A stretch of 51,389 nucleotides of DNA, from contig JANXZK010000023.1 of assembly GCA_025355565.1 (NCBI GenBank), positions 1 to 51,389 of the forward strand, in the 5' to 3' direction. The DNA comes from a bacterium (GTDB lineage: Bacteria; Patescibacteriota; Minisyncoccia; Phycocordibacterales; PALSA-1337). Numbering within the stretch: position 1 is the stretch's first letter; each line of letters starts with the position of its first letter. Under the pieces are notes generated by a model. That model had not been told where the DNA came from and did not search any database. It worked only from the letters and a program-made list of their open reading frames with translations. Shown here piece by piece: positions 1 through 51,389 of the stretch. The translations under genes were made by a program, and so were the position numbers.

Positions 1-1
1 T

Positions 2-505
2 GTCATGATCACCGGCGATCATAAAAAAGTAGCCGAGGCAGTTGGTAATGATCTTGGTATCGATAGAATATTTGCCGGAGTTCTTCCGGAAGATAAGGCT
101 AAATATGTAAAGAAGCTTCAGGACGAAGGCAAATTTGTGGCAATGGTAGGTGATGGCATCAATGATGCACCGGCGTTGGCACAAGCTGATATCGGCATTG
201 CCATTGGTGCCGGGACAGATGTGGCAATTGAGACCGGCAATATTGTTCTCATGAAATCGGACCCGTATGACATTGTGTCCGCAATTCGCTTGAGCAAAGC
301 AACGGTCGTAAAAATGAAGCAGAATCTTTTCTGGGCGGCGATCTATAACTTGCTGGCCATTCCAGTAGCGGCCGGAGCTTTTTATAGCAGCTTCGGCATA
401 TCGCTTCGTCCAGAATTTGCCGCTTTGCTTATGTCCGCCTCCTCGATAATCGTTGCCACAAATGCAGTGCTTCTTAAAAGGGTTGAATCTAAATTAGCAG
501 CTTAA
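2..505 (+). CDS. Heavy-metal (Cu-type) P1B ATPase, C-terminal fragment
   Basis: This is the last ~168 residues of a P-type ATPase that pumps a soft metal ion, probably Cu(I), across the membrane. The 5' part lies outside the window and the reading frame is open to the window edge. Visible are the end of the P/N domain (MITGDH, then the hinge motif VGDGINDAPAL) and the last two membrane helices with YN in the first and MSASS in the second. These match the metal-site residues (YN, MxxSS) of CopA-type P1B-1 pumps. The next gene starts 11 bp downstream in the same direction. The family is certain; copper rather than silver or another metal is inferred. Confidence 0.9.
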   Translation, partial: VMITGDHKKVAEAVGNDLGIDRIFAGVLPEDKAKYVKKLQDEGKFVAMVGDGINDAPALAQADIGIAIGAGTDVAIETGNIVLMKSDPYDIVSAIRLSKATVVKMKQNLFWAAIYNLLAIPVAAGAFYSSFGISLRPEFAALLMSASSIIVATNAVLLKRVESKLAA

Positions 506-516
506 ACATTAATTTT

Positions 517-1161
517 ATGGAAACAGGAGATTATGGATTATGGTGGTTAGTGATCTTGAATACGGCAATTTTTCTCATGTTCGCATTCAGCTTCACAAAA
601 CCTAAGACAAAAAGAGACTGGAGATCATTCGGGGCTTTTTCGGCGTTTATTGTTGCACTCTTTACCGAGATGTACGGCTTCCCGCTGACGATTTATCTTT
701 TTTCCGGCGTGCTGACAAAATATTTCCCGAACGTCGATTGGCTCACTCACAACAACGGTCACCTGTGGGAGACTCTGCTCGGACTCAAGGGCGATCCACA
801 TTTCAACATCCTGCACATTATAAGCAACCTGGTCATCCTTGCCGGATTTCTCATCATCGCAAGCGCATGGCGAGTTCTCTATAAATCCCAACAGGATCAC
901 ACGCTGGCCACAACCAGTGCATACAGTTACGTCCGTCATCCGCAATACATCGGGTTTATCTTTGTTATGGTTGGATTCCTTTTGCAATGGCCGACCCTGC
1001 TCACGCTGATCATGTTTCCGGTTTTGGTATTTATGTATACCCGCCTTGCCTTCAGAGAGGAAAAAGAAATGGAGGAACAATTTGGAGACGAATATAAAAA
1101 ATATTGTGAGGTTGTCCCTGCCTTTATTCCTGTCAAAAAGACTCGACAATTTACCTATTGA
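517..1161 (+). CDS. ICMT/phospholipid-methyltransferase-like integral membrane methyltransferase
   Basis: A 214-aa polytopic membrane protein with about five hydrophobic helices. The C-terminal part carries the signature of the isoprenylcysteine carboxyl methyltransferase / phospholipid methyltransferase superfamily: YSYVRHPQYIGF (SAM-binding RHPxY), then FREEKEMEEQFGDEYKKY (the EExxL..GxxYxxY-type motif). Bacterial members methylate unknown substrates, so none is assigned. It follows the metal ATPase after 11 bp and is probably cotranscribed. The opposite-strand reading frame over the same region is a shadow. Confidence 0.85.
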   Translation: METGDYGLWWLVILNTAIFLMFAFSFTKPKTKRDWRSFGAFSAFIVALFTEMYGFPLTIYLFSGVLTKYFPNVDWLTHNNGHLWETLLGLKGDPHFNILHIISNLVILAGFLIIASAWRVLYKSQQDHTLATTSAYSYVRHPQYIGFIFVMVGFLLQWPTLLTLIMFPVLVFMYTRLAFREEKEMEEQFGDEYKKYCEVVPAFIPVKKTRQFTY

Positions 1162-1218
1162 TATTATACTGTGAATTACGAAACTCCTTTTTCTCCTTGT
1201 TTTCATATACAATAGTAA

Positions 1219-1237
1219 AGGCCCCTTCAAAGGGCCT
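1219..1237. other. Short GC hairpin after the methyltransferase gene
   Basis: AGGCCC and GGGCCT form a 6-bp stem with a 7-nt loop, 58 bp after the stop codon. No T-tract follows on the plus strand, so it may be a weak terminator or an mRNA-end hairpin. No gene is seen from here to the structured RNA at 1371. Confidence 0.4.
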
Positions 1238-1370
1238 GAACTATGACTTACATTTCCCTCTACAATGACGTAGCGGCAAAAGTAAAATTCTTCTTCAAAC
1301 AGTTACATCTTACCATATCTAAAAGTACAGGTCGAAAACAACAACACACCAACAACACACCTACGCACAA

Positions 1371-1420
1371 TAAAAAAGAGGAGAGCCCTGTCGGTAGATA
1401 ACATTCCGACAGAACCCTCC
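1371..1420 (-). terminator. Intrinsic terminator of the structured RNA
   Basis: On the minus strand the arms at 1420-1406 and 1394-1380 pair over 15 positions (with three G-T wobbles) around an 11-nt loop. TCTTTTTTA follows. It marks the 3' end of the RNA. Confidence 0.75.
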
Positions 1421-1626
1421 CCACCTCAACCAGCGTAGGTTGAGCATCGGCATACCAACGAAGAAGGGTCATGGACGCCGATGTTTCGAAAGAGACAGAG
1501 AGGTTCCACCTCTTCGAAATCGCATAAAACTGTTGGACATAGCTGGGTGACGCCGAGCTCTGACTCTATTGCGCGGTCTTTGGTCAAAGCCCGGCGTCCC
1601 CTTTGCTATGGCAGCATCGTTACCAT
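1371..1626 (-). ncRNA. Structured non-coding RNA of unrecognised family
   Basis: About 255 nt on the minus strand, bounded by a sigma70-type promoter (1632-1659) and an intrinsic terminator (1371-1420). Reading 5' to 3' on the minus strand, it has an outer CATAGC/GCTATG stem (1538-1610) enclosing a GACGCCG/CGGCGTC helix and a CTTTG-CAAAG hairpin. Next come a TTTCGAA/TTCGAAA stem enclosing AGAGGT/ACCTCT (1484-1519), a CATCGGC/GCCGATG stem (1445-1483), a CTCAACC/GGTTGAG hairpin (1425-1444) and the terminator stem. Nearly the whole transcript is accounted for by perfect helices and there is no convincing ORF. I could not match it to tmRNA, RNase P RNA, SRP RNA or 6S RNA by their conserved motifs. 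Promoter and helices are seen; expression is inferred. Confidence 0.7.
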
Positions 1627-1631
1627 GGTCA

Positions 1632-1659
1632 ATCATACTTATAAATCAAATCCTGTCAA
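1632..1659 (-). promoter_or_regulatory. Promoter of the structured RNA
   Basis: On the minus strand: TTGACA (1659-1654), a 16-bp spacer and TATGAT (1637-1632). This is close to a consensus sigma70 promoter. Initiation is expected near 1626-1624, just before the first helix of the RNA. Confidence 0.7.
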
Positions 1660-1707
1660 CTATGTTCCCTGGCTTGAACAATTCATGTAGGATAAACCCC
1701 TCACACC

Positions 1708-2316
1708 CTACATCCCCACACCAATGATCAGACTGAATATATATGGAACGACTGGTGATATTATCTGCCAGATAAATATAATAAAAATAAGGGCGAAAAC
1801 TGGTCCATATCTTTCTAGGATAAAACGTATTCGCCCATATTGATTTGGCAAAAAAGCTAACAACAACTTGGAACCATCCAATGGTGGTATCGGTACCAAG
1901 TTAAATACTGTGAGCACGATATTGATGATCACTATATATGAGATAAATTCTATGAAAGGCGTAATCGTGCCGGTACTACTCAGAAGAAATCTGGTTAATA
2001 ATCCAAAAATGATAGCCAAAGACAAGTTGGACAGTGGTCCAGCGATCGCGATCAAGAATTCTCCACGACGACCATCTTTCAGATTATATGGATTGTACGG
2101 TACAGGTTTTGCCCAACCAAATGTAAAACCAGCGAGAGAAGTGATGATCGGGACGATGATAGAGCCGACTGGATCAATATGCTTCAATGGATTCAAAGTG
2201 AGTCGCCCCTGTAACCTAGCCGTCGGATCACCCAGGTGATCAGCCATGTAGCCGTGGGAGACTTCATGTATGATGACAGAAAATATGAGGATGATGATGG
2301 GGAGGAAGGTAATCAT
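1708..2316 (-). CDS. Site-2-protease-type membrane metallopeptidase (M50)
   Basis: A 202-aa intramembrane zinc protease of the short bacterial M50 class (no PDZ or CBS domain). The zinc motif HEVSH lies in the first membrane helix. The second motif, NLVPIPPLDGSK, contains the PxDG element that supplies the third zinc ligand. Four to five hydrophobic helices are visible. The ATG at 2316 gives the usual short hydrophobic N-terminus; a GTG at 2334 would add six residues. Neither start has a clear ribosome-binding site. Substrates of this class in CPR bacteria are unknown. It sits upstream of, and in the same direction as, the structured RNA, which has its own promoter. Confidence 0.88.
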   Translation of the reverse strand: MITFLPIIILIFSVIIHEVSHGYMADHLGDPTARLQGRLTLNPLKHIDPVGSIIVPIITSLAGFTFGWAKPVPYNPYNLKDGRRGEFLIAIAGPLSNLSLAIIFGLLTRFLLSSTGTITPFIEFISYIVIINIVLTVFNLVPIPPLDGSKLLLAFLPNQYGRIRFILERYGPVFALIFIIFIWQIISPVVPYIFSLIIGVGM

Positions 2317-2363
2317 TTTACATTTTACATTCACTATGATACCATACGACTCACATTACATTT

Positions 2364-2606
2364 ATGGCCAAAACATGCGCAATCACAGGAAAGACGTCCG
2401 TCATGGGGGGTAGATACTCCAATAGAACTCGCGCAACCCAATTTAACCCTTGTGGCGCAATACGTAAATACCCGAACCTCCAAAAAAAGCGTGTCTATGT
2501 CGCCGAACTCAAGAAAACCGTAGTCATCAACGTCACTGCGCGCGGACTCCGCACTATCGAGAAGAATGGCGCCTTCAAGACCTTGAAGAAAGCCGGCCTC
2601 ATCTAG
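2364..2606 (+). CDS. rpmB: 50S ribosomal protein L28
   Basis: An 80-aa basic protein beginning MAKTCAITGKTSVMGG with later KKRVYVAELKKTV, typical of L28, a component of the large ribosomal subunit. Length is normal or slightly short. It is divergent from the M50 gene and converges on the ComEC-like gene, whose stop lies 4 bp downstream on the other strand. No zinc-binding Cys pairs are present. Confidence 0.93.
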   Translation: MAKTCAITGKTSVMGGRYSNRTRATQFNPCGAIRKYPNLQKKRVYVAELKKTVVINVTARGLRTIEKNGAFKTLKKAGLI

Positions 2607-2609
2607 CCC

Positions 2610-3512
2610 TCACGGAACGAGGCGAAGATCCGCGCCGTCAGAAACAAAGTGGGTAGTCCCCTCTTTTTTTATATTCAATTTGTGATCTGTTGGTATGTAC
2701 TCAAATGGGTCAACCACAGGTTTTTTTGGTTTAGTCGATAGCGCCAAACTTGTCGTTTTTGAATAGACTAAATATCGTGGTCTCAGTCGACTGATCAACT
2801 TTTCTGAGATATTTGCCGGTAATGCACTGTGGGAAACGATCAATGCGCCAATCGTATGAACGGTTAGCCCAGTTGTCGATGCCAGATATTTCTGTACTTT
2901 TGCGCTAGCATTGCCCAATAACATCACAGAAGTTTCTCCATACGAAATATTCAGTAACAATTCTGGTGGGCTCGCCTTGGAATATCTGAAAATCTTGTCG
3001 CGAGCTGGAAATATCACTGAAGCATTAACCTTTGGATCGAGATCGATCGTGTCACCTTCACCAACTTCATCCATCCTGAGACCAGCAGCTTTGACTCGTT
3101 CGAGAAAAGTATCATAGATCTCATCTGTTGAACTGGATAGACCTAACGATAGTACAGAAATCCTCGGAACATAGACTCTTTCGACGTCGTACCGCTCTAG
3201 CACATCGATCAGACCGGCAACATTCTTTCCTTCCGTATTCGTCGCGATGAGCGCGTCAATTCTCCTAGTATAGAACGGAAGAATACGTGTTACCTCTCGT
3301 ACTACATCTCTGTTCGCTCCACCGTCGACGATAATCCTCCGATCTTCTGGTGTTCGGATAAAGATCGACCTGCCACTATCGAGCGCGAATACATAGATTT
3401 CAAGCACCCTTTGACGATGTTCCTGTCTCCAAACATAACTACCGACCATAGCAACTACGGCTCCTATTAAAACCAAAGTAACAACTAATTTTGAACGTAT
3501 TTTGATCCTCAT
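2610..3512 (-). CDS. Membrane-anchored ComEC-type MBL-fold protein with degenerate metal site
   Basis: A 300-aa protein: one N-terminal membrane helix (about residues 8-28), then a domain resembling the C-terminal beta-lactamase-like domain of the DNA-uptake protein ComEC. IRTPEDRRIIVDGG and IDALIATNTEGKNVAGLIDV correspond to the ComEC pattern ...DGG...THxDxDHxxGL. The HxDxDH metal motif is replaced by NTEGKN, so nuclease activity is doubtful. The ComEC transmembrane competence domain is absent. The gene is last in the pilus operon and its start overlaps the previous stop by 4 nt (ATGA). Family assignment is by pattern; a DNA-uptake role is inferred from context. Confidence 0.65.
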   Translation of the reverse strand: MRIKIRSKLVVTLVLIGAVVAMVGSYVWRQEHRQRVLEIYVFALDSGRSIFIRTPEDRRIIVDGGANRDVVREVTRILPFYTRRIDALIATNTEGKNVAGLIDVLERYDVERVYVPRISVLSLGLSSSTDEIYDTFLERVKAAGLRMDEVGEGDTIDLDPKVNASVIFPARDKIFRYSKASPPELLLNISYGETSVMLLGNASAKVQKYLASTTGLTVHTIGALIVSHSALPANISEKLISRLRPRYLVYSKTTSLALSTKPKKPVVDPFEYIPTDHKLNIKKEGTTHFVSDGADLRLVP

Positions 3513-3868
3513 ATATTCACATGACTGATCTGCTTTATATGAGACAACTCCGATATCGCGTCGACAGAGTGATTGCCATTGAAGTCGTTCATGATATTTA
3601 CCGAGCAGCCAAATTCGCTAAGTGTGTACAGACCTGACATATGATAGTCGCGTGCGATCATCAATCTAATAGTATCGAGACATGCCGCGAGATTCTGACT
3701 AGTCTGGATACGAATCTCTCTGCGATCTACCATGTCAGCATACATGACAGACGAAGCCAGTGTAGAAATACTAAACGCTAGAACACCAGTCGCCAATATT
3801 ACCGTCGATACGAGTGCGGTAAAACCTCGATTCTGACCGCAATTTACTTTACTTTTTTTGTGCATCAT
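3509..3868 (-). CDS. Small type IV pilin-like/PilX-like protein
   Basis: A 119-aa protein with a prepilin-type N-terminus: a basic leader (KKSKVNCGQNR), then G-FTALVSTVILATGVLAFSI, a hydrophobic helix preceded by the Gly where a prepilin peptidase would cut. The +5 residue is not Glu, as in PilX-like minor pilins. The rest is a short soluble domain with three cysteines. The start at 3868 (or 3865) lies inside the end of the preceding mini-pilin gene, and the stop overlaps the next start by 4 nt. A longer reading to 3931 would add 21 residues and overlap the mini-pilin further, so it is less likely. Confidence 0.65.
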   Translation of the reverse strand: MMHKKSKVNCGQNRGFTALVSTVILATGVLAFSISTLASSVMYADMVDRREIRIQTSQNLAACLDTIRLMIARDYHMSGLYTLSEFGCSVNIMNDFNGNHSVDAISELSHIKQISHVNI

Positions 3869-4016
3869 CGATTTCATGAGAAAGATCGATATTCTGGTAA
3901 TTTGTTTCAACGGCATACTGGATAAAACCAAAGAGAAACAAGGATAGGAGTGCGGCGTAAACGATAGTTTCTATCAAAGTCAAACCACTGCAGAAATATT
4001 CCCTATGATTATTCAT
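3849..4016 (-). CDS. 55-aa mini-pilin (type IV pilin-like)
   Basis: A short gene: a 12-residue leader ending CSG, then LTLIETIVYAALLSLFLFG, a textbook class III (prepilin) cleavage site with Glu at +5 and a hydrophobic helix, followed by only ~24 soluble residues. Its ATG (4016) overlaps the stop of the beta-propeller pilin gene as ATGA, and its end overlaps the next pilin-like gene by about 20 nt. This is translational coupling as elsewhere in the operon. It is essentially only an assembly helix, suggesting a minor pilin or pilus primer. The motif and overlaps are seen; the function is inferred. Confidence 0.75.
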   Translation of the reverse strand: MNNHREYFCSGLTLIETIVYAALLSLFLFGFIQYAVETNYQNIDLSHEIDDAQKK

Positions 4017-5452
4017 ATGTTTGTGTAATTACGAGTGATGGTGATGGCATATATCGCGGGGATAGTATGCGACAGAATATAGATTCTATTTCCATAACAA
4101 GTCATCGCTTGTGGTAAGGTTGGTAGAGAAAATTGGAGAGACGAACTGGCGCTCATCGTATGATCATATATCTGGAACTCTCTCCCAGCCTGGCGAGTGA
4201 TGATGAACTCATGCAATCTGTCAGAGATGATCCCGTATACCCCTTGCGATATATCTGCTGACTTCACATCAGTATCAACAAACGGGCTCGATCTGGCAAA
4301 GGTGAACGCCTCTGCGTCACTAACAATGTTGTACCCACCGGAAGTACGACCAAAGTCCAATCTTCCCTCGAACAAAGATGAGGTTTTGCCTTCTTGTCTC
4401 TGCCAACCGCTAGGGCTAAACCCGGACAGAAAGAGTGGAGACGACGGATCTCGAACGTCGATCGAGCGCAACTGCAGTCGATCGGCCCCTGACACATAGG
4501 CCTTCCCTGCATGAACGAATATATCGCCAACCTTGCCGCCGATTTCGACACCGGACAGTTTGACGGGTGTAAATGGATCCCCGATATCTATCGCGAGAAA
4601 TTCCTCCCCAGCCCACTTCTCTGTTCCCAAAAAAACTATTCCATCATCATAGGCGATACTGCTCCCGAGAGCTGGCGTTGCTGTCGCATATGGCAAAAGT
4701 AACCGGTATCGACTGAGTAATGAGAGGTTATGTGATGGATCTTGTTTCAGGACATGCAATTGACCGACAGTGGATGGTACCGCTGCGTAGATAAAACTGC
4801 CCGCCATGGCGAAATTGTCGATTCCCGGCCCAGTATTCAATGACGAAACCATTTTCACATTTTCTTTATCACCCAACTTGAATATATAGATATCTGGCAG
4901 AGCGGCGGCATTAGAATCAGTTGACACATATGCTATATCACCTCTCACTTCCAGATCGGTCATCGGCGTTGTTGGGGCCAATGGCAGATCATATGTTCGG
5001 ACATTTACATTCAGACTATATGTCGAAGTACTCTCATTCCGATTCCTCAGCCATTCATATGAACCTATTACGCTGTCATCACTAAAATCAACAGAACATA
5101 GAGCATGTTGATCCACAGAATCAATGTTACCGCCGGATAAGACGCGTATCGATGTGAACATGATCGACGATGACGAGTATGTTTCTTCCTCCCTGTCATT
5201 GCCATATGGTTTCACTGAAAATCCGTGAAACGCATCATGGCTCGTAAGTGCCCTCTGCTCGTATACATCTAGTTCCCCGCTCTTGTCTCTCGCCTTGTAG
5301 AATATGTCCCGCGAATAGCCAGTTATGCTCGTCAAGGATATGATAAACATGAACCCCAACGATAAAGCCAACAATATATCGATCAAGATGATACCGTGAA
5401 CTGTCTTCATGTCCGATCTAGGTTTATTGCTGTAATGTTTTTGAGAGATCAT
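4013..5452 (-). CDS. Pilin-like N-terminus fused to a beta-propeller (LVIVD-like) domain
   Basis: A 479-aa protein. The N-terminus has a prepilin-like segment, MKTVHG then IILIDILLALSLGFMFI (Asp instead of Glu at +5). From about residue 150 the sequence contains repeated units such as GDIAYVSTDS, GSFIYAAVPS, DDGIVFLGTE and GKAYVSGADRLQLRSIDVRD, which resemble LVIVD-type beta-propeller blades. This suggests a pilus-associated, surface-exposed binding protein, perhaps a tip adhesin. The start at 5452 overlaps pilC by 29 nt; an internal ATG at 5410, 14 nt after the pilC stop, gives a shorter and more typical leader. The stop overlaps the mini-pilin start by 4 nt. Confidence 0.65.
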   Translation of the reverse strand: MISQKHYSNKPRSDMKTVHGIILIDILLALSLGFMFIISLTSITGYSRDIFYKARDKSGELDVYEQRALTSHDAFHGFSVKPYGNDREEETYSSSSIMFTSIRVLSGGNIDSVDQHALCSVDFSDDSVIGSYEWLRNRNESTSTYSLNVNVRTYDLPLAPTTPMTDLEVRGDIAYVSTDSNAAALPDIYIFKLGDKENVKMVSSLNTGPGIDNFAMAGSFIYAAVPSTVGQLHVLKQDPSHNLSLLSRYRLLLPYATATPALGSSIAYDDGIVFLGTEKWAGEEFLAIDIGDPFTPVKLSGVEIGGKVGDIFVHAGKAYVSGADRLQLRSIDVRDPSSPLFLSGFSPSGWQRQEGKTSSLFEGRLDFGRTSGGYNIVSDAEAFTFARSSPFVDTDVKSADISQGVYGIISDRLHEFIITRQAGREFQIYDHTMSASSSLQFSLPTLPQAMTCYGNRIYILSHTIPAIYAITITRNYTNI

Positions 5453-6512
5453 ATATAGGCATGAGGATAGATAGGGCTATGGCCCCGACAAATACTCCCA
5501 TGACGATCATCATGAGCGGTTCGATGAGTGAGGTCATACGTTTTAGAGTGAGCTCTATATCGCGGTCTAGAATATCCGCTGCACGCAACAGAGACTTACC
5601 CAGAGTCCCAGACAGTTCACCTGCAGCAGCGAGAGCGACGATGTATCGAGGTGCCGGTACGCCAACAAAGACTTTGTCGAGAGGTAATCCTGCAGAAAGT
5701 CCTTGGATGCGCGGCTCTAGCAACTTATATATGGGGATAAAAGTTATGGTTTCCACTGAACTCCTGAACGCTCCCGATATCGGTAAACCGGAATCAACCA
5801 GAGTACCAAAGGATCTCAAAAATACTACGATGTTATAGCTGGTCAACATCCGCCCGATCAGTGGCAACTTTGAGAGCAAAGTCTGAGACACGAATCGTAA
5901 CCAGAGATTCCTCCTAAAACAAATTACTGTTGCGATCACAACCAATACTAGGACGATGCCACCGTACGCACCATATTTACTGATCACATTCGAACAATAG
6001 ATCGTCACTCGGCTCAAGAGGGGCAGTTTCGTGTGTAAGCCCTGCAGCATTGGCACGATCTGCGGCATGACACCACGGATCAGTCCAACAACAAAAATAA
6101 CGCAAAACCCGCCGATCACACAGGGATAGACCATAGACGATACGCATTTTTTGATCAGTTCATCTTGCTTCTCGATACTGTTTCGAGTCAGCCTTATAGC
6201 TGCTGCGAGATCACCGATAGTCTCCCCTTGAGAGATGACCCCCGAGAGTGTTTGAGACAATCCTAGATATTTTACCAGTCCAGATGACAGCGTCGACCCT
6301 GATTCGATATGCTGTTTCAAAGAATATAGTGCGTCGCCGTGTGCGGCCGTAACACCCTCCTCTGACAGATGTAGTGCCTTATCTATCGTTAGTCCCGATG
6401 CGAGATACAGTTCCAATCGTTCTAGAAACACGATCAGATCTCGTCGACTCCACTTTTTGAACCTAGCGCCCCGACGACTCTTCGTGGATATTTTTACTGA
6501 CTTTTCTATCAT
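5424..6512 (-). CDS. Type IV pilus/type II secretion inner-membrane platform protein (PilC/GspF family)
   Basis: A 362-aa protein with two GspF domains and the typical hydrophobic helices, including FCVIFVVGLIRGVMPQIVP and the C-terminal LIEPLMMIVMGVFVGAIALS. It would form the membrane platform that works with the ATPase encoded just upstream. The ATG at 6512 overlaps the ATPase stop as ATGA; the longer reading frame to 6557 is unnecessary. It is slightly shorter than the second copy at 37575-38798 and clearly diverged from it, pointing to a separate machine. Confidence 0.9.
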   Translation of the reverse strand: MIEKSVKISTKSRRGARFKKWSRRDLIVFLERLELYLASGLTIDKALHLSEEGVTAAHGDALYSLKQHIESGSTLSSGLVKYLGLSQTLSGVISQGETIGDLAAAIRLTRNSIEKQDELIKKCVSSMVYPCVIGGFCVIFVVGLIRGVMPQIVPMLQGLHTKLPLLSRVTIYCSNVISKYGAYGGIVLVLVVIATVICFRRNLWLRFVSQTLLSKLPLIGRMLTSYNIVVFLRSFGTLVDSGLPISGAFRSSVETITFIPIYKLLEPRIQGLSAGLPLDKVFVGVPAPRYIVALAAAGELSGTLGKSLLRAADILDRDIELTLKRMTSLIEPLMMIVMGVFVGAIALSILMPIYDLSKTLQQ

Positions 6513-7666
6513 ATATTTAATACCCTGAACACTTCGCTTCTGGTAGTGATACCCCATTCAACCTTTTCCATCCCATCCTCTGCGATCGGGCAAAATCTAT
6601 TGACTTTGGCATTTTCATACAGCACCGACGTCGAAGCTCTATTCGAGATGAGCTCTCGCATTTCCGCATCTATCTCGCACACTTCCGCGATAACTGACCG
6701 ACCAACATATCCCGAATTCCTGCATAGATCACAGCCCTCAGAAAAGCATCCATGACACATCGTCCGAACGAGTCTCTGAGCGATGATGAGCCGGAGAGTC
6801 GAGGCCAAGAGGTAATTGTCCACGCCCATGTCGACTAACCTCGGTATCGCCTCGATAGCGGAGTTTGTATGCAATGTCGACAATACCAAATGACCAGTCA
6901 AGGCCGTATGGACCGCGACTTTGGCTGTCTCGTTATCGCGGATCTCACCAACCATGATCACATCTGGATCTTGTCTCAATGCCGACCGGAGACCGTTACT
7001 AAAAGTCACACCGTGATTGTGCCGAATATGAACCTGACGAACTCCGGGTATCTCATATTCGACTGGATCTTCCAGTGTAACTATCGATAAAGGCTCACGG
7101 ACTTTGAGCGATAGACATGTATGCAGTGTCGTCGTCTTCCCAGATCCTGTGGGACCGGAGACTAGGATGAGGCCGTTCGTATTTTTCATCGCTTTGTCGA
7201 TCGATCTTACATGGTCTGGCGTGAAACCGAGATTGGCAAATGACAGATCTCTGGAAGTTTGAGACGGTAACAAACGTATAACGGCGTTTTCACCGTGATA
7301 TGTCGGCATAAATGAAATACGGATATTGTATTCATCGCTCCGCAATTCTGTTCTCCACCTCCCATCCTGTGGTACGGCATGAACATCCGTCCTCGAACCA
7401 GAGAGGATCTTCAAACGTGCTATGACTTCATCATGAAGCCTTTTCGGTATGATACCGACTTCACCGATTCTCCCATCCACACGAAACCTGACGATCGAAT
7501 CTTCTCTCCTAGGGTCACAATGCACATCAGACGCTCTCATATACGCCGCGTAAGACAAGATCTCATCGATCGCTTCGACAGCCGTCTTTGGATCCATTGG
7601 AAACTCCTCAGGTAATCCATCCGAACTCACTTCAATATTGATTTTTTCCTCTGTTGTCTCGACCAT
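6509..7666 (-). CDS. Secretion ATPase of the PilB/PilT/GspE family, short form with tetracysteine motif
   Basis: A 385-aa hexameric-type ATPase. Visible are Walker A (GPTGSGKTT), the Asp box (LEDPVEYE), Walker B (DPDVIMVGEIRD) and the His box (GHLVLSTLHTN). The C-terminus carries a CxxC...CxxC element (CHGC, CDLC) typical of GspE/PilB assembly ATPases. The N-terminal MshEN domain is missing, giving a PilT-like length. The ATG at 7666 is chosen over the GTG at 7672 because it has AGGATG at the same distance as the comM start, in an upstream region shared with comM. First gene of the pilus operon; it would power pilin assembly or retraction. Confidence 0.9.
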   Translation of the reverse strand: MVETTEEKINIEVSSDGLPEEFPMDPKTAVEAIDEILSYAAYMRASDVHCDPRREDSIVRFRVDGRIGEVGIIPKRLHDEVIARLKILSGSRTDVHAVPQDGRWRTELRSDEYNIRISFMPTYHGENAVIRLLPSQTSRDLSFANLGFTPDHVRSIDKAMKNTNGLILVSGPTGSGKTTTLHTCLSLKVREPLSIVTLEDPVEYEIPGVRQVHIRHNHGVTFSNGLRSALRQDPDVIMVGEIRDNETAKVAVHTALTGHLVLSTLHTNSAIEAIPRLVDMGVDNYLLASTLRLIIAQRLVRTMCHGCFSEGCDLCRNSGYVGRSVIAEVCEIDAEMRELISNRASTSVLYENAKVNRFCPIAEDGMEKVEWGITTRSEVFRVLNI

Positions 7667-7763
7667 GCGCACATCCTATCAAACAACAGATAAAATCCAG
7701 ATGAATTTTTGTTCAAAAAGCGATAAAGAAAAGATAAAATTTCGATAAAGAAAAGATAAAATC
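7667..7763 (-). promoter_or_regulatory. Promoter/operator shared with comM
   Basis: On the minus strand it has two tandem copies, 22 bp apart, of ATTTTATCTTTTCTTTATC (7762-7744 and 7740-7722). Then come TTGAAC (7716-7711), another GATTTTATC (7697-7689), and GATAGGATG plus five bases before the ATG. From 7743 down to the start codon it aligns without gaps to the comM upstream region. TTGAAC is a plausible -35 box. The -10 position (TTATCT) is poor, which suggests an activator or alternative factor. Confidence 0.75.
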
Positions 7764-7782
7764 TGAGAAGCCGACTATGCCT

Positions 7783-8148
7783 TTATTTGTGAGCGTGCTT
7801 TATAGATGTTCTAGCCGACGAGTTGGCTTCCAGGCGTTCTTTTTCGATGGGTTGACCGCACTTTTCACATATTCCATAGGTGCCAGCAGTGATCCTTTCG
7901 AGAGCGTCATTCACCTCTGTCAACTGATCATCAAGCTTGCTCACGATATTGCTATTGCCCTCATACTCTTCGAGCTTGTCCGCAACGGCATTTTCATCCG
8001 CCTTGTCGACCTCCATATCCTGAGTCGCCGCTTCCCAGCCATTCTTCGCTGAAGGATTTTTCTGCCCGATAGAAGCCAGCTCTCCCTCTAGTTCAGTCTT
8101 CTCGGCTAATAATTTCTCCTTAAAATTTTGTGTGTCTTTTGTGTTCAT
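7783..8148 (-). CDS. DksA/TraR-family zinc-finger protein
   Basis: A 121-aa protein with an N-terminal coiled-coil-like segment and a C-terminal YGICEKCGQPIEKERLEA element, characteristic of the DksA/TraR C4 zinc finger. The usual second half of the finger (RTCxxC/H) reads RTSIKHAHK, so one cysteine is replaced by Ser and the last ligand may be His. Zinc binding may be altered or lost. Family members bind RNA polymerase in the secondary channel and modulate initiation. It ends 20 bp before the shared promoter of the pilus operon and lies on the same strand, but that operon has its own upstream region. Confidence 0.85.
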   Translation of the reverse strand: MNTKDTQNFKEKLLAEKTELEGELASIGQKNPSAKNGWEAATQDMEVDKADENAVADKLEEYEGNSNIVSKLDDQLTEVNDALERITAGTYGICEKCGQPIEKERLEANSSARTSIKHAHK

Positions 8149-8160
8149 AATAGTAAAATT

Positions 8161-9486
8161 CTATCGTATAAAAGCTTGTTTTTCAAGTCGAGCGATGATC
8201 TCGGTCAATACGGCCTCATTGCTCGCTATGACCAATCTCTGATTGTCTACGAATGAGTACAAGAACAAGACGTCTCCATTCACTGTGACGAACTCTCTCA
8301 CATCTTTGTTCCGAATTATCCTGTCCACAAACTGACCTCTCAAAGTAAAGTAAGGCACTACAGGTGTCTCGCTCATTGTCGTAGTGGAAGTCACTGTTGT
8401 TGAGGCGACTGTCGAAGTTGCTGTCGTAGTCGTCCCAGATGGCGGCAATATAGCTTCCAGATTTTGTAATGGATCGGAATATGTGGATGAAGCAGGTGTA
8501 CTGGCTATACCCATGACTACTCCATTATATATATACTGCCTCAAATCATCTGACATGACGCTCTCCCACGCTAACATTCCCGCGAAAGCATTTTGGAAGA
8601 AATTATTGGTAACAACGACAAAGACGCTCTTCTTTTTTTGTTTATCAGCATATATGCCGAGCATCCACTTGGTTGACAGAGATCTTTCCAGCATGTTTGG
8701 TGGCTGGATCTTCATGATCTTGATCATCTCACTCGTCGTCGGCCTAGTTTTGACTCCTTTTACCGTGGTATAAGGGATGATCTCTTCGATCGTTCCTGCG
8801 ACTCCTGGGCTCGATATCAGTGATTGGATCTTGGATAGAATGGCAAAGTCATTCAGTCCATCGACCGCCATTATTTTTTGCGAATCGGAAGGTACGACAG
8901 ATGCTACGGGTGTCGCTCGTTGCTCGACTGACGTTGCCGGCGCGAGCGGACTCAGGCTGTAGAGGTAATACGCCCCCGCCACGCCGACTAGTATGAGCAA
9001 TAGGCTAAATACCGCCATGAGAGATTTCTTCTTGCTATCTCTGGGCTCCTTGTTGATGAGCTGATCTTTCTGACCAGTTTCCTTCTTGTTTTCAGCCATT
9101 ACCATATCTATCTTTGATGTACCTTTTTTCTTCATGAGGTTGGCAATATCGCCTTCGTAAGTACGTATCGAACTGATCCCGGGAAAAGTATCGCCTGGAA
9201 CACTGCTCGAAAGATTTGCCGCTGGGACCATCGGTTTGATCGATGTGGCAGGCTTGATTGGTTTTATTTGTGAACTCAGTCCAACTGGTTGGGGACTTAT
9301 CACTTTGGGTTTCGTATCATGAACCTGCACGGACGCCATCTCGGTATCAAAATCACCAGTAACAGGCTTAATTTTGAGATCAGGAGAGACTTCAAATACT
9401 TGTTCCGGTTGATATTTTGCCTCGTCTGGTTTATCGACAGGATTGATTGCTGCGGCGCTTGGCTCTAATACGATGTCATCATTCAT
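8161..9486 (-). CDS. Single-pass membrane protein of unknown function
   Basis: A 441-aa protein not recognised by family. About 165 residues of Pro/Lys/Ser-rich N-terminal region precede one membrane helix (SLMAVFSLLLILVGVAGAYY). A conserved-looking extracellular part follows (FAILSKIQSLISS; SVFVVVTNNFFQNAF; FTLRGQFVDRIIRN). It contains a Thr/Ser-rich stretch (about residues 350-370) like the linkers in other surface proteins here. Topology suggests a long cytoplasmic tail and an outer domain. It lies between pnp and the DksA-like gene on the same strand, 42 bp from pnp. Confidence 0.75.
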   Translation of the reverse strand: MNDDIVLEPSAAAINPVDKPDEAKYQPEQVFEVSPDLKIKPVTGDFDTEMASVQVHDTKPKVISPQPVGLSSQIKPIKPATSIKPMVPAANLSSSVPGDTFPGISSIRTYEGDIANLMKKKGTSKIDMVMAENKKETGQKDQLINKEPRDSKKKSLMAVFSLLLILVGVAGAYYLYSLSPLAPATSVEQRATPVASVVPSDSQKIMAVDGLNDFAILSKIQSLISSPGVAGTIEEIIPYTTVKGVKTRPTTSEMIKIMKIQPPNMLERSLSTKWMLGIYADKQKKKSVFVVVTNNFFQNAFAGMLAWESVMSDDLRQYIYNGVVMGIASTPASSTYSDPLQNLEAILPPSGTTTTATSTVASTTVTSTTTMSETPVVPYFTLRGQFVDRIIRNKDVREFVTVNGDVLFLYSFVDNQRLVIASNEAVLTEIIARLEKQAFIR

Positions 9487-9528
9487 TTGACATCATTGTA
9501 ATATTATATAAATCATTAGTCCAATTTA

Positions 9529-11691
9529 CTAATATCTCTTCGTAAATGGTTTCTTTACCATCGGTACTTCTTCTTTCTTTGTAAAGAAGTCAGGATTGGC
9601 GCCTTTGATAGACAGATTGATCCTGCCTTTATCATCGACCTCTTTTACGATAACAGGCACTTTGTCCCCTTCTTTCAAGTATGTTGTGACTCTCTCGACA
9701 CGGAACGGAGCGATCTCGGAGACGTGGACTAGACCTTCGGCATTCGCGCCGATCTTGACGAAAGCTCCGAAGTCCATGAGCCTGGTCACTTCCCCATCGA
9801 ATTTCTCACCGGGCATGTACTCACGGGTCATTCCAACGATGATCTCTTTTGCCTTCTGTGCGGTCTCATTCTTTCCAGTGATGAATATCGAGCCATCATC
9901 TTCTATCGTGATGTCTTCCACCCCAGTGACATCACGTATTTCATTGATCGTCTTACCTCCTGAGCCGATAACTAGTCCGATCTGATCAGGCTTGATCTTG
10001 ATAACGAGTATCTCTGGTGCATTCGATGATATCTTTGCTCGTGGCGCAGCAATCTCATTTTCTATGACGTCCAGGATCTTGAAACGAGCGGCTTTGGCCT
10101 TTGCGAAAGCTTCACTCAATATCTTCAATGGAATACCGCCGACTTTGACGTCCATTTGTACAGCAGTGATGCCATCTCTGGTTCCCGCAACTTTGAAATC
10201 CATATCACCATGATGATCTTCAGGGCCTTGGATATCCGTAAGGACTCTATATTCCAGCTCTCCACCAGATCTGGCATTTTTCATTTTCCTCATCATGAGT
10301 CCCGATGCTATACCGGCAACAGGTGCTTTTATCGGAACTCCACCATCCATCAGGGCAAGTGTAGACCCGCAAACCGATCCCATTGATGTTGAACCATTTG
10401 AAGCGAAGGCTTCGGAGACGAGCCTGATCGTATATGGGAATTTATCTTTCCCCGGGATGACTGGCACGAGCGCCTTCTCTGCCAGTGCGCCATGACCGAT
10501 CATACGGCGGTTGGTATTCCCTACGCGGCCCGTCTCACCTGTCGAAAATGGCGGGAAGTTATAGTGGTGCATAAATCTCTTGTTTTCCGTTTGACTTAAC
10601 CCTTCTATTATCTGCGCGTCTCCAGGAGAACCGAGTGTGAGAGTCGACATGATATGAGTTCCGCCGCGATAGAATATACCAGAGCCATGAAGTATCGGCG
10701 AAACACCCCCTGCTTGCGCGAAAAGTGGACGCACATCATCCATTCCACGACCATCCGCACGCTTGTTTTCGTCTATCGCACCATCGTGGATAAGATCATT
10801 TACAGCTTCTTCGAATACTTCTTGGGCCATCAACGCATCGCCTTCAGGCATCTTTTCTGTGAAAAGTTTCGCCCATTCACCATTGATCTCATCGATCTTC
10901 GAATGGCCCGGCACCTTGCTGAATATGAATTTATCGAGTTTTGGTCCGATCTCCTTATCGAACAGTTCTTTCGTACCAGGAGTCGGATCCTTGATCATGA
11001 CATCGGCTTTCTTTTTACCGATCTCGGCGGCGATCTTTGATTGCCAAGCTTGGATTTTTTCTATCTCCGTTGACGCGAGTCTCAGGGCTTCATCCAGTGT
11101 GCTCTCAGAGACTTCCTTGCTCGCGACTTCGATCATATTGATCATGCTATCCTTGCCACAAGCTACCATTTCGAGACTCACACCTTGATCTTCTCTCACC
11201 TTAAAATCAGGGTTGACCAACCATTCACTGTTTTTACTTATGCGTACAGCTGATGCTGGACCATTCCATGGAATATCGGAAACCCCGAGAGCGAGTGACG
11301 ATGCGATAACTGCCAATATATCCGGGTCGTCTTGTCCGATAGAGAGAGTGGTGACGATGACTTGGACTTCATTTCGCATTTTTTGATTGAATAATGGTCG
11401 GATCGTTCGATCTACTATGCGACCAGAAAGTATAGCTTCTGTCGAAGGTCTCCCTTCTCGGCGTACGAATCTAGATCCCAAAATCTTTCCCGTAGCATAG
11501 AACCTCTCTTCAAAATCAACTGTGAGTGGGAAAAAGTCCCCATCTTTCAAGCCTCCCATACATGCTGTTGCTAATACTGTCGTGTCACCATAACGGACGA
11601 TGACAGAACCATTCGTCTGGTCCGCGAGGTCGTTAAATTCCGCAGAAAGTGTCTTTCCGCCGATCTCGATCGAATATTGTTTTTTGTTCAT
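9529..11691 (-). CDS. pnp: Polyribonucleotide nucleotidyltransferase (PNPase)
   Basis: A 720-aa enzyme that degrades RNA 3' to 5' by phosphorolysis. Order: first RNase PH-like domain (GGLKDGDFFPLTVDFEERF), helical linker, second RNase PH domain (GSPGDAQIIEGLSQ; GSVCGSTLALMDGGVP), KH domain (IGLVIGSGGKTINEI) and S1 domain (GEVTRLMDFGAFVKIG). Length is normal. It starts at ATG 11691 after a structured leader. With rny at 24105-25634 it supplies both halves of a Gram-positive-like RNA decay route. Confidence 0.97.
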   Translation of the reverse strand: MNKKQYSIEIGGKTLSAEFNDLADQTNGSVIVRYGDTTVLATACMGGLKDGDFFPLTVDFEERFYATGKILGSRFVRREGRPSTEAILSGRIVDRTIRPLFNQKMRNEVQVIVTTLSIGQDDPDILAVIASSLALGVSDIPWNGPASAVRISKNSEWLVNPDFKVREDQGVSLEMVACGKDSMINMIEVASKEVSESTLDEALRLASTEIEKIQAWQSKIAAEIGKKKADVMIKDPTPGTKELFDKEIGPKLDKFIFSKVPGHSKIDEINGEWAKLFTEKMPEGDALMAQEVFEEAVNDLIHDGAIDENKRADGRGMDDVRPLFAQAGGVSPILHGSGIFYRGGTHIMSTLTLGSPGDAQIIEGLSQTENKRFMHHYNFPPFSTGETGRVGNTNRRMIGHGALAEKALVPVIPGKDKFPYTIRLVSEAFASNGSTSMGSVCGSTLALMDGGVPIKAPVAGIASGLMMRKMKNARSGGELEYRVLTDIQGPEDHHGDMDFKVAGTRDGITAVQMDVKVGGIPLKILSEAFAKAKAARFKILDVIENEIAAPRAKISSNAPEILVIKIKPDQIGLVIGSGGKTINEIRDVTGVEDITIEDDGSIFITGKNETAQKAKEIIVGMTREYMPGEKFDGEVTRLMDFGAFVKIGANAEGLVHVSEIAPFRVERVTTYLKEGDKVPVIVKEVDDKGRINLSIKGANPDFFTKKEEVPMVKKPFTKRY

Positions 11692-11750
11692 GATCGTAAG
11701 TCACAGTAACCAGTAAACTGTTTACCGATCTCTGTGTGTCGCCTACAGAT

Positions 11751-11800
11751 TTCAGACTTGGTCCGCCTCATATTGGGGCGGTCAAACCTGTCTATCTGAA
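11751..11800 (-). promoter_or_regulatory. Hairpin in the pnp leader
   Basis: In the 5' leader of pnp, CCGCC (11763-11767) pairs with GGCGG (11777-11781), enclosed by TTCAGA/TCTGAA (11751-11756, 11795-11800). In other bacteria pnp leaders carry a hairpin cut by RNase III for autoregulation. A similar role here is inferred only from position. The rest of 11692-11877 shows no gene. Confidence 0.4.
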
Positions 11801-11901
11801 GGCGAAGTTATTTGATAATTGCCCTCAATAATGTGCTCCGAACACAGTTAATGTAGCAGAAATAATGTAGGAGGTCTACACCTTCTACAAGGTGTAATAC
11901 A

Positions 11902-12066
11902 AGGTAACTCGCACCTGTCCACTCACTTCCTCGCAATTTGCTAGCAATCTCTCGGCATTTTCACAAAGTATTCGCTCCATGGATTCACTCATCATGAAGG
12001 AAAATGTCACGAGATATTGCTTCGCAAAGAGTGCTCGGCCGTTCGAGGGTGAGGTGCGAGTTACCT
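11902..12066. repeat. 165-bp element with 15-bp perfect terminal inverted repeats
   Basis: The ends AGGTAACTCGCACCT (11902-11916) and AGGTGCGAGTTACCT (12052-12066) are exact inverted repeats. Positions 11981-12056 recur in opposite orientation at 51241-51316 with only three differences in 76 bp. An open frame runs through on the minus strand (11885-12109) and reads through the repeat ends, but it overlaps the NYN gene tail and is probably not a gene. It resembles a MITE-like or other small dispersed element inserted just after the NYN gene. An adjacent 8-bp-stem hairpin (11877-11896) lies outside it. Confidence 0.65.
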
Positions 12067-12086
12067 CTACAGGAGTAAAATATTCC

Positions 12087-12611
12087 CTACTTCTTCCCTC
12101 CACCACCACGGAGCAAGTACTTGTTCACACTTTCATCTAGATCCATGAAATTGTCTGACGACTCGATGAGTTTAGCGGATGTAGATTTCCCGAATGAAAC
12201 AACTTCAACCTGGCAACCTTGGTTCATTTGCAGATACTCGACGAGAGGCACGAAGTCTCCATCACCGGTTAAGAGGATCACCGCGTCTAATTTTGGTGAT
12301 AGTTTGACTGCATCTATGGCGAGTCCGACGTCCCAGTCAGCTTTCTTGGCGCCAGAACTGAATATTTGGAGGTCTTTGACTTTCGTCTCGATACCCATCT
12401 TGGTCAATGCGTCGAAAAAGGCATTCTCTTCACCTGATTCTGTGGAGATGACATACGCAACGGCACGGACTAGTTTGCGACCATCCAAGGAGTCTTTGAC
12501 AATCTGCCCGAAATTGACCTTCGAATGATATAGATTCTTTGCGCTGTGATATAGATTTTGCGCATCGATGAAAATGCCGACACGTTGCTCTTTGTGTTTA
12601 ATGATTGACAT
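12087..12611 (-). CDS. NYN-domain (LabA/DUF88) putative ribonuclease
   Basis: A 174-aa PIN-like nuclease domain. Acidic metal-binding residues are visible in VGIFIDAQNLYHSA, KADWDVGLAIDAV and LLTGDGDFVPLV, the three motifs of the NYN family. Such proteins act on RNA, but the target here is unknown. The start MSIIKHKEQRVG at 12611 is preferred because the motif normally follows closely after the N-terminus; the frame is open to 12653. The protein ends in a Gly/Lys tail (RGGGGKK). The inverted-repeat element begins 20 bp after the stop. Confidence 0.85.
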   Translation of the reverse strand: MSIIKHKEQRVGIFIDAQNLYHSAKNLYHSKVNFGQIVKDSLDGRKLVRAVAYVISTESGEENAFFDALTKMGIETKVKDLQIFSSGAKKADWDVGLAIDAVKLSPKLDAVILLTGDGDFVPLVEYLQMNQGCQVEVVSFGKSTSAKLIESSDNFMDLDESVNKYLLRGGGGKK

Positions 12612-12853
12612 ATGAAAATATATTAAATACTTATTAAATGAGCTAGCTATCATTGTATATGGAATATTGGATATTTACCAATGATGCACTAGCTTTCCGC
12701 CGCGCATGATCTAGCTTATGAATTCAATGATCAATCGCAACATTCCAAATCCCTAGCGGTGACTATCGATTGGATTGTCCATTCGGATGAAAAAATGAAA
12801 TTGCCGAATATTTCGGACTTCAATATCAAATGAGATTCTTTAGATGAATCCGG

Positions 12854-13120
12854 TTACTTCTTCAACTCCAACTGTTTGATGATCGTAGAATATCTCTTTG
12901 GATAGTTCTTCTTGAGGTAGACCAAGTGTGTCTGGCGATCAGCAACCATACCTAGGAGTCCGCGTCTCGAATGGTTATCTTTGCGGTGTTTCTTCAGATG
13001 ACCAGTCAATTCATTGATCCTCTTGGTCAATAGTGCGACTTGAACCTCTGGAGAACCGGTATCTTTGTCATGAACGCCTGATTCCTTGATGATTTTGATC
13101 TTTTGTCTCGGTGTTAACAT
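12854..13120 (-). CDS. rpsO: 30S ribosomal protein S15
   Basis: An 88-aa protein with the S15 pattern: [24 protein letters not shown], then [16 protein letters not shown], and [10 protein letters not shown]. It binds 16S rRNA early in small-subunit assembly. The true start is MLTPRQK at 13120; the frame is open further upstream without meaning. It is on the pnp strand but separated from it by the NYN gene, so the classical rpsO-pnp pairing is interrupted. It is divergent from the recombinase gene. Confidence 0.95.
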
Positions 13121-13177
13121 GGAAATGATATTAGCATGAATGATGGTGGCATGCAAGAAAAATGTTACAATATCCTC

Positions 13178-14101
13178 ATGTCGCACAATATTCAGGAGAT
13201 GAAACAGCAATTTCTCGAATATATCGAGATAGAGAAAGGCCGCGGAGTGAAAACGGTGGAAAATTATGACCGATATTTGAGACGTTTTATTGATCACGCA
13301 AAGGTTAAGAAAGCCGAAGATATCAGCGCGGAAATGGTACGCGAGTTCAGGTTGTGGCTAAATAGACAGTCGACAGGTAATATTCGCGCAACTGGCGATA
13401 CATTGAAAAAAAAGACACAGAATTATTACCTGATCGCTTTACGCGCGTTTCTCAAGTTTCTGGCGAAAAATGGTGTGAAATCTCTTGCGCCAGAGCAGAT
13501 AGAGCTTGCCAAGGTCGGTGATCGTTCATTGGATCTCATAACTCCAGGAGAACTGGAACGATTGCTCAATGCACCACAAGGCAACGAGCTCAATGTCTTG
13601 CGCGATAGAGCAATCCTACAGCTACTTTTTTCGACAGGGCTTCGTGTTTCCGAGTTGGCTTCCCTATCCAGCGACCTAGATCTATCATCTGACGAGTTCA
13701 CTGTACGAGGTAAAGGTGATAAAACGAGGGTGGTCTTCCTTTCTCCAGAGGCCAAGGATGCGGTGAAGAAATATCTCGATAAGCGTGCAGATGTCGATGA
13801 TGCGATGTTTGTGCGTATTGCTGGCAACGAAATGCGAGGAGTGAAAGGTGAAGCGGGACTAACTCGCCGCTCTATCGAGAGGATCGTAAAGAAATACGCA
13901 ATCAAGGCGGGCATCTCAAAGAAAGTCACGCCACACGTCATGCGCCACATGTTTGCGACGGATCTCTTGCGTAATGGTGCTGATCTGCGTTCCGTGCAAA
14001 TGCTTTTGGGACACGCCAATATTGGGACGACTCAGATATATACACATGTGACTGATTCTGAACTCAAACGGGTACATAAACAATTTCATAATAAAAGGTA
14101 A
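13178..14101 (+). CDS. Tyrosine site-specific recombinase (XerC/XerD type)
   Basis: A 307-aa recombinase with an N-terminal SAM-like core-binding domain (about residues 1-100) and a catalytic domain. Catalytic residues are seen in [12 protein letters not shown] (Arg), [12 protein letters not shown] (HxxR), [16 protein letters not shown] (His and the nucleophile Tyr). Length and layout match the housekeeping Xer protein that resolves chromosome dimers at dif rather than a phage integrase. ATG 13178 is chosen because [21 protein letters not shown] is a typical Xer start. TACAAT at 13165-13170 could be its -10 box, close to the start codon. Confidence 0.9.
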
Positions 14102-14160
14102 TGGGTAATGGGTAAACAGTGATCAGTAAACAGAGATTGCAACACATTTAACTAAATCAA

Positions 14161-14955
14161 ATGAAAATAATTTCTTGGAATGTAAACGGGATCCGCGCAG
14201 TCATCAAAAAGGGCTTATTCGCGCCATTTATTGAAAAATATCAGCCAGATGTTCTCTGTTTACAAGAAACAAAGGCAGAGCAAGGTCAGGCAATGATCGA
14301 TCTACCGCAGTACACAGAATATTGGAATTCAGCTATGAAAAAGGGATATTCAGGTACGGCGATATTCTCTAAAATAAAGCCGATCGGAGTGATAAATGGT
14401 CTGCCGGATGAGATCTGTGAGAAGTTTGGACTGATAGCCGATGAATACGGCGATCCTAGGACTGAGGGCCGCGTTATTGCCGCGGAATTCGCTGATTATT
14501 TTGTTGTCACTGTTTACACTCCGAACGCTAAGGATGATTTGAGTCGTATTCCCCTTCGACATAAACAGTGGGATCCGGCATTTCTCGCATATTGTAAATA
14601 TTTGGAAATTAAAAAGCCAGTGATTTTTTGCGGAGACTTGAATGTCGCGCATACTCCGGATGATCTCGCTCGCCCTAAAGATAATGTCGGGTTGAAAGGA
14701 TTTACGGTTGAGGAACGTGAAGGTTTCGATAATTTCATCAAGGCCGGTTTCGTTGACACATTCAGGATGTTCCGTAAAGGCAACAGTTTTTACACTTGGT
14801 GGTCTCACTTCGCCAACGCCCGTGCACGAAATGTAGGTTGGAGGATTGATTATGTGATTGTATCGAATAAATTGAAAGACCGGGTTAAGTCTGCGGCTAT
14901 TCACGCGGACGTCTTGGGATCAGATCATTGTCCGGTGGAGATGGAGATAGATTAG
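14161..14955 (+). CDS. xth: Exodeoxyribonuclease III / AP endonuclease
   Basis: A 264-aa enzyme of base-excision repair that cuts at abasic sites. Family motifs in order: SWNVNGIRA, VLCLQETKAE (metal-binding Glu), YSGTAIFSK, FCGDLNVAH (Asp-Asn), WRIDYVIVS and GSDHCPVEMEI (catalytic Asp-His). Length is normal. It follows the recombinase by 59 bp in the same direction. Confidence 0.95.
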   Translation: MKIISWNVNGIRAVIKKGLFAPFIEKYQPDVLCLQETKAEQGQAMIDLPQYTEYWNSAMKKGYSGTAIFSKIKPIGVINGLPDEICEKFGLIADEYGDPRTEGRVIAAEFADYFVVTVYTPNAKDDLSRIPLRHKQWDPAFLAYCKYLEIKKPVIFCGDLNVAHTPDDLARPKDNVGLKGFTVEEREGFDNFIKAGFVDTFRMFRKGNSFYTWWSHFANARARNVGWRIDYVIVSNKLKDRVKSAAIHADVLGSDHCPVEMEID

Positions 14956-15025
14956 GGATTGATTCCTTAAGAGTTTCTGCCCGCGGTTATTATTTGTACC
15001 TGAAAATCTATAAAATATCTCATAT

Positions 15026-15214
15026 ATGGAAAAGGCCCGTATTGAAGACCTAGAAGTGGTGAACAATGACGGGCCTACTGTGAACCCGCGAAGAACGAAA
15101 GAGCTTGAAGCTTACCGCTTCATTTTTGATCGCAAAATGGTGCGACTCAATATTTCATCAGGACTATTCCTAGATGTGTCGACGTGCATTTTTCTTGTTA
15201 AGTGGCGATCATGA
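15026..15214 (+). CDS. Possible 62-aa protein, unrecognised
   Basis: A short frame after xth encoding a charged N-terminal half (MEKARIEDLEVVNNDG...) and a more hydrophobic C-terminal end. There is no ribosome-binding site and no recognised motif. It sits in a 550-bp stretch (14956-15507) without a recognised gene. It may be a small protein or chance; listed for completeness. Confidence 0.25.
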   Translation: MEKARIEDLEVVNNDGPTVNPRRTKELEAYRFIFDRKMVRLNISSGLFLDVSTCIFLVKWRS

Positions 15215-15360
15215 GTGACGCCTTTTGAAATAGTTGAAAGAAAATGCTACGACATGTTCCAGCAACGGAACGATGAAATTAAAAATGTTCTTTGCGGCTT
15301 CGACGATACTAACTAGTGTGAAGCCTACCCAGCTTTTTGAAAGAACATTTGCTTGTCTAG

Positions 15361-15410
15361 ATTGTGAGAATAATATTTCCGAAAATATCCAGAGACATTA
15401 TTCTCACAAT
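15361..15410. repeat. 14-bp perfect inverted repeat
   Basis: ATTGTGAGAATAAT (15361-15374) and its exact complement (15397-15410) flank a 22-nt loop. It could be an RNA hairpin or a protein-binding palindrome. No T-tract follows. Confidence 0.6.
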
Positions 15411-15441
15411 CACCTCGGATAACAAACTGATCTGGTACTAT

Positions 15442-15477
15442 TGTATGTCCTTTACAAATGTCTGTAAAGGACATACA
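15442..15477. repeat. 14-bp perfect inverted repeat beside a DnaA box
   Basis: TGTATGTCCTTTAC (15442-15455) and its complement (15464-15477) with an 8-nt loop form a strong hairpin or cruciform. It is immediately followed by TGTGGATAA (15478-15486). It lies 3' of cca on the minus strand. Confidence 0.65.
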
Positions 15478-15486
15478 TGTGGATAA
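15478..15486 (-). promoter_or_regulatory. Perfect DnaA-box match
   Basis: TGTGGATAA is the complement of the consensus DnaA box TTATCCACA. A single box alone is weak evidence, but three more lie at 18432-18461 and the parS-like sites fall in between. Confidence 0.45.
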
Positions 15487-15507
15487 CTTTATATAAAAGA
15501 CAAAAAG

Positions 15508-16995
15508 CTAATTTACATTGTGTTTACTGCGTATTTCTTCGAGTTGTTTTTCCTCCTCTTCTTCTTTTCTCTCTTTTCCCTTTTTCGCAAGAGCTCGTAA
15601 TTCATTTTCATTAAGTAAATGTAATTCCTTCACACGACCAGCCAGATATTCTTTCGAATTCAGTTTCGGATCATCTAATACTCCTTCTAGCAACGCACTC
15701 AGGATCATACCGATCTTTGGTCCAGGACTAATACTGAGAATATCCATTATCCCCTTCCCGTCGATTTTGAGCATAGCAACAGAGACAGGGTCGATGAGTG
15801 CCTGATCGATCATCGCTTTGTATTTACGCAATCTGAATGGGTTTTCTTTAGGTCTACCCGTACCTATGCGATCGCAGGCTCGTAAATTCATCAAATCCCA
15901 AATGTTTTCACGACCAACATTGACGATCATACGCCTAACAGCAGCCAGAGTGATCGTCGCTGTGTCAGCGAAAAACATGTGCCATCGGACGAGTTTCGTT
16001 ACTTTTTCTATCGTTACACGTGAAAACTTCATTTTTTCTAGTATTTTACGCGTTTCACGTGAACCAACTACTTCGTGCCCGTAAAACGTCGGCTGTCGCG
16101 TTTCACGTGAAAAACCTTTCGTCTGAGGTTTGCCAATATCGTGAAATAGAGCCGCCAATCTGATTTCTATGCCCCATTTCCTATCTGCGGCATGTTGGAC
16201 GCTACGAATCAGATGGTTCCAAACATCGTAAGTGTGCGCTTGAGGCTGCTCAACTCCTATTCCCCTCTCGAGTTCAGGAATGATGTACTGCAATAGGCCA
16301 GATTCATGCAACATCTGCATGCCTTTCATTGGATCCTGAGACATGAGGATTTTGGTAAACTCATCTCGAATTCGTTCAGCCGAGACGCCTTTTATAAACG
16401 AGTTCTGGCTCTGTATAGCCCTAAAGGTATCTCTGTTACACGTGAAACCTAGCTCTATCGCTAACCTGATGGCACGCATCATACGTAAAGAGTCCTCATT
16501 GAAGCGATCACGAGGCGCACCCACCGTCCTGATAGATTTGTCCTTTATATCTGCAAAACCGCCGTATAGGTCAATAATGTCCTTTATAGCCCCATTGGAA
16601 AGTGACACCGCGATCGAATTTACCGTGAAGTCACGTCTCCTGAGGTCGTCCTCCAATTTATCACTGAACTTTACATCATCAGGATGTCTGCGATCTGAAT
16701 ACCCCGTTTCGAGACGGTATGGCGTCACCTCGATGTTTCTGAGTGAAACATCTGTAGTTTCCTCATTTATCACGCAAACGGTACCAAAAGTGTTTTCATA
16801 AACTGTTTTCACGAATAATGACTGGATTTGCTCCGGTTTGGCGTTGGTTGTTACGTCCCAGTCCTTTGGAGTCCTGCCTAAGAATAGGTCACGGACGCAA
16901 CCTCCCACCAGATACGCCTGAAAACCACCCTTTTCGAGAATTTCAACAACATTAACAACTTCTGTTGGAATTGCGCTGTTTTTCACGGCTTTCAT
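15508..16995 (-). CDS. cca: CCA tRNA nucleotidyltransferase (class II, with HD domain)
   Basis: A 495-aa enzyme that adds or repairs the 3' CCA of tRNAs. The N-terminus has the nucleotidyltransferase motif LVGGCVRDLFLGRTPKDWDV (GG...RD and DxD), then RRRDFTVNSIAV, the tRNA-binding helical region, and an HD phosphohydrolase motif (LFHDIGKPQTKG). It ends in a charged Lys/Glu-rich tail. None of the four tRNA genes in this window encodes CCA, so the enzyme should be essential here. Four parS-like sites are embedded in the coding sequence, constraining codon choice at 16012-16114 and 16434-16449. Confidence 0.95.
   Translation of the reverse strand: MKAVKNSAIPTEVVNVVEILEKGGFQAYLVGGCVRDLFLGRTPKDWDVTTNAKPEQIQSLFVKTVYENTFGTVCVINEETTDVSLRNIEVTPYRLETGYSDRRHPDDVKFSDKLEDDLRRRDFTVNSIAVSLSNGAIKDIIDLYGGFADIKDKSIRTVGAPRDRFNEDSLRMMRAIRLAIELGFTCNRDTFRAIQSQNSFIKGVSAERIRDEFTKILMSQDPMKGMQMLHESGLLQYIIPELERGIGVEQPQAHTYDVWNHLIRSVQHAADRKWGIEIRLAALFHDIGKPQTKGFSRETRQPTFYGHEVVGSRETRKILEKMKFSRVTIEKVTKLVRWHMFFADTATITLAAVRRMIVNVGRENIWDLMNLRACDRIGTGRPKENPFRLRKYKAMIDQALIDPVSVAMLKIDGKGIMDILSISPGPKIGMILSALLEGVLDDPKLNSKEYLAGRVKELHLLNENELRALAKKGKERKEEEEEKQLEEIRSKHNVN
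16012..16449. promoter_or_regulatory. Four parS-like sites inside cca
   Basis: Near matches to the widely conserved ParB site TGTTTCACGTGAAACA: 16012-16027 (CGTTACACGTGAAAAC), 16051-16066 (CGTTTCACGTGAACCA), 16099-16114 (CGTTTCACGTGAAAAA), 16434-16449 (TGTTACACGTGAAACC). All keep the CACGTGAA core. ParB bound at such sites spreads and marks the origin region for segregation. No parA or parB gene lies in the window. Confidence 0.7.
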
Positions 16996-17073
16996 CTCGT
17001 TATTCTACAGTAATTTGGGATTTATTCCAATGTGCGCTATCATCTATCTATTGTTCGAATGCCACGCATATCA

Positions 17074-17145
17074 GCCCTCGTGGTGAAATGGATATCATTA
17101 CTGTCTTCGGAACAGTCGTTGGGGGTTCGAATCCCTCCGGGGGCA
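17074..17145 (+). tRNA. tRNA-Arg (anticodon TCG)
   Basis: The acceptor stem GCCCTCG/CGGGGGC, the anticodon stem ACTGT/ACAGT with loop CTTCGGA, and the T-arm GGGGG-TTCGAAT-CCCTC fold as a complete tRNA with discriminator A and no encoded CCA. Anticodon TCG reads CGA. A 9-bp inverted repeat follows 14 nt downstream. Confidence 0.9.
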
Positions 17146-17159
17146 CAAAAGGCCACTTC

Positions 17160-17330
17160 TTGTTTCCTAATTCGCTTCGCTCATAAGGAAACAATGTCGG
17201 GCACCCGACCAAAATACATCGAGATTTCTCGGTGTATTTTGTGTCGCTGGAGGTACCGGAGGGATTCGAAAGCCGGACTGAGCGAAGGCGAAGGAGGCGG
17301 GGTCGCAGGCGAGCATAGCAATGCGAGACC
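17160..17330. other. Structured intergenic stretch after tRNA-Arg
   Basis: It contains TTGTTTCCT/AGGAAACAA (17160-17168, 17186-17194), GTCGGG/CCCGAC (17196-17209) and a 13-bp stem AAAATACATCGAG/CTCGGTGTATTTT (17211-17240). Beyond that, minus-strand sequence near 17255-17275 resembles a tRNA T-arm (TTTCGAATCCCTCCGG) without a matching acceptor. Frames running through it are antisense-tRNA-like and not credible genes. It may be a trailer or terminator region plus a decayed tRNA remnant. Confidence 0.45.
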
Positions 17331-17361
17331 TGTGACCGAATCCCCCACAGTTGAACGTGCC

Positions 17362-17377
17362 TCTTTCACGTGAAAAC
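17362..17377. promoter_or_regulatory. Fifth parS-like site
   Basis: TCTTTCACGTGAAAAC, with the palindromic core TTTCACGTGAAA, lies just upstream of the promoter at 17398. It extends the cca cluster to 1.4 kb. Confidence 0.65.
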
Positions 17378-17397
17378 AGCCGATATTCTAGCGGCAC

Positions 17398-17426
17398 TTG
17401 AAAGTGTACAACCGTCGATGTATAAT
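17398..17426 (+). promoter_or_regulatory. Strong promoter, probably giving a leaderless mRNA
   Basis: TTGAAA, a 17-bp spacer and TATAAT end 7 nt before the ATG at 17434. Transcription should therefore begin at or next to the start codon. Confidence 0.65.
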
Positions 17427-17433
17427 ATAAGGC

Positions 17434-18168
17434 ATGAGAAAAGATAGGGAACAAGCCGTAGTGCTTCGAAGGTCTGGATTGAGCTACTCTCTGATCACTG
17501 CCCGCATGTCAGTACCTAGAAGCACTCTTTCCAAGTGGTTCAAAGATCAGAAGTGGTCAAATGATATCGCCATAGAATGTGCCGATAGGGCGAGAAATAA
17601 CGGTGCGATCAGGTTAACTGTTATGAACACGATTCGACGAGGACGTCTAGACAACTTGCGCAAGCAGGCGAGACAGGATGCTTTGCTCGATTTCGAGGAT
17701 CTGAGGTACCATCCGTTATTCATTTCAGGTCTGATCGCCTACTGGATGCATGGTGACATGACATCCAGAAATAGAGTCAGCTACTCCAGTGCTGATGCTC
17801 ACAAGGTAAATCTATTCAAATCGTTTCTGGATAGGATCTGCGGTATTGCTCGACCTAAGGTGTGGATCAACCTAAAGAGAGGGAACCTGACTTTTCTAGC
17901 AGAATCGTATTGGGCAGAGAAATGCGGCTTAGATGAGAGAGATTTCGGAAAAACCATCGTTTCTGGTCGATTTGATGCCAATTATCATGGGAATACGATG
18001 ATTTCGAGTGATTCAAAAAGACAAAAGATAGGGAATATGGGTAACAATCACGGCGTTTGCAATATGGTTGTAAATAGTGCATACTTGAAAAATAAAATTT
18101 TGAAATGGGTAGAACTTTTGAAGGATGATTTGAAAAATGAGAGATACTTGGATGCGGGTATCGTTTAG
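17434..18168 (+). CDS. HTH protein with LAGLIDADG-like domain, overlapping tRNA-Gly
   Basis: A 244-aa protein with an N-terminal helix-turn-helix (about residues 1-40: VLRRSGLSYSLITARMSVPRSTL). A domain around FISGLIAYWMHGDMTS follows, with VSYSSADAHKVNLFKSFLDRICGI, which resembles LAGLIDADG-type folds seen in many CPR proteins of unknown role. It is probably DNA-binding; endonuclease activity is uncertain. The last five codons and the TAG stop lie inside tRNA-Gly (18154-18224). It sits between two tRNAs, consistent with a mobile or homing origin, which is inference. Confidence 0.7.
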   Translation: MRKDREQAVVLRRSGLSYSLITARMSVPRSTLSKWFKDQKWSNDIAIECADRARNNGAIRLTVMNTIRRGRLDNLRKQARQDALLDFEDLRYHPLFISGLIAYWMHGDMTSRNRVSYSSADAHKVNLFKSFLDRICGIARPKVWINLKRGNLTFLAESYWAEKCGLDERDFGKTIVSGRFDANYHGNTMISSDSKRQKIGNMGNNHGVCNMVVNSAYLKNKILKWVELLKDDLKNERYLDAGIV

Positions 18169-18224
18169 TGGTAGGACGCGTCCTTGCCAAGGACGAGGTG
18201 GGAGTTCGATTCTCCCTACCCGCA
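18154..18224 (+). tRNA. tRNA-Gly (anticodon GCC)
   Basis: Acceptor GCGGGTA/TACCCGC, anticodon stem GTCC/GGAC with TTGCCAA loop, T-arm GGGAG-TTCGATT-CTCCC, discriminator A, no CCA encoded. Its first 15 nt are also the end of the upstream protein gene. Confidence 0.92.
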
Positions 18225-18259
18225 CAAAAATAGGGAGCGCCCAGCGACCATATTTTTGT
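18224..18259 (+). terminator. Hairpin directly after tRNA-Gly(GCC)
   Basis: ACAAAAATA (18224-18232) pairs perfectly with TATTTTTGT (18251-18259). The 3' arm contains a T5 run. It probably ends or shapes the tRNA transcript. Confidence 0.5.
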
Positions 18260-18431
18260 AGCGTGCCCGTATGGGTACGCACAGAAAATAGTATTGAGTA
18301 TAAGTTACAAAGTACAGTGGCGTCGATAAAACTTGAGGAAGAAAGGCTCTTTAGTAGAAGGACACAAGGTAAACAGTGTACGCGAGTTGTCCGAAACAAA
18401 CGGCTTAAAATCGTCAAATAAGGGACAAAAC

Positions 18432-18461
18432 TGTGGATAACCCTGTGGACAGTGTGTATAA
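18432..18461 (-). promoter_or_regulatory. Cluster of three DnaA-box-like motifs
   Basis: TGTGGATAA (18432-18440, perfect), TGTGGACAG (18444-18452) and TGTGTATAA (18453-18461) lie in the same orientation within 30 bp, in a gene-free stretch of about 290 bp before yraN. AT-rich sequence with T-tracts follows (18470-18505). A candidate DnaA-binding or origin element; no experiment supports it. Confidence 0.5.
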
Positions 18462-18521
18462 GAGACGTGAAATATGGCTTATTATCGTCTTTTTGGGCTT
18501 TTTTGAGTTGGAGATAGTGGA

Positions 18522-18956
18522 ATGAATGGCTCTGCTACATGGCCGAATTTTAAACATAGATCATACGGATCAAAGTCAATGAATACAAAATCTAAAGGAA
18601 ATATTGGTGAAAACGTCGCTTGTAGTTTCTTACGTGACAAAGGTTTCAGTATTATAGCTAGGAATTACTCAAAGAAGTGGGGGGAGATCGACATCATCGC
18701 CATAAAAGACAAAAAGCTGCATTTTTTCGAAGTAAAAAGTGTGACTTTTGATCCCATGCTCGCCGACAGTTCACATAAAGCCGAAGATAATGTTCATGGA
18801 TTTAAGGTTCGGCAAATCAGGAGGATGGTGGAGACATTTCTCGAAGAGACAAATAGGGGACTTGACTCAGCATTTTCTTTCCATATACTTTGTGTCTACT
18901 TGAATTTCGGATCGAGATCGGCGAAGGTGAGATGGATAGAAAATGTCATTCTTTGA
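18522..18956 (+). CDS. UPF0102/YraN family endonuclease-like protein
   Basis: A 144-aa protein with the family's PD-(D/E)xK-type core: GNIGENVACSFLRDKGFSI, RNYSKKWGEIDIIA and LHFFEVKSV. The catalytic Glu, Asp and ExK are visible. YraN proteins are widespread but their role is unsettled; they are thought to act on branched or recombining DNA. The start at 18522 has GGAG 8 nt upstream. MNTKSKG at 18579 would give the usual family N-terminus, so the first 19 residues are uncertain. Confidence 0.85.
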   Translation: MNGSATWPNFKHRSYGSKSMNTKSKGNIGENVACSFLRDKGFSIIARNYSKKWGEIDIIAIKDKKLHFFEVKSVTFDPMLADSSHKAEDNVHGFKVRQIRRMVETFLEETNRGLDSAFSFHILCVYLNFGSRSAKVRWIENVIL

Positions 18957-18981
18957 AATATTATGTTAACATAGCTCTATT

Positions 18982-19054
18982 CGGGGCGTGGTGTAACGGC
19001 TAACATGCCTCTTTTGGGAAGAGGTGACTCCGGGTTCGAATCCCGGCGCCCCGA
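18982..19054 (+). tRNA. tRNA-Pro (anticodon TGG)
   Basis: Acceptor CGGGGCG/CGCCCCG, anticodon stem CCTCT/AGAGG with loop TTTGGGA, T-arm CCGGG-TTCGAAT-CCCGG, discriminator A. No CCA is encoded. Confidence 0.92.
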
Positions 19055-19090
19055 CATGTGATCGTTTATGATATAAGTTGAAAGATCAAA

Positions 19091-19567
19091 ATGGAAAAAT
19101 ATAAAAAAGTATTGAATTATTTTGATAAATTCGAGGATCGGGTACGCGGACATTTGAGTAAATTACCGATTGTGTATACTTTCATCGGTGGTATAGCTAT
19201 AGTATTGTTCTGGAGAGGAGTCTGGCATACGGCGGACATACTGCAGGAACAGGGAGGTATTCTCGGTTGGCTTTTCTATGAGCCGATAAATATGCTGATC
19301 GTCATCGTCATCTTGCTCGCAACGGGGTTGTTCGTATCATATTTCATCGGGGACACTGTTCTCATGAGTGGATTGAAAGGCGAAAAGAAAGTTACGGACA
19401 GAACAGAAAAAGAAGTCAGAGAAGAGAGAAAACAGATCCAGAAGGAAGAGGAGCAGATAGAGATCGAACAAAAGGAGTTGGCTGCGATAAAAAGTTCTAT
19501 CGGTGATATCAAGACTGAGGTCGAAGCGATAAAAACGATCGTTGAGAATCGGGCACCGAAGGAGTAG
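19091..19567 (+). CDS. Two-helix membrane protein with C-terminal coiled coil
   Basis: A 158-aa protein, unrecognised. Two membrane helices (VYTFIGGIAIVLFWRGVW and MLIVIVILLATGLFVSYFIG, about residues 28-45 and 67-90) are followed by a long charged coiled coil (EKEVREERKQIQKEEEQIEI). It probably sits in the membrane with the coil in the cytoplasm. It lies 36 bp after tRNA-Pro. No function is assigned. Confidence 0.75.
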   Translation: MEKYKKVLNYFDKFEDRVRGHLSKLPIVYTFIGGIAIVLFWRGVWHTADILQEQGGILGWLFYEPINMLIVIVILLATGLFVSYFIGDTVLMSGLKGEKKVTDRTEKEVREERKQIQKEEEQIEIEQKELAAIKSSIGDIKTEVEAIKTIVENRAPKE

Positions 19568-19673
19568 TCACTGTGAGGAATTTTGGGTAGGATATGTGGA
19601 AGGGCAACAGGAGTGACGGGTGGTATGACGAGTGTTTATCAAAGTGCATATTTTCTGCTAGTATAGAAATACC

Positions 19674-19744
19674 GCGGGATTAGTTAATCGGTATAATAAC
19701 AGTTTTCCAAACTGTGGTGGGGAGTTCGACTCTCCCATCCCGCA
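19674..19744 (+). tRNA. tRNA-Gly (anticodon TCC)
   Basis: Acceptor GCGGGAT/ATCCCGC, anticodon stem ACAGT/ACTGT with loop TTTCCAA, T-arm GGGAG-TTCGACT-CTCCC, discriminator A. The 3' sequence CCCGCACC (starting in the acceptor arm) is complementary to GGTGCGGG at 19773-19780, so trailer and acceptor arm could pair before processing. Confidence 0.92.
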
Positions 19745-19777
19745 CCTCGATTCGTCGCTTTGCTCCTCACTCGGTGC

Positions 19778-19800
19778 GGGCACGATCTAGGACGATGCCA
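19778..19800 (+). repeat. Left copy of 23-bp direct repeat flanking the helicase-Fic pair
   Basis: It matches 23267-23289 at 22 of 23 positions, same orientation (core GATCTAGGACGATGCCA). Both copies are preceded by TCGCTT(T/C)GCTC. It may be a boundary of an inserted segment or a common intergenic element. Confidence 0.6.
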
Positions 19801-19856
19801 GTCCATGGCTAAATAGAGCCATAATTAATGGATCAGATGCGACGTTAGCCCCCAGA

Positions 19857-22001
19857 TTAATCCTTTGACTTTTCGATCGTATTTATAATGAAATTATTTT
19901 TCTTATAGAATGATTCTCTCTTTTTCCACATTTTCTCCAATATTACTACCTTGCTGTCCCGGTAATCATATATTTTCTTTGCCCCACCGTCTCTTCTAAT
20001 GCGTCCTATATATTGAGCTAATTTACCATGGAAGGATACCGGAAAAGCCAGGAACAGCACGTCTAAATTTTGAATGTCTGTACCTTCTCCAAGTATTTGG
20101 CCAGTAGCGATTAAAATTGAGAATCTACCACCCTTAATCTTCTGAAGTGCAAATTTCCGTTGTCTGGCTGATAGATCACCAGTGAATAGGATAGTTTCAA
20201 AATCTTTTCTTAAGTATGCCTGAATCATTTGCGCGTGTTCTTTTCGTTCAGTAAGAACGAGACATCTCTTTCCATTCTTCACTTCATTAACAATGTCCGC
20301 CACGACCAATGAATTCCTGTGACTATCATTCGATATAACCTTCGACACGAGAGGAAAATTTCTCGGAGTAGTTCCGAACGGGACATCTATGTCCGTTGCA
20401 TGGACAATTACTTGGTCAGTTGAAGTTTTGTCTTCTGTATTGTTTTTGCGTATTATGATTTCATCTTTTTGCACGGTATGAACAATTGGGCCAAGATAAG
20501 CAGAAATGAGCTTCTGATCATTGTATTTCCGATCAGGAGTAGCTGTGAGTCCAAATAAGTACCGACCTGAAAACTTTGAGACTACGCCTCGGAACATCTT
20601 GGCTGGAACATGGTGGCATTCGTCCACGATTATAGTGCTGAACTTTCCACCTATTTCAGCATCGTCCATTCGAGCTAAAGTCTGGACCATTGCGATGGTT
20701 ACTGGCATAGCAATCTTTTTCTTTGTTGAACATATCTGACCGATTTTCGTTTTTGGAATACCAAGCGTATTTTCGATGCGTTCAAGCCACTGATCATAAA
20801 TTTGCCTTCTGTGAGTAAGGATTATTGCTGGTTGTTTTTTCAAAGCGATCAGCCCTAATCCTATGATTGTTTTTCCCGCTCCGGCCGGTGCAACCAAAAC
20901 ACCCTGATCTATTTTGGTGAAAGCTTTTACAGCTCTCTCCTGATAGGGGAATAGCTCTGTTTTCAAATTGAACTGCACTGGGCCAGTCATAACTCGTTCA
21001 TCTGAAACAGAATAATGAATCTTACGCTTCTCAAGCCAATCAGTTAAATCAGCCAGGAATCCCCGTGGAGTAGAGACGGTTTCGGTATCAGAAACAATAG
21101 TATTGATAAATCTTGGGGATCCATAGGTTGGTAAGCCCGCTCGCTCTTTAACAACGAATTCAATATTTAGAAGATTGAGCTCTTCACGAAGAAATGTAAT
21201 CAAAGATGATGTAAGTTCATTCTTGCTTATGTTTATCATCGATGAGATTCTCAAAGATACCACACCCTTGTAGCTCTTCAGTTTACGTCTCTTTGTAGAT
21301 GGAATTTCTACGGACGTGTTATATTTTTCGTAAAGGATGTCCATTTCCTTAGCTGTCATCAGATGAATGTTATTTAGAAACGACCATTGGTCATCAATAA
21401 CACCAAAATCATTTTCAGGATCTACGAAAACTGTATTTCCATCTTTGCGTGAAACACCCTGAAGTGGTAATGCGATCAGATTTCCAAATCCTTTACCGGA
21501 AAGATAATCTTGGTTGGGAAATAGACGATCAAAGCTTTCATTTTTCTCGAATTCTCCGATAGCTCCAACCTCTCGCAACAGGGAAGTAAATATTTTTCTG
21601 CTTTTGTAGGCCGGATACGGCTCAGCGAAAAATAGCCAAGCATGAGCACCGTTGCCTGAACGCGATCTTTCAAATACGACTGGCAATTTATATTTCTTGC
21701 AAATTGCATGAAATGTTTTAACAGATTCTTTCCATTTATCTCCATCAAAATCAGCCGCAATAAACCACGATGTATTATCGTGTAATAATGGATACACTCC
21801 CAAAACAGCATTTCCAAGTAGATGTCTTTCAGCCCAAATAGAAGTAAACGGTTCGTAAGCAAATTTCCGATAATCTGTATAAACGGGCGCATACCCGGAA
21901 ACAGAGCCGTCCCATTTATGCCACCGACGAGCAAAAATATCCTCACGTCCTTTGAATCTGGATATGAAGAGTCTCACTCTTTCTTCGCGCGATAGGGCCA
22001 T
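19857..22001 (-). CDS. AEP primase-like domain fused to a superfamily 2 helicase (TOTE-system type)
   Basis: A 714-aa two-part protein. The N-terminal ~200 residues (FKGREDIFARRWHKWDG; LGNAVLGVYPLLHDNTSWFI; AADFDGD; RSRSGNGAHAWLFF; FGNLIALPLQG) match the archaeo-eukaryotic-primase-like domain of TOTE conflict systems, with DxD and SGNGxH metal/nucleotide residues. The Cys-rich insert common in that domain is absent. The C-terminal half is an SF2 helicase: Walker A APAGAGKT, DECHH, LTATPDR and QYIGRIRRDG. No nuclease domain is seen. It is 9 bp downstream of the Fic gene and probably cotranscribed. Assignment is by motif; a conflict or element-maintenance role is inferred. Confidence 0.75.
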   Translation of the reverse strand: MALSREERVRLFISRFKGREDIFARRWHKWDGSVSGYAPVYTDYRKFAYEPFTSIWAERHLLGNAVLGVYPLLHDNTSWFIAADFDGDKWKESVKTFHAICKKYKLPVVFERSRSGNGAHAWLFFAEPYPAYKSRKIFTSLLREVGAIGEFEKNESFDRLFPNQDYLSGKGFGNLIALPLQGVSRKDGNTVFVDPENDFGVIDDQWSFLNNIHLMTAKEMDILYEKYNTSVEIPSTKRRKLKSYKGVVSLRISSMINISKNELTSSLITFLREELNLLNIEFVVKERAGLPTYGSPRFINTIVSDTETVSTPRGFLADLTDWLEKRKIHYSVSDERVMTGPVQFNLKTELFPYQERAVKAFTKIDQGVLVAPAGAGKTIIGLGLIALKKQPAIILTHRRQIYDQWLERIENTLGIPKTKIGQICSTKKKIAMPVTIAMVQTLARMDDAEIGGKFSTIIVDECHHVPAKMFRGVVSKFSGRYLFGLTATPDRKYNDQKLISAYLGPIVHTVQKDEIIIRKNNTEDKTSTDQVIVHATDIDVPFGTTPRNFPLVSKVISNDSHRNSLVVADIVNEVKNGKRCLVLTERKEHAQMIQAYLRKDFETILFTGDLSARQRKFALQKIKGGRFSILIATGQILGEGTDIQNLDVLFLAFPVSFHGKLAQYIGRIRRDGGAKKIYDYRDSKVVILEKMWKKRESFYKKNNFIINTIEKSKD

Positions 22002-22010
22002 AGACTCTCT

Positions 22011-23066
22011 TTATATCACACGATACCTAGTTCCGCGACCAGAACCGATGCGCTCGATCTTTTTTAATCGAAGTAATTTGGTAAGCACCTGATTGATTGT
22101 TGGTCGGGGCACATCGGTAGCTTCACTAATTGCGATAGGCGCTGATTCTCGTACGCTCTCAAGATATTTCCAGACGACCTCTTGTTGAGGAGACAGAAGC
22201 TTTTCGATTTGTTCACGCGAAAGTAATTCGACAGCTTTCTTGGATTGTTCCAGGAAAATCGAGAGGAAGAACTTTAGCCACGGAACAATCGTTTCTTTTT
22301 CTGTTCCAAATGACTTTTGACTTTGTCTCAACGCGATATAATATTCCGGTTTATTATCCTCTACCAGTTTCTCGTGTGACACATACGGCATATACTCAAA
22401 TCCTTGCTGCAGTAGAAGAAGATTTGTGAGAATGCGCGAAAGGCGTCCGTTACCGTCAGTGAACGGGTGTATTTGCAGGAACTCCACAAGGAAGTTGCAG
22501 ATAATTAGGAGGGGATGATATTTCTTCTCAATTAATTCAAGTTGCGTCCACTCGACTACTTCCTGCATTTCCTTGGGTGTCAGATATGCCGGTGTGGTGT
22601 CGAAAACAATCTCTATAGGATTTCCAGCCGCATCGATCATGGCCACTTTGTTCTCCTGTTTTTTGTAATCGCCGCGATGGGTTGTATCTTTTTCCACGTG
22701 TTTCAAAAGCTCACGATGGAAGAATTTAATCGTGCTTTCTGAAAACGAAATCGATCTGTAAGTATCGAATACATTATTGAGCAACTCGTAATACCCGAGC
22801 ACCTCCTGCTTGTCGCGATCTCTGAATTTATCAAGTTTCATTCCTCGAAGGAGCTTTTCAACTTCATCATCAGAAAGTTGAGCACCTTCAATGCGGGTAG
22901 AGGCACCTGTAGAAGTGACGAGTACAGATTTCTTAAGACGCGTCAAAACTTCACGGTCAAGTTCTGCACCTGTGGCCCAAGCATTCTTAGATTGATCGAC
23001 TTGTGCTATTGTCTGTATAATATCAATAGGTAAATTGTCGAGTCTTTTTGAAAAGTTTTTGGTCAT
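22011..23066 (-). CDS. Fic-domain protein (probable AMP transferase) with winged-helix C-terminus
   Basis: A 351-aa protein with the full Fic motif HPFTDGNGRLSR. The N-terminal inhibitory motif STRIEG fits the (S/T)xxxE(G/N) helix that blocks ATP in class II Fic proteins. The C-terminus (about residues 285-351; SEATDVPRPTINQVLTKLL, then IERIGSGRGTRYRVI) is a winged helix, suggesting self-regulation at DNA. A 15-bp inverted repeat spans its start and promoter. The target of modification is unknown. It probably forms an operon with the primase-helicase downstream. Confidence 0.9.
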   Translation of the reverse strand: MTKNFSKRLDNLPIDIIQTIAQVDQSKNAWATGAELDREVLTRLKKSVLVTSTGASTRIEGAQLSDDEVEKLLRGMKLDKFRDRDKQEVLGYYELLNNVFDTYRSISFSESTIKFFHRELLKHVEKDTTHRGDYKKQENKVAMIDAAGNPIEIVFDTTPAYLTPKEMQEVVEWTQLELIEKKYHPLLIICNFLVEFLQIHPFTDGNGRLSRILTNLLLLQQGFEYMPYVSHEKLVEDNKPEYYIALRQSQKSFGTEKETIVPWLKFFLSIFLEQSKKAVELLSREQIEKLLSPQQEVVWKYLESVRESAPIAISEATDVPRPTINQVLTKLLRLKKIERIGSGRGTRYRVI

Positions 23067-23109
23067 ATAATCTTATATAGCTTATACATATGATTATATA
23101 AGATTATAT
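23065..23109 (-). promoter_or_regulatory. Putative operator of the fic operon
   Basis: ATATAATCTTATATA (23065-23079) and its exact complement (23095-23109) flank 15 bp. The left arm touches the fic start codon, and the arms contain TATAAT-like -10 sequences. This is the expected layout for autorepression by the winged helix of the Fic protein. Confidence 0.6.
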
Positions 23110-23266
23110 AAGAAAAGCAAGCTTGTATTGTTGACCGTCTCAGTTGACAAATTACAGCTCTCAAAATCCCTATGTCTTAAACTATACTGATCAGGTGCGA
23201 TATTAATGTCCCGGATTCCTTAATTCAGCACTTCTTCGCTTTCGCTTCGCTCAAGCTACAAAGTGT

Positions 23267-23289
23267 GGGCATGATCTAGGACGATGCCA
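23267..23289 (+). repeat. Right copy of the 23-bp direct repeat
   Basis: It differs from 19778-19800 at one position. Together the copies bracket 3.5 kb containing the helicase and fic genes. The sequence between 23110 and 23266 holds no gene. Confidence 0.6.
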
Positions 23290-23302
23290 ATCATCAGAAA
23301 AT

Positions 23303-23437
23303 CATGAAAAATCTGAACCTGAAAAATTTCTGACAGATGAAGGCTTGAAGATCTGTTTTAATGATGTTACAACAGTCAAGAATGGTACAAGAAAGTGGAT
23401 TCAAATGGTTGCTCAAAAAATGGCTATCAAAACGTAA
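23303..23437 (+). pseudogene. Possible gene remnant
   Basis: A frame without a start codon ends at 23437 and reads ...EKSEPEKFLTDEGLKI and then KWIQMVAQKMAIKT. The composition looks protein-like, and the frame is open upstream into the direct repeat. It could be the tail of a gene cut off by insertion or deletion. No family is recognised, and it may be chance. Confidence 0.25.
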
Positions 23438-23495
23438 CCCGCGTACGAATATGTCATAGATCGGGTTACCGTGTTTCCATCATGACAACAGACAC

Positions 23496-23531
23496 AAAAG
23501 ACCGCCTTTGATTTATTCAAGGCGGCCTTTT
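23496..23531. terminator. Bidirectional intrinsic terminator
   Basis: CCGCCTTTGA pairs with TCAAGGCGG (one bulge) and is flanked by AAAAG and CTTTT, so either strand ends in a T-run. It lies between the remnant and hup (minus strand). A second GC hairpin (CAGGC-GTAAAA-GCCTG) occurs near 23570-23590. Confidence 0.65.
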
Positions 23532-23617
23532 GTTCTGCCTACCCGACAGATGGGTCGATAGCGATCCTGCTCAGGCGTAAAAGCCTGGCAAGATCGTGTG
23601 TAAATAAGGATAGGTCC

Positions 23618-23890
23618 TTATTTTACTGCGTCTTTCAACGCCTTTGCGGCACGGAACTTTGGAACCTTCATAGCTGGGACCTTGATAGCCTCACCAGTAC
23701 GAGGATTTCGAGCCTCACGAGCTGCACGCTGTTTGACTGAGAAGATGCCGAGACCTGCGATCGAGACCTCCTCACCCTTCTTTAGAGAGTCGATGATGCT
23801 GTTGATCACCGTGTCGACTGTCTGCTCGGCTTGAACCTTAGTTCCTCCGAGAACTCCGTGAACTGCTTCTACGATTGCTGCTTTGTTCAT
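23618..23890 (-). CDS. hup: HU-family DNA-binding protein
   Basis: A 90-aa histone-like protein: MNKAAIVEAVHG, GEEVSIAGLGIFSVKQR and the DNA-arm region ARNPRTGEAIKVPA are typical of HU. It bends and compacts DNA as a dimer. Full length and single-copy in this window, with its own promoter about 80 bp upstream. Confidence 0.95.
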   Translation of the reverse strand: MNKAAIVEAVHGVLGGTKVQAEQTVDTVINSIIDSLKKGEEVSIAGLGIFSVKQRAAREARNPRTGEAIKVPAMKVPKFRAAKALKDAVK

Positions 23891-23970
23891 TGTTTTTTTA
23901 TTAACGCTATTAATGTTGGTCTCGGCCCGCCGCTTTTAGGAGCGGAACCGGGTCTTGTACCATGTGCTCT

Positions 23971-23998
23971 ATTATATAGTAAGCCATATTTTAGGCAA
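23971..23998 (-). promoter_or_regulatory. hup promoter
   Basis: On the minus strand: TTGCCT (23998-23993), a 16-bp spacer and TATAAT (23976-23971). The leader contains a GC hairpin (CCGCT/AGCGG, about 23930-23945) before the start codon. Confidence 0.55.
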
Positions 23999-24104
23999 TG
24001 GGGCGCAAATCGGGCTAGATATTACAACATTTATGCTGAGAGGTGGCAAAATAGCGAGATTTTGAGAAAAGTGACGAAGACGGGTGTAACACTTCTGTAG
24101 GAAC

Positions 24105-25634
24105 TTACCTCGCGAATTCCATAGTTCTCGTCTCACGAATGACGATAACCTTGATCTCGCCTGGGTATTTGAGGTCCTTTTCGATCTTCAAGGCTATATT
24201 GCGAGCAAGCTCCTTGGCGGCGACGTCATTGATCTCTTCAGGTTTAACAAAGATACGTATTTCACGGCCAGCTTGGAGAGCATATGATTTTTCGATGCCT
24301 GGGAAGCTGTTGGCAGTGGCCTCTAAGTCACCTAGACGTTTCAGGTAATTCTCGATATTGTCGCGACGCGCGCCAGGACGAGCGCCTGAGATAGCGTCAG
24401 CGGTCTGTACGATGCGGGATTCGACAGTCTCATATGGGTATTCCTCATGATGAGACTGCATGGCCTTCACTATCTCCTCTGAAGCACCGAATTTTTGCAA
24501 GATACGGCGACCGATCTCCACATGCGTTCCGGCGACTTCATGGTCGAGGGCCTTGCCTAAGTCATGTAAGAGTGCCCCCGCCTTGGCGACCTGGACGTTG
24601 GCGCCGAGCTCCTCGGCGATCATTCCGGCGATATGCGCCATCTCGACTGAGTGTTGCAGTACATTCTGGCCATAACTAGTACGGAAATGCAAACGACCGA
24701 GGATGAGCAATATGCGCGGATCGAGACCGATAACTCCGCACTCGTATGCGGCAGCTTCACCTTTCTCTTTGATAGTCTTGTTTATATCCTGCTTGGCTTT
24801 CTCGACGACCTGCTCGATCTTTGCAGGCTGGATACGTCCATCCTTGATGAGCTCCAGGAGTGCGAGCCGCGCTACATGGCGTCGCACTGGATCAAATGAT
24901 GATATAGTGATCGCACCTGGTGTGTCGTCAACCATCACTTCTACTCCAGTGATACGTTCGAAAGCTTTGATATTGCGTCCTTCTTTACCGATGATCTTAC
25001 CCTTTACGTCATCGCTAGGGATCTCGACGATCGTCGACATAACATCCTGAGCTACGGAAGAGGCGAGACGCTGTATGGATATGGCGAGAATATCGCGAGC
25101 TTTTATATCTAACATCTCTTCACCCTTCGTTTCCAGCTTGTTCATGCGGATCAAGATGTCTTCCTCTGACTGTTTCTCAACCAGGGTTATGAGCTGACTC
25201 TTCGCCTCATCAGCTGAGAGCTTGGCGATCTTCTCGAGTTCGTGCTTTCGGTCTTCTTCGAGTTTATCCGCTTTCTCGCGGATAGCCTTGATCTCGGCCA
25301 CGCGCGTCTTTATCATCTCGACTTCTTTGTCGAGATCTGACTGGCGTTTATCTAGAATGTCTTCGCGTTTGACGAGACGATCCTCTGTCTGACGCACTTT
25401 TTCTTCTTTTTCTTTTATCTCTCTCCTCCCGACGTCCGCTATCTGTGCGGCTTTGGTTTCTGCTTCTGTGGTGATCTTCTTGGCCTCTTCTTTGGCAGCG
25501 AGGAGCATTTCCTTTATCTCGAGCTCCATCGAGCCTTTCTTGCCTAATGATATGATCAAACGCAGATAGTAACCTATAGCCACGCCAATAACTCCAGCGA
25601 GTGCAAGAAATATTGCGGCTAATTTTAGTGACAT
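24105..25634 (-). CDS. rny: Ribonuclease Y
   Basis: A 509-aa membrane-anchored endoribonuclease starting mRNA decay. An N-terminal membrane helix (FLALAGVIGVAIGYYLRL), a long coiled coil (residues ~30-180), a KH domain (GKIIGKEGRNIKAFERITG) and an HD domain (LLHDLGKALDHE; SHHEEYP) are all present at normal length. In bacteria without RNase E it organises RNA turnover with PNPase, also encoded here. Confidence 0.96.
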   Translation of the reverse strand: MSLKLAAIFLALAGVIGVAIGYYLRLIISLGKKGSMELEIKEMLLAAKEEAKKITTEAETKAAQIADVGRREIKEKEEKVRQTEDRLVKREDILDKRQSDLDKEVEMIKTRVAEIKAIREKADKLEEDRKHELEKIAKLSADEAKSQLITLVEKQSEEDILIRMNKLETKGEEMLDIKARDILAISIQRLASSVAQDVMSTIVEIPSDDVKGKIIGKEGRNIKAFERITGVEVMVDDTPGAITISSFDPVRRHVARLALLELIKDGRIQPAKIEQVVEKAKQDINKTIKEKGEAAAYECGVIGLDPRILLILGRLHFRTSYGQNVLQHSVEMAHIAGMIAEELGANVQVAKAGALLHDLGKALDHEVAGTHVEIGRRILQKFGASEEIVKAMQSHHEEYPYETVESRIVQTADAISGARPGARRDNIENYLKRLGDLEATANSFPGIEKSYALQAGREIRIFVKPEEINDVAAKELARNIALKIEKDLKYPGEIKVIVIRETRTMEFAR

Positions 25635-25795
25635 ATGCGGTGTCGATCCGCCTCTACCAGACTATGGTGAAATAATAGGTTTATGAGTCTTATTGATGTT
25701 GTGTAACTGGTTCTGAATCATAATTTCACTTCACAAAGCGCTGTTCCAGGTGAATCAAATTTAATATTGGTAACATAGGCATCATACTCCATTAT

Positions 25796-25824
25796 TTGTA
25801 AAGTGTAAAGTTTTTTGGTATAGT
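25796..25824 (+). promoter_or_regulatory. clpP promoter
   Basis: TTGTAA, a 17-bp spacer and TATAGT, with a TGG extension before the -10 box, lie 31 bp upstream of the clpP start codon. Confidence 0.6.
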
Positions 25825-25855
25825 CGCTATCTATTCACTAATATCAATCAAAACC

Positions 25856-26437
25856 ATGTTAATACCAACAGTCATAGAGAAGTCACCCTTCGGCGAGAGA
25901 GCTTACGACATCTATTCACGCCTCTTGAAAGAGAACATCGTCTTTTTGGGCGGTCCCATCGACGACCACATCGCAAATCTCATCATCGCTCAGCTACTAT
26001 TCTTGCAGTCAGAAGACCCAAAGAAAGAAGTCCAGTTATATATCAATTCTCCAGGAGGTTCGGTGACGTCGACTCTCGCCATCATCGATACTATGCATCA
26101 CATCAAGAACGATATATCGACTGTCTGTGTCGGTATAGCAGCATCTGGCGCGGCTCTCATCTTGTCTGCTGGCACGAAAGGAAAGAGATTGGCATTGCCA
26201 AATTCAGAAGTCATGATCCATCAACCGATAGGTGGCGCAGAAGGTCAAGCATCGGATATAGAGATCAGTGCAAAGCATATCCTGAAAACTCGTTCAACTC
26301 TCAATAAATTGTTAGCGACGAACACTGGCCAACCACTTTCACGCATCGAGAAAGATGTTGATCGTGATTTCTTTATGGATGCTGACGAAGCCAAAAAGTA
26401 TGGAGTGATCGATCAGGTTGTGACAGGAAAAAAATAA
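25856..26437 (+). CDS. clpP: ATP-dependent Clp protease proteolytic subunit
   Basis: A 193-aa serine protease. The catalytic triad is visible: Ser in [14 protein letters not shown], His in VMIHQPIGG and Asp in [11 protein letters not shown]. Length is standard. The nucleophile neighbourhood reads AASGA rather than the common AASMGA. It would form the degradation chamber for a Clp ATPase not encoded here. rsmE follows 2 bp later. Confidence 0.96.
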
Positions 26438-26439
26438 TA

Positions 26440-27219
26440 ATGAGACTTCATAGATTTTACATTTCTGACACGATCAAAGTTGGCGATGAACTATCCATCA
26501 AATCACCAGAGCTCATAAATCAACTGACGAAAGTCTTACGACTCGGAGTTGGTGATAGGATCAACCTCTTCAATGGAACAGGTTTTGACTATGAATGCAA
26601 GATTGACAATATAAACGGTAGGAGTACTATAAATAGCAATAGTGTGATTGGCCTGAGTGTTCTATATTCGACGCGCAATAATAATATTTCTAGGCGTAAG
26701 CTTTTTTTGGGTGCCGCGATCGTGAAGAAAGACAACTTTGAATGGATCGTGGAAAAGGCTACAGAACTCGGGGTTACGGATATCATTCCGATCATCGCCG
26801 AGCGTAGTGAGAAAAAAGCTTTGAATGAGGATCGCCTCGGAAGGATTGTGACCGAAGCGAGCGAACAATCTGGGCGTGACACTACTCCTATGGTGTGGCC
26901 GATCATGGGTTTGGGGAGTGCTGTCTCATCGCTAAAAAGGGAAAATTTTGAAATCAAAATTCTGGCGTTTCATACGGAAGGGGAGAGTATTAGGGGAATG
27001 TTCGATACTCATGTATCAGTGTCTAATGAGAATAATTTTGGTAATAACTCAAATGGAAACGTCCCTGTAGCTGTTTTCATAGGGCCAGAGGGAGGGTGGA
27101 CGCCAAACGAGATCGCAATGTTTCACAAGGAAGGTGTGCAGGTCGTCTGTCTAGGGCCGCAGATATTACGGACTGAAACAGCTGTCGTCGCCGCCCTATC
27201 GATGTTGGTATTCGGGTGA
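26440..27219 (+). CDS. rsmE: 16S rRNA (uracil-1498-N3)-methyltransferase
   Basis: A 259-aa SPOUT methyltransferase. An N-terminal PUA-like part (LTKVLRLGVGDRINLFNGTG) is followed by the knotted domain with KATELGVTDIIPIIAERS and the SAM-binding loops FIGPEGGWTPNEI and LGPQILRTETAV. It methylates U1498 of 16S rRNA. It is cotranscribed with clpP and ended by the hairpin at 27273. Confidence 0.95.
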   Translation: MRLHRFYISDTIKVGDELSIKSPELINQLTKVLRLGVGDRINLFNGTGFDYECKIDNINGRSTINSNSVIGLSVLYSTRNNNISRRKLFLGAAIVKKDNFEWIVEKATELGVTDIIPIIAERSEKKALNEDRLGRIVTEASEQSGRDTTPMVWPIMGLGSAVSSLKRENFEIKILAFHTEGESIRGMFDTHVSVSNENNFGNNSNGNVPVAVFIGPEGGWTPNEIAMFHKEGVQVVCLGPQILRTETAVVAALSMLVFG

Positions 27220-27272
27220 TGCGATGTTTCACTCATGAATAAACAAATGTGAAAGTAGCCGCGAAAACGAAA

Positions 27273-27300
27273 GTGCCGACCCCAAGAGACCGGCACGTTT
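27273..27300 (+). terminator. Intrinsic terminator after rsmE
   Basis: GTGCCG (27273-27278) pairs with CGGCAC (27291-27296), followed by GTTTTA. Confidence 0.65.
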
Positions 27301-27345
27301 TACTGACCTTCAAATTATGGCGTAACGAAGATGACTGGGTACAAT

Positions 27346-28434
27346 CTATCTTTCCACCTTCTCCAACCACTGAAAGACTTTCTCATTCATGAGAACAGTC
27401 TCAGCATATGTGTATGCTCTCTCACGGTCGGCATCTCTGTAATGCTCGACGATGTGGTTGACCTCCGCTTCGACTTCCTCTTTTGTTGGGTTGATATTCT
27501 CTTTCTTGGAAATCTCATTCAATATGAGCTGCAGCTTTGCCTTCTTCTCTGCATGTGGACGCCATTCTTTGCGGATGTCTTCGAGTGATTTCTTGGCATG
27601 TTTCAGATAGTCATCCATCTTCACTCCCATGCGCTCGATATCTTGCGCGAACTGACTCTGGCTACGATCGAGTTCCGTTTCGACGATAAGGTCGGGTAAC
27701 TCGACTGCCGTCTTATCTGCTATAGCATCAGCGATACGGATACGCAACTTCTCTCGAGCCTCATCCTTTTTGTTCAGCCCCACCATATCACGGACCTTCA
27801 CCTTGAAATCTTCGACGTCTTTGAAATCACCTAACCCTCGAACGAACTCGTCATTGAACTCCGGCAGGGAATCCATGACCGCTTTCTCATGATCTTCCGG
27901 TGACATCTTTTCATGATCATGATCATCGTGCGAGCTCCTAGACTTACGTATTTTCAAAATAGAGTCTTCGACATCTTTATCCGTGACTATGAGGTCGTCA
28001 TCCTTTGATTCCTTGACCTCCGTATCAGCGATCTTTTTGTAGTCAGGTAAAGTGATCTCCGGTACGATCGTTGTCGTCACTTTGAATTCCAAGGGGTTAC
28101 CTTTGGCTATCTTGGTGATACTAACTCTCGGTTTGCCGATCGAGTCGATCTTGTTATCGATCAAAATATCCATATAGGCTTGCGAGATGGAGAGTTCCGC
28201 CATTTCCTCATTGACTGCTGATTCTCCAACTTTTGCCACCAAAATATTTTCTGGCACCATCCCTTTTCTAAAACCATCTACAGTCACATATCCATTGATG
28301 TTCTCGAGCGCCTTTGCGCGGTATCCTTCCCAAACAACAGAAGGCACAGAACATAATACTTCGATCTCTGATTTTGCCAGCTTTTTTATAGAAGCGGAGT
28401 CATAGGACTTCGCGGTAGTTGATGTTTTTGTCAT
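27346..28434 (-). CDS. tig: Trigger factor lacking the PPIase domain
   Basis: A 362-aa ribosome-bound chaperone. The N-terminal ribosome-binding domain shows GFRKGMVPENI, the signature loop that docks on L23. The C-terminal helical chaperone arms are present (about residues 190-362). The central FKBP-type prolyl isomerase domain is missing. In its place is a short acidic/His-rich linker (SSHDDHDHEKMSPEDHEKA) leading straight to PEFNDEFVRGLG. The ATG at 28434 (MTKTSTTAKS) is the right start; the frame is open to 28539. The intrinsic terminator of the sigma-factor gene lies just upstream. Confidence 0.9.
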   Translation of the reverse strand: MTKTSTTAKSYDSASIKKLAKSEIEVLCSVPSVVWEGYRAKALENINGYVTVDGFRKGMVPENILVAKVGESAVNEEMAELSISQAYMDILIDNKIDSIGKPRVSITKIAKGNPLEFKVTTTIVPEITLPDYKKIADTEVKESKDDDLIVTDKDVEDSILKIRKSRSSHDDHDHEKMSPEDHEKAVMDSLPEFNDEFVRGLGDFKDVEDFKVKVRDMVGLNKKDEAREKLRIRIADAIADKTAVELPDLIVETELDRSQSQFAQDIERMGVKMDDYLKHAKKSLEDIRKEWRPHAEKKAKLQLILNEISKKENINPTKEEVEAEVNHIVEHYRDADRERAYTYAETVLMNEKVFQWLEKVER

Positions 28435-28470
28435 GGAAGGGAGTGTACACGAAGTATTTAATTGGCGCAA

Positions 28471-28499
28471 GAAAAATGCCAACCCGGGTGGGCTGGCAT
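28471..28499 (-). terminator. Intrinsic terminator of the sigma-factor gene
   Basis: On the minus strand ATGCCAGCCC pairs with GGGTTGGCAT around ACCC, followed by a T5 run. It separates the sigma-factor gene from tig. Confidence 0.75.
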
Positions 28500-28529
28500 G
28501 CTTTACTGTTTCAAATCTCCAATGATGAC

Positions 28530-29456
28530 TTACAAACACCGTTTTGATGCCTTTGCAGCTGTGGCCCGACGATAGATCGATGCCAAGCCGTAAAACTCGA
28601 TTCCAAATGGTTTGTCTTCCACCGGCTTCCTGAGTCTTTTCAAGGCCATCTCTTGGAGCTGACGCACCCGTTCGCGAGTGATGCCGAGCTTCTTGCCGAT
28701 AGCTTCAAAAGTTTGACACTCTCCATTTTCGATCAATCCAAACCGCAATCGTAGGATATGCTGTTCACGCTTGGGTAGCTGGCCCAACAGTGTCGGCAGC
28801 CTATTTTTGAAGCAGCTTATTATAGCTTCCTCTGCCGGATTCGTAGCATGCTCATCAAGGATGATGTCCCCGATAGTTGTGCCGACGTTGTCTCCAATGG
28901 GCGAATCCAAAAGGATAGGTGGTATATTTGAAGACCGGACAGCATCGACTTTCCGTTCACTGATCTTGAGTTCCTGAGAGAGTTCCTCATTTGAAGGATC
29001 GCGACCAAGCACTTCATAGAGTATACGTTCAGCATTTGATACCCGATTGGCGACCTTCACCATATGTTCAGGGACACGGACCGTTCTCACTTGGTTCGTG
29101 AGCGCCCTCTTGATACATTGTTTGATCCACCACGACCCGTATGTCGAGAAACATCCTCCTTTGCTGGGGTCAAAGCGCAAGACCGCCTTCATGAGTCCAA
29201 TGTTCCCCTCACTGATCAGATCCAATATGGGTAGGCCATTTCCGCAATAATTCTTGGCGATTTTGACCACGAGGCGAAGATTGGCCTCAATCATGGTTTT
29301 TATGGCTTTTTTATCACCTTTTTTGATCCTCGCGGCCAGTCGAACTTCTTCTTTGTGGCTAATCCGGCCATTTACCGAGATGTCTCGCAAGTACTGCCAA
29401 GTAGAATCGAGTGAAATACCCACCCCGTCTGCCGTAATTATTGATGATATACTCAT
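28530..29456 (-). CDS. rpoD: Sigma-70 family RNA polymerase sigma factor (RpoD-like)
   Basis: A 308-aa sigma factor with regions 1.2 (STWQYLRDISVNGRIS), 2 (NLRLVVKIAKNYCGNGLPILD; DPSKGGCFSTYGSWWIKQCI), 3 and 4 (LPKREQHILRLRFGL; TFEAIGKKLGITRERVRQLQ). It recognises promoter -10 and -35 elements. It lacks a long region 1.1, so it could be the primary or a group 2 factor; the RpoD label is by overall pattern. It has one of the clearest ribosome-binding sites in the window (GGAGG, 9 nt before ATG). Confidence 0.9.
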   Translation of the reverse strand: MSISSIITADGVGISLDSTWQYLRDISVNGRISHKEEVRLAARIKKGDKKAIKTMIEANLRLVVKIAKNYCGNGLPILDLISEGNIGLMKAVLRFDPSKGGCFSTYGSWWIKQCIKRALTNQVRTVRVPEHMVKVANRVSNAERILYEVLGRDPSNEELSQELKISERKVDAVRSSNIPPILLDSPIGDNVGTTIGDIILDEHATNPAEEAIISCFKNRLPTLLGQLPKREQHILRLRFGLIENGECQTFEAIGKKLGITRERVRQLQEMALKRLRKPVEDKPFGIEFYGLASIYRRATAAKASKRCL

Positions 29457-29559
29457 TCTCTTTGTCCTCCAATTCTCTTCTATAGGTGTTGATTGTTATA
29501 TGTACTGAAAACTTGCTCAAATCTACAACAATATTAAGATTATAGCAAGAACGTGAGAT

Positions 29560-29943
29560 CTAAAAATTCTGATTGTCTACGCCAGTTGTAGAATTATTCA
29601 GATCATTCTGCAATGATTGGAGGTCATCACCAGTGTTCGTTATCGGCTGAACCGTTTGACCAGATTGGTCGACCTGGCTACCGATCGCTGCTTGTGAAGC
29701 GTTAACCGATCCTTTTGCCGCTATCGATGAATCGTTAGTAGGTATCTGCTGTTGTTTGTTCGAATTCGAGGCAAATAGGTAAGTAGCCAGAAAGATGATC
29801 GTGACGATGATGATGAATATAACGATGGTGGGACCGACCTTCTTGTGGTTAGTGCCGCCGTTATCTTTCGAGGGGGTTGGTGTAGCCGGTGCGAATGGCG
29901 AGGGAGCAACATTCATATTTAGCGCTTGGTTTTGTGGATCCAT
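29560..29943 (-). CDS. Small single-pass membrane protein, unknown
   Basis: A 127-aa protein: a Pro/Asn-rich cytoplasmic N-terminus, one membrane helix (VGPTIVIFIIIVTIIFLATYLF, about residues 37-58), and a Gln/Ser/Asn-rich outer tail without cysteine. No family is recognised. It lies 30 bp downstream of the next secreted protein gene on the same strand, possibly one unit. Confidence 0.65.
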   Translation of the reverse strand: MDPQNQALNMNVAPSPFAPATPTPSKDNGGTNHKKVGPTIVIFIIIVTIIFLATYLFASNSNKQQQIPTNDSSIAAKGSVNASQAAIGSQVDQSGQTVQPITNTGDDLQSLQNDLNNSTTGVDNQNF

Positions 29944-29973
29944 AGAAAATAGTTATTTGTTGGTAATGATAAA

Positions 29974-30777
29974 TTATTGGTTGGTGGACGTCGGTGTAGT
30001 TGTGGCATTCGTATCTCCCAATTTCAACCCCATACCATGCGCGATCGCCACCACCACATCATTCAAAGCCCTCTGCGCGGCCTTAATGAGTTTTTGGGCA
30101 TCAATCGCTACCAGTCTCGGCCTGTTTAGATCGATGCCAGTCAACGTTGTCGTTGATGTGGTCGACGATGCTGTCACGGCGGCCGTGCTAGTTGCCGATA
30201 GATCTTTTATCGCATTTATAGCGTATTGAGCTGACAAGATCTTCGCATCTGCGATAACGAGCAGGCGCTTTGCTTCAGTCATATCTCTCGCGGTGCTCGA
30301 TGCTGTGATCATAGAGACCTTGTCTATGCGTGACTGGATACGACCACGGACGTTCTTGAGATTATTCAGAGCTCTCTCAAGCTCATTCACGATGAAATGT
30401 TTGCGTATCTCAAAGATATTTAGGATCATCGATCTGCCATTGTTCAGGTAGCCCTCACCCCTCTGCATGTTTTGGCGGCCATTCTGTCCTTCACGAAAAG
30501 GTACACTTGATGTTGCCCAGGTACTAGAAGCGAACCGACTCATCATCCTAGTTGTACTGGCGCGATTTTCAAGAAGACTATTTCTAATATTCTGATTCAA
30601 TCTTGCATTGCTTTGTCTTTCTTGGATATCAGATCGAAGTTCTTGACGTATCTTCGCTGGAAAGTTGCGAAGAGGAGTTTTCTTGGGCGTTTCATCGATC
30701 TGCGCTCGTAGGATAACGGGCATGACGATAATCGCTATAAACGCGGCAATAACGACAAAATAGTAAGTTTTTTTCAT
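29974..30777 (-). CDS. Secreted or membrane-anchored helical protein, unknown
   Basis: A 267-aa protein with an N-terminal signal anchor (YYFVVIAAFIAIIVMPVIL), then a mainly helical charged region (IRQELRSDIQERQSNARLNQ; LERALNNLKNVRGRIQSRID) and Ser/Thr-rich spacers. It ends in a TTTPTSTNQ tail. Proteins of this build are common in Parcubacteria. Function unknown; an envelope location is inferred. Confidence 0.7.
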   Translation of the reverse strand: MKKTYYFVVIAAFIAIIVMPVILRAQIDETPKKTPLRNFPAKIRQELRSDIQERQSNARLNQNIRNSLLENRASTTRMMSRFASSTWATSSVPFREGQNGRQNMQRGEGYLNNGRSMILNIFEIRKHFIVNELERALNNLKNVRGRIQSRIDKVSMITASSTARDMTEAKRLLVIADAKILSAQYAINAIKDLSATSTAAVTASSTTSTTTLTGIDLNRPRLVAIDAQKLIKAAQRALNDVVVAIAHGMGLKLGDTNATTTPTSTNQ

Positions 30778-30871
30778 ATTTATGATGATTTTTGGTTATT
30801 TAGGCCACGAGATTGTGGTTGGATATGATTATACCACTCTATTCTCTTGATAAGTAATGACTATCAGACTA

Positions 30872-32857
30872 TCAGATCAAAAACGCAACTATGAGCAAAG
30901 CGACGATGTTCAAGATCTTGATCATAGGGTTGATGGCGGGACCGGCTGTATCTTTATAAGGATCCCCGACAGTGTCTCCTGTAACAGCGGCTTTGTGAGC
31001 GTCAGAACCCTTGCCTCCATGTGCGCCTCCCTCGATATGCTTCTTTGCATTATCCCAAGCACCACCACCTGATGTCATAGAGATGGCGACAAAGAGACCT
31101 GTAACGATCGAACCGACGAGCAGACCTCCCAGAGCGACTGGACCGAGAACAAATCCGACGATGATAGGGGCGAGGACAGGGATGAGAGCGGGGACGATCA
31201 TTTCCTTGATAGCGGCACTCGTCACGATGTCTACACAACGAGCGTAGTCAGGCTTGGCAGTACCTTGCATGATACCTTTGATCTCACGGAACTGACGGCG
31301 AACTTCATCGACGACTTTACCCGCGGCTTTGCCGACTGCCTCCATCGAAAGTGCGGCGAAGTAATAAGGCAACAAGCCTCCAATGAATAAACCGACGATG
31401 ACTTTCGGATCGCTCAAACTAAATGAATAACCAGTTCCGACAGCTTCAGTATAAGATGCGAATAATACGAGAGCGGCTAGACCAGCAGACCCGATAGCGT
31501 AACCTTTGGTAACTGCCTTCGTTGTATTCCCAACAGCATCCAAAGGATCTGTAACGTCACGGACTTCTTTTGGTAGATTGGCCATTTCGGCAATGCCCCC
31601 TGCGTTATCCGTAATAGGACCATAAGCATCGATAGCGACGATGATACCTGCCATGGATAACATACTCATTGCGGCAACAGCGATACCATATAGACCGGCG
31701 AAGTAATATGCGGCCAAGATACCGAGGACGATCGTTATGAGCGGCCAAGCGGTAGACTTCATGGAGATCGCTAGACCCTGGATGATGTTCGTCCCATGAC
31801 CAGAAACTGATGCATTTGCGATAGATCGAACTGGGGCATATTTAGTAGAAGTGTAATATTCAGTGATGACGACCAAGAGTGCCGTGACGATGAGACCAAC
31901 GAGAGTACAGCCGAATAGGTTAGCTACGCTGTACAGACCATTTAGTTTCATTAGAACATTCGTAACAGGATAGAAGGCGATCGCGGCCAATATTGCGGCG
32001 ATGATGAGCCCCTTGTACATGGCACCCATGATATTTTGTGACTTGCCGAGCTTTACGAACCAAGTTCCAATTATGGATGCGACGATGGCGATACCTCCCA
32101 ATGCGAGAGGGTAGACCAGTGCGCCACTAAAACCATTGAATATCGTGTTGCCGAGCATCATGGCGGCGATAGTAGTAACGGCGTACGTTTCGAACAAGTC
32201 TGCCGCCATACCCGCGCAATCTCCGACGTTATCTCCGACGTTATCAGCGATAACTCCAGGATTTCTCGGATCATCTTCTGGAATGCCTGCTTCGACTTTA
32301 CCGACTAGATCTGTTCCTACGTCAGCGGCTTTGGTGAAAATTCCTCCTCCTAGACGGGCAAATACTGAGATGAGCGAAGCACCGAATGCTAGACCAATGA
32401 GTGAACCTACATCTTTGGTAATGGCGTAAAAGCCCGTGACGCCGAGGAGGGCGAGGCCGACGACGAATAGTCCTGTAACTGATCCGCCTTTGAAAGCCAG
32501 AGATAATGCCGGGGCGAGACCATGACGAGCAGCTTCAGCTGTGCGGACATTGCTCCTCACAGAAACATTCATGCCGATGTACCCAGCGAGAGCTGATAGG
32601 ATAGCCCCTACTATGAATCCGATAGCGATCGTGATACCGAGTGCTATCCATAGAATGATGAACAATACAACGGCGATCATGGCGATCGTTCGGTATTGAC
32701 GGTTCAAATAGGCTTTTGCCCCAGCTTGAATAGCGGCAGCGATCTCTTTCATCCGGTCATTTCCCGCGGATTTCTTGAGAATTGATCTTATTAAATATGC
32801 TCCATATACTAGAGCGATGACTGAGGCGACGAGCGCGAATATGATAGATTTCGACAT
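30872..32857 (-). CDS. hppA: Membrane-bound proton-translocating pyrophosphatase
   Basis: A 661-aa integral membrane pump with ~16 helices that couples pyrophosphate hydrolysis to ion export. The active-site signature is [20 protein letters not shown] followed by [11 protein letters not shown]. At the diagnostic position the sequence is [10 protein letters not shown], with Lys where K+-dependent enzymes have Ala, which predicts a K+-independent H+ pump. It would help a fermentative cell save ATP. Confidence 0.95.
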
Positions 32858-32935
32858 GTTATTGATGTTTACTGGTTAATAATGATCACGATGCAATAAA
32901 GCCGATTCTAGCAGGTTTTCTGATATTTGGGAGGG

Positions 32936-32966
32936 TTGACAGAAGTCAATATTATTTCGTGATATA
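32936..32966 (+). promoter_or_regulatory. Promoter with overlapping palindrome upstream of the XRE regulator
   Basis: TTGACA (32936-32941) is followed after 18-19 bp by a TGATATAT -10 region. The -35 box is part of an inverted repeat, TTGAC-AGAA-GTCAA (32936-32949), a likely operator, perhaps for the XRE protein itself. Confidence 0.55.
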
Positions 32967-33036
32967 TTGCTAGACACAGCCATCCTTAGTATGTACAATC
33001 ATCATATAATCAATCAAATATTAACCACCGACCATC

Positions 33037-33258
33037 ATGGCCAACCTAGACAAACAATTCGTCATATCTATCGGCAAGAAGATCCGAGCAAAGCGTGAGA
33101 AGATGGGTATTTCTCAAGAAGAGCTCGGGAAACTGGCCAAATGTCATCGCACATATGTCGGCATGATAGAGAGAGGTGAGAAGAATATCACTATATTCAA
33201 TCTACGAAAATTCGCTGCCGCACTAAAATTGGAGGTGAAGGATCTAGTGGATTTTTAG
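33037..33258 (+). CDS. XRE-family HTH transcriptional regulator
   Basis: A 73-aa protein made almost only of a Cro/C1-type helix-turn-helix (IRAKREKMGISQEELGKLA, then HRTYVGMIERGEKNI). It binds DNA as a dimer and probably controls its own promoter, which has a palindrome at the -35 box. About 300 bp downstream is a DUF397-like gene, an association familiar from actinobacteria. Confidence 0.9.
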   Translation: MANLDKQFVISIGKKIRAKREKMGISQEELGKLAKCHRTYVGMIERGEKNITIFNLRKFAAALKLEVKDLVDF

Positions 33259-33267
33259 TATCTTAAC

Positions 33268-33276
33268 TGTGGATAA
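33268..33276 (-). promoter_or_regulatory. Isolated perfect DnaA-box match
   Basis: TGTGGATAA lies 10 bp after the XRE stop codon. As an isolated site far from the 15-18 kb cluster it may be chance or a DnaA-titrating or regulatory site. Confidence 0.3.
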
Positions 33277-33363
33277 CTCCCGGGCTTGACTTTATTTCTG
33301 GTCTTGATATGCTAATCACAGATAACGCTATTCAAGAATGGCATTGAGAAAGGATTCAAACTT

Positions 33364-33474
33364 ATGGTCACTGTTTTTTCAAATGATTTGACCGCTCGTC
33401 TAGGCATCGGTTCCTGTAACACACCAGAAAAAGGTGATGGAATAGATGACCACGACGATAGGGTCCCGAATTGA
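33364..33474 (+). CDS. Possible 36-aa protein
   Basis: ATG at 33364 is preceded by AAAGGA at a workable distance and downstream of a TTGACT...TATGCT promoter-like pair (about 33285-33312). The peptide starts MVTVFSNDLTARLG and ends in an acidic HDDRVPN tail. No family is recognised. It lies between the XRE gene and the DUF397-like gene and could be a third member of that locus. Confidence 0.35.
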   Translation: MVTVFSNDLTARLGIGSCNTPEKGDGIDDHDDRVPN

Positions 33475-33564
33475 CCGCGAACAGTTGCTGGTCAACAGAG
33501 TTATTTCCGCCTTTACTCAAAGTCGGCACAGCAAAACATCGGTTAAGACCAGAATAGAAATCTT

Positions 33565-33777
33565 ATGAAAAAAGCGTTTACCTTTCGATTGAAGGATGGC
33601 GACTTCAAAGTCTCTGGTTGGTGTGGTAATCGTCCACAATGTGTCCAGGTCGCAGTAAAACCTCAAGGGGTTGCATTACGGGATAGCAAGGACACGTCAA
33701 AGACGACTCTATACTTCACCAACGGTGAATGGAACGCCTTCACAAAGGGCGTCAAAGCTGGAGATTTTCGAAAGTAG
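33565..33777 (+). CDS. DUF397-like small protein
   Basis: A 70-aa protein whose core, CVQVAVKPQGVALRDSKD then TLYFTNGEWNAFTKGVKAG, follows the DUF397 pattern (CVEVA..P.GVAVRDSKDP...FT..EW.AF..GVKAGEF) best known from streptomycetes. There DUF397 proteins are encoded beside WhiJ-like XRE regulators and act as their partners. Here too an XRE gene lies just upstream. A terminator follows. Partner function is inferred from this analogy; horizontal origin is possible. Confidence 0.75.
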   Translation: MKKAFTFRLKDGDFKVSGWCGNRPQCVQVAVKPQGVALRDSKDTSKTTLYFTNGEWNAFTKGVKAGDFRK

Positions 33778-33804
33778 TCATCACGTTGTGGTTGATAAGT
33801 TCAA

Positions 33805-33833
33805 GAGGGGCACGATAAATGCCCCTCCTTTTT
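33805..33833 (+). terminator. Intrinsic terminator after the DUF397-like gene
   Basis: GAGGGGCA (33805-33812) and TGCCCCTC (33820-33827) form an 8-bp stem, followed by CTTTTTA. It lies only 9 bp before the next start codon, so that gene depends on read-through or an internal promoter. Confidence 0.8.
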
Positions 33834-33841
33834 ATAATAAA

Positions 33842-34342
33842 ATGATCTATATAATTCCTGGATTGGGAGAGGATTGTCGGTTATTGCGATACAGAAAGCT
33901 AACGGCAACCTTACGATCCAAAGGGTACAAAGTAAAGTGTTGTAATCCGAACTGGTACAAGCCTTTGTCTCAGCAGGTTTTTCACGTTGGAACAAATTCT
34001 ATCGTGTTCGGATTTTCTTTTGGAGCTATTCTAGCCTATCTAATCGCCAAAAAATATCCATGCAAGATGGTCATTCTTGCTTCGATTTCCCCTATTCACA
34101 CATTCTCTTTTGACGATCTCGTAAAGGATTATCATAGGCACATGTCGAAAGCACTTGCGGTTCAAATAGCCAGAGACATAAAAAATATTTCAGTTTCTCT
34201 AATGAGTCTCAATGTTCCATATATCACGATGGCAGGGGAATATGAAAGATCACCCGCAAACATCATTGTTCCAAAAACAAACCATCGAATAACAAATAGA
34301 TATATAGAGCGGATCGATTTGGCAATTAGTGGCCATGTTTAG
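33842..34342 (+). CDS. Small alpha/beta-hydrolase-like protein
   Basis: A 166-aa protein starting MIYIIPGLGED (oxyanion/first strand) with a nucleophile elbow GFSFGA and a C-terminal NHRI that may hold the catalytic His. Hydrolase fold is likely. It is short for the family, with a minimal or missing lid. A start further upstream (33671) would overlap the DUF397-like gene and is rejected. Substrate unknown. Confidence 0.7.
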   Translation: MIYIIPGLGEDCRLLRYRKLTATLRSKGYKVKCCNPNWYKPLSQQVFHVGTNSIVFGFSFGAILAYLIAKKYPCKMVILASISPIHTFSFDDLVKDYHRHMSKALAVQIARDIKNISVSLMSLNVPYITMAGEYERSPANIIVPKTNHRITNRYIERIDLAISGHV

Positions 34343-34352
34343 GGTCTACCGC

Positions 34353-35639
34353 CTATTTCTTCTTCGCTAACTTTGCCGCTTCAGCCACTATCTTTTCGGA
34401 TGTTTCCGCGGCTGCACCATTGATCACCCGATCTGCCGCTTTCTCGGCTATCTCGTCTTTGACCTCCTCGACTGTGACGATCTCTTCATCTTCTTCTGCG
34501 CCATCCGCCTCGGCGAGCTCTTCACCGCCATTTGACTTGATATCTATCTTCCAACCAGTGAGCTTGGCGGCGAGTCGGACGTTCTGACCACCTTTACCGA
34601 TCGCCAATGACTGCTCATCTTCTGTGACAGTGACGATGGCGCGGTGAGATGAGTCATCCAATTCCAATGAGACTACTTCGGCAGGGGATAACGCCTCTTC
34701 GATGAATAGTGCAGCGTCTTCGTTCCATTCTATGATGTCGATCTTCTCTCCTGAAAGTTCACTCGTAACTGTCGAAACTCGGACGCCACGCTGGCCGACC
34801 ATCGAGCCGATAGGGTCGATGTGCGGATCATGAGAGACGACAGCGATCTTCGAACGAGAACCTGCTTCACGAGCGATAGCCTTGATCTCGACTGTTCCTG
34901 AGGCGATCTCGGGCGCTTCTGTCTCGAACAATTTTGCTAGGAATTTCGGATGGGAACGTGACAATTTGAGAACGACGCCTTTCGGTGACTCTTCAACTGC
35001 GTATAGATACGCACGGATACGATCCCCAGTTTTCCAACGTTCGCTAGGAATCTGCTCCTCATAAGGGATGACCCCAACCGCGCGTCCCATGTCTATATAT
35101 ACGGTGCCTCTCTCGACGCGTTCGACTATACCAGCAACGATCTGGTCTTGTTTCTGGCCGTATTCTGCGAGAACAGAGACTTTCTCTGCTTCTCGGATCT
35201 TTTGGATGATGATCTGCTTGGCGGTCTGTGCGGCGATGCGACCAAAATCAGCCTTGGCTTCGAGAGGGAAGATGAGTTCATCACCAACCTCAGTGTTCTT
35301 CTTGATCTTGCGAGCATCCTCGATCAACATATGTTGCTCAGGGTTGAAACGGATCTTGATATCCTCAACATCGGCGTCTTTGAGCTCTTTGTGGCCCATT
35401 TCCTCGTCACCTTCCATGATCACCTGATCTCGATCAACGACGATCTTTACTTGCCAGAATTCTACTCCACCTGTGTTGGAATCGAACGAGGCCCGAACGA
35501 TCTGACCTTTCTTGCCATACTCTTTCTTGTAAGCAGTGGCGAGGGACATAGCGATAGCCTCGAGAGTTTTCTCACGAGGGATGCCACGCTCTTCTTCTAG
35601 CTGTTGTACTACGGAATTGATGACTTTTAGATCGAACAT
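34353..35639 (-). CDS. nusA: Transcription termination/antitermination factor NusA
   Basis: A 428-aa protein with the N-terminal polymerase-binding domain, S1 domain (VAGIVERVERGTVYIDMGRA), and two KH domains (GSMVGQRGVRVSTVTSEL; SLAIGKGGQNVRLAAKLTG). An acidic/Ala-rich tail follows (about residues 375-428). It binds RNA polymerase and controls pausing and termination. It is transcribed away from the second pilus operon. Confidence 0.95.
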   Translation of the reverse strand: MFDLKVINSVVQQLEEERGIPREKTLEAIAMSLATAYKKEYGKKGQIVRASFDSNTGGVEFWQVKIVVDRDQVIMEGDEEMGHKELKDADVEDIKIRFNPEQHMLIEDARKIKKNTEVGDELIFPLEAKADFGRIAAQTAKQIIIQKIREAEKVSVLAEYGQKQDQIVAGIVERVERGTVYIDMGRAVGVIPYEEQIPSERWKTGDRIRAYLYAVEESPKGVVLKLSRSHPKFLAKLFETEAPEIASGTVEIKAIAREAGSRSKIAVVSHDPHIDPIGSMVGQRGVRVSTVTSELSGEKIDIIEWNEDAALFIEEALSPAEVVSLELDDSSHRAIVTVTEDEQSLAIGKGGQNVRLAAKLTGWKIDIKSNGGEELAEADGAEEDEEIVTVEEVKDEIAEKAADRVINGAAAETSEKIVAEAAKLAKKK

Positions 35640-35763
35640 ATATTTAGTTGTTATTTTATTGTTATTAAGTTTTTCGGACCTTTATAATGGGCATGTAATA
35701 GCCCTTTTAACAAACAAGTCCGCCGGACGGGCGAACAAGTACTGATGAGATTATCATAGCATA

Positions 35764-35795
35764 TGGTATAATATGTGCAACAAGTGTAGCACTTG
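35764..35795 (+). promoter_or_regulatory. Extended -10 promoter and leader palindrome of the second pilus operon
   Basis: TGGTATAAT (TATAAT at 35767-35772) is an extended -10 element. The leader contains the inverted repeat CAAGTG-TAG-CACTTG (35781-35795), five bases before the pilB start codon. It differs completely from the promoter of the first pilus operon. Confidence 0.6.
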
Positions 35796-35800
35796 CAATT

Positions 35801-37549
35801 ATGCTCATCGAAGACACCCAGCTCTACAAATTCATCCTCGATTCCGGCCTCGTGACGAAGGACGACCTTGAGGCGGCCAAGAAAGAAGCAGACGAGGGGG
35901 ACAAGAGGCTTGGAGACGTATTGGTCACTAGCGGAAAGATCACTGTCGACAATCTACGCCGCATGCAGGCATACGTCCTCGGTATCCCATTCGTCAATCT
36001 CAAGAATCAAAAGATACCCTTTGACATACTGTCTCTCATACCGGAACCGATCGCACGCACACATAATATCGTGGCATTCAAGAAGAGCGACACAGCTCTC
36101 GAAGTCGCTATGCTGGATGTGAATGACCTCTCGGCCATAGATTTCATCAAGAAGAAAGTCAGCCTAAAGATCATGCCGCGCCTCACAGATGCGGATTCGA
36201 TAAAGGAAACACTGGTGCAGTATCAAAAGAGCTTGAAAGCCGAGTTCGGTGATATCATCCAAAAAGAAACTGCGGCTATCAAGATGATCTCTGAGGAAAA
36301 AGGAGAGGCTGTTTCGGCGGATGACCTAAAGAAGATCGCTGAAGATCTGCCAGTTGTCCGTATAGTGGATACTCTGGTCAAACACGCCATCATCCAGAAT
36401 GCGTCAGATATACACATCGAACCGATGGAAGACCAGGTGCTGGTCAGATATCGCATCGACGGAATGCTACATGATGCCATGGTCCTGCCACGTCAAGCTG
36501 GGCCGTCAGTGACAGCCCGCATCAAGGTTCTGTCCAATTTGAAACTAGATGAAAAGCGTCTGCCACAGGACGGCAGGTTCAAAGTCGATATGAGCAACGA
36601 AAAAGTCTCGTTCCGTGTTTCTATACTGCCGACATATTATGGTGAAAAGACCGTCATGCGTCTCTTGCGTGAGAACATCACTGGCTTTACTTTGGAGTCC
36701 ATCAATTTTCATGGTGAATCCTTGGAGCGTGTACATGGAGCGCTGAAGAAAACAACGGGTATCATATTGACCACTGGTCCGACAGGCTCGGGAAAAACCA
36801 CTACGCTATACACGATGCTCGATATACTGAATACACCAGATGTGAACATTTCAACCATCGAGGACCCTATCGAGTATCAGATGGCGCGCATCAATCAAAC
36901 TCAGATCAAGCCAGAGATAGGCTTTTCCTTCGCGCAAGGTATCCGTACTCTGGTCCGTCAGGATCCTGACATCATCATGGTCGGTGAGATCCGAGATGAC
37001 GAGACGGCTGGTATGGCCATCAACGCCGCTCTGACTGGCCACCTAGTGTTGTCGACTCTACATACAAATAGCGCAGCTGGTGCGATCCCTAGACTTCTAG
37101 ACATGAAAGCTGAGGCATTCTTGCTGGTCTCTACTATAGATGTCGTTATTGGGCAGAGACTAGTCCGACATCTGACCAGCGCCAAAGAACAGTACAAACT
37201 GTCAAAGTCGGAACTTGTTGAATTGGAAAAACTGGTAGATCTCGATCGAGTGCTTGATGCCCTGAGATCGGAGAAGATAGTCAAGAATACGGAGACTTGG
37301 GAAAAGATCTATTTCTATAAGGCTGTAAAAGGCCCCGAAGATGACGGTTTCAAAGGTCGTGTCGGCATCCAAGAAGTGATCAAGATGTCACCTAGCATCA
37401 AAGAATTGGTAATGAAGAGATCGACATCTTCGGATATCGAGGCACAAGCAAAGAAAGAAGGGATGCTCACGATGTTGGAGGATGGGATATTCAAGTGTGT
37501 ACAGGGATTGACGACGATAGAGGAAGTACTTCGAGTGGTCAGTGAATAG
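35801..37549 (+). CDS. pilB: Type IV pilus assembly ATPase
   Basis: A 582-aa hexameric ATPase with the N-terminal MshEN-like region (residues ~1-150), then Walker A (TGPTGSGKTTT), Asp box (IEDPIEYQ), Walker B (DPDIIMVGEIRD) and His box (GHLVLSTLHTN). The C-terminal tetracysteine motif of typical PilB/GspE is absent; that region is an insert without cysteines. It drives pilin polymerisation with the PilC encoded next. Confidence 0.94.
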   Translation: MLIEDTQLYKFILDSGLVTKDDLEAAKKEADEGDKRLGDVLVTSGKITVDNLRRMQAYVLGIPFVNLKNQKIPFDILSLIPEPIARTHNIVAFKKSDTALEVAMLDVNDLSAIDFIKKKVSLKIMPRLTDADSIKETLVQYQKSLKAEFGDIIQKETAAIKMISEEKGEAVSADDLKKIAEDLPVVRIVDTLVKHAIIQNASDIHIEPMEDQVLVRYRIDGMLHDAMVLPRQAGPSVTARIKVLSNLKLDEKRLPQDGRFKVDMSNEKVSFRVSILPTYYGEKTVMRLLRENITGFTLESINFHGESLERVHGALKKTTGIILTTGPTGSGKTTTLYTMLDILNTPDVNISTIEDPIEYQMARINQTQIKPEIGFSFAQGIRTLVRQDPDIIMVGEIRDDETAGMAINAALTGHLVLSTLHTNSAAGAIPRLLDMKAEAFLLVSTIDVVIGQRLVRHLTSAKEQYKLSKSELVELEKLVDLDRVLDALRSEKIVKNTETWEKIYFYKAVKGPEDDGFKGRVGIQEVIKMSPSIKELVMKRSTSSDIEAQAKKEGMLTMLEDGIFKCVQGLTTIEEVLRVVSE

Positions 37550-37574
37550 TCGATCCAATCAATTAGCAATATCT

Positions 37575-38798
37575 ATGAACCATTTCATTTTCAAAGCAAA
37601 AAAACCGTCAGGAGAGATATATAGCGGCGAGCGCGACGCTACTGATCGTTATGAACTGTACAAGCTGCTACGAGAAAATGGTGATGAGGTTGTGCAGTTC
37701 AGAGAAAAAGATGCTTCAAAAGGGTTGAATATCAATCTAAATCTAGGCGCGCTGACCAATAGTGTAAAGGTGATCGACAAGATCAATTTTGCCAGAAATC
37801 TCGGGGCGATGCTCGAAGCCGGGTTGGCACTATCGCGAGCGTTATCAGTTCTAGAGAGACAAGCGAGTAGTAAGAATCTAAAGAAAGTCATCACCGACCT
37901 CATAGAACAGATAGACCGCGGTACGACATTCGCCGATGCTCTGACTGCTCACAAGAAAGTATTTTCTCCTCTATTCATTTCCATGGTTCATGCTGGCGAG
38001 CAGAGCGGAACACTCGCGGACTCTCTGAAGACTGTGTCTCTACAGATGGAAAACAGTCATGATCTGGAAAGGCGTGTCCGCGGCGCGCTCATGTATCCAT
38101 CAGTGATCGTCTTTGCCATGGTCGTCATCGCTGTTCTCATGTTTATCTTCGTCATTCCAACGCTCCTAAAGACATTTACAGACATGAACGTTGCATTGCC
38201 ATTTAGCACCAGGATGATCTTGGGCATCAGTAACCTGATCCAAAACCAAGGTCCACTGTTATTGGCGGTCTTGTGTCTCATACTCGGTACCATATATTGG
38301 TGGGCAAAGAAACCGAGCGGCAGGAGTTTCATTCATAGTTTTGAACTCAAGATCCCGATGATCGGCAAACTGGTGCAAGAAGTGAACACGGCGAGGACCG
38401 CGCGTACACTCTCGTCACTGCTCAGTTCAGGTGTGGATGTGGTCGAGTCGATGAGTATCACAGCAAATGTCGTCCAAAATGTACATTTCCGAGCCATTCT
38501 CATGAAAGCCGTCGAGGCGATAAAGAGAGGTGATCTCATGTCAAAGATCTTCGCTGAAGAAACCAAGCTTTTCCCGGTATTTTTCGCGGAAATGATGAGT
38601 GTCGGCGAAGAGACAGGAAAAACAGGGGAGATGCTCTTGGGCGTGGCGCATTATTATGAAGGTGAAGTCGAGCAAAAGACCAAGAATATGTCGACGATCA
38701 TTGAGCCTTTCCTCATGTTGTTGATCGGAAGCGCCGTCGGCTTCTTCGCGGTTTCCATGATCCAACCGATATATTCGTTGGTTGGTTCGATAAATTAA
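37575..38798 (+). CDS. pilC: Type IV pilus inner-membrane platform protein
   Basis: A 407-aa PilC with two GspF domains (NLGAMLEAGLALSRALSVL; ARTLSSLLSSGVDVVESM) and hydrophobic helices (VIVFAMVVIAVLMFIFVIP; PFLMLLIGSAVGFFAVS). The start MNHFIFKAKKPSGE at 37575 is the standard PilC N-terminus, 26 bp after pilB. It works with PilB and the pilins that follow. Confidence 0.93.
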   Translation: MNHFIFKAKKPSGEIYSGERDATDRYELYKLLRENGDEVVQFREKDASKGLNINLNLGALTNSVKVIDKINFARNLGAMLEAGLALSRALSVLERQASSKNLKKVITDLIEQIDRGTTFADALTAHKKVFSPLFISMVHAGEQSGTLADSLKTVSLQMENSHDLERRVRGALMYPSVIVFAMVVIAVLMFIFVIPTLLKTFTDMNVALPFSTRMILGISNLIQNQGPLLLAVLCLILGTIYWWAKKPSGRSFIHSFELKIPMIGKLVQEVNTARTARTLSSLLSSGVDVVESMSITANVVQNVHFRAILMKAVEAIKRGDLMSKIFAEETKLFPVFFAEMMSVGEETGKTGEMLLGVAHYYEGEVEQKTKNMSTIIEPFLMLLIGSAVGFFAVSMIQPIYSLVGSIN

Positions 38799-38849
38799 TA
38801 TTAACGCAGATATGGGATATTAGGTATAAAAGGTCGGAATATATCAGAT

Positions 38850-40688
38850 ATGAAACATACCAAAACACAAAAGATAGTCTCAGGACATACCTCATACCAT
38901 ATACCCAACACTTCATACTCTCGTGGATTTTCTCTCATCGAAGTACTCGTTGGTACAGCCGTATTTCTTATGGTCGCATCTGCAGCGTATGGTCTGTTTG
39001 TGAGCCTCTTTAAACTCACGGGAGCAGCACAAGCAAACATATTGGCAGTCGAGCTCGCCGATGAGCAGTTCGAGATCATCCGAAATATGCCATACACTAG
39101 TGTCGGTCTCACGAATGGTATACCACTCGGAATCTTGCCGCGGACACAGCAAAACGTCATCCGTGGAGGCTACTCTTTTACCGTCGATCTCACGGTTAGT
39201 AATATCAATTTGTCCACATTCCCGGTTCAAGCCAGTGACAAACTCGTCGAAGTCAGCATTTCTTGCCCCAACTGTCGAAATTTCAGTCCGCTAACATTGA
39301 CTGGCCAGATCTCACCATCAAATCTACAATCAGCGGGAATCGGTGGAGCTCTCGTCGTCAAAGTATTCGACGCTAACGGTCAACCTGTAAAAGGTGCCGC
39401 CGTAGACATACAGAGTATGTCGACATCGACGATAGCTGATCTCAAGGTGACGGACAATTACGGTGTGCTGAACGTGATAGGCGTACCACAGGGAGCCAAT
39501 GCGTACCAGGTGATAGTCTCCAAACCAGGATATTCGACTGACAGGACTTATGCGATAGGAGGTTCGAATCCGAATTCGAATCCGAGTCCGACCAAACCAA
39601 ATATGACCGTTCTGAATCAACAAGTGAGCCAGATCAGCTTCGCTATAGATAGATTGAGCACACTCAATTTCTCCAGTGTCACTCCTCTATGTGCTCCTGT
39701 CAGCAACTATCATTTCGATCTCGTCGGGTCGAAACAGATCGGCCTCAACATGCCGAAATATTCACAAGGCCTCTCGACCAATGGCTCCGGCATCCTCGCT
39801 CTGAACTCTATGGAATGGGATACATACGCGGTGACGCCGACAGATAGCATCTACGATATTTCAGGTGTGAATCCCTTCAGTCCATTTGCGTTGAATCCGA
39901 ACAATACACAGAGCGTTCAGTTCGTCGTGGTGCCCAAAAGCGGAAATAGTTTGATGGTCTCTGTCATCGACAGCGTCAGCAAATTGCCAGTCTCTGGGGT
40001 CACTGTCCAATTGACCAATTCAGCAGGATATAACCAATCACAGATCACCGGTCAGGGATATATCTCGCAAACTGACTGGTCAGGTGGCTCGGGTCAAAAC
40101 ACCTTCACGACCGCAAATAAATACTGGGAAGACAATGGCCAGGTCGACACCGCCACTTCGTCGGGGAATATCGTTATGAAGAAATCTCTCGGACTGTATA
40201 GCACGACCATTGTCGGAAGTTTAGAGTCCTCGACTTTTGACACAGGCACGTCGAGCAATTTTTACACATTCAATTGGTTACCGTTAGGTCAGCCCGGTGA
40301 GGCGGGTACGAGTAGCGTCAGATTCCAATTTGCCGCTAAACCAACAGCTACTTCGACTTTTTCTTCAGCCGATTTCTTCGGGCCAGATGGGACAACAGGT
40401 ACTTTCTATATGGTCCCTGGGGCTGTGATAAACAACATTCATAACGGCAACGAATTTGCACGCTATAAGACATTCCTATCGACTGCGACTGCAACGGCCA
40501 CTCCTATGGTATCGAATGTCTCATTCGCATATACTTCGGGCTGTATCCCGCCGGGCCAAGTGCTGTTTCAAAGTTTGACTGCCGGAACTTATACCATATC
40601 AGTTTCAAAACCGGGATATACCACGGCATCCACCTCGGTCGCGGTTAACAGTGGTTGGCAAGAAAAGAAGTTGATGTTGAGTATATAA
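38850..40688 (+). CDS. Large prepilin-like surface protein with carboxypeptidase-regulatory-like domains
   Basis: A 612-aa protein. The class III leader ends at RG, followed by FSLIEVLVGTAVFLMVASAA (Glu at +5). A pilin-like stem and several Ig-like stretches follow, for example ALVVKVFDANGQPVKGAAVD, MVSVIDSVSKLPVSGVTVQL and GTYTISVSKPGYTT, resembling carboxypeptidase-regulatory-like (Cna-B-like) repeats. It is far larger than a normal pilin and is probably a minor pilin or tip adhesin for contact with host or surfaces. The fold assignment is by pattern. Confidence 0.8.
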   Translation: MKHTKTQKIVSGHTSYHIPNTSYSRGFSLIEVLVGTAVFLMVASAAYGLFVSLFKLTGAAQANILAVELADEQFEIIRNMPYTSVGLTNGIPLGILPRTQQNVIRGGYSFTVDLTVSNINLSTFPVQASDKLVEVSISCPNCRNFSPLTLTGQISPSNLQSAGIGGALVVKVFDANGQPVKGAAVDIQSMSTSTIADLKVTDNYGVLNVIGVPQGANAYQVIVSKPGYSTDRTYAIGGSNPNSNPSPTKPNMTVLNQQVSQISFAIDRLSTLNFSSVTPLCAPVSNYHFDLVGSKQIGLNMPKYSQGLSTNGSGILALNSMEWDTYAVTPTDSIYDISGVNPFSPFALNPNNTQSVQFVVVPKSGNSLMVSVIDSVSKLPVSGVTVQLTNSAGYNQSQITGQGYISQTDWSGGSGQNTFTTANKYWEDNGQVDTATSSGNIVMKKSLGLYSTTIVGSLESSTFDTGTSSNFYTFNWLPLGQPGEAGTSSVRFQFAAKPTATSTFSSADFFGPDGTTGTFYMVPGAVINNIHNGNEFARYKTFLSTATATATPMVSNVSFAYTSGCIPPGQVLFQSLTAGTYTISVSKPGYTTASTSVAVNSGWQEKKLMLSI

Positions 40689-40693
40689 TATAT

Positions 40694-41311
40694 ATGAATA
40701 TGCATAAGAAATATGATAGTGGAATGACCCTCGTCGAAGTTCTCGTCACACTGAGTATTTTCGTCGCGATCATGTTGGCCGTAGCGACATTTGAATATAA
40801 CGTTATCACCTATCCCAAGATCGTTTCTGGTTCATTACAAACAGCGCAGGATACGCAAATTCTGTTAAAAACGATGCTGAGGGAGATGCGAACGATGCAA
40901 CAGGGAGCAAACGGTGCATATCCGTTGTTAGCGGCCGGCACAAGCACGATCTCTTTCTTTGCCGATGCTGATAACAACGGCAATATTGAGGAGATCACCT
41001 ATTTTATAGCCAGCTCTAGTATTTATAGGGGTATAATACAGCCCGCCGGCAATCCGGTGATATACAATGGGGCAAATCAGGTAAATATGATGATCGCCAC
41101 AAATGTCCGAAACGGCTCGTCGACCCCATTGTTCCAATATTTCGACACGAACTACAATGGAACGAGCTCGCCGCTCACATTGCCTGTGACAGCTACAACA
41201 GTACGTCTAGTGAAGATCAACCTGACTCTGGATGTTGATATAAACAGATCGCCTACACCGATGACGTATACAGTGCAAGCGAGCCTTCGTAACATCAAAT
41301 CAAATCTATGA
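40694..41311 (+). CDS. Prepilin-like protein (PilW/PulJ type)
   Basis: A 205-aa protein with leader MNMHKKYDSG followed by MTLVEVLVTLSIFVAIMLAV (Glu at +5), a typical prepilin. The soluble domain has FFADADNNGNIEEITYFI and IYRG, as seen in PilW/PulJ-like minor pilins. The start at 40694 (or 40700) follows the previous stop by a few bases. It overlaps the next start as ATGA. Confidence 0.8.
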   Translation: MNMHKKYDSGMTLVEVLVTLSIFVAIMLAVATFEYNVITYPKIVSGSLQTAQDTQILLKTMLREMRTMQQGANGAYPLLAAGTSTISFFADADNNGNIEEITYFIASSSIYRGIIQPAGNPVIYNGANQVNMMIATNVRNGSSTPLFQYFDTNYNGTSSPLTLPVTATTVRLVKINLTLDVDINRSPTPMTYTVQASLRNIKSNL

Positions 41312-42882
41312 TCATAAAAAGATGGAAAATGGGGGATGGGGGATGGGGGATCGGAGCCGTTCAGAAGAATCGCGGTGATATTTTGATAACTGTATTGGTC
41401 TTTGCCGCAATCACGATCACCGTCACTATCGGTTTGGTCAATTGGGGAGCATCGGTCTTGGCTAGTATCAGGAATGTGAAGGCCAAGGAACAGGCATTCC
41501 AGATCGCCGAAGCGGGTATCGACTATTACAGGTGGCATCTGGCACAGTATCCGACGGATTACGTGGACGGAACGACGACTCCTCAACCATATGTGCATAA
41601 TTTTTATAAGATGAATGGCGATATTTTGGGGAACTATTCGTTGACGATCCCACTCCCACCTGTCGGATCTACTCTTGTCAAGATCATCTCGAAAGGTACG
41701 GCGTCGTCGACACCACCAGTGTCTAGAACTATCCAAGCGATCATGGCGATACCTTCTTTCGCCAAGTTTGCCGTCGTCGCCAACGACAACATGCGTTTCG
41801 GTGAAGGTACTGAAATATTCGGCCCCGTACATTCAAATAAAGGCATACGTTTTGACGGTGTCGCACATAACCTCATTTCAAGTGCTTTACCCTCATATAA
41901 CGATACTGATCCGGATGATTGCAATTCGGGTCTTTCCTATGGTGTTCATACCTGCGTGACGAATCCCAATCCACCACCGAACGATCCTGATAATTCTCCA
42001 CCAGTAGCAGTACCGAGCCGGCCGGACATTTTCATCGCTGGCAGGCAATTCCCGGTGCCGTCTGCTGACTTTGCTGGTATGACTTCCGGATTGACTCAAC
42101 TACAGACACTGGCTCGGAATGGGGGAATAGAATGGACCGCTTCAAATGCAAATTCAAATACAAATACAAAGGGGTATCACATGGTTTTCAATGCAGACAA
42201 TACTTATAGGCTTTATAAAGTTACCGCTTTGGACACCGTTTCGCACAATTGTGAAAAACTCTCGAACGCGAGTTCCTATAGCCAATGGGGTGCGTGGAGT
42301 ATAGATTCCCAATCTGCTGTAAATAATACCAGCGGTAATAACATCTATACCATTCCCTCCAACGGTATTATCTTCTTTGACGATAACGTCTGGGTTGATG
42401 GGACGATAGATGGGTCACGCGTGACCATCGTCGCAGGTTTGATCAGTGAATCCAACCCGGATAATTATGTAAACATCACAGTGAACAGCGGTCTCAAATA
42501 TACGCATTATGATGGCACAGATGTGATCGCGCTCATCGCTCAAAATAATATCAATGTAGGACTGTATAGTGAAGATATCCTGGAGATCGACGGGGCGTTA
42601 GTCGCGGAAAATGGCCGTGTCGGTAGATATTATTATGATGATAGTTGTGGCTCTAATTATGGGAGAAGCTCACTCACCCTTAATGGTATGATCGCGAGCA
42701 ACGTACGTTATGGTTTCGCCTATATCGGCTCTACATACAATTGCGGTGGTTCGATCGACAAGACTGGTGGAGGTTACTGCAACCGCAACATCAACTATGA
42801 TGGTAACCTGCTATACAGTCCGCCTCCATCATTCCCATTGGCAACTAGCCAGTATCAATTGATCTCATGGAAGGAAATCTGA
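41308..42882 (+). CDS. Large PilX-like pilus protein
   Basis: A 524-aa protein: a basic leader ending NRG, DILITVLVFAAITITVTIGL (no Glu at +5, as in PilX), then a helical stem with KAKEQAFQIAEAGIDYYRWH, and a large outer domain. The latter contains FGPVHSNKGIRFDG and a later right-handed-helix-like series (GSRVTIVAGLISE; IDGALVAENGRVGRYY). Eight or more cysteines could form disulfides. It probably caps or decorates the pilus. A G-rich near-repeat of GGGGGAT lies in its leader region (41330-41352). Confidence 0.75.
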   Translation: MIIKRWKMGDGGWGIGAVQKNRGDILITVLVFAAITITVTIGLVNWGASVLASIRNVKAKEQAFQIAEAGIDYYRWHLAQYPTDYVDGTTTPQPYVHNFYKMNGDILGNYSLTIPLPPVGSTLVKIISKGTASSTPPVSRTIQAIMAIPSFAKFAVVANDNMRFGEGTEIFGPVHSNKGIRFDGVAHNLISSALPSYNDTDPDDCNSGLSYGVHTCVTNPNPPPNDPDNSPPVAVPSRPDIFIAGRQFPVPSADFAGMTSGLTQLQTLARNGGIEWTASNANSNTNTKGYHMVFNADNTYRLYKVTALDTVSHNCEKLSNASSYSQWGAWSIDSQSAVNNTSGNNIYTIPSNGIIFFDDNVWVDGTIDGSRVTIVAGLISESNPDNYVNITVNSGLKYTHYDGTDVIALIAQNNINVGLYSEDILEIDGALVAENGRVGRYYYDDSCGSNYGRSSLTLNGMIASNVRYGFAYIGSTYNCGGSIDKTGGGYCNRNINYDGNLLYSPPPSFPLATSQYQLISWKEI

Positions 42883-42919
42883 GATGTTGAGTCATCGTTA
42901 GAAATGATATACTGGGTGT

Positions 42920-43693
42920 ATGACAAATAGAAAACTTATCGTCGGTAACTGGAAGATGAATCCTGGGACTTTGGCTGAGGCAAAAAAGATCGCCGCCCGA
43001 GCGAGACGCATCGCGACGACTCTCGAACATACTGATGCGGTCATCTGTCCGCCATTCGTCTTCCTGGGAGCGCTCGTGCCGAAAAAGCCAGTAAAACAGT
43101 TCCATATCGGCGCCCAATCTGCATATTTCGAAGAGAGTGGCGCATTTACCGGAGAGGTTAGCGTCACCATGCTGCATGATATCGGAGTCGAATATGTGAT
43201 CGTCGGACACTCCGAGGAGCGCGCGAGGGGGGATACTGATGAGATAGTTGCAAAGAAGGTCAAAGCTGTGATAGAAGCCGGTCTCACGCCCATCGTCTGT
43301 GTTGGCGAAGCATCTCGAGACATCGAAGGTGCCTCGCATTATGATGTGTTGAAAGAGCAGATCAAGAACAGCTTTGCCGGAGTGCCAAAGAGGGTCGGAC
43401 GTGACATCATCCTCGCCTATGAACCTGTCTGGGCTATCGGGGCGAAGGAGTCGATGTTGCCAGAACAGATCTATGAGATGTCCCTATTCGTGAAGAAAGT
43501 CTTCTCCGATGCTTTCGGGGCAGAGACGGCAGTTGAGGTGACAGTGCTATATGGCGGATCGGTAAATTATAGGAATGCAGCAGACATCATCTCGATCGGT
43601 AAAGTCGACGGCCTCCTCGTCGGACGAGAGAGTCTGAATACAGTAGGTTTTGTAGAATTATTGAAAGCGGTAGATGGTATGAAGCAACAATGA
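42920..43693 (+). CDS. tpiA: Triosephosphate isomerase
   Basis: A 257-aa TIM-barrel enzyme interconverting dihydroxyacetone phosphate and glyceraldehyde 3-phosphate. Catalytic Lys in GNWKMN, His in IVGHSEER (usually GHSERR), Glu in AYEPVWAIG, and phosphate loop LYGGSVN are present. Its stop overlaps the pgk start as ATGA, so the two glycolytic genes form an operon. Confidence 0.97.
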   Translation: MTNRKLIVGNWKMNPGTLAEAKKIAARARRIATTLEHTDAVICPPFVFLGALVPKKPVKQFHIGAQSAYFEESGAFTGEVSVTMLHDIGVEYVIVGHSEERARGDTDEIVAKKVKAVIEAGLTPIVCVGEASRDIEGASHYDVLKEQIKNSFAGVPKRVGRDIILAYEPVWAIGAKESMLPEQIYEMSLFVKKVFSDAFGAETAVEVTVLYGGSVNYRNAADIISIGKVDGLLVGRESLNTVGFVELLKAVDGMKQQ

Positions 43694-44811
43694 AAACACT
43701 CAAAGACATCGAATATCTATCGGGAGTCAAAGTGTTAGTCCGCGTCGATTTCAATGTGCCTATAAAGAACGCTGTGGTTGTTGAAGATTTCAGGATCAAA
43801 ACAGCTTTGCCGACGATCGATTTCCTCATTGGCAAAGGGGCGAAAGTCGTCCTGATGAGTCATCTCGAAGCCGCAGATGGCACGAATCCGACACTGTTAC
43901 CGGTTGCAGATCGATTGAAAAAGCTAGGGAAAGACGTCATTTTTATAAAAGATTTCAACAGAGCGCACGACGTTATCAATGAACAATTGAGAGGTGGAGC
44001 ATGCGCATTGCTAGAAAATCTGCGCTATTTCGACGGAGAGAAGAAAAATGACCAGAAGTTTGCAAAGGAGCTAGCCTCTCTCGGTGACATATACGTGAAC
44101 GAGGCATTTTCCGTGTCACATCGAGAGCACGCTTCAGTCGTCGGCGTCCCAAAATATCTGCCCAGCTATGCCGGTTTACAGATGGAGAGAGAAGTCGCCA
44201 ACCTTGGGCGAGCTTTCAACCCTGCGCACCCATTCCTATTCATTTTGGGTGGCGCAAAATTCGATACAAAATTGCCGTTGCTAGATAAATTTATCGATAT
44301 TGCTGACCAGATATTCGTGGGCGGTGCACTAGCTAATGACCTGTTAAAGGCGAGGGGGTATGAGGTGGGAAAGTCTCTGCTCTCGGATGGCGCGGTAGAT
44401 CTATCGAAGTTCTTGGCCAGTCCCAAAGTCATCTTGCCCGGAGACATGGTAAACGAGCAAAGACAGGTGGTGATGATCGATCAGATGAGAGCTCAAGATA
44501 TAAATCTGGATGCTGGACCGAAAACTATCGAGATGCTGCGCGATGCGGTTGCCAAGGCAAAGTTCATCCTCTGGAATGGCCCTCTCGGCCGATATGAAAA
44601 TGGTTTCAAAGAGAGCACGATCGAGCTTGCTAGGTTGATAGGTGATGCATCATTGAACGGGGCAGAGACGATAGTCGGCGGCGGCGACACATTGGCAGCG
44701 ATAGCGGAGCTCAGCACGCAGGAAAAGTTCTCATTCATCTCGACAGGTGGCGGCGCGATGTTAGATTTTCTAGCAAAAGGGACTCTGCCAGGGATAGAGG
44801 CGCTGAAATAA
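43690..44811 (+). CDS. pgk: Phosphoglycerate kinase
   Basis: A 373-aa two-domain kinase making ATP from 1,3-bisphosphoglycerate. It has VLVRVDFNVP, ALLENLRYFDGEKKND, FVGGALANDLLKARG, LWNGPLGRYE and the nucleotide-binding GGGDTLAAI. It is slightly shorter than the usual ~390-400 residues. Translationally coupled to tpiA. Confidence 0.96.
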   Translation: MKTLKDIEYLSGVKVLVRVDFNVPIKNAVVVEDFRIKTALPTIDFLIGKGAKVVLMSHLEAADGTNPTLLPVADRLKKLGKDVIFIKDFNRAHDVINEQLRGGACALLENLRYFDGEKKNDQKFAKELASLGDIYVNEAFSVSHREHASVVGVPKYLPSYAGLQMEREVANLGRAFNPAHPFLFILGGAKFDTKLPLLDKFIDIADQIFVGGALANDLLKARGYEVGKSLLSDGAVDLSKFLASPKVILPGDMVNEQRQVVMIDQMRAQDINLDAGPKTIEMLRDAVAKAKFILWNGPLGRYENGFKESTIELARLIGDASLNGAETIVGGGDTLAAIAELSTQEKFSFISTGGGAMLDFLAKGTLPGIEALK

Positions 44812-44835
44812 AATACCCGCCAGACGGCTGGCGGG
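44805..44835 (-). terminator. Terminator between convergent pgk and the next gene
   Basis: CCCGCCAG (44816-44823) pairs with CTGGCGGG (44828-44835). On the minus strand it is followed by TATTTTATTTC, fitting termination of the minus-strand gene; on the plus strand it may protect the pgk mRNA end. Confidence 0.65.
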
Positions 44836-44855
44836 GTGAAAAGGAGACGGGTTTA

Positions 44856-45581
44856 TTAGCGTGGCGGACCAAACCTCGTTAGGAAATAGTCGAACGTTGA
44901 TTTTGCCGAGGACAACTCGCCGAGTACGGTTATGAATCCGGGATCGAGCGAAACTGATGACATTGGCGAATAGCTGATCATCATTATGTTGTCTTCCGTC
45001 TGCTGCTCGACCACGACTAGGCGGCAGTCTTTCATTTGGTCTCGATTTGGAGCGGAGAGATGATCGCTCCGTGCAGTGAGAGCGAGAACAGGGCAACTTT
45101 GTTGGCTATTTTCGCCGTCTGCCGGTGTGCGTCCATCACACTGTTCTTTGATCGATTCGTATTCGCTATAAAGGACGAGAACCAATACGCCTATTTCGTA
45201 GTCTCCTATGCTGCCGACCATTTTTTGAACGGATACTACTTTCGGACATAGAGAATGCTTTTCATCAAGGCACTCGAGCCATTGAGGCGACGGTCGTGGG
45301 AATCCGCAGGCGCCGCTTCCATCGCTAAAGCTCACAACGCGTTTAGACGAGAATATTTTGACCAAGTAGTCAAGGAATCCGTCGTCGCATTGAATGAGCT
45401 GACCAAGGTTTGCGGCAGCAATGGTCAATAGTCGGTCAATCTTTTTTCGTTGTAGCTTTTTTACTCGCTCGGTTTGATCCAGTGCAGCCTTATTCAAGCG
45501 TTCTTTCCGTTCTCTGATACGCCGTTGTGTGAGATTAAATCTCTCTACGCTCGCAACAAAAGAGTCACATTTTGTTTTCAT
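44856..45581 (-). CDS. Hypothetical protein with N-terminal coiled coil
   Basis: A 241-aa soluble protein, unrecognised. A basic helical N-terminus (NLTQRRIRERKERLNKAALD; ERVKKLQRKKIDRLL) is followed by a mixed domain with several cysteines and hydrophobic strands (YEIGVLVLVLYSEYESI; CRLVVVEQQTEDNIMMIS). No signal peptide is seen. It is a single minus-strand gene between the pgk and recJ transcripts. The frame is long and uninterrupted, so it is probably real. Confidence 0.6.
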   Translation of the reverse strand: MKTKCDSFVASVERFNLTQRRIRERKERLNKAALDQTERVKKLQRKKIDRLLTIAAANLGQLIQCDDGFLDYLVKIFSSKRVVSFSDGSGACGFPRPSPQWLECLDEKHSLCPKVVSVQKMVGSIGDYEIGVLVLVLYSEYESIKEQCDGRTPADGENSQQSCPVLALTARSDHLSAPNRDQMKDCRLVVVEQQTEDNIMMISYSPMSSVSLDPGFITVLGELSSAKSTFDYFLTRFGPPR

Positions 45582-45689
45582 ATGTTCATTTACTTTCTGT
45601 CTACTATAACATTACACCGCCGCTATATTATGTCAAATAGTGATGGACCATCGCTAAACTAAATCATCTATTAGTGTATACTTCAATTT

Positions 45690-47456
45690 ATGTCCTACAA
45701 TATCCGAAAGCCTCTGACCAATGATGAACGAACCCAATATTCCGGCATGTCAGATACTGTGGCGCATCTACTGTTCCACCGCGGAATTACCGATGGTATG
45801 GCGGCACAACGATTCATTTCTCCAGACTATGACGCGGATACGCATGATCCATTCCTCTTGAAAGATGCGGAGAGATCGGCACAGCGCATCGTCCGAGCGA
45901 TCGAAAAGGATGAGAGGATCGCCATATATTCTGACTATGACGCTGATGGTATTCCAGGTGCGGCGCTATTCGATGATTTCTTCAAAAGGATTGGCTATAA
46001 GAATTATTCCGTATATATCCCACACCGCCACGATGAGGGTTTCGGTTTAAATACCGAAGCAGTAGAACAGTTGGCGAATGAGGGTGTAAAGCTACTCATC
46101 ACGATCGATTGTGGCATCACTGACGTCGCGCCAGTTAGGGTCGCTAACAAGAAGGGTTTAGATGTCATCATAACAGATCACCATGAACCACCTGCGGAAT
46201 TACCAGCCGCTTACGCAATCATTGATCATAAACAAACTAACTGCGCGTATCCTGATAAAAATCTCTGTGGCTCTGGCATTGCATTCAAATTGATCCAAGC
46301 GGTGTTGAAAATAAATAGGTTTAGTCTAAAAGAAGGCATGGAAAAATGGCTGCTCGACTTGGTCGGCATCGCCACGATGTCTGATATGGTGCCCTTGGTT
46401 GGGGAAAACCGGATCTTTGCCTACTATGGTCTCAACGTATTGCGCAAAAGCCCTCGAAAAGGCATCGTACAACTAGTGCGCAAGCTCGGGATCGATCAAC
46501 GGCACCTCACGGAGGACGATATCACATTCATGATCACGCCGAGGATCAACGCGGCATCACGGATGGGGGTGCCGATGGACGCATTCAAGATGCTCGCCGC
46601 GGATAACGACATCGACGCCCATGATTCAGCCAATCATTTGGACAAGATAAATAATGAAAGGAAAGGAGTGGTAGCTGCGCTAGTCAAAGAAGTCAAGAAG
46701 ATCTTAAATCATAGATATGGTAGTGACACCCCATTACCAGCCGTCATCGTCCTCGGCAATCCAGATTGGAGACCGTCTCTACTAGGTCTCGTCGCGAATA
46801 CTTGCGCAGAGGAATACGACCGCCCAGTGTTTTTGTGGGGCCGCGATGGAGATAATATCATCAAGGGGTCATGCCGCTCGGAAGGCAGGACCGATGTTGT
46901 TCGGCTGATGCGCGCTGTGCCAACTGGGATATTGGGTCATTTTGGTGGACACAAGCATTCGGGCGGATTCTCAGTGAGTAACGAAGATATCCATTTCGTT
47001 GAAAAGCATCTGAATGACGCACAAATCAAAATTCAAAATTCAAAATCGGAAATTATGAGCAAATCTGAGACACTAAACTCAAATCCGGATCCAGAGTCTG
47101 CTGGTCGATCGATCGACCTAGAACTCTCCATCGATGATGTTTCTTCCACGCTTTACGAGGACTTGAACAGACTGGCGCCATTTGGCATGAGCAACCCCAA
47201 GCCCGTGTTCTTGTTCCGCGCCATTGCGCCTATATCAGTCCGCAAATTTGGCAAAACCAATGATCACATGGAGTTGGTCTTCAAAAAATCAAACGGGATC
47301 AAAGTCCCAGCGATCGCATTCTTCGGCGCGGAAAATGAATGGGTGAAATCATTGAAAATCGGAGCACCGATCGATCTCATCGCTTCTGTCGAAAAATCAA
47401 TGTTCAGAAACAAGGCAGAGCTCCGATTGAGGATCATCGATATCATCTCGCGATAG
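45690..47456 (+). CDS. recJ: Single-stranded-DNA-specific exonuclease RecJ
   Basis: A 588-aa 5'-3' exonuclease. DHH-family motifs: AIYSDYDADGIPGAA, LITIDCGITD, VIITDHHEPP, and the DHHA1 motif GHFGGHKHSGGFSV. A C-terminal OB-like domain is present. There is a low-complexity Lys/Ser-rich linker around residues 450-470. TATACT lies 7 bp before the ATG, so the mRNA may be leaderless. RecJ acts in recombination and mismatch repair. Confidence 0.94.
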   Translation: MSYNIRKPLTNDERTQYSGMSDTVAHLLFHRGITDGMAAQRFISPDYDADTHDPFLLKDAERSAQRIVRAIEKDERIAIYSDYDADGIPGAALFDDFFKRIGYKNYSVYIPHRHDEGFGLNTEAVEQLANEGVKLLITIDCGITDVAPVRVANKKGLDVIITDHHEPPAELPAAYAIIDHKQTNCAYPDKNLCGSGIAFKLIQAVLKINRFSLKEGMEKWLLDLVGIATMSDMVPLVGENRIFAYYGLNVLRKSPRKGIVQLVRKLGIDQRHLTEDDITFMITPRINAASRMGVPMDAFKMLAADNDIDAHDSANHLDKINNERKGVVAALVKEVKKILNHRYGSDTPLPAVIVLGNPDWRPSLLGLVANTCAEEYDRPVFLWGRDGDNIIKGSCRSEGRTDVVRLMRAVPTGILGHFGGHKHSGGFSVSNEDIHFVEKHLNDAQIKIQNSKSEIMSKSETLNSNPDPESAGRSIDLELSIDDVSSTLYEDLNRLAPFGMSNPKPVFLFRAIAPISVRKFGKTNDHMELVFKKSNGIKVPAIAFFGAENEWVKSLKIGAPIDLIASVEKSMFRNKAELRLRIIDIISR

Positions 47457-47487
47457 TTTTGTTCAAAATCATGCTAAAATGGCGGCT

Positions 47488-48216
47488 ATGATAACAATAT
47501 TCACTGACGGATCATCACGTGGAAACCCGGGACCAGGTGGATGGGGGAGTGTCATAGTGCAAAGTGGATCTGCTTATTCAACTGCAGATACAGTAGTAAC
47601 AGAGCTCGGCGGTTATGAAAAGATGACAACGAATAACAGAATGGAGTTGACCGCCTGTATGCTAGGGCTTTCGTACGTAAAAGGGCATCTGCAAAAAGTT
47701 ACCGTTTTCACTGATTCATCTTATGTCATCAATGGTATAACCAAATGGATCGATGGCTGGAAGAGGAATGGTTGGTTGACCAAGACCAAGGACGAGGTAT
47801 TGAACCGCGACCTGTGGGAAAAACTCGATGATGTGGCGAATGGACAGAAAGTCGAGTGGAAATATGTCGGCGGGCATATAGGCATCGTAGGAAATGAGCG
47901 CTGTGATCACATCGCCACGGATTTTGCAGATGGAGTCGACGTCAAGCTTTTCAATGGTCCTTTGGGTACTTATGATCTGCCAAATATTCTGGATATTTCA
48001 TTTGATGACATGAGGGTAGCAGCCAAGAAATCAGACTCATCTCGTTCTCGTGCCAAAGCATATTCTTATGTGAGTTCGCTCGACGGCATGATCGAAACAC
48101 ATCATACTTGGGCCGACTGCGAAAAGAGAGTCAAAGGAAAAAAGGGTGCCAGGTTCAAAAAGTCGCTCGACCCAATAGATGAAAAACAGATAATCGCTGA
48201 GTTCGGAACATTGTAG
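47488..48216 (+). CDS. rnhA: Ribonuclease HI with C-terminal viroplasmin-like domain
   Basis: A 242-aa enzyme that cuts RNA in RNA-DNA hybrids. The four acidic residues lie in FTDGSSRGNPGPGG, NNRMELTA, FTDSSYVI and GNERCDHIA. After about residue 165 comes a second domain with THHTWADCEKRVKGKKGARF, the pattern of the viroplasmin/hybrid-binding domain, which in most RNases H1 is N-terminal. ATG 47488 gives the classical MITIFTDGS start; an ATG at 47479 adds MAA. Confidence 0.9.
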   Translation: MITIFTDGSSRGNPGPGGWGSVIVQSGSAYSTADTVVTELGGYEKMTTNNRMELTACMLGLSYVKGHLQKVTVFTDSSYVINGITKWIDGWKRNGWLTKTKDEVLNRDLWEKLDDVANGQKVEWKYVGGHIGIVGNERCDHIATDFADGVDVKLFNGPLGTYDLPNILDISFDDMRVAAKKSDSSRSRAKAYSYVSSLDGMIETHHTWADCEKRVKGKKGARFKKSLDPIDEKQIIAEFGTL

Positions 48217-48292
48217 CCATAGAAATGTGTGAATGTGCGGCTCTATGTCTCGCTTTTTTCATCGGTGTAGATTTTAACATTTTTTTATCAAG

Positions 48293-48366
48293 ATTTTATC
48301 TTTTCTTTATCATTCCTTGAACAAAATTTCATCAGGATTTTATCGGCCAACTGATAGGATGCATAC
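48293..48366 (+). promoter_or_regulatory. comM promoter/operator shared with the first pilus operon
   Basis: ATTTTATCTTTTCTTTATC (48293-48311), TTGAAC (48317-48322), GATTTTATC (48336-48344), then GATAGGATG plus five bases before the GTG start. Spacing is identical to the region upstream of the pilus ATPase gene (7743-7667). About 60 of 77 positions match, including the start codon position. Confidence 0.75.
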
Positions 48367-49899
48367 GTGAGCATAGCAAAGACATATACGGCACAACTCA
48401 TCGGCCTCAAAACAGAGATGATCACTGTGGAAGTAGACATTTCCAATGGTCTGCACGCATTTTCTATCGTAGGATTGGGTGATAGGGCTATAGAAGAAGC
48501 CAAAGATCGCGTTGCCGCGGCAATAAAGAACAGTGGCTACATCTCACCTAAACAAAAGAATCAAAAGGTTGTAGTGTCGCTCGCTCCAGCAGACATGCGC
48601 AAAGAAGGGCCATCTTTCGACTTGGCGATCGCCCTCACATACCTAAAAGCAGTGGGTGAGATCAGTTTTGATCATTCGAACAAGATATTCCTAGGCGAGC
48701 TTTCACTGGAAGGAAACGTCAGAAAGATATATGGCGTCCTGCCGATCCTGTGTCAATTAGAGACATACGATATAACGGAGGCTTTCGTGCCGATCGAGAA
48801 TGCCCATGAGGCTTCTTTGGCGAGAAACATCACCATCTTTGCCGTAAGTTCTCTTAGAGAGATTATCGCTCACTTAGACAGGACTATGCCGATGCGCCCA
48901 ATCAACCGATCTTTTAGCAATAATATGCCGATGCCGCGGAAGAACAACGTGGAGATAAGTACTATACGAGGCAATGAGACGGGAAAGAGGGGCCTGGAGA
49001 TAGCAGCAGCTGGGGCACATAACTTGATCATGTACGGCCCACCAGGAACAGGGAAAACTATGCTGGCGCAAAGCCTTTCTTCTATACTACCACCGCTAAC
49101 ATACGAGCAGTCCGTCGAGGTAACAGGGATACATTCTGCAGCCAGAGCACTGAGTGGTGGCTTGATCCTATATCCACCCTTTCGCTCTCCACATCACACT
49201 GCTTCATACCCAGCGATCGTTGGGGGCGGAAATTTTCCAAAACCAGGAGAGATCACCTTGGCCCACCGTGGGGTGTTGTTCATGGACGAATTTCCAGAAT
49301 TTGATAGATCAGTCATCGAAGCACTGCGCCAACCACTCGAAGATCGAGTGATCACAATATCACGAGCCAAAGGATCAGTGACCTTCCCGGCACAATGTAT
49401 CCTCCTGGCATCGATGAATCCATGTCCTTGTGGGAAGGGTAGAGAAAATGGCTGCAACTGTCCACACACTGTCCTAGAGGCATACAAGCGCAAAGTATCT
49501 GGCCCGATCATGGACCGACTCGATATGTGGGTGAATGTAAACAGGATCGACTACGAAAAATTGGCGGACAAAACATCCTCGGGAGAAAGATCTGAGATAA
49601 TACTCGAGCGAGTCCTTCGTGCGAGAGAGATACAATCCGCCAGATTTAGTCGGCACAAGATCGACAAATCGTTCAATGGTGAGATGAGTGCTGGTGATAT
49701 AGAAAAGATAGTTGTCATGAGCGATAGTGCGCGATCTTTGCTAGTGTCATCATCTAAAAAGATGGAGCTGTCCGGTCGAACATTCCACAAGATCATCAAA
49801 GTCGCCCAGACAATAGCTGACTTGGCACAAAAAAAGTCGATCGACGAGCCCGACATTTTAGAAGCACTGCGATACAGGAGGAAGACGGAGGGTGGGTAA
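48367..49899 (+). CDS. comM: ComM/YifB-family Mg-chelatase-like AAA+ helicase
   Basis: A 510-aa protein. An N-terminal Lon-protease-like domain (GLHAFSIVGLGDRAIEEAKD; RKEGPSFDLAIAL) is followed by the AAA+ domain (YGPPGTGKTMLA; GVLFMDEFPEF). Then come a Cys-containing insert (NPCPCGKGRENGCNC) and the C-terminal Mg-chelatase-like domain. ComM drives branch migration during natural transformation. The GTG start at 48367 is supported by AGGATG at the same spacing as before the pilus ATPase start. Confidence 0.93.
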   Translation: MSIAKTYTAQLIGLKTEMITVEVDISNGLHAFSIVGLGDRAIEEAKDRVAAAIKNSGYISPKQKNQKVVVSLAPADMRKEGPSFDLAIALTYLKAVGEISFDHSNKIFLGELSLEGNVRKIYGVLPILCQLETYDITEAFVPIENAHEASLARNITIFAVSSLREIIAHLDRTMPMRPINRSFSNNMPMPRKNNVEISTIRGNETGKRGLEIAAAGAHNLIMYGPPGTGKTMLAQSLSSILPPLTYEQSVEVTGIHSAARALSGGLILYPPFRSPHHTASYPAIVGGGNFPKPGEITLAHRGVLFMDEFPEFDRSVIEALRQPLEDRVITISRAKGSVTFPAQCILLASMNPCPCGKGRENGCNCPHTVLEAYKRKVSGPIMDRLDMWVNVNRIDYEKLADKTSSGERSEIILERVLRAREIQSARFSRHKIDKSFNGEMSAGDIEKIVVMSDSARSLLVSSSKKMELSGRTFHKIIKVAQTIADLAQKKSIDEPDILEALRYRRKTEGG

Positions 49900-49929
49900 A
49901 GAGGTAACCAGTAAACGGTTAAACAGAAA

Positions 49930-50973
49930 TTAGAAAGGATTTTGAGCGCCACGGATCTCAAAGTGAATATGGGGGCCAGTTGTCTTTCCCGTCATACCGA
50001 TATAACCGATGACTTGTCCCTGAGATACTGTCTGCCCAACCGATACCACTCCACTGCGCATATGCGAATATAGCGTCTGAGTACCATTCCCGTGCGAGAT
50101 AACGACATAATTACCATAAGCCCCGTTCCATCCTCCGTCCATCTTGCTTATAACAACCTTCCCGGAGGCAGATGCGAGGATCTGAGTTCCAACAGGTGCC
50201 GCTAAGTCGACAGCATTATGCCCGTGTATGCTTTGACTCTTGCGTCCACCGATGATCGGTCTTATGTAATAGCCCAAACTCGATTGCTTCGGCGCAACAC
50301 TTGGAGTACTGGCCAATTCCGCATCAGGTAATATGAGCGTGTCACCAGCGATGATAGGAGCCGAAAGGTTGATGTCATTGTAATTCAATATATCTTCGAC
50401 ATCAGCCTTGTATCTCTGTGCGATACCTTTTATGGTATCGCCTTTCTTGACTGTATATGTGATACCAGAGATCGGCAAGATCACCAGTGTTTGTCCTTCT
50501 TTGAGGCTCGACTTGCTGGAAAGATCATTGGCCCAGAGTATGGTGTTTATCGAGACCTTGAACATCTTGGCCACGCCAGATATGGTATCTCCTTGGCGGA
50601 CTACATATGTACTGATCTGCATATTTCCTGTATCAGCACCGGCAGTATTGTCGCTGGCAAGGTCAGCAATCAGAGTATCGTTGTTATTAACCGGTACGAT
50701 ATCAGAAGACTTCTCAGGATTCGGGTCACTGTTCACCGCGGCTTGTAATAGCGCGACTGTCTGAGAGTTTTGAGGAGAGATCGATGACTGGCTGATCTTC
50801 GCAGAGACCGCTTCGCCACCTAACAAAGAAGAAACCAGAGAAATGAGACTGGCGTGTGCAGTCTTTCCGAAAGTGGTGATACCTATGACCGTCAATATTA
50901 TAAACACACCACCAGTGACAAGGCGAGTGAAAAATTGTGAGTATTTTGATTTATTTGTTTGTCCTAATTTCAT
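49930..50973 (-). CDS. LysM-containing M23 peptidoglycan endopeptidase
   Basis: A 347-aa exported enzyme. It has an N-terminal membrane signal (LVTGGVFIILTVIGITTFG) and two LysM repeats binding peptidoglycan (YVVRQGDTISGVAKMF; YTVKKGDTIKGIAQRY). The zinc peptidase M23 domain has HGHNAVDLAAP (His and Asp ligands) and GPHIHFEIRG (HxH). It probably cleaves cell-wall cross-links during growth. The start at 50973 (MKLGQTNKS) is preferred; the frame extends to 51000. It converges on comM. Confidence 0.92.
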   Translation of the reverse strand: MKLGQTNKSKYSQFFTRLVTGGVFIILTVIGITTFGKTAHASLISLVSSLLGGEAVSAKISQSSISPQNSQTVALLQAAVNSDPNPEKSSDIVPVNNNDTLIADLASDNTAGADTGNMQISTYVVRQGDTISGVAKMFKVSINTILWANDLSSKSSLKEGQTLVILPISGITYTVKKGDTIKGIAQRYKADVEDILNYNDINLSAPIIAGDTLILPDAELASTPSVAPKQSSLGYYIRPIIGGRKSQSIHGHNAVDLAAPVGTQILASASGKVVISKMDGGWNGAYGNYVVISHGNGTQTLYSHMRSGVVSVGQTVSQGQVIGYIGMTGKTTGPHIHFEIRGAQNPF

Positions 50974-51240
50974 AATAGTTTGCTTCTTTCTGCAAGTCAT
51001 TCATGGGTGGTTTATCTTTCGTTCTGTATCACTATATTTGCAATAAATGGCTTCCTTGAGCCATATTTCACGACACATCCCTGTTATTACCCTATCAGGG
51101 TATCAAGCAGGGAAATAAAGTCAATGGTACCTGTGTATAACTATCTTCCTTGCCACCGTGTCAATCTTTATTGCGCTATATTCGAAATTGAATATAGAGA
51201 TAAAGGATTTTAAAAGAACAAAGCTTTCACACCCCACACA

Positions 51241-51316
51241 CACCTCACCCTCGAACGACCGAGCACTCTTTGCGAAGCGATATCTCGTGGCATTTTCCTT
51301 CATGATGAGTGAATCC
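51241..51316 (+). repeat. Partial, inverted copy of the 11.9-kb repeat element
   Basis: 73 of 76 bases match the complement of 11981-12056. The terminal inverted repeats are not present here, and similarity stops abruptly after GTGAATCC. The rest of 51001-51389 shows no gene; it contains a TACCCT/AGGGTA hairpin near 51092-51106. Confidence 0.7.
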
Positions 51317-51389
51317 TTGCCTGCTCCTCCGTAGCTTTTCTCAGTATTCCACAGTAATGATGAGTACAGTGGCGAAGGAGAGGAGCGAA

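Follow-up and report, generated by a model that had tools for sequence, protein, structure and literature searches.

A phased heptad array in front of type IV pilus and competence genes in a Patescibacteria genus, and a PhoB-type response regulator as its probable reader

The 77 bp in front of a pilus ATPase gene and the 77 bp in front of comM, both in the window analyzed here (the whole stretch of DNA, 51,389 nucleotides), are copies of one element. We consider it very probable that this element is the operator-promoter of a competence and type IV pilus regulon controlled, and most likely activated, by a response regulator (RR) of the OmpR/PhoB type. The host belongs to the Patescibacteria, in a group of bacteria that are uncultivated and ultrasmall. 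What can be read directly from the genomes are the arrays that make up the element, their phase, the closed set of sites, their conservation in relatives and the co-variation of operator and recognition helix. The 11-bp periodicity, the RR, the leaderless starts and the RNA described below were absent from the preliminary description of this DNA and are added here.

One element upstream of the pilus operon and comM

The pilus copy (7667-7743, minus strand) and the comM copy (48290-48366, plus strand) match without a gap and each abuts its start codon, ATG 7666 and GTG 48367, respectively. When the pilus 77-mer was compared with all other 77-mers of the genome, the top identities were 60/77, 59, 59, 55, 54 and 53, and the best non-self match, 60/77, fits the comM copy in the correct register. 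The preliminary description had counted about 60 gap-free matching positions. This count holds, but the coordinates given for the comM copy (48293-48369) lay 3 bp too far and included the start codon; identity in that register is only 24/77. Within the window, TTTTATCTTTTCTTTATC occurs five times with up to 3 mismatches (0.12 expected) and TTGAACAAAANTTCATCNGGATTTTATC twice (0.00 expected).

The shared element is an array of the heptad TTTTATC with a period of 11 bp (7 conserved and 4 variable bases), with one unit per helical turn. The extra tandem repeat previously noticed 22 bp upstream in the pilus copy is real and is one piece of this longer, 11-bp-phased array. The pilus heptads start at 7761, 7750, 7739, 7728, 7717, 7706 and 7695 and read, in order, TTTTATC, CTTTATC, TTTTATC, CTTTATC, TTTGAAC, ATTCATC and TTTTATC, with the spacers tttt, gaaa, tttt, gctt, aaaa and tgga. 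Past the last heptad come 10 bases ending in TGA, then TAGGAT, 6 bases and the ATG. The -10 element, formerly called poor, is in fact an extended -10, TGATAGGAT. The comM promoter, whose heptad starts span 48272 to 48338, has the same layout of array, extended -10 and start codon exactly 6 bases on (Table 1).

The 300-aa protein of the pilus operon had been taken as ComEC-like (metallo-beta-lactamase), which is not confirmed by Pfam. Its orthologues lie directly downstream of comEC, behind an array of their own, in four relatives (G001, G002, G016 and G015).

Table 1. Features of the window, with positions counted from its first base.
Feature	Position	Strand	Support and remarks
PilB/PilT-type ATPase	6509..7666	-	PF00437, E 2.7e-108; predicted leaderless from ATG 7666
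PilC-type pilus membrane protein	5424..6557	-	PF00482, E 9.8e-35
479-aa pilus-operon protein	4013..5452	-	no Pfam match; adjoins pilC in relatives too
140-aa pilus-operon protein	3509..3931	-	no Pfam match
300-aa protein (comEC-associated gene)	2610..3512	-	no Pfam match
ComM, Mg-chelatase-like AAA+ protein	48367..49899	+	PF01078, E 2.1e-82; predicted leaderless from GTG 48367
Pilus operator array, 7 heptads	7689..7761	-	weight-matrix score 68.4 (at most 18.5 in shuffles)
Pilus extended -10, TGATAGGAT	7673..7681	-	hexamer TAGGAT 7678-7673; 10 nt past last heptad
comM operator array, 7 heptads every 11 bp, first degenerate	48272..48344	+	weight-matrix score 68.1
comM extended -10, TGATAGGAT	48352..48360	+	hexamer 48355-48360; 10 nt past last heptad

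A closed set of ten sites

The host genome has 831,986 bp in 27 contigs, two small ones of which read N, and is 99.7% complete. Scanned with a weight matrix of 56 bp that was trained on eight sites, it gave exactly ten sites, scoring 55.1-68.4; the eleventh scored 17.3, and five shuffled genomes gave no score above 18.5. Of these ten sites, C3:10566 and C3:53634 were outside the training set. Single bases of the heptad, such as its last C and the A at position 5, are conserved. The arrays end 9-10 nt before the -10, which is of the extended type (TGnTAnnnT) at 8 of the 10 sites, and the -35 box is missing, with heptads in its place.

Behind the sites lie the pilB-pilC operon, comM, comEC, a type IV pilin gene, a PemK-like gene followed by dprA, rpsF-ssb, the genes for a 973-aa secreted LCAT-like protein and a 71-aa protein, and a 59-aa ORF ahead of tuf; the remaining site is directly 3' of the RR gene, with a putative RNA behind it. 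Pfam supports ComEC (PF03772, 7e-47) and DprA (PF02481, 5e-57) and also identifies the pilin, SSB, PemK-like and LCAT-like products. A common promoter element at comEC, dprA, ssb, comM, pilB/C and the pilin gene is what would be expected of a competence regulon. The earlier idea that a single regulator would act through TTTTATC repeats on a DNA-uptake regulon is supported by these ten sites, and the element is not scattered in front of many unrelated genes. Sites had been anticipated at dprA, comEC, comF, recA and ssb: comEC, dprA and ssb do carry one, recA does not, and a simple motif search of the host genome identified no comF. With rpsF-rpsR, the tuf site and the LCAT-like protein, the set is not purely one of DNA-uptake genes. 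The tuf site (C19, L040:15643-15895) precedes a 59-aa ORF, apparently leaderless, which is followed by tuf and the S10 ribosomal operon; this site has no counterpart among the examined sites of relatives.

That the promoters would resemble each other by chance, or through a mobile repeat of no regulatory meaning, is almost inconceivable, and we found nothing in its favour. Expected matches are close to 0, the distance between element and start codon is constant to the nucleotide and arrays precede the same operons in relatives; chance similarity was rejected on the match statistics, the genome scan and these arrays.

Heptads that replace the -35 box near the -10 correspond to the activator-site layout of the OmpR/PhoB type, as known for PhoB. 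On the basis of this geometry, the RR is most likely an activator. One could also imagine that the same RR represses, the array blocking RNA polymerase until a signal removes the protein. Indeed, the array comes close to the -10, and such a role would be compatible with the geometry taken by itself. We nonetheless regard repression as unlikely: the missing -35 and a last heptad placed 9-10 nt ahead of a -10 that is mostly extended form the layout expected for an OmpR/PhoB activator, and a repressor would not need so poor a core promoter.

Conservation in relatives

Orthologues of the RR, with 51-71% identity, are present in nearly all congeners. About 20 related species, among them Candidatus Taylorbacteria L177, the closest named record, have an array on the 3' side of this gene. 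A sequence-only covariance model built from the ten sites detected sites in 15 of 23 other congeners, some of the remainder being incomplete or having diverged heptads. In five congeners without a model match, an array is present upstream of comEC, where lag 11 gives the strongest autocorrelation. G001, G002, G010, G015 and G016 carry arrays before the same operons, with diverged heptads and the 11-bp phase kept. The orthologues behind them, not every gene in every species, are pilB-pilC, comM, comEC, the comEC-associated 300-aa gene, the pilin gene, rpsF-ssb-rpsR, the PemK-like gene (with dprA in G010), the LCAT-like gene and the 71-aa gene. The comparison with relatives suggested in the preliminary description thus shows the element in front of the orthologues of pilB, comM and further members of the regulon. 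Behind arrays at L143 (G010) and L146 (G001), we also observed REP-associated-transposase-like genes (YNRGAHK motif).

A candidate regulator of the PhoB type

Because of the 7+4 direct-repeat layout, a protein of the OmpR/PhoB type was sought before its location was known. The operator is built from direct repeats of 7 bp at a constant spacing of 4 bp, and the 11-bp phase is kept across sites and species. The genome encodes only one full-length PhoB-type RR, at C3:10643-11341 (minus strand), outside the window, and an array begins about 43 bp past its stop codon. Both its domains, PF00072 (E 5.1e-26) and PF00486 (E 1.8e-22), are above the curated cut-off, and its closest PDB relative is 1kgs (E 4e-47). 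We infer that this RR is the protein that binds the array.

Its receiver domain displays EDD near the N-terminus, IILD-Y and TKPF. Since the acidic pocket, the Asp and the Lys are conserved, phosphorylation of the RR is likely. A cognate histidine kinase gene next door is usual but not strict, orphan RRs being common. No kinase gene lies beside this RR; three candidate HATPase kinases are encoded, all on other contigs, and one of them would be its partner.

In the mechanism that we propose, the RR would bind head-to-tail on one helix face, one protomer per 11-bp unit (7-bp motif plus 4-bp spacer), and the protomers would fill the array cooperatively. The last protomer, 9-10 nt from the -10, would replace the -35 contact, and the bound RR would most likely recruit RNA polymerase to an extended -10 promoter that is weak by itself. 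Under this control would come pilus assembly (the pilB-pilC operon and the pilin), DNA uptake (comEC and its companion) and the processing and recombination of single-stranded DNA (ssb, dprA, comM), together with proteins that are exported or at the surface and the RNA located 3' of the regulator gene.

On the other hand, another DNA-binding protein could read the array, the RR being then a mere neighbour or a member of the regulon. The array 3' of the RR gene drives the RNA, and adjacency alone is no proof. Such a different reader seems quite unlikely, given that 7+4 direct repeats are typical of OmpR/PhoB proteins, that no second full PhoB-type RR is encoded in the genome, and that the recognition helix of this RR changes where the operator changes.

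Operator and recognition helix change together

The heptad of G008 reads TGTTATC or TGTAATC. A pattern derived from it matches upstream of rpsF-ssb, comEC, the 71-aa gene, pilB-pilC, the LCAT-like gene, two PemK-like genes and the RR-adjacent RNA, against 0-1 matches for the reversed-pattern control, and it is found in 1 of 34 congeners, G008 alone. The recognition helix of the RR reads HMARL in G008 versus HIRNL in nearly all others. A weaker switch is seen in G012, with the helix HIAHL and units of the CTTAATC type.

The host RR shares 35% identity with PhoP over 226 aa. In the solved PhoP structure, Tyr220 hydrogen-bonds the base at motif position 2 (PMC4832192). The position that changes from N to R in G008 aligns with this Tyr220, and base 2 of the motif has changed from T to G. 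The plain reading is an Arg-Gua contact in G008. The case for it is strong but not final, because it rests on a single event (none of the 34 congeners has a second independent Arg/Gua switch) and because the register between the heptad and the PhoP motif is deduced from conservation, not from a structure.

G008 also bears on the possibility that phased T-rich tracts would act on RNA polymerase as curved DNA or an UP-element with no dedicated regulator. T-runs in 11-bp phase can bend DNA, and many heptads are TTTTATC. However, the G008 heptads TGTTATC and TGTAATC have no T-runs, while phase and operons are kept, and conservation extends to single bases such as the last C and the A at position 5. 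The curved-DNA reading, which we consider very unlikely, was rejected on the G008 heptads.

Leaderless and leader-bearing transcripts

As the array fixes the position of the -10, the distance to the start codon could be counted in each species. The start codon is exactly 6 nt past the -10 for pilB in 8/8 species, comM in 4/4 species, the PemK-like gene in 5/6 genes and the comEC-associated gene in 4/4. The same spacing is seen for comEC in 3/11 cases and for the pilin, rpsF-ssb, LCAT and 71-aa genes in 0/24. We thus predict leaderless mRNAs for the first four and leaders for the pilin, rpsF-ssb, LCAT and 71-aa class. An in-frame GTG at 7672, upstream of the pilB ATG 7666, would precede the expected transcript start. 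The leaders of the 71-aa, pilin, LCAT and comEC genes often open with a hairpin at the 5' terminus, different from one species to the next (L147, L149, L166, L167, L278 and others).

RNAs behind the arrays

No conserved ORF was found behind the RR-adjacent array. Instead, a 5' hairpin of the RNA, GTTATG-nGTCGa-CATAAC with variants, is present in 22 genomes, its loop being shifted in G002. Compensatory changes occur in 7 of its 8 pairs (22 cells), 0 of 500 shuffles being as good, and sliding the partner strand destroys the signal. Rfam gave no match for this RNA, the twelve RR loci searched yielding only tRNAs and chance-level matches. A small peptide was considered and rejected: several species have an interrupted ATG frame, whereas the stem is kept by paired changes. 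The G016 RNA, of about 135 nt, has a compact fold (z -3.8) and a strong terminal hairpin followed by T-rich sequence; no intrinsic terminator was found for the host-genome RNA. The simplest reading is a small RNA that would be under the control of the RR. Further 3' of the regulator-RNA unit lies a serine recombinase gene beside a tRNA-Arg (L024, C3, 8158-9846), so the host-genome sequence beyond the RNA may be inserted.

Some arrays of G001, G016 and G015 (L146, L153, L162, L170, L175) precede a noncoding tRNA-like RNA with an acceptor stem, a T-arm GGGTTCGACTCCC and a sub-threshold tmRNA match; an ordinary tmRNA is encoded elsewhere in the host genome. In 3 of 5 copies, 13-18 nt of its hairpin arm are complementary to a stretch about 100 nt downstream, which resembles the 5' end of another RNA, one that has a terminator and a sigma-70-like promoter of its own.

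Comparison with known systems

Direct repeats of 7 bp, strictly spaced by 4 bp, are the target of mycobacterial PhoP, which binds 3-4 units more tightly than 2 (PMC4832192); the PhoB box consists of two 11-bp repeats (PMC3978041). The candidate regulator resembles PhoP and E. coli PhoB in its two domains (PF00072 and PF00486) and in the 7-bp repeats, 4-bp spacer and head-to-tail units of its presumed operator. It differs from them in the heptad TTTTATC, in arrays that as a rule have several units (up to seven or eight), and in the competence and type IV pilus genes of a Patescibacteria genus in place of phosphate or virulence genes.

The nearest functional parallel can be drawn with streptococcal CiaRH, whose operator TTTAAG-N5-TTTAAG (11 bp) drives csRNAs and which touches competence and pilT (PMC8186281). 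Direct repeats of 11 bp and small RNAs are common to both, but the operator sequence here is TTTTATC, and CiaR restrains competence through csRNAs whereas the DNA-uptake genes themselves carry the operator here. There is no sign of orthology between the two systems.

Classical circuits such as pneumococcal ComE/ComX place comEC, ssb, dprA and pilus genes under a single switch, a feature that the present system would share. In contrast to ComE, the RR has PF00486 and no LytTR domain; it is of the PhoB type and appears to act directly. Unlike for ComX, the promoters have an ordinary -10 and no alternative-sigma box.

Among Patescibacteria, Southlakia epibionticum (Saccharibacteria) has type IV pili and comEC-dependent natural transformation, and the main text of that study does not mention a regulon, a response regulator or a histidine kinase (PMC10633639). 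It shares comEC uptake and pili with our host and belongs to a different lineage. In the openly accessible journal literature on competence regulation, response regulators and leaderless transcripts, we found no Patescibacteria competence regulon, which is weak evidence of novelty; this appears to be the first competence control circuit found for the group.

A 2024 perspective called the mechanisms of Patescibacteria cell-state differentiation completely unknown (PMC11665869). We tentatively suggest, as a possibility less probable than its alternatives taken together, that the system is a developmental switch, in which an orphan PhoB-type regulator acting through cooperative 11-bp arrays would turn on pili, DNA uptake and recombination in a single programme with surface proteins and a small RNA of its own, perhaps that of a free or swarmer cell state. 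Machinery mRNAs would be leaderless and abundant products would have leaders, while the small RNA with the GTCG-loop hairpin and, in some species, the tRNA-like RNA and antisense pair would add a post-transcriptional layer.

Patescibacteria account for much of bacterial diversity, and their gene regulation is very poorly known. A concrete regulator, operator and gene list are offered here, for which a single purified protein would suffice as an in vitro test. They would indicate when cells are transformable, which matters for genetic tractability, and the switch in G008 provides a natural experiment in which a whole regulon moves to a new operator.

Arrays outside the genus

A class-level search for TTHATC arrays found them plentiful only in the host genome and in G125, and weak in G228. 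A broad distribution was rejected on this result. The comEC upstream regions outside the genus are mostly array-free; those of G029, G031 and G038 are phased by eye only. In G125, which belongs to another family of the class, TTTTATC arrays (L310-L317) precede ComF-like, coiled-coil, LCAT-like and other genes, and possibly represent a related or convergent regulon.

Follow-up and report, generated by a model that had tools for sequence, protein, structure and literature searches.

Two characterized Fic proteins resemble the one described here. SoFic is reported to act against phages, with SoFic-type Fic proteins protecting in an abortive-infection-like manner (PMC12249575). Like the Fic protein of our locus, SoFic (3ZCN, 9TCH; PMC12249575) is a class II protein of similar length with an N-terminal inhibitory helix and a C-terminal regulatory domain. 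SoFic has been described as acting from a single gene, and in one E. coli strain the 47-aa antitoxin AS1 is encoded downstream of it, whereas our Fic gene is followed 9 bp on by a helicase gene. In Coxiella burnetii CbFic2 (8CIL; PMC10628234), DNA binding controls (de)AMPylation. Both proteins are class II Fics with a C-terminal winged HTH, which in ours is a prediction, and Foldseek aligns them at about 19% identity. The CbFic2 assays used histone H3 and random DNA, and the consulted portion of that paper reports no helicase partner (PMC10628234).

Here we analyzed a 51,389-nt stretch of DNA, hereafter the window (contig JANXZK010000023.1, positions 1 to 51,389). Its genome is 832 kb in 27 contigs, with an estimated completeness of 99.7%, and the named relatives are Kaiserbacteria and Uhrbacteria, i.e., Patescibacteria. 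On the minus strand, a gene for a 714-aa primase-helicase begins 9 bp after one for a 351-aa Fic protein, exactly as the first-pass annotation had placed them. The two co-oriented genes are probably co-transcribed. The unit and its surroundings are as follows.

19674..19746, plus strand: tRNA-Gly(tcc), oriented with its 3' end toward that of the unit; bounds the lineage-specific DNA on the left
19747..23520, no strand: lineage-specific insert of ~3.8 kb, replacing unrelated DNA of same-genus genomes
19774..19803, plus strand: left copy of a 30-nt direct repeat flanking the unit
19857..22001, minus strand: AEP-TOTE primase fused to an SF2 XPB/ResIII helicase, 714 aa, without a nuclease domain (Pfam, motifs, model)
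22002..22010, minus strand: 9-bp gap from Fic stop to helicase start (ORF coordinates)
22011..23066, minus strand: class II Fic gene (AMP-transferase fold), 351 aa (Pfam, motifs, AlphaFold model)
23069..23105, no strand: predicted dyad operator, AATCTTATATA...TATATAAGATT, also given as AATCTNATATA...TATANNAGATT, over the -10 of the Fic promoter
23263..23292, plus strand: 30-nt direct repeat, right copy, 90% identical to the left one
23618..23890, minus strand: HU gene, the conserved right neighbor of the hotspot, outside the unit

The Fic protein matches Pfam Fic at 60 bits (cut-off 24), with the active-site motif HPFTDGNGR at residues 200–208 and the class II inhibitory helix motif STRIEG toward the N-terminus at residues 56–61. 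Both fit the class II patterns HPFx(D/E)GNGR and (S/T)xxxE(G/N), are invariant in the alignment, and are kept in nine of the ten helicase-partner Fics examined. The class II assignment of the first-pass annotation is thus upheld. For the winged helix it also claimed, the C-terminus resembles wHTH domains (TrmB, DIP2311-like) at scores under the Pfam cut-offs. The AlphaFold model (mean pLDDT 75) resembles 4RGL, CbFic2 (8CIL), and SoFic (3ZEC), and its C-terminus is winged-helix-like, with helices at 293–333 and strands at 337–340 and 347–350, a candidate DNA-binding domain. The PADLOC SoFic model matches at 142 bits; the NCBIfam SoFic equivalog scores 47.4 bits, below its curated threshold of 550. 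With a helicase as its next gene, the window Fic does not stand alone as SoFic does, and solo relatives of it exist. The genome (G000) encodes seven Fic-domain genes, more than any of 19 relatives sampled, and two of them are close together on contig C14 (L046:4814-5872 and 8126-9184).

The helicase matches Pfam AEP-TOTE at 243 bits (cut-off 27), together with ResIII and Helicase_C. Its primase domain spans residues 7–221 and retains DFD and SRSGNGAH, with the catalytic residues D84, D86, S113, S115, and H120 invariant across alignments; residues 7–226 are also matched in sequence by the CRISPR-associated Prim-Pol. The SF2 helicase part covers residues 345–700, with a Walker A motif GAGKT at 374–378 and DECHH at 460–464. 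The catalytic DxD and S/H motifs and the fused SF2 helicase that define AEP-TOTE primase-helicases are therefore all present. In structure, the model (mean pLDDT 78) is similar to XPB and to the CRISPR-associated Prim-Pol.

No nuclease domain was found in the 714-aa protein by Pfam or in the model, and the insert holds no third gene, so the primase, helicase, and nuclease triad of TOTE is incomplete in the window. The first-pass annotation was right that the nuclease is missing. It had also treated this absence as special, with Fic in the place of the nuclease, and that part is not supported. The common form of the helicase family, plasmid copies included, is 700–880 aa with no detected nuclease, and a C-terminal PLDc nuclease occurs only in L106 and L207 (both ~950 aa) among eight members scanned. 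Because helicases of this form are common, Fic is not standing in for a nuclease here, and its role as a substitute for a lost TOTE nuclease is ruled out. Frame shifts or stops interrupt the helicase copies in L097, L098, L099, and L315, which indicates that the gene decays frequently, as any dispensable cargo would.

Relatives of the two genes were sought in the family, class, phylum, and order as well as in viral and genome contigs, and their flanks were then inspected; a single-protein search gave few relatives and an alignment search many more. The first-pass annotation had proposed looking for the same pair in other genomes, and Fic is indeed found directly upstream of an AEP-TOTE helicase, on the same strand, in 22 loci with both genes (the window, L058, L095, L096, L097 (=G306), L099, L062, L201, L205, L206, L103, L304–L311, L313, L315/L324, and L321). 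L064 carries a decayed remnant. Among the 21 helicase genomes of the order sample, 13 are paired, one has a remnant, three show other contexts (G051, G933, G841), and the context of four could not be read, giving 13 of about 17 with readable context. Gaps range from 0 to 79 bp in 20 measured pairs and are mostly below 12. The IMG/VR contig L103 is also paired, with a helicase that is 33% identical and groups with plasmid sequences. Uniqueness of the pair to the window's genome is ruled out by this recurrence in many genomes, although the companion expectation, that each gene would be found alone elsewhere, partly holds. There are ~1.45 Fic genes per genome (29 in 20 genomes), which at some 800 genes per genome puts chance adjacency at an estimated ~0.2% per helicase. 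Judged by these gene positions, the pairing is beyond chance. None of 22 plasmid regions examined has a Fic directly upstream of the helicase, which makes the pairing, as far as sampled, mainly a Patescibacteria trait.

Several other genes were observed near these helicases. RecQ-like genes follow the primase-helicase in L309:1-1495, L310:941-1495, L311:606-1514, L058:7863-9752, and L095:1667-3541, overlapping it in L309, L310, and L311; in L095, a 28-aa helicase remnant separates RecQ from a second Fic that precedes it. A small gene, possibly an extra component, converges on the helicase 3' end in L059:5712-6038 (a SWIM zinc-finger match), L064:4555-4968, and L315:1185-1499. A conserved uncharacterized protein of 74–87 aa directly follows the helicase in L058:7151-7375, L096:7069-7293, and L306:1229-1492.

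Partners have been exchanged between pairs. For example, L058 and L096 carry sister helicases that are 83% identical with Fics from two clades that are 45% identical, whereas the window and L307 carry Fics of one clade (66% identical) with helicases that are 42% identical. At least four Fic subfamilies occur in pairs. In the Fic tree, which predates the order-level search and so lacks its loci, paired Fics appear in at least three places amid mostly solo Fics. On the helicase tree, the Fic-upstream state requires eight changes, at least six of them forced by well-supported branches. Because of this exchange and the forced changes, we read the trees as saying that Fic and helicase are repeatedly brought into one order, beyond joint inheritance. 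The swap of Fic over a nearly identical helicase, together with the converse case, suggests selection on the pairing as such.

The pair lies in DNA that differs between close relatives. Homology to same-genus genomes is lost at the 3' end of tRNA-Gly (19746) and returns at about 23521, ahead of HU, and the real unit is therefore the whole 3.8-kb insert, which contains only the Fic and helicase genes. The insert is AT-rich, with a GC content of 0.406 versus 0.459 in the rest of the window. A check for loss or gain between close relatives, as had been suggested, showed the site to be filled differently in same-genus G021, G026, G027, and G028. The nearest relative has a different Fic there; G021 has a clade B Fic, 46% identical to that of the window, G027 nothing recognizable, G028 a phosphoesterase, and G026 a large serine recombinase. 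The interval from tRNA-Gly(tcc) to HU/rnY (window 19747-23520; L274-L290) is a genus-wide integration hotspot whose cargo differs in nearly every genome, ranging from 0.6 kb when empty (G027) up to many kb. The G026 recombinase (L288:2524-3888) directly follows the same tRNA-Gly(tcc), and similar serine recombinases adjoin the pair in L058 and the helicase in L060. In L095, a split integrase is next to tRNA-Ser.

Of 66 units of either gene, 11 face a tRNA 3' end within 300 bp; for control ORFs the figure is 10 of 394 (Fisher p 2.6e-5). The test is conservative because the control ORFs include hotspot loci. In the genome, the core of the 30-nt repeat has exact matches at the two flanking copies only, and it was not found at the corresponding sites of eight relatives or around the solo Fics examined. 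Integration by duplication of the tRNA 3' end is ruled out, as a copy of the tRNA end is absent on the right side. An HTH protein family, by eye possibly homing-endonuclease-like, has genes ending at or inside a tRNA 5' end (window 17434-18168, L281:561-1235, L284:499-1173, L288:1615-2289); the window member overlaps tRNA-Gly(gcc) at 18154.

The Fic gene is preceded by the dyad at 23069-23105, for which zero matches are expected by chance in the window. Of 49 Fic genes of the family, 15 have at least two dyad half-sites in the 90 nt upstream, compared with 0 of 413 control ORFs; six further paired clade-A Fic loci also have at least two. The dyad is common to paired and solo clade-A Fics. The simplest reading is that the Fic wHTH would repress its own promoter, with the helicase covered as the second gene.

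We favor a mobile defense or addiction module in which Fic is the exchangeable effector and the helicase the DNA-acting half, at a probability of roughly 0.55, ahead of element maintenance and then of mere neighborhood. At the sequence level it draws on gene order, close spacing, intact motifs, recurrence, partner exchange, a common operator, and a variable site; it is favored because these traits are joined by the published protection by SoFic and the DNA-controlled (de)AMPylation by CbFic2. Further support comes from the PADLOC SoFic match, from the TA, Abi, and restriction genes that otherwise neighbor the helicase, and from mobile contexts with a serine recombinase, TniB/TniQ, or integrases. 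The Fic, a SoFic/CbFic2-like class II protein, would be self-inhibited and on release may AMPylate a host (or invader) protein, and its C-terminal winged helix would probably repress its own promoter through the dyad. The AEP-TOTE helicase may load on, unwind, or prime on DNA, probably that of an invader or of the element itself. Both proteins would then belong to a single pathway; in its simplest version, the helicase would engage foreign or damaged DNA and Fic would be the exchangeable effector, and the benefit of such a module would be defense. Counting against a module, Fic of the window's clade is usually solo and so needs no helicase, the helicase often exists without Fic, several of its copies are broken, and it was found in no annotated phage genome. 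The first-pass annotation had proposed a defense or selfish two-gene system, of which a real, recurrent, and mobile unit in defense- and TA-like company survives; the significance given to the missing nuclease does not. Its further suggestions, that AMPylation may kill the cell or gate the helicase, are hypotheses.

A second possibility, which we consider doubtful, is a cassette for addiction and maintenance, with Fic as a stabilizing toxin-like protein and the primase-helicase serving replication, repair, or transfer of the element, with no gain to the host. The helicase does occur in mobile settings, including plasmid and transposon contexts (TniB/TniQ, triple tyrosine recombinases, resolvase, integrases), with serine recombinases adjoining pairs or helicases, and AEP-helicases of archaeal plasmids act as replicases (PMC4538821). 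Against this cassette, the copies in Patescibacteria are mostly found in small inserts on the chromosome that lack replication and transfer genes, and the insert in the window has just the two genes. The recurrent neighbors are also effectors and restriction enzymes rather than replication proteins. Where Fic is absent, such genes often adjoin the helicase: PIN (L200), the endonuclease TdeIII (L063), a C5 methylase together with Vsr (L197), or a NOV_C protein with an SNF2 helicase (L061); those on plasmids adjoin HigBA, HipA, Xre/RES, AbiEii, TniB/TniQ, and integrases.

It is unlikely that Fic and helicase are two independent defense-island genes that share hotspots and are functionally unlinked. 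Each does occur alone, the helicase often without Fic and with many other neighbors, and both preferentially face tRNA 3' ends (11/66, against 10/394 for control ORFs). Random packing is nevertheless disfavored because of the invariant Fic-then-helicase order, the short gaps, the replacement of partners in the same order, and the six or more forced label changes. Very improbable is AMPylation of the helicase (or a partner polymerase) by Fic, keeping it off until infection: class II Fic enzymes modify proteins and the pairing is tight and operon-like, but one Fic clade goes with helicases only ~40% alike, and most often with none, and a specific helicase substrate is unlikely because Fic partners change so freely.

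A more general two-component immune design, so far undescribed, can be put forward tentatively, in which the AEP-TOTE helicase would sense DNA and exert control, the upstream gene would be an exchangeable toxin, and RecQ an occasional third component. That the several Fic subfamilies, AbiEii, HigB, and the PIN nuclease are jointly such exchangeable toxins is a similarly speculative extension.

Both proteins belong to known families, and their pairing seems not to have been described previously. Searches of the open-access literature turned up neither a description of the pair as a unit nor any TOTE papers; a description in subscription journals is possible. A family so far labeled a "conflict system" because of its domains can now be tested as a two-gene unit whose likely effector is of a known enzyme class, and solo SoFic-type proteins gain a candidate DNA-side partner. 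Little is known of how the ultra-small, host-dependent Patescibacteria handle mobile DNA, and this module is among the genes of their mobile hotspots.

Among known systems, the plasmid AEP-TOTE helicases (PF22548, "DEAD/DEAH box helicase") have the same AEP and SF2 architecture over their full length at 31–36% identity. Elsewhere such helicases adjoin HigBA, HipA, AbiEii, TniB/TniQ, or integrases, and some are ~950 aa with a C-terminal PLDc. The CRISPR-associated Prim-Pol CAPP (7NQD) has a similar AEP fold, with about 30% identity and a TM-score of about 0.8 to the target; the remainder of the window protein is an XPB-like helicase. The closest solved helicase domain is that of XPB (6P4F, 5TNU; E 4e-25). 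In XPB-Bax1 the partner is a nuclease, whereas the window helicase has a Fic upstream and a fused AEP domain.
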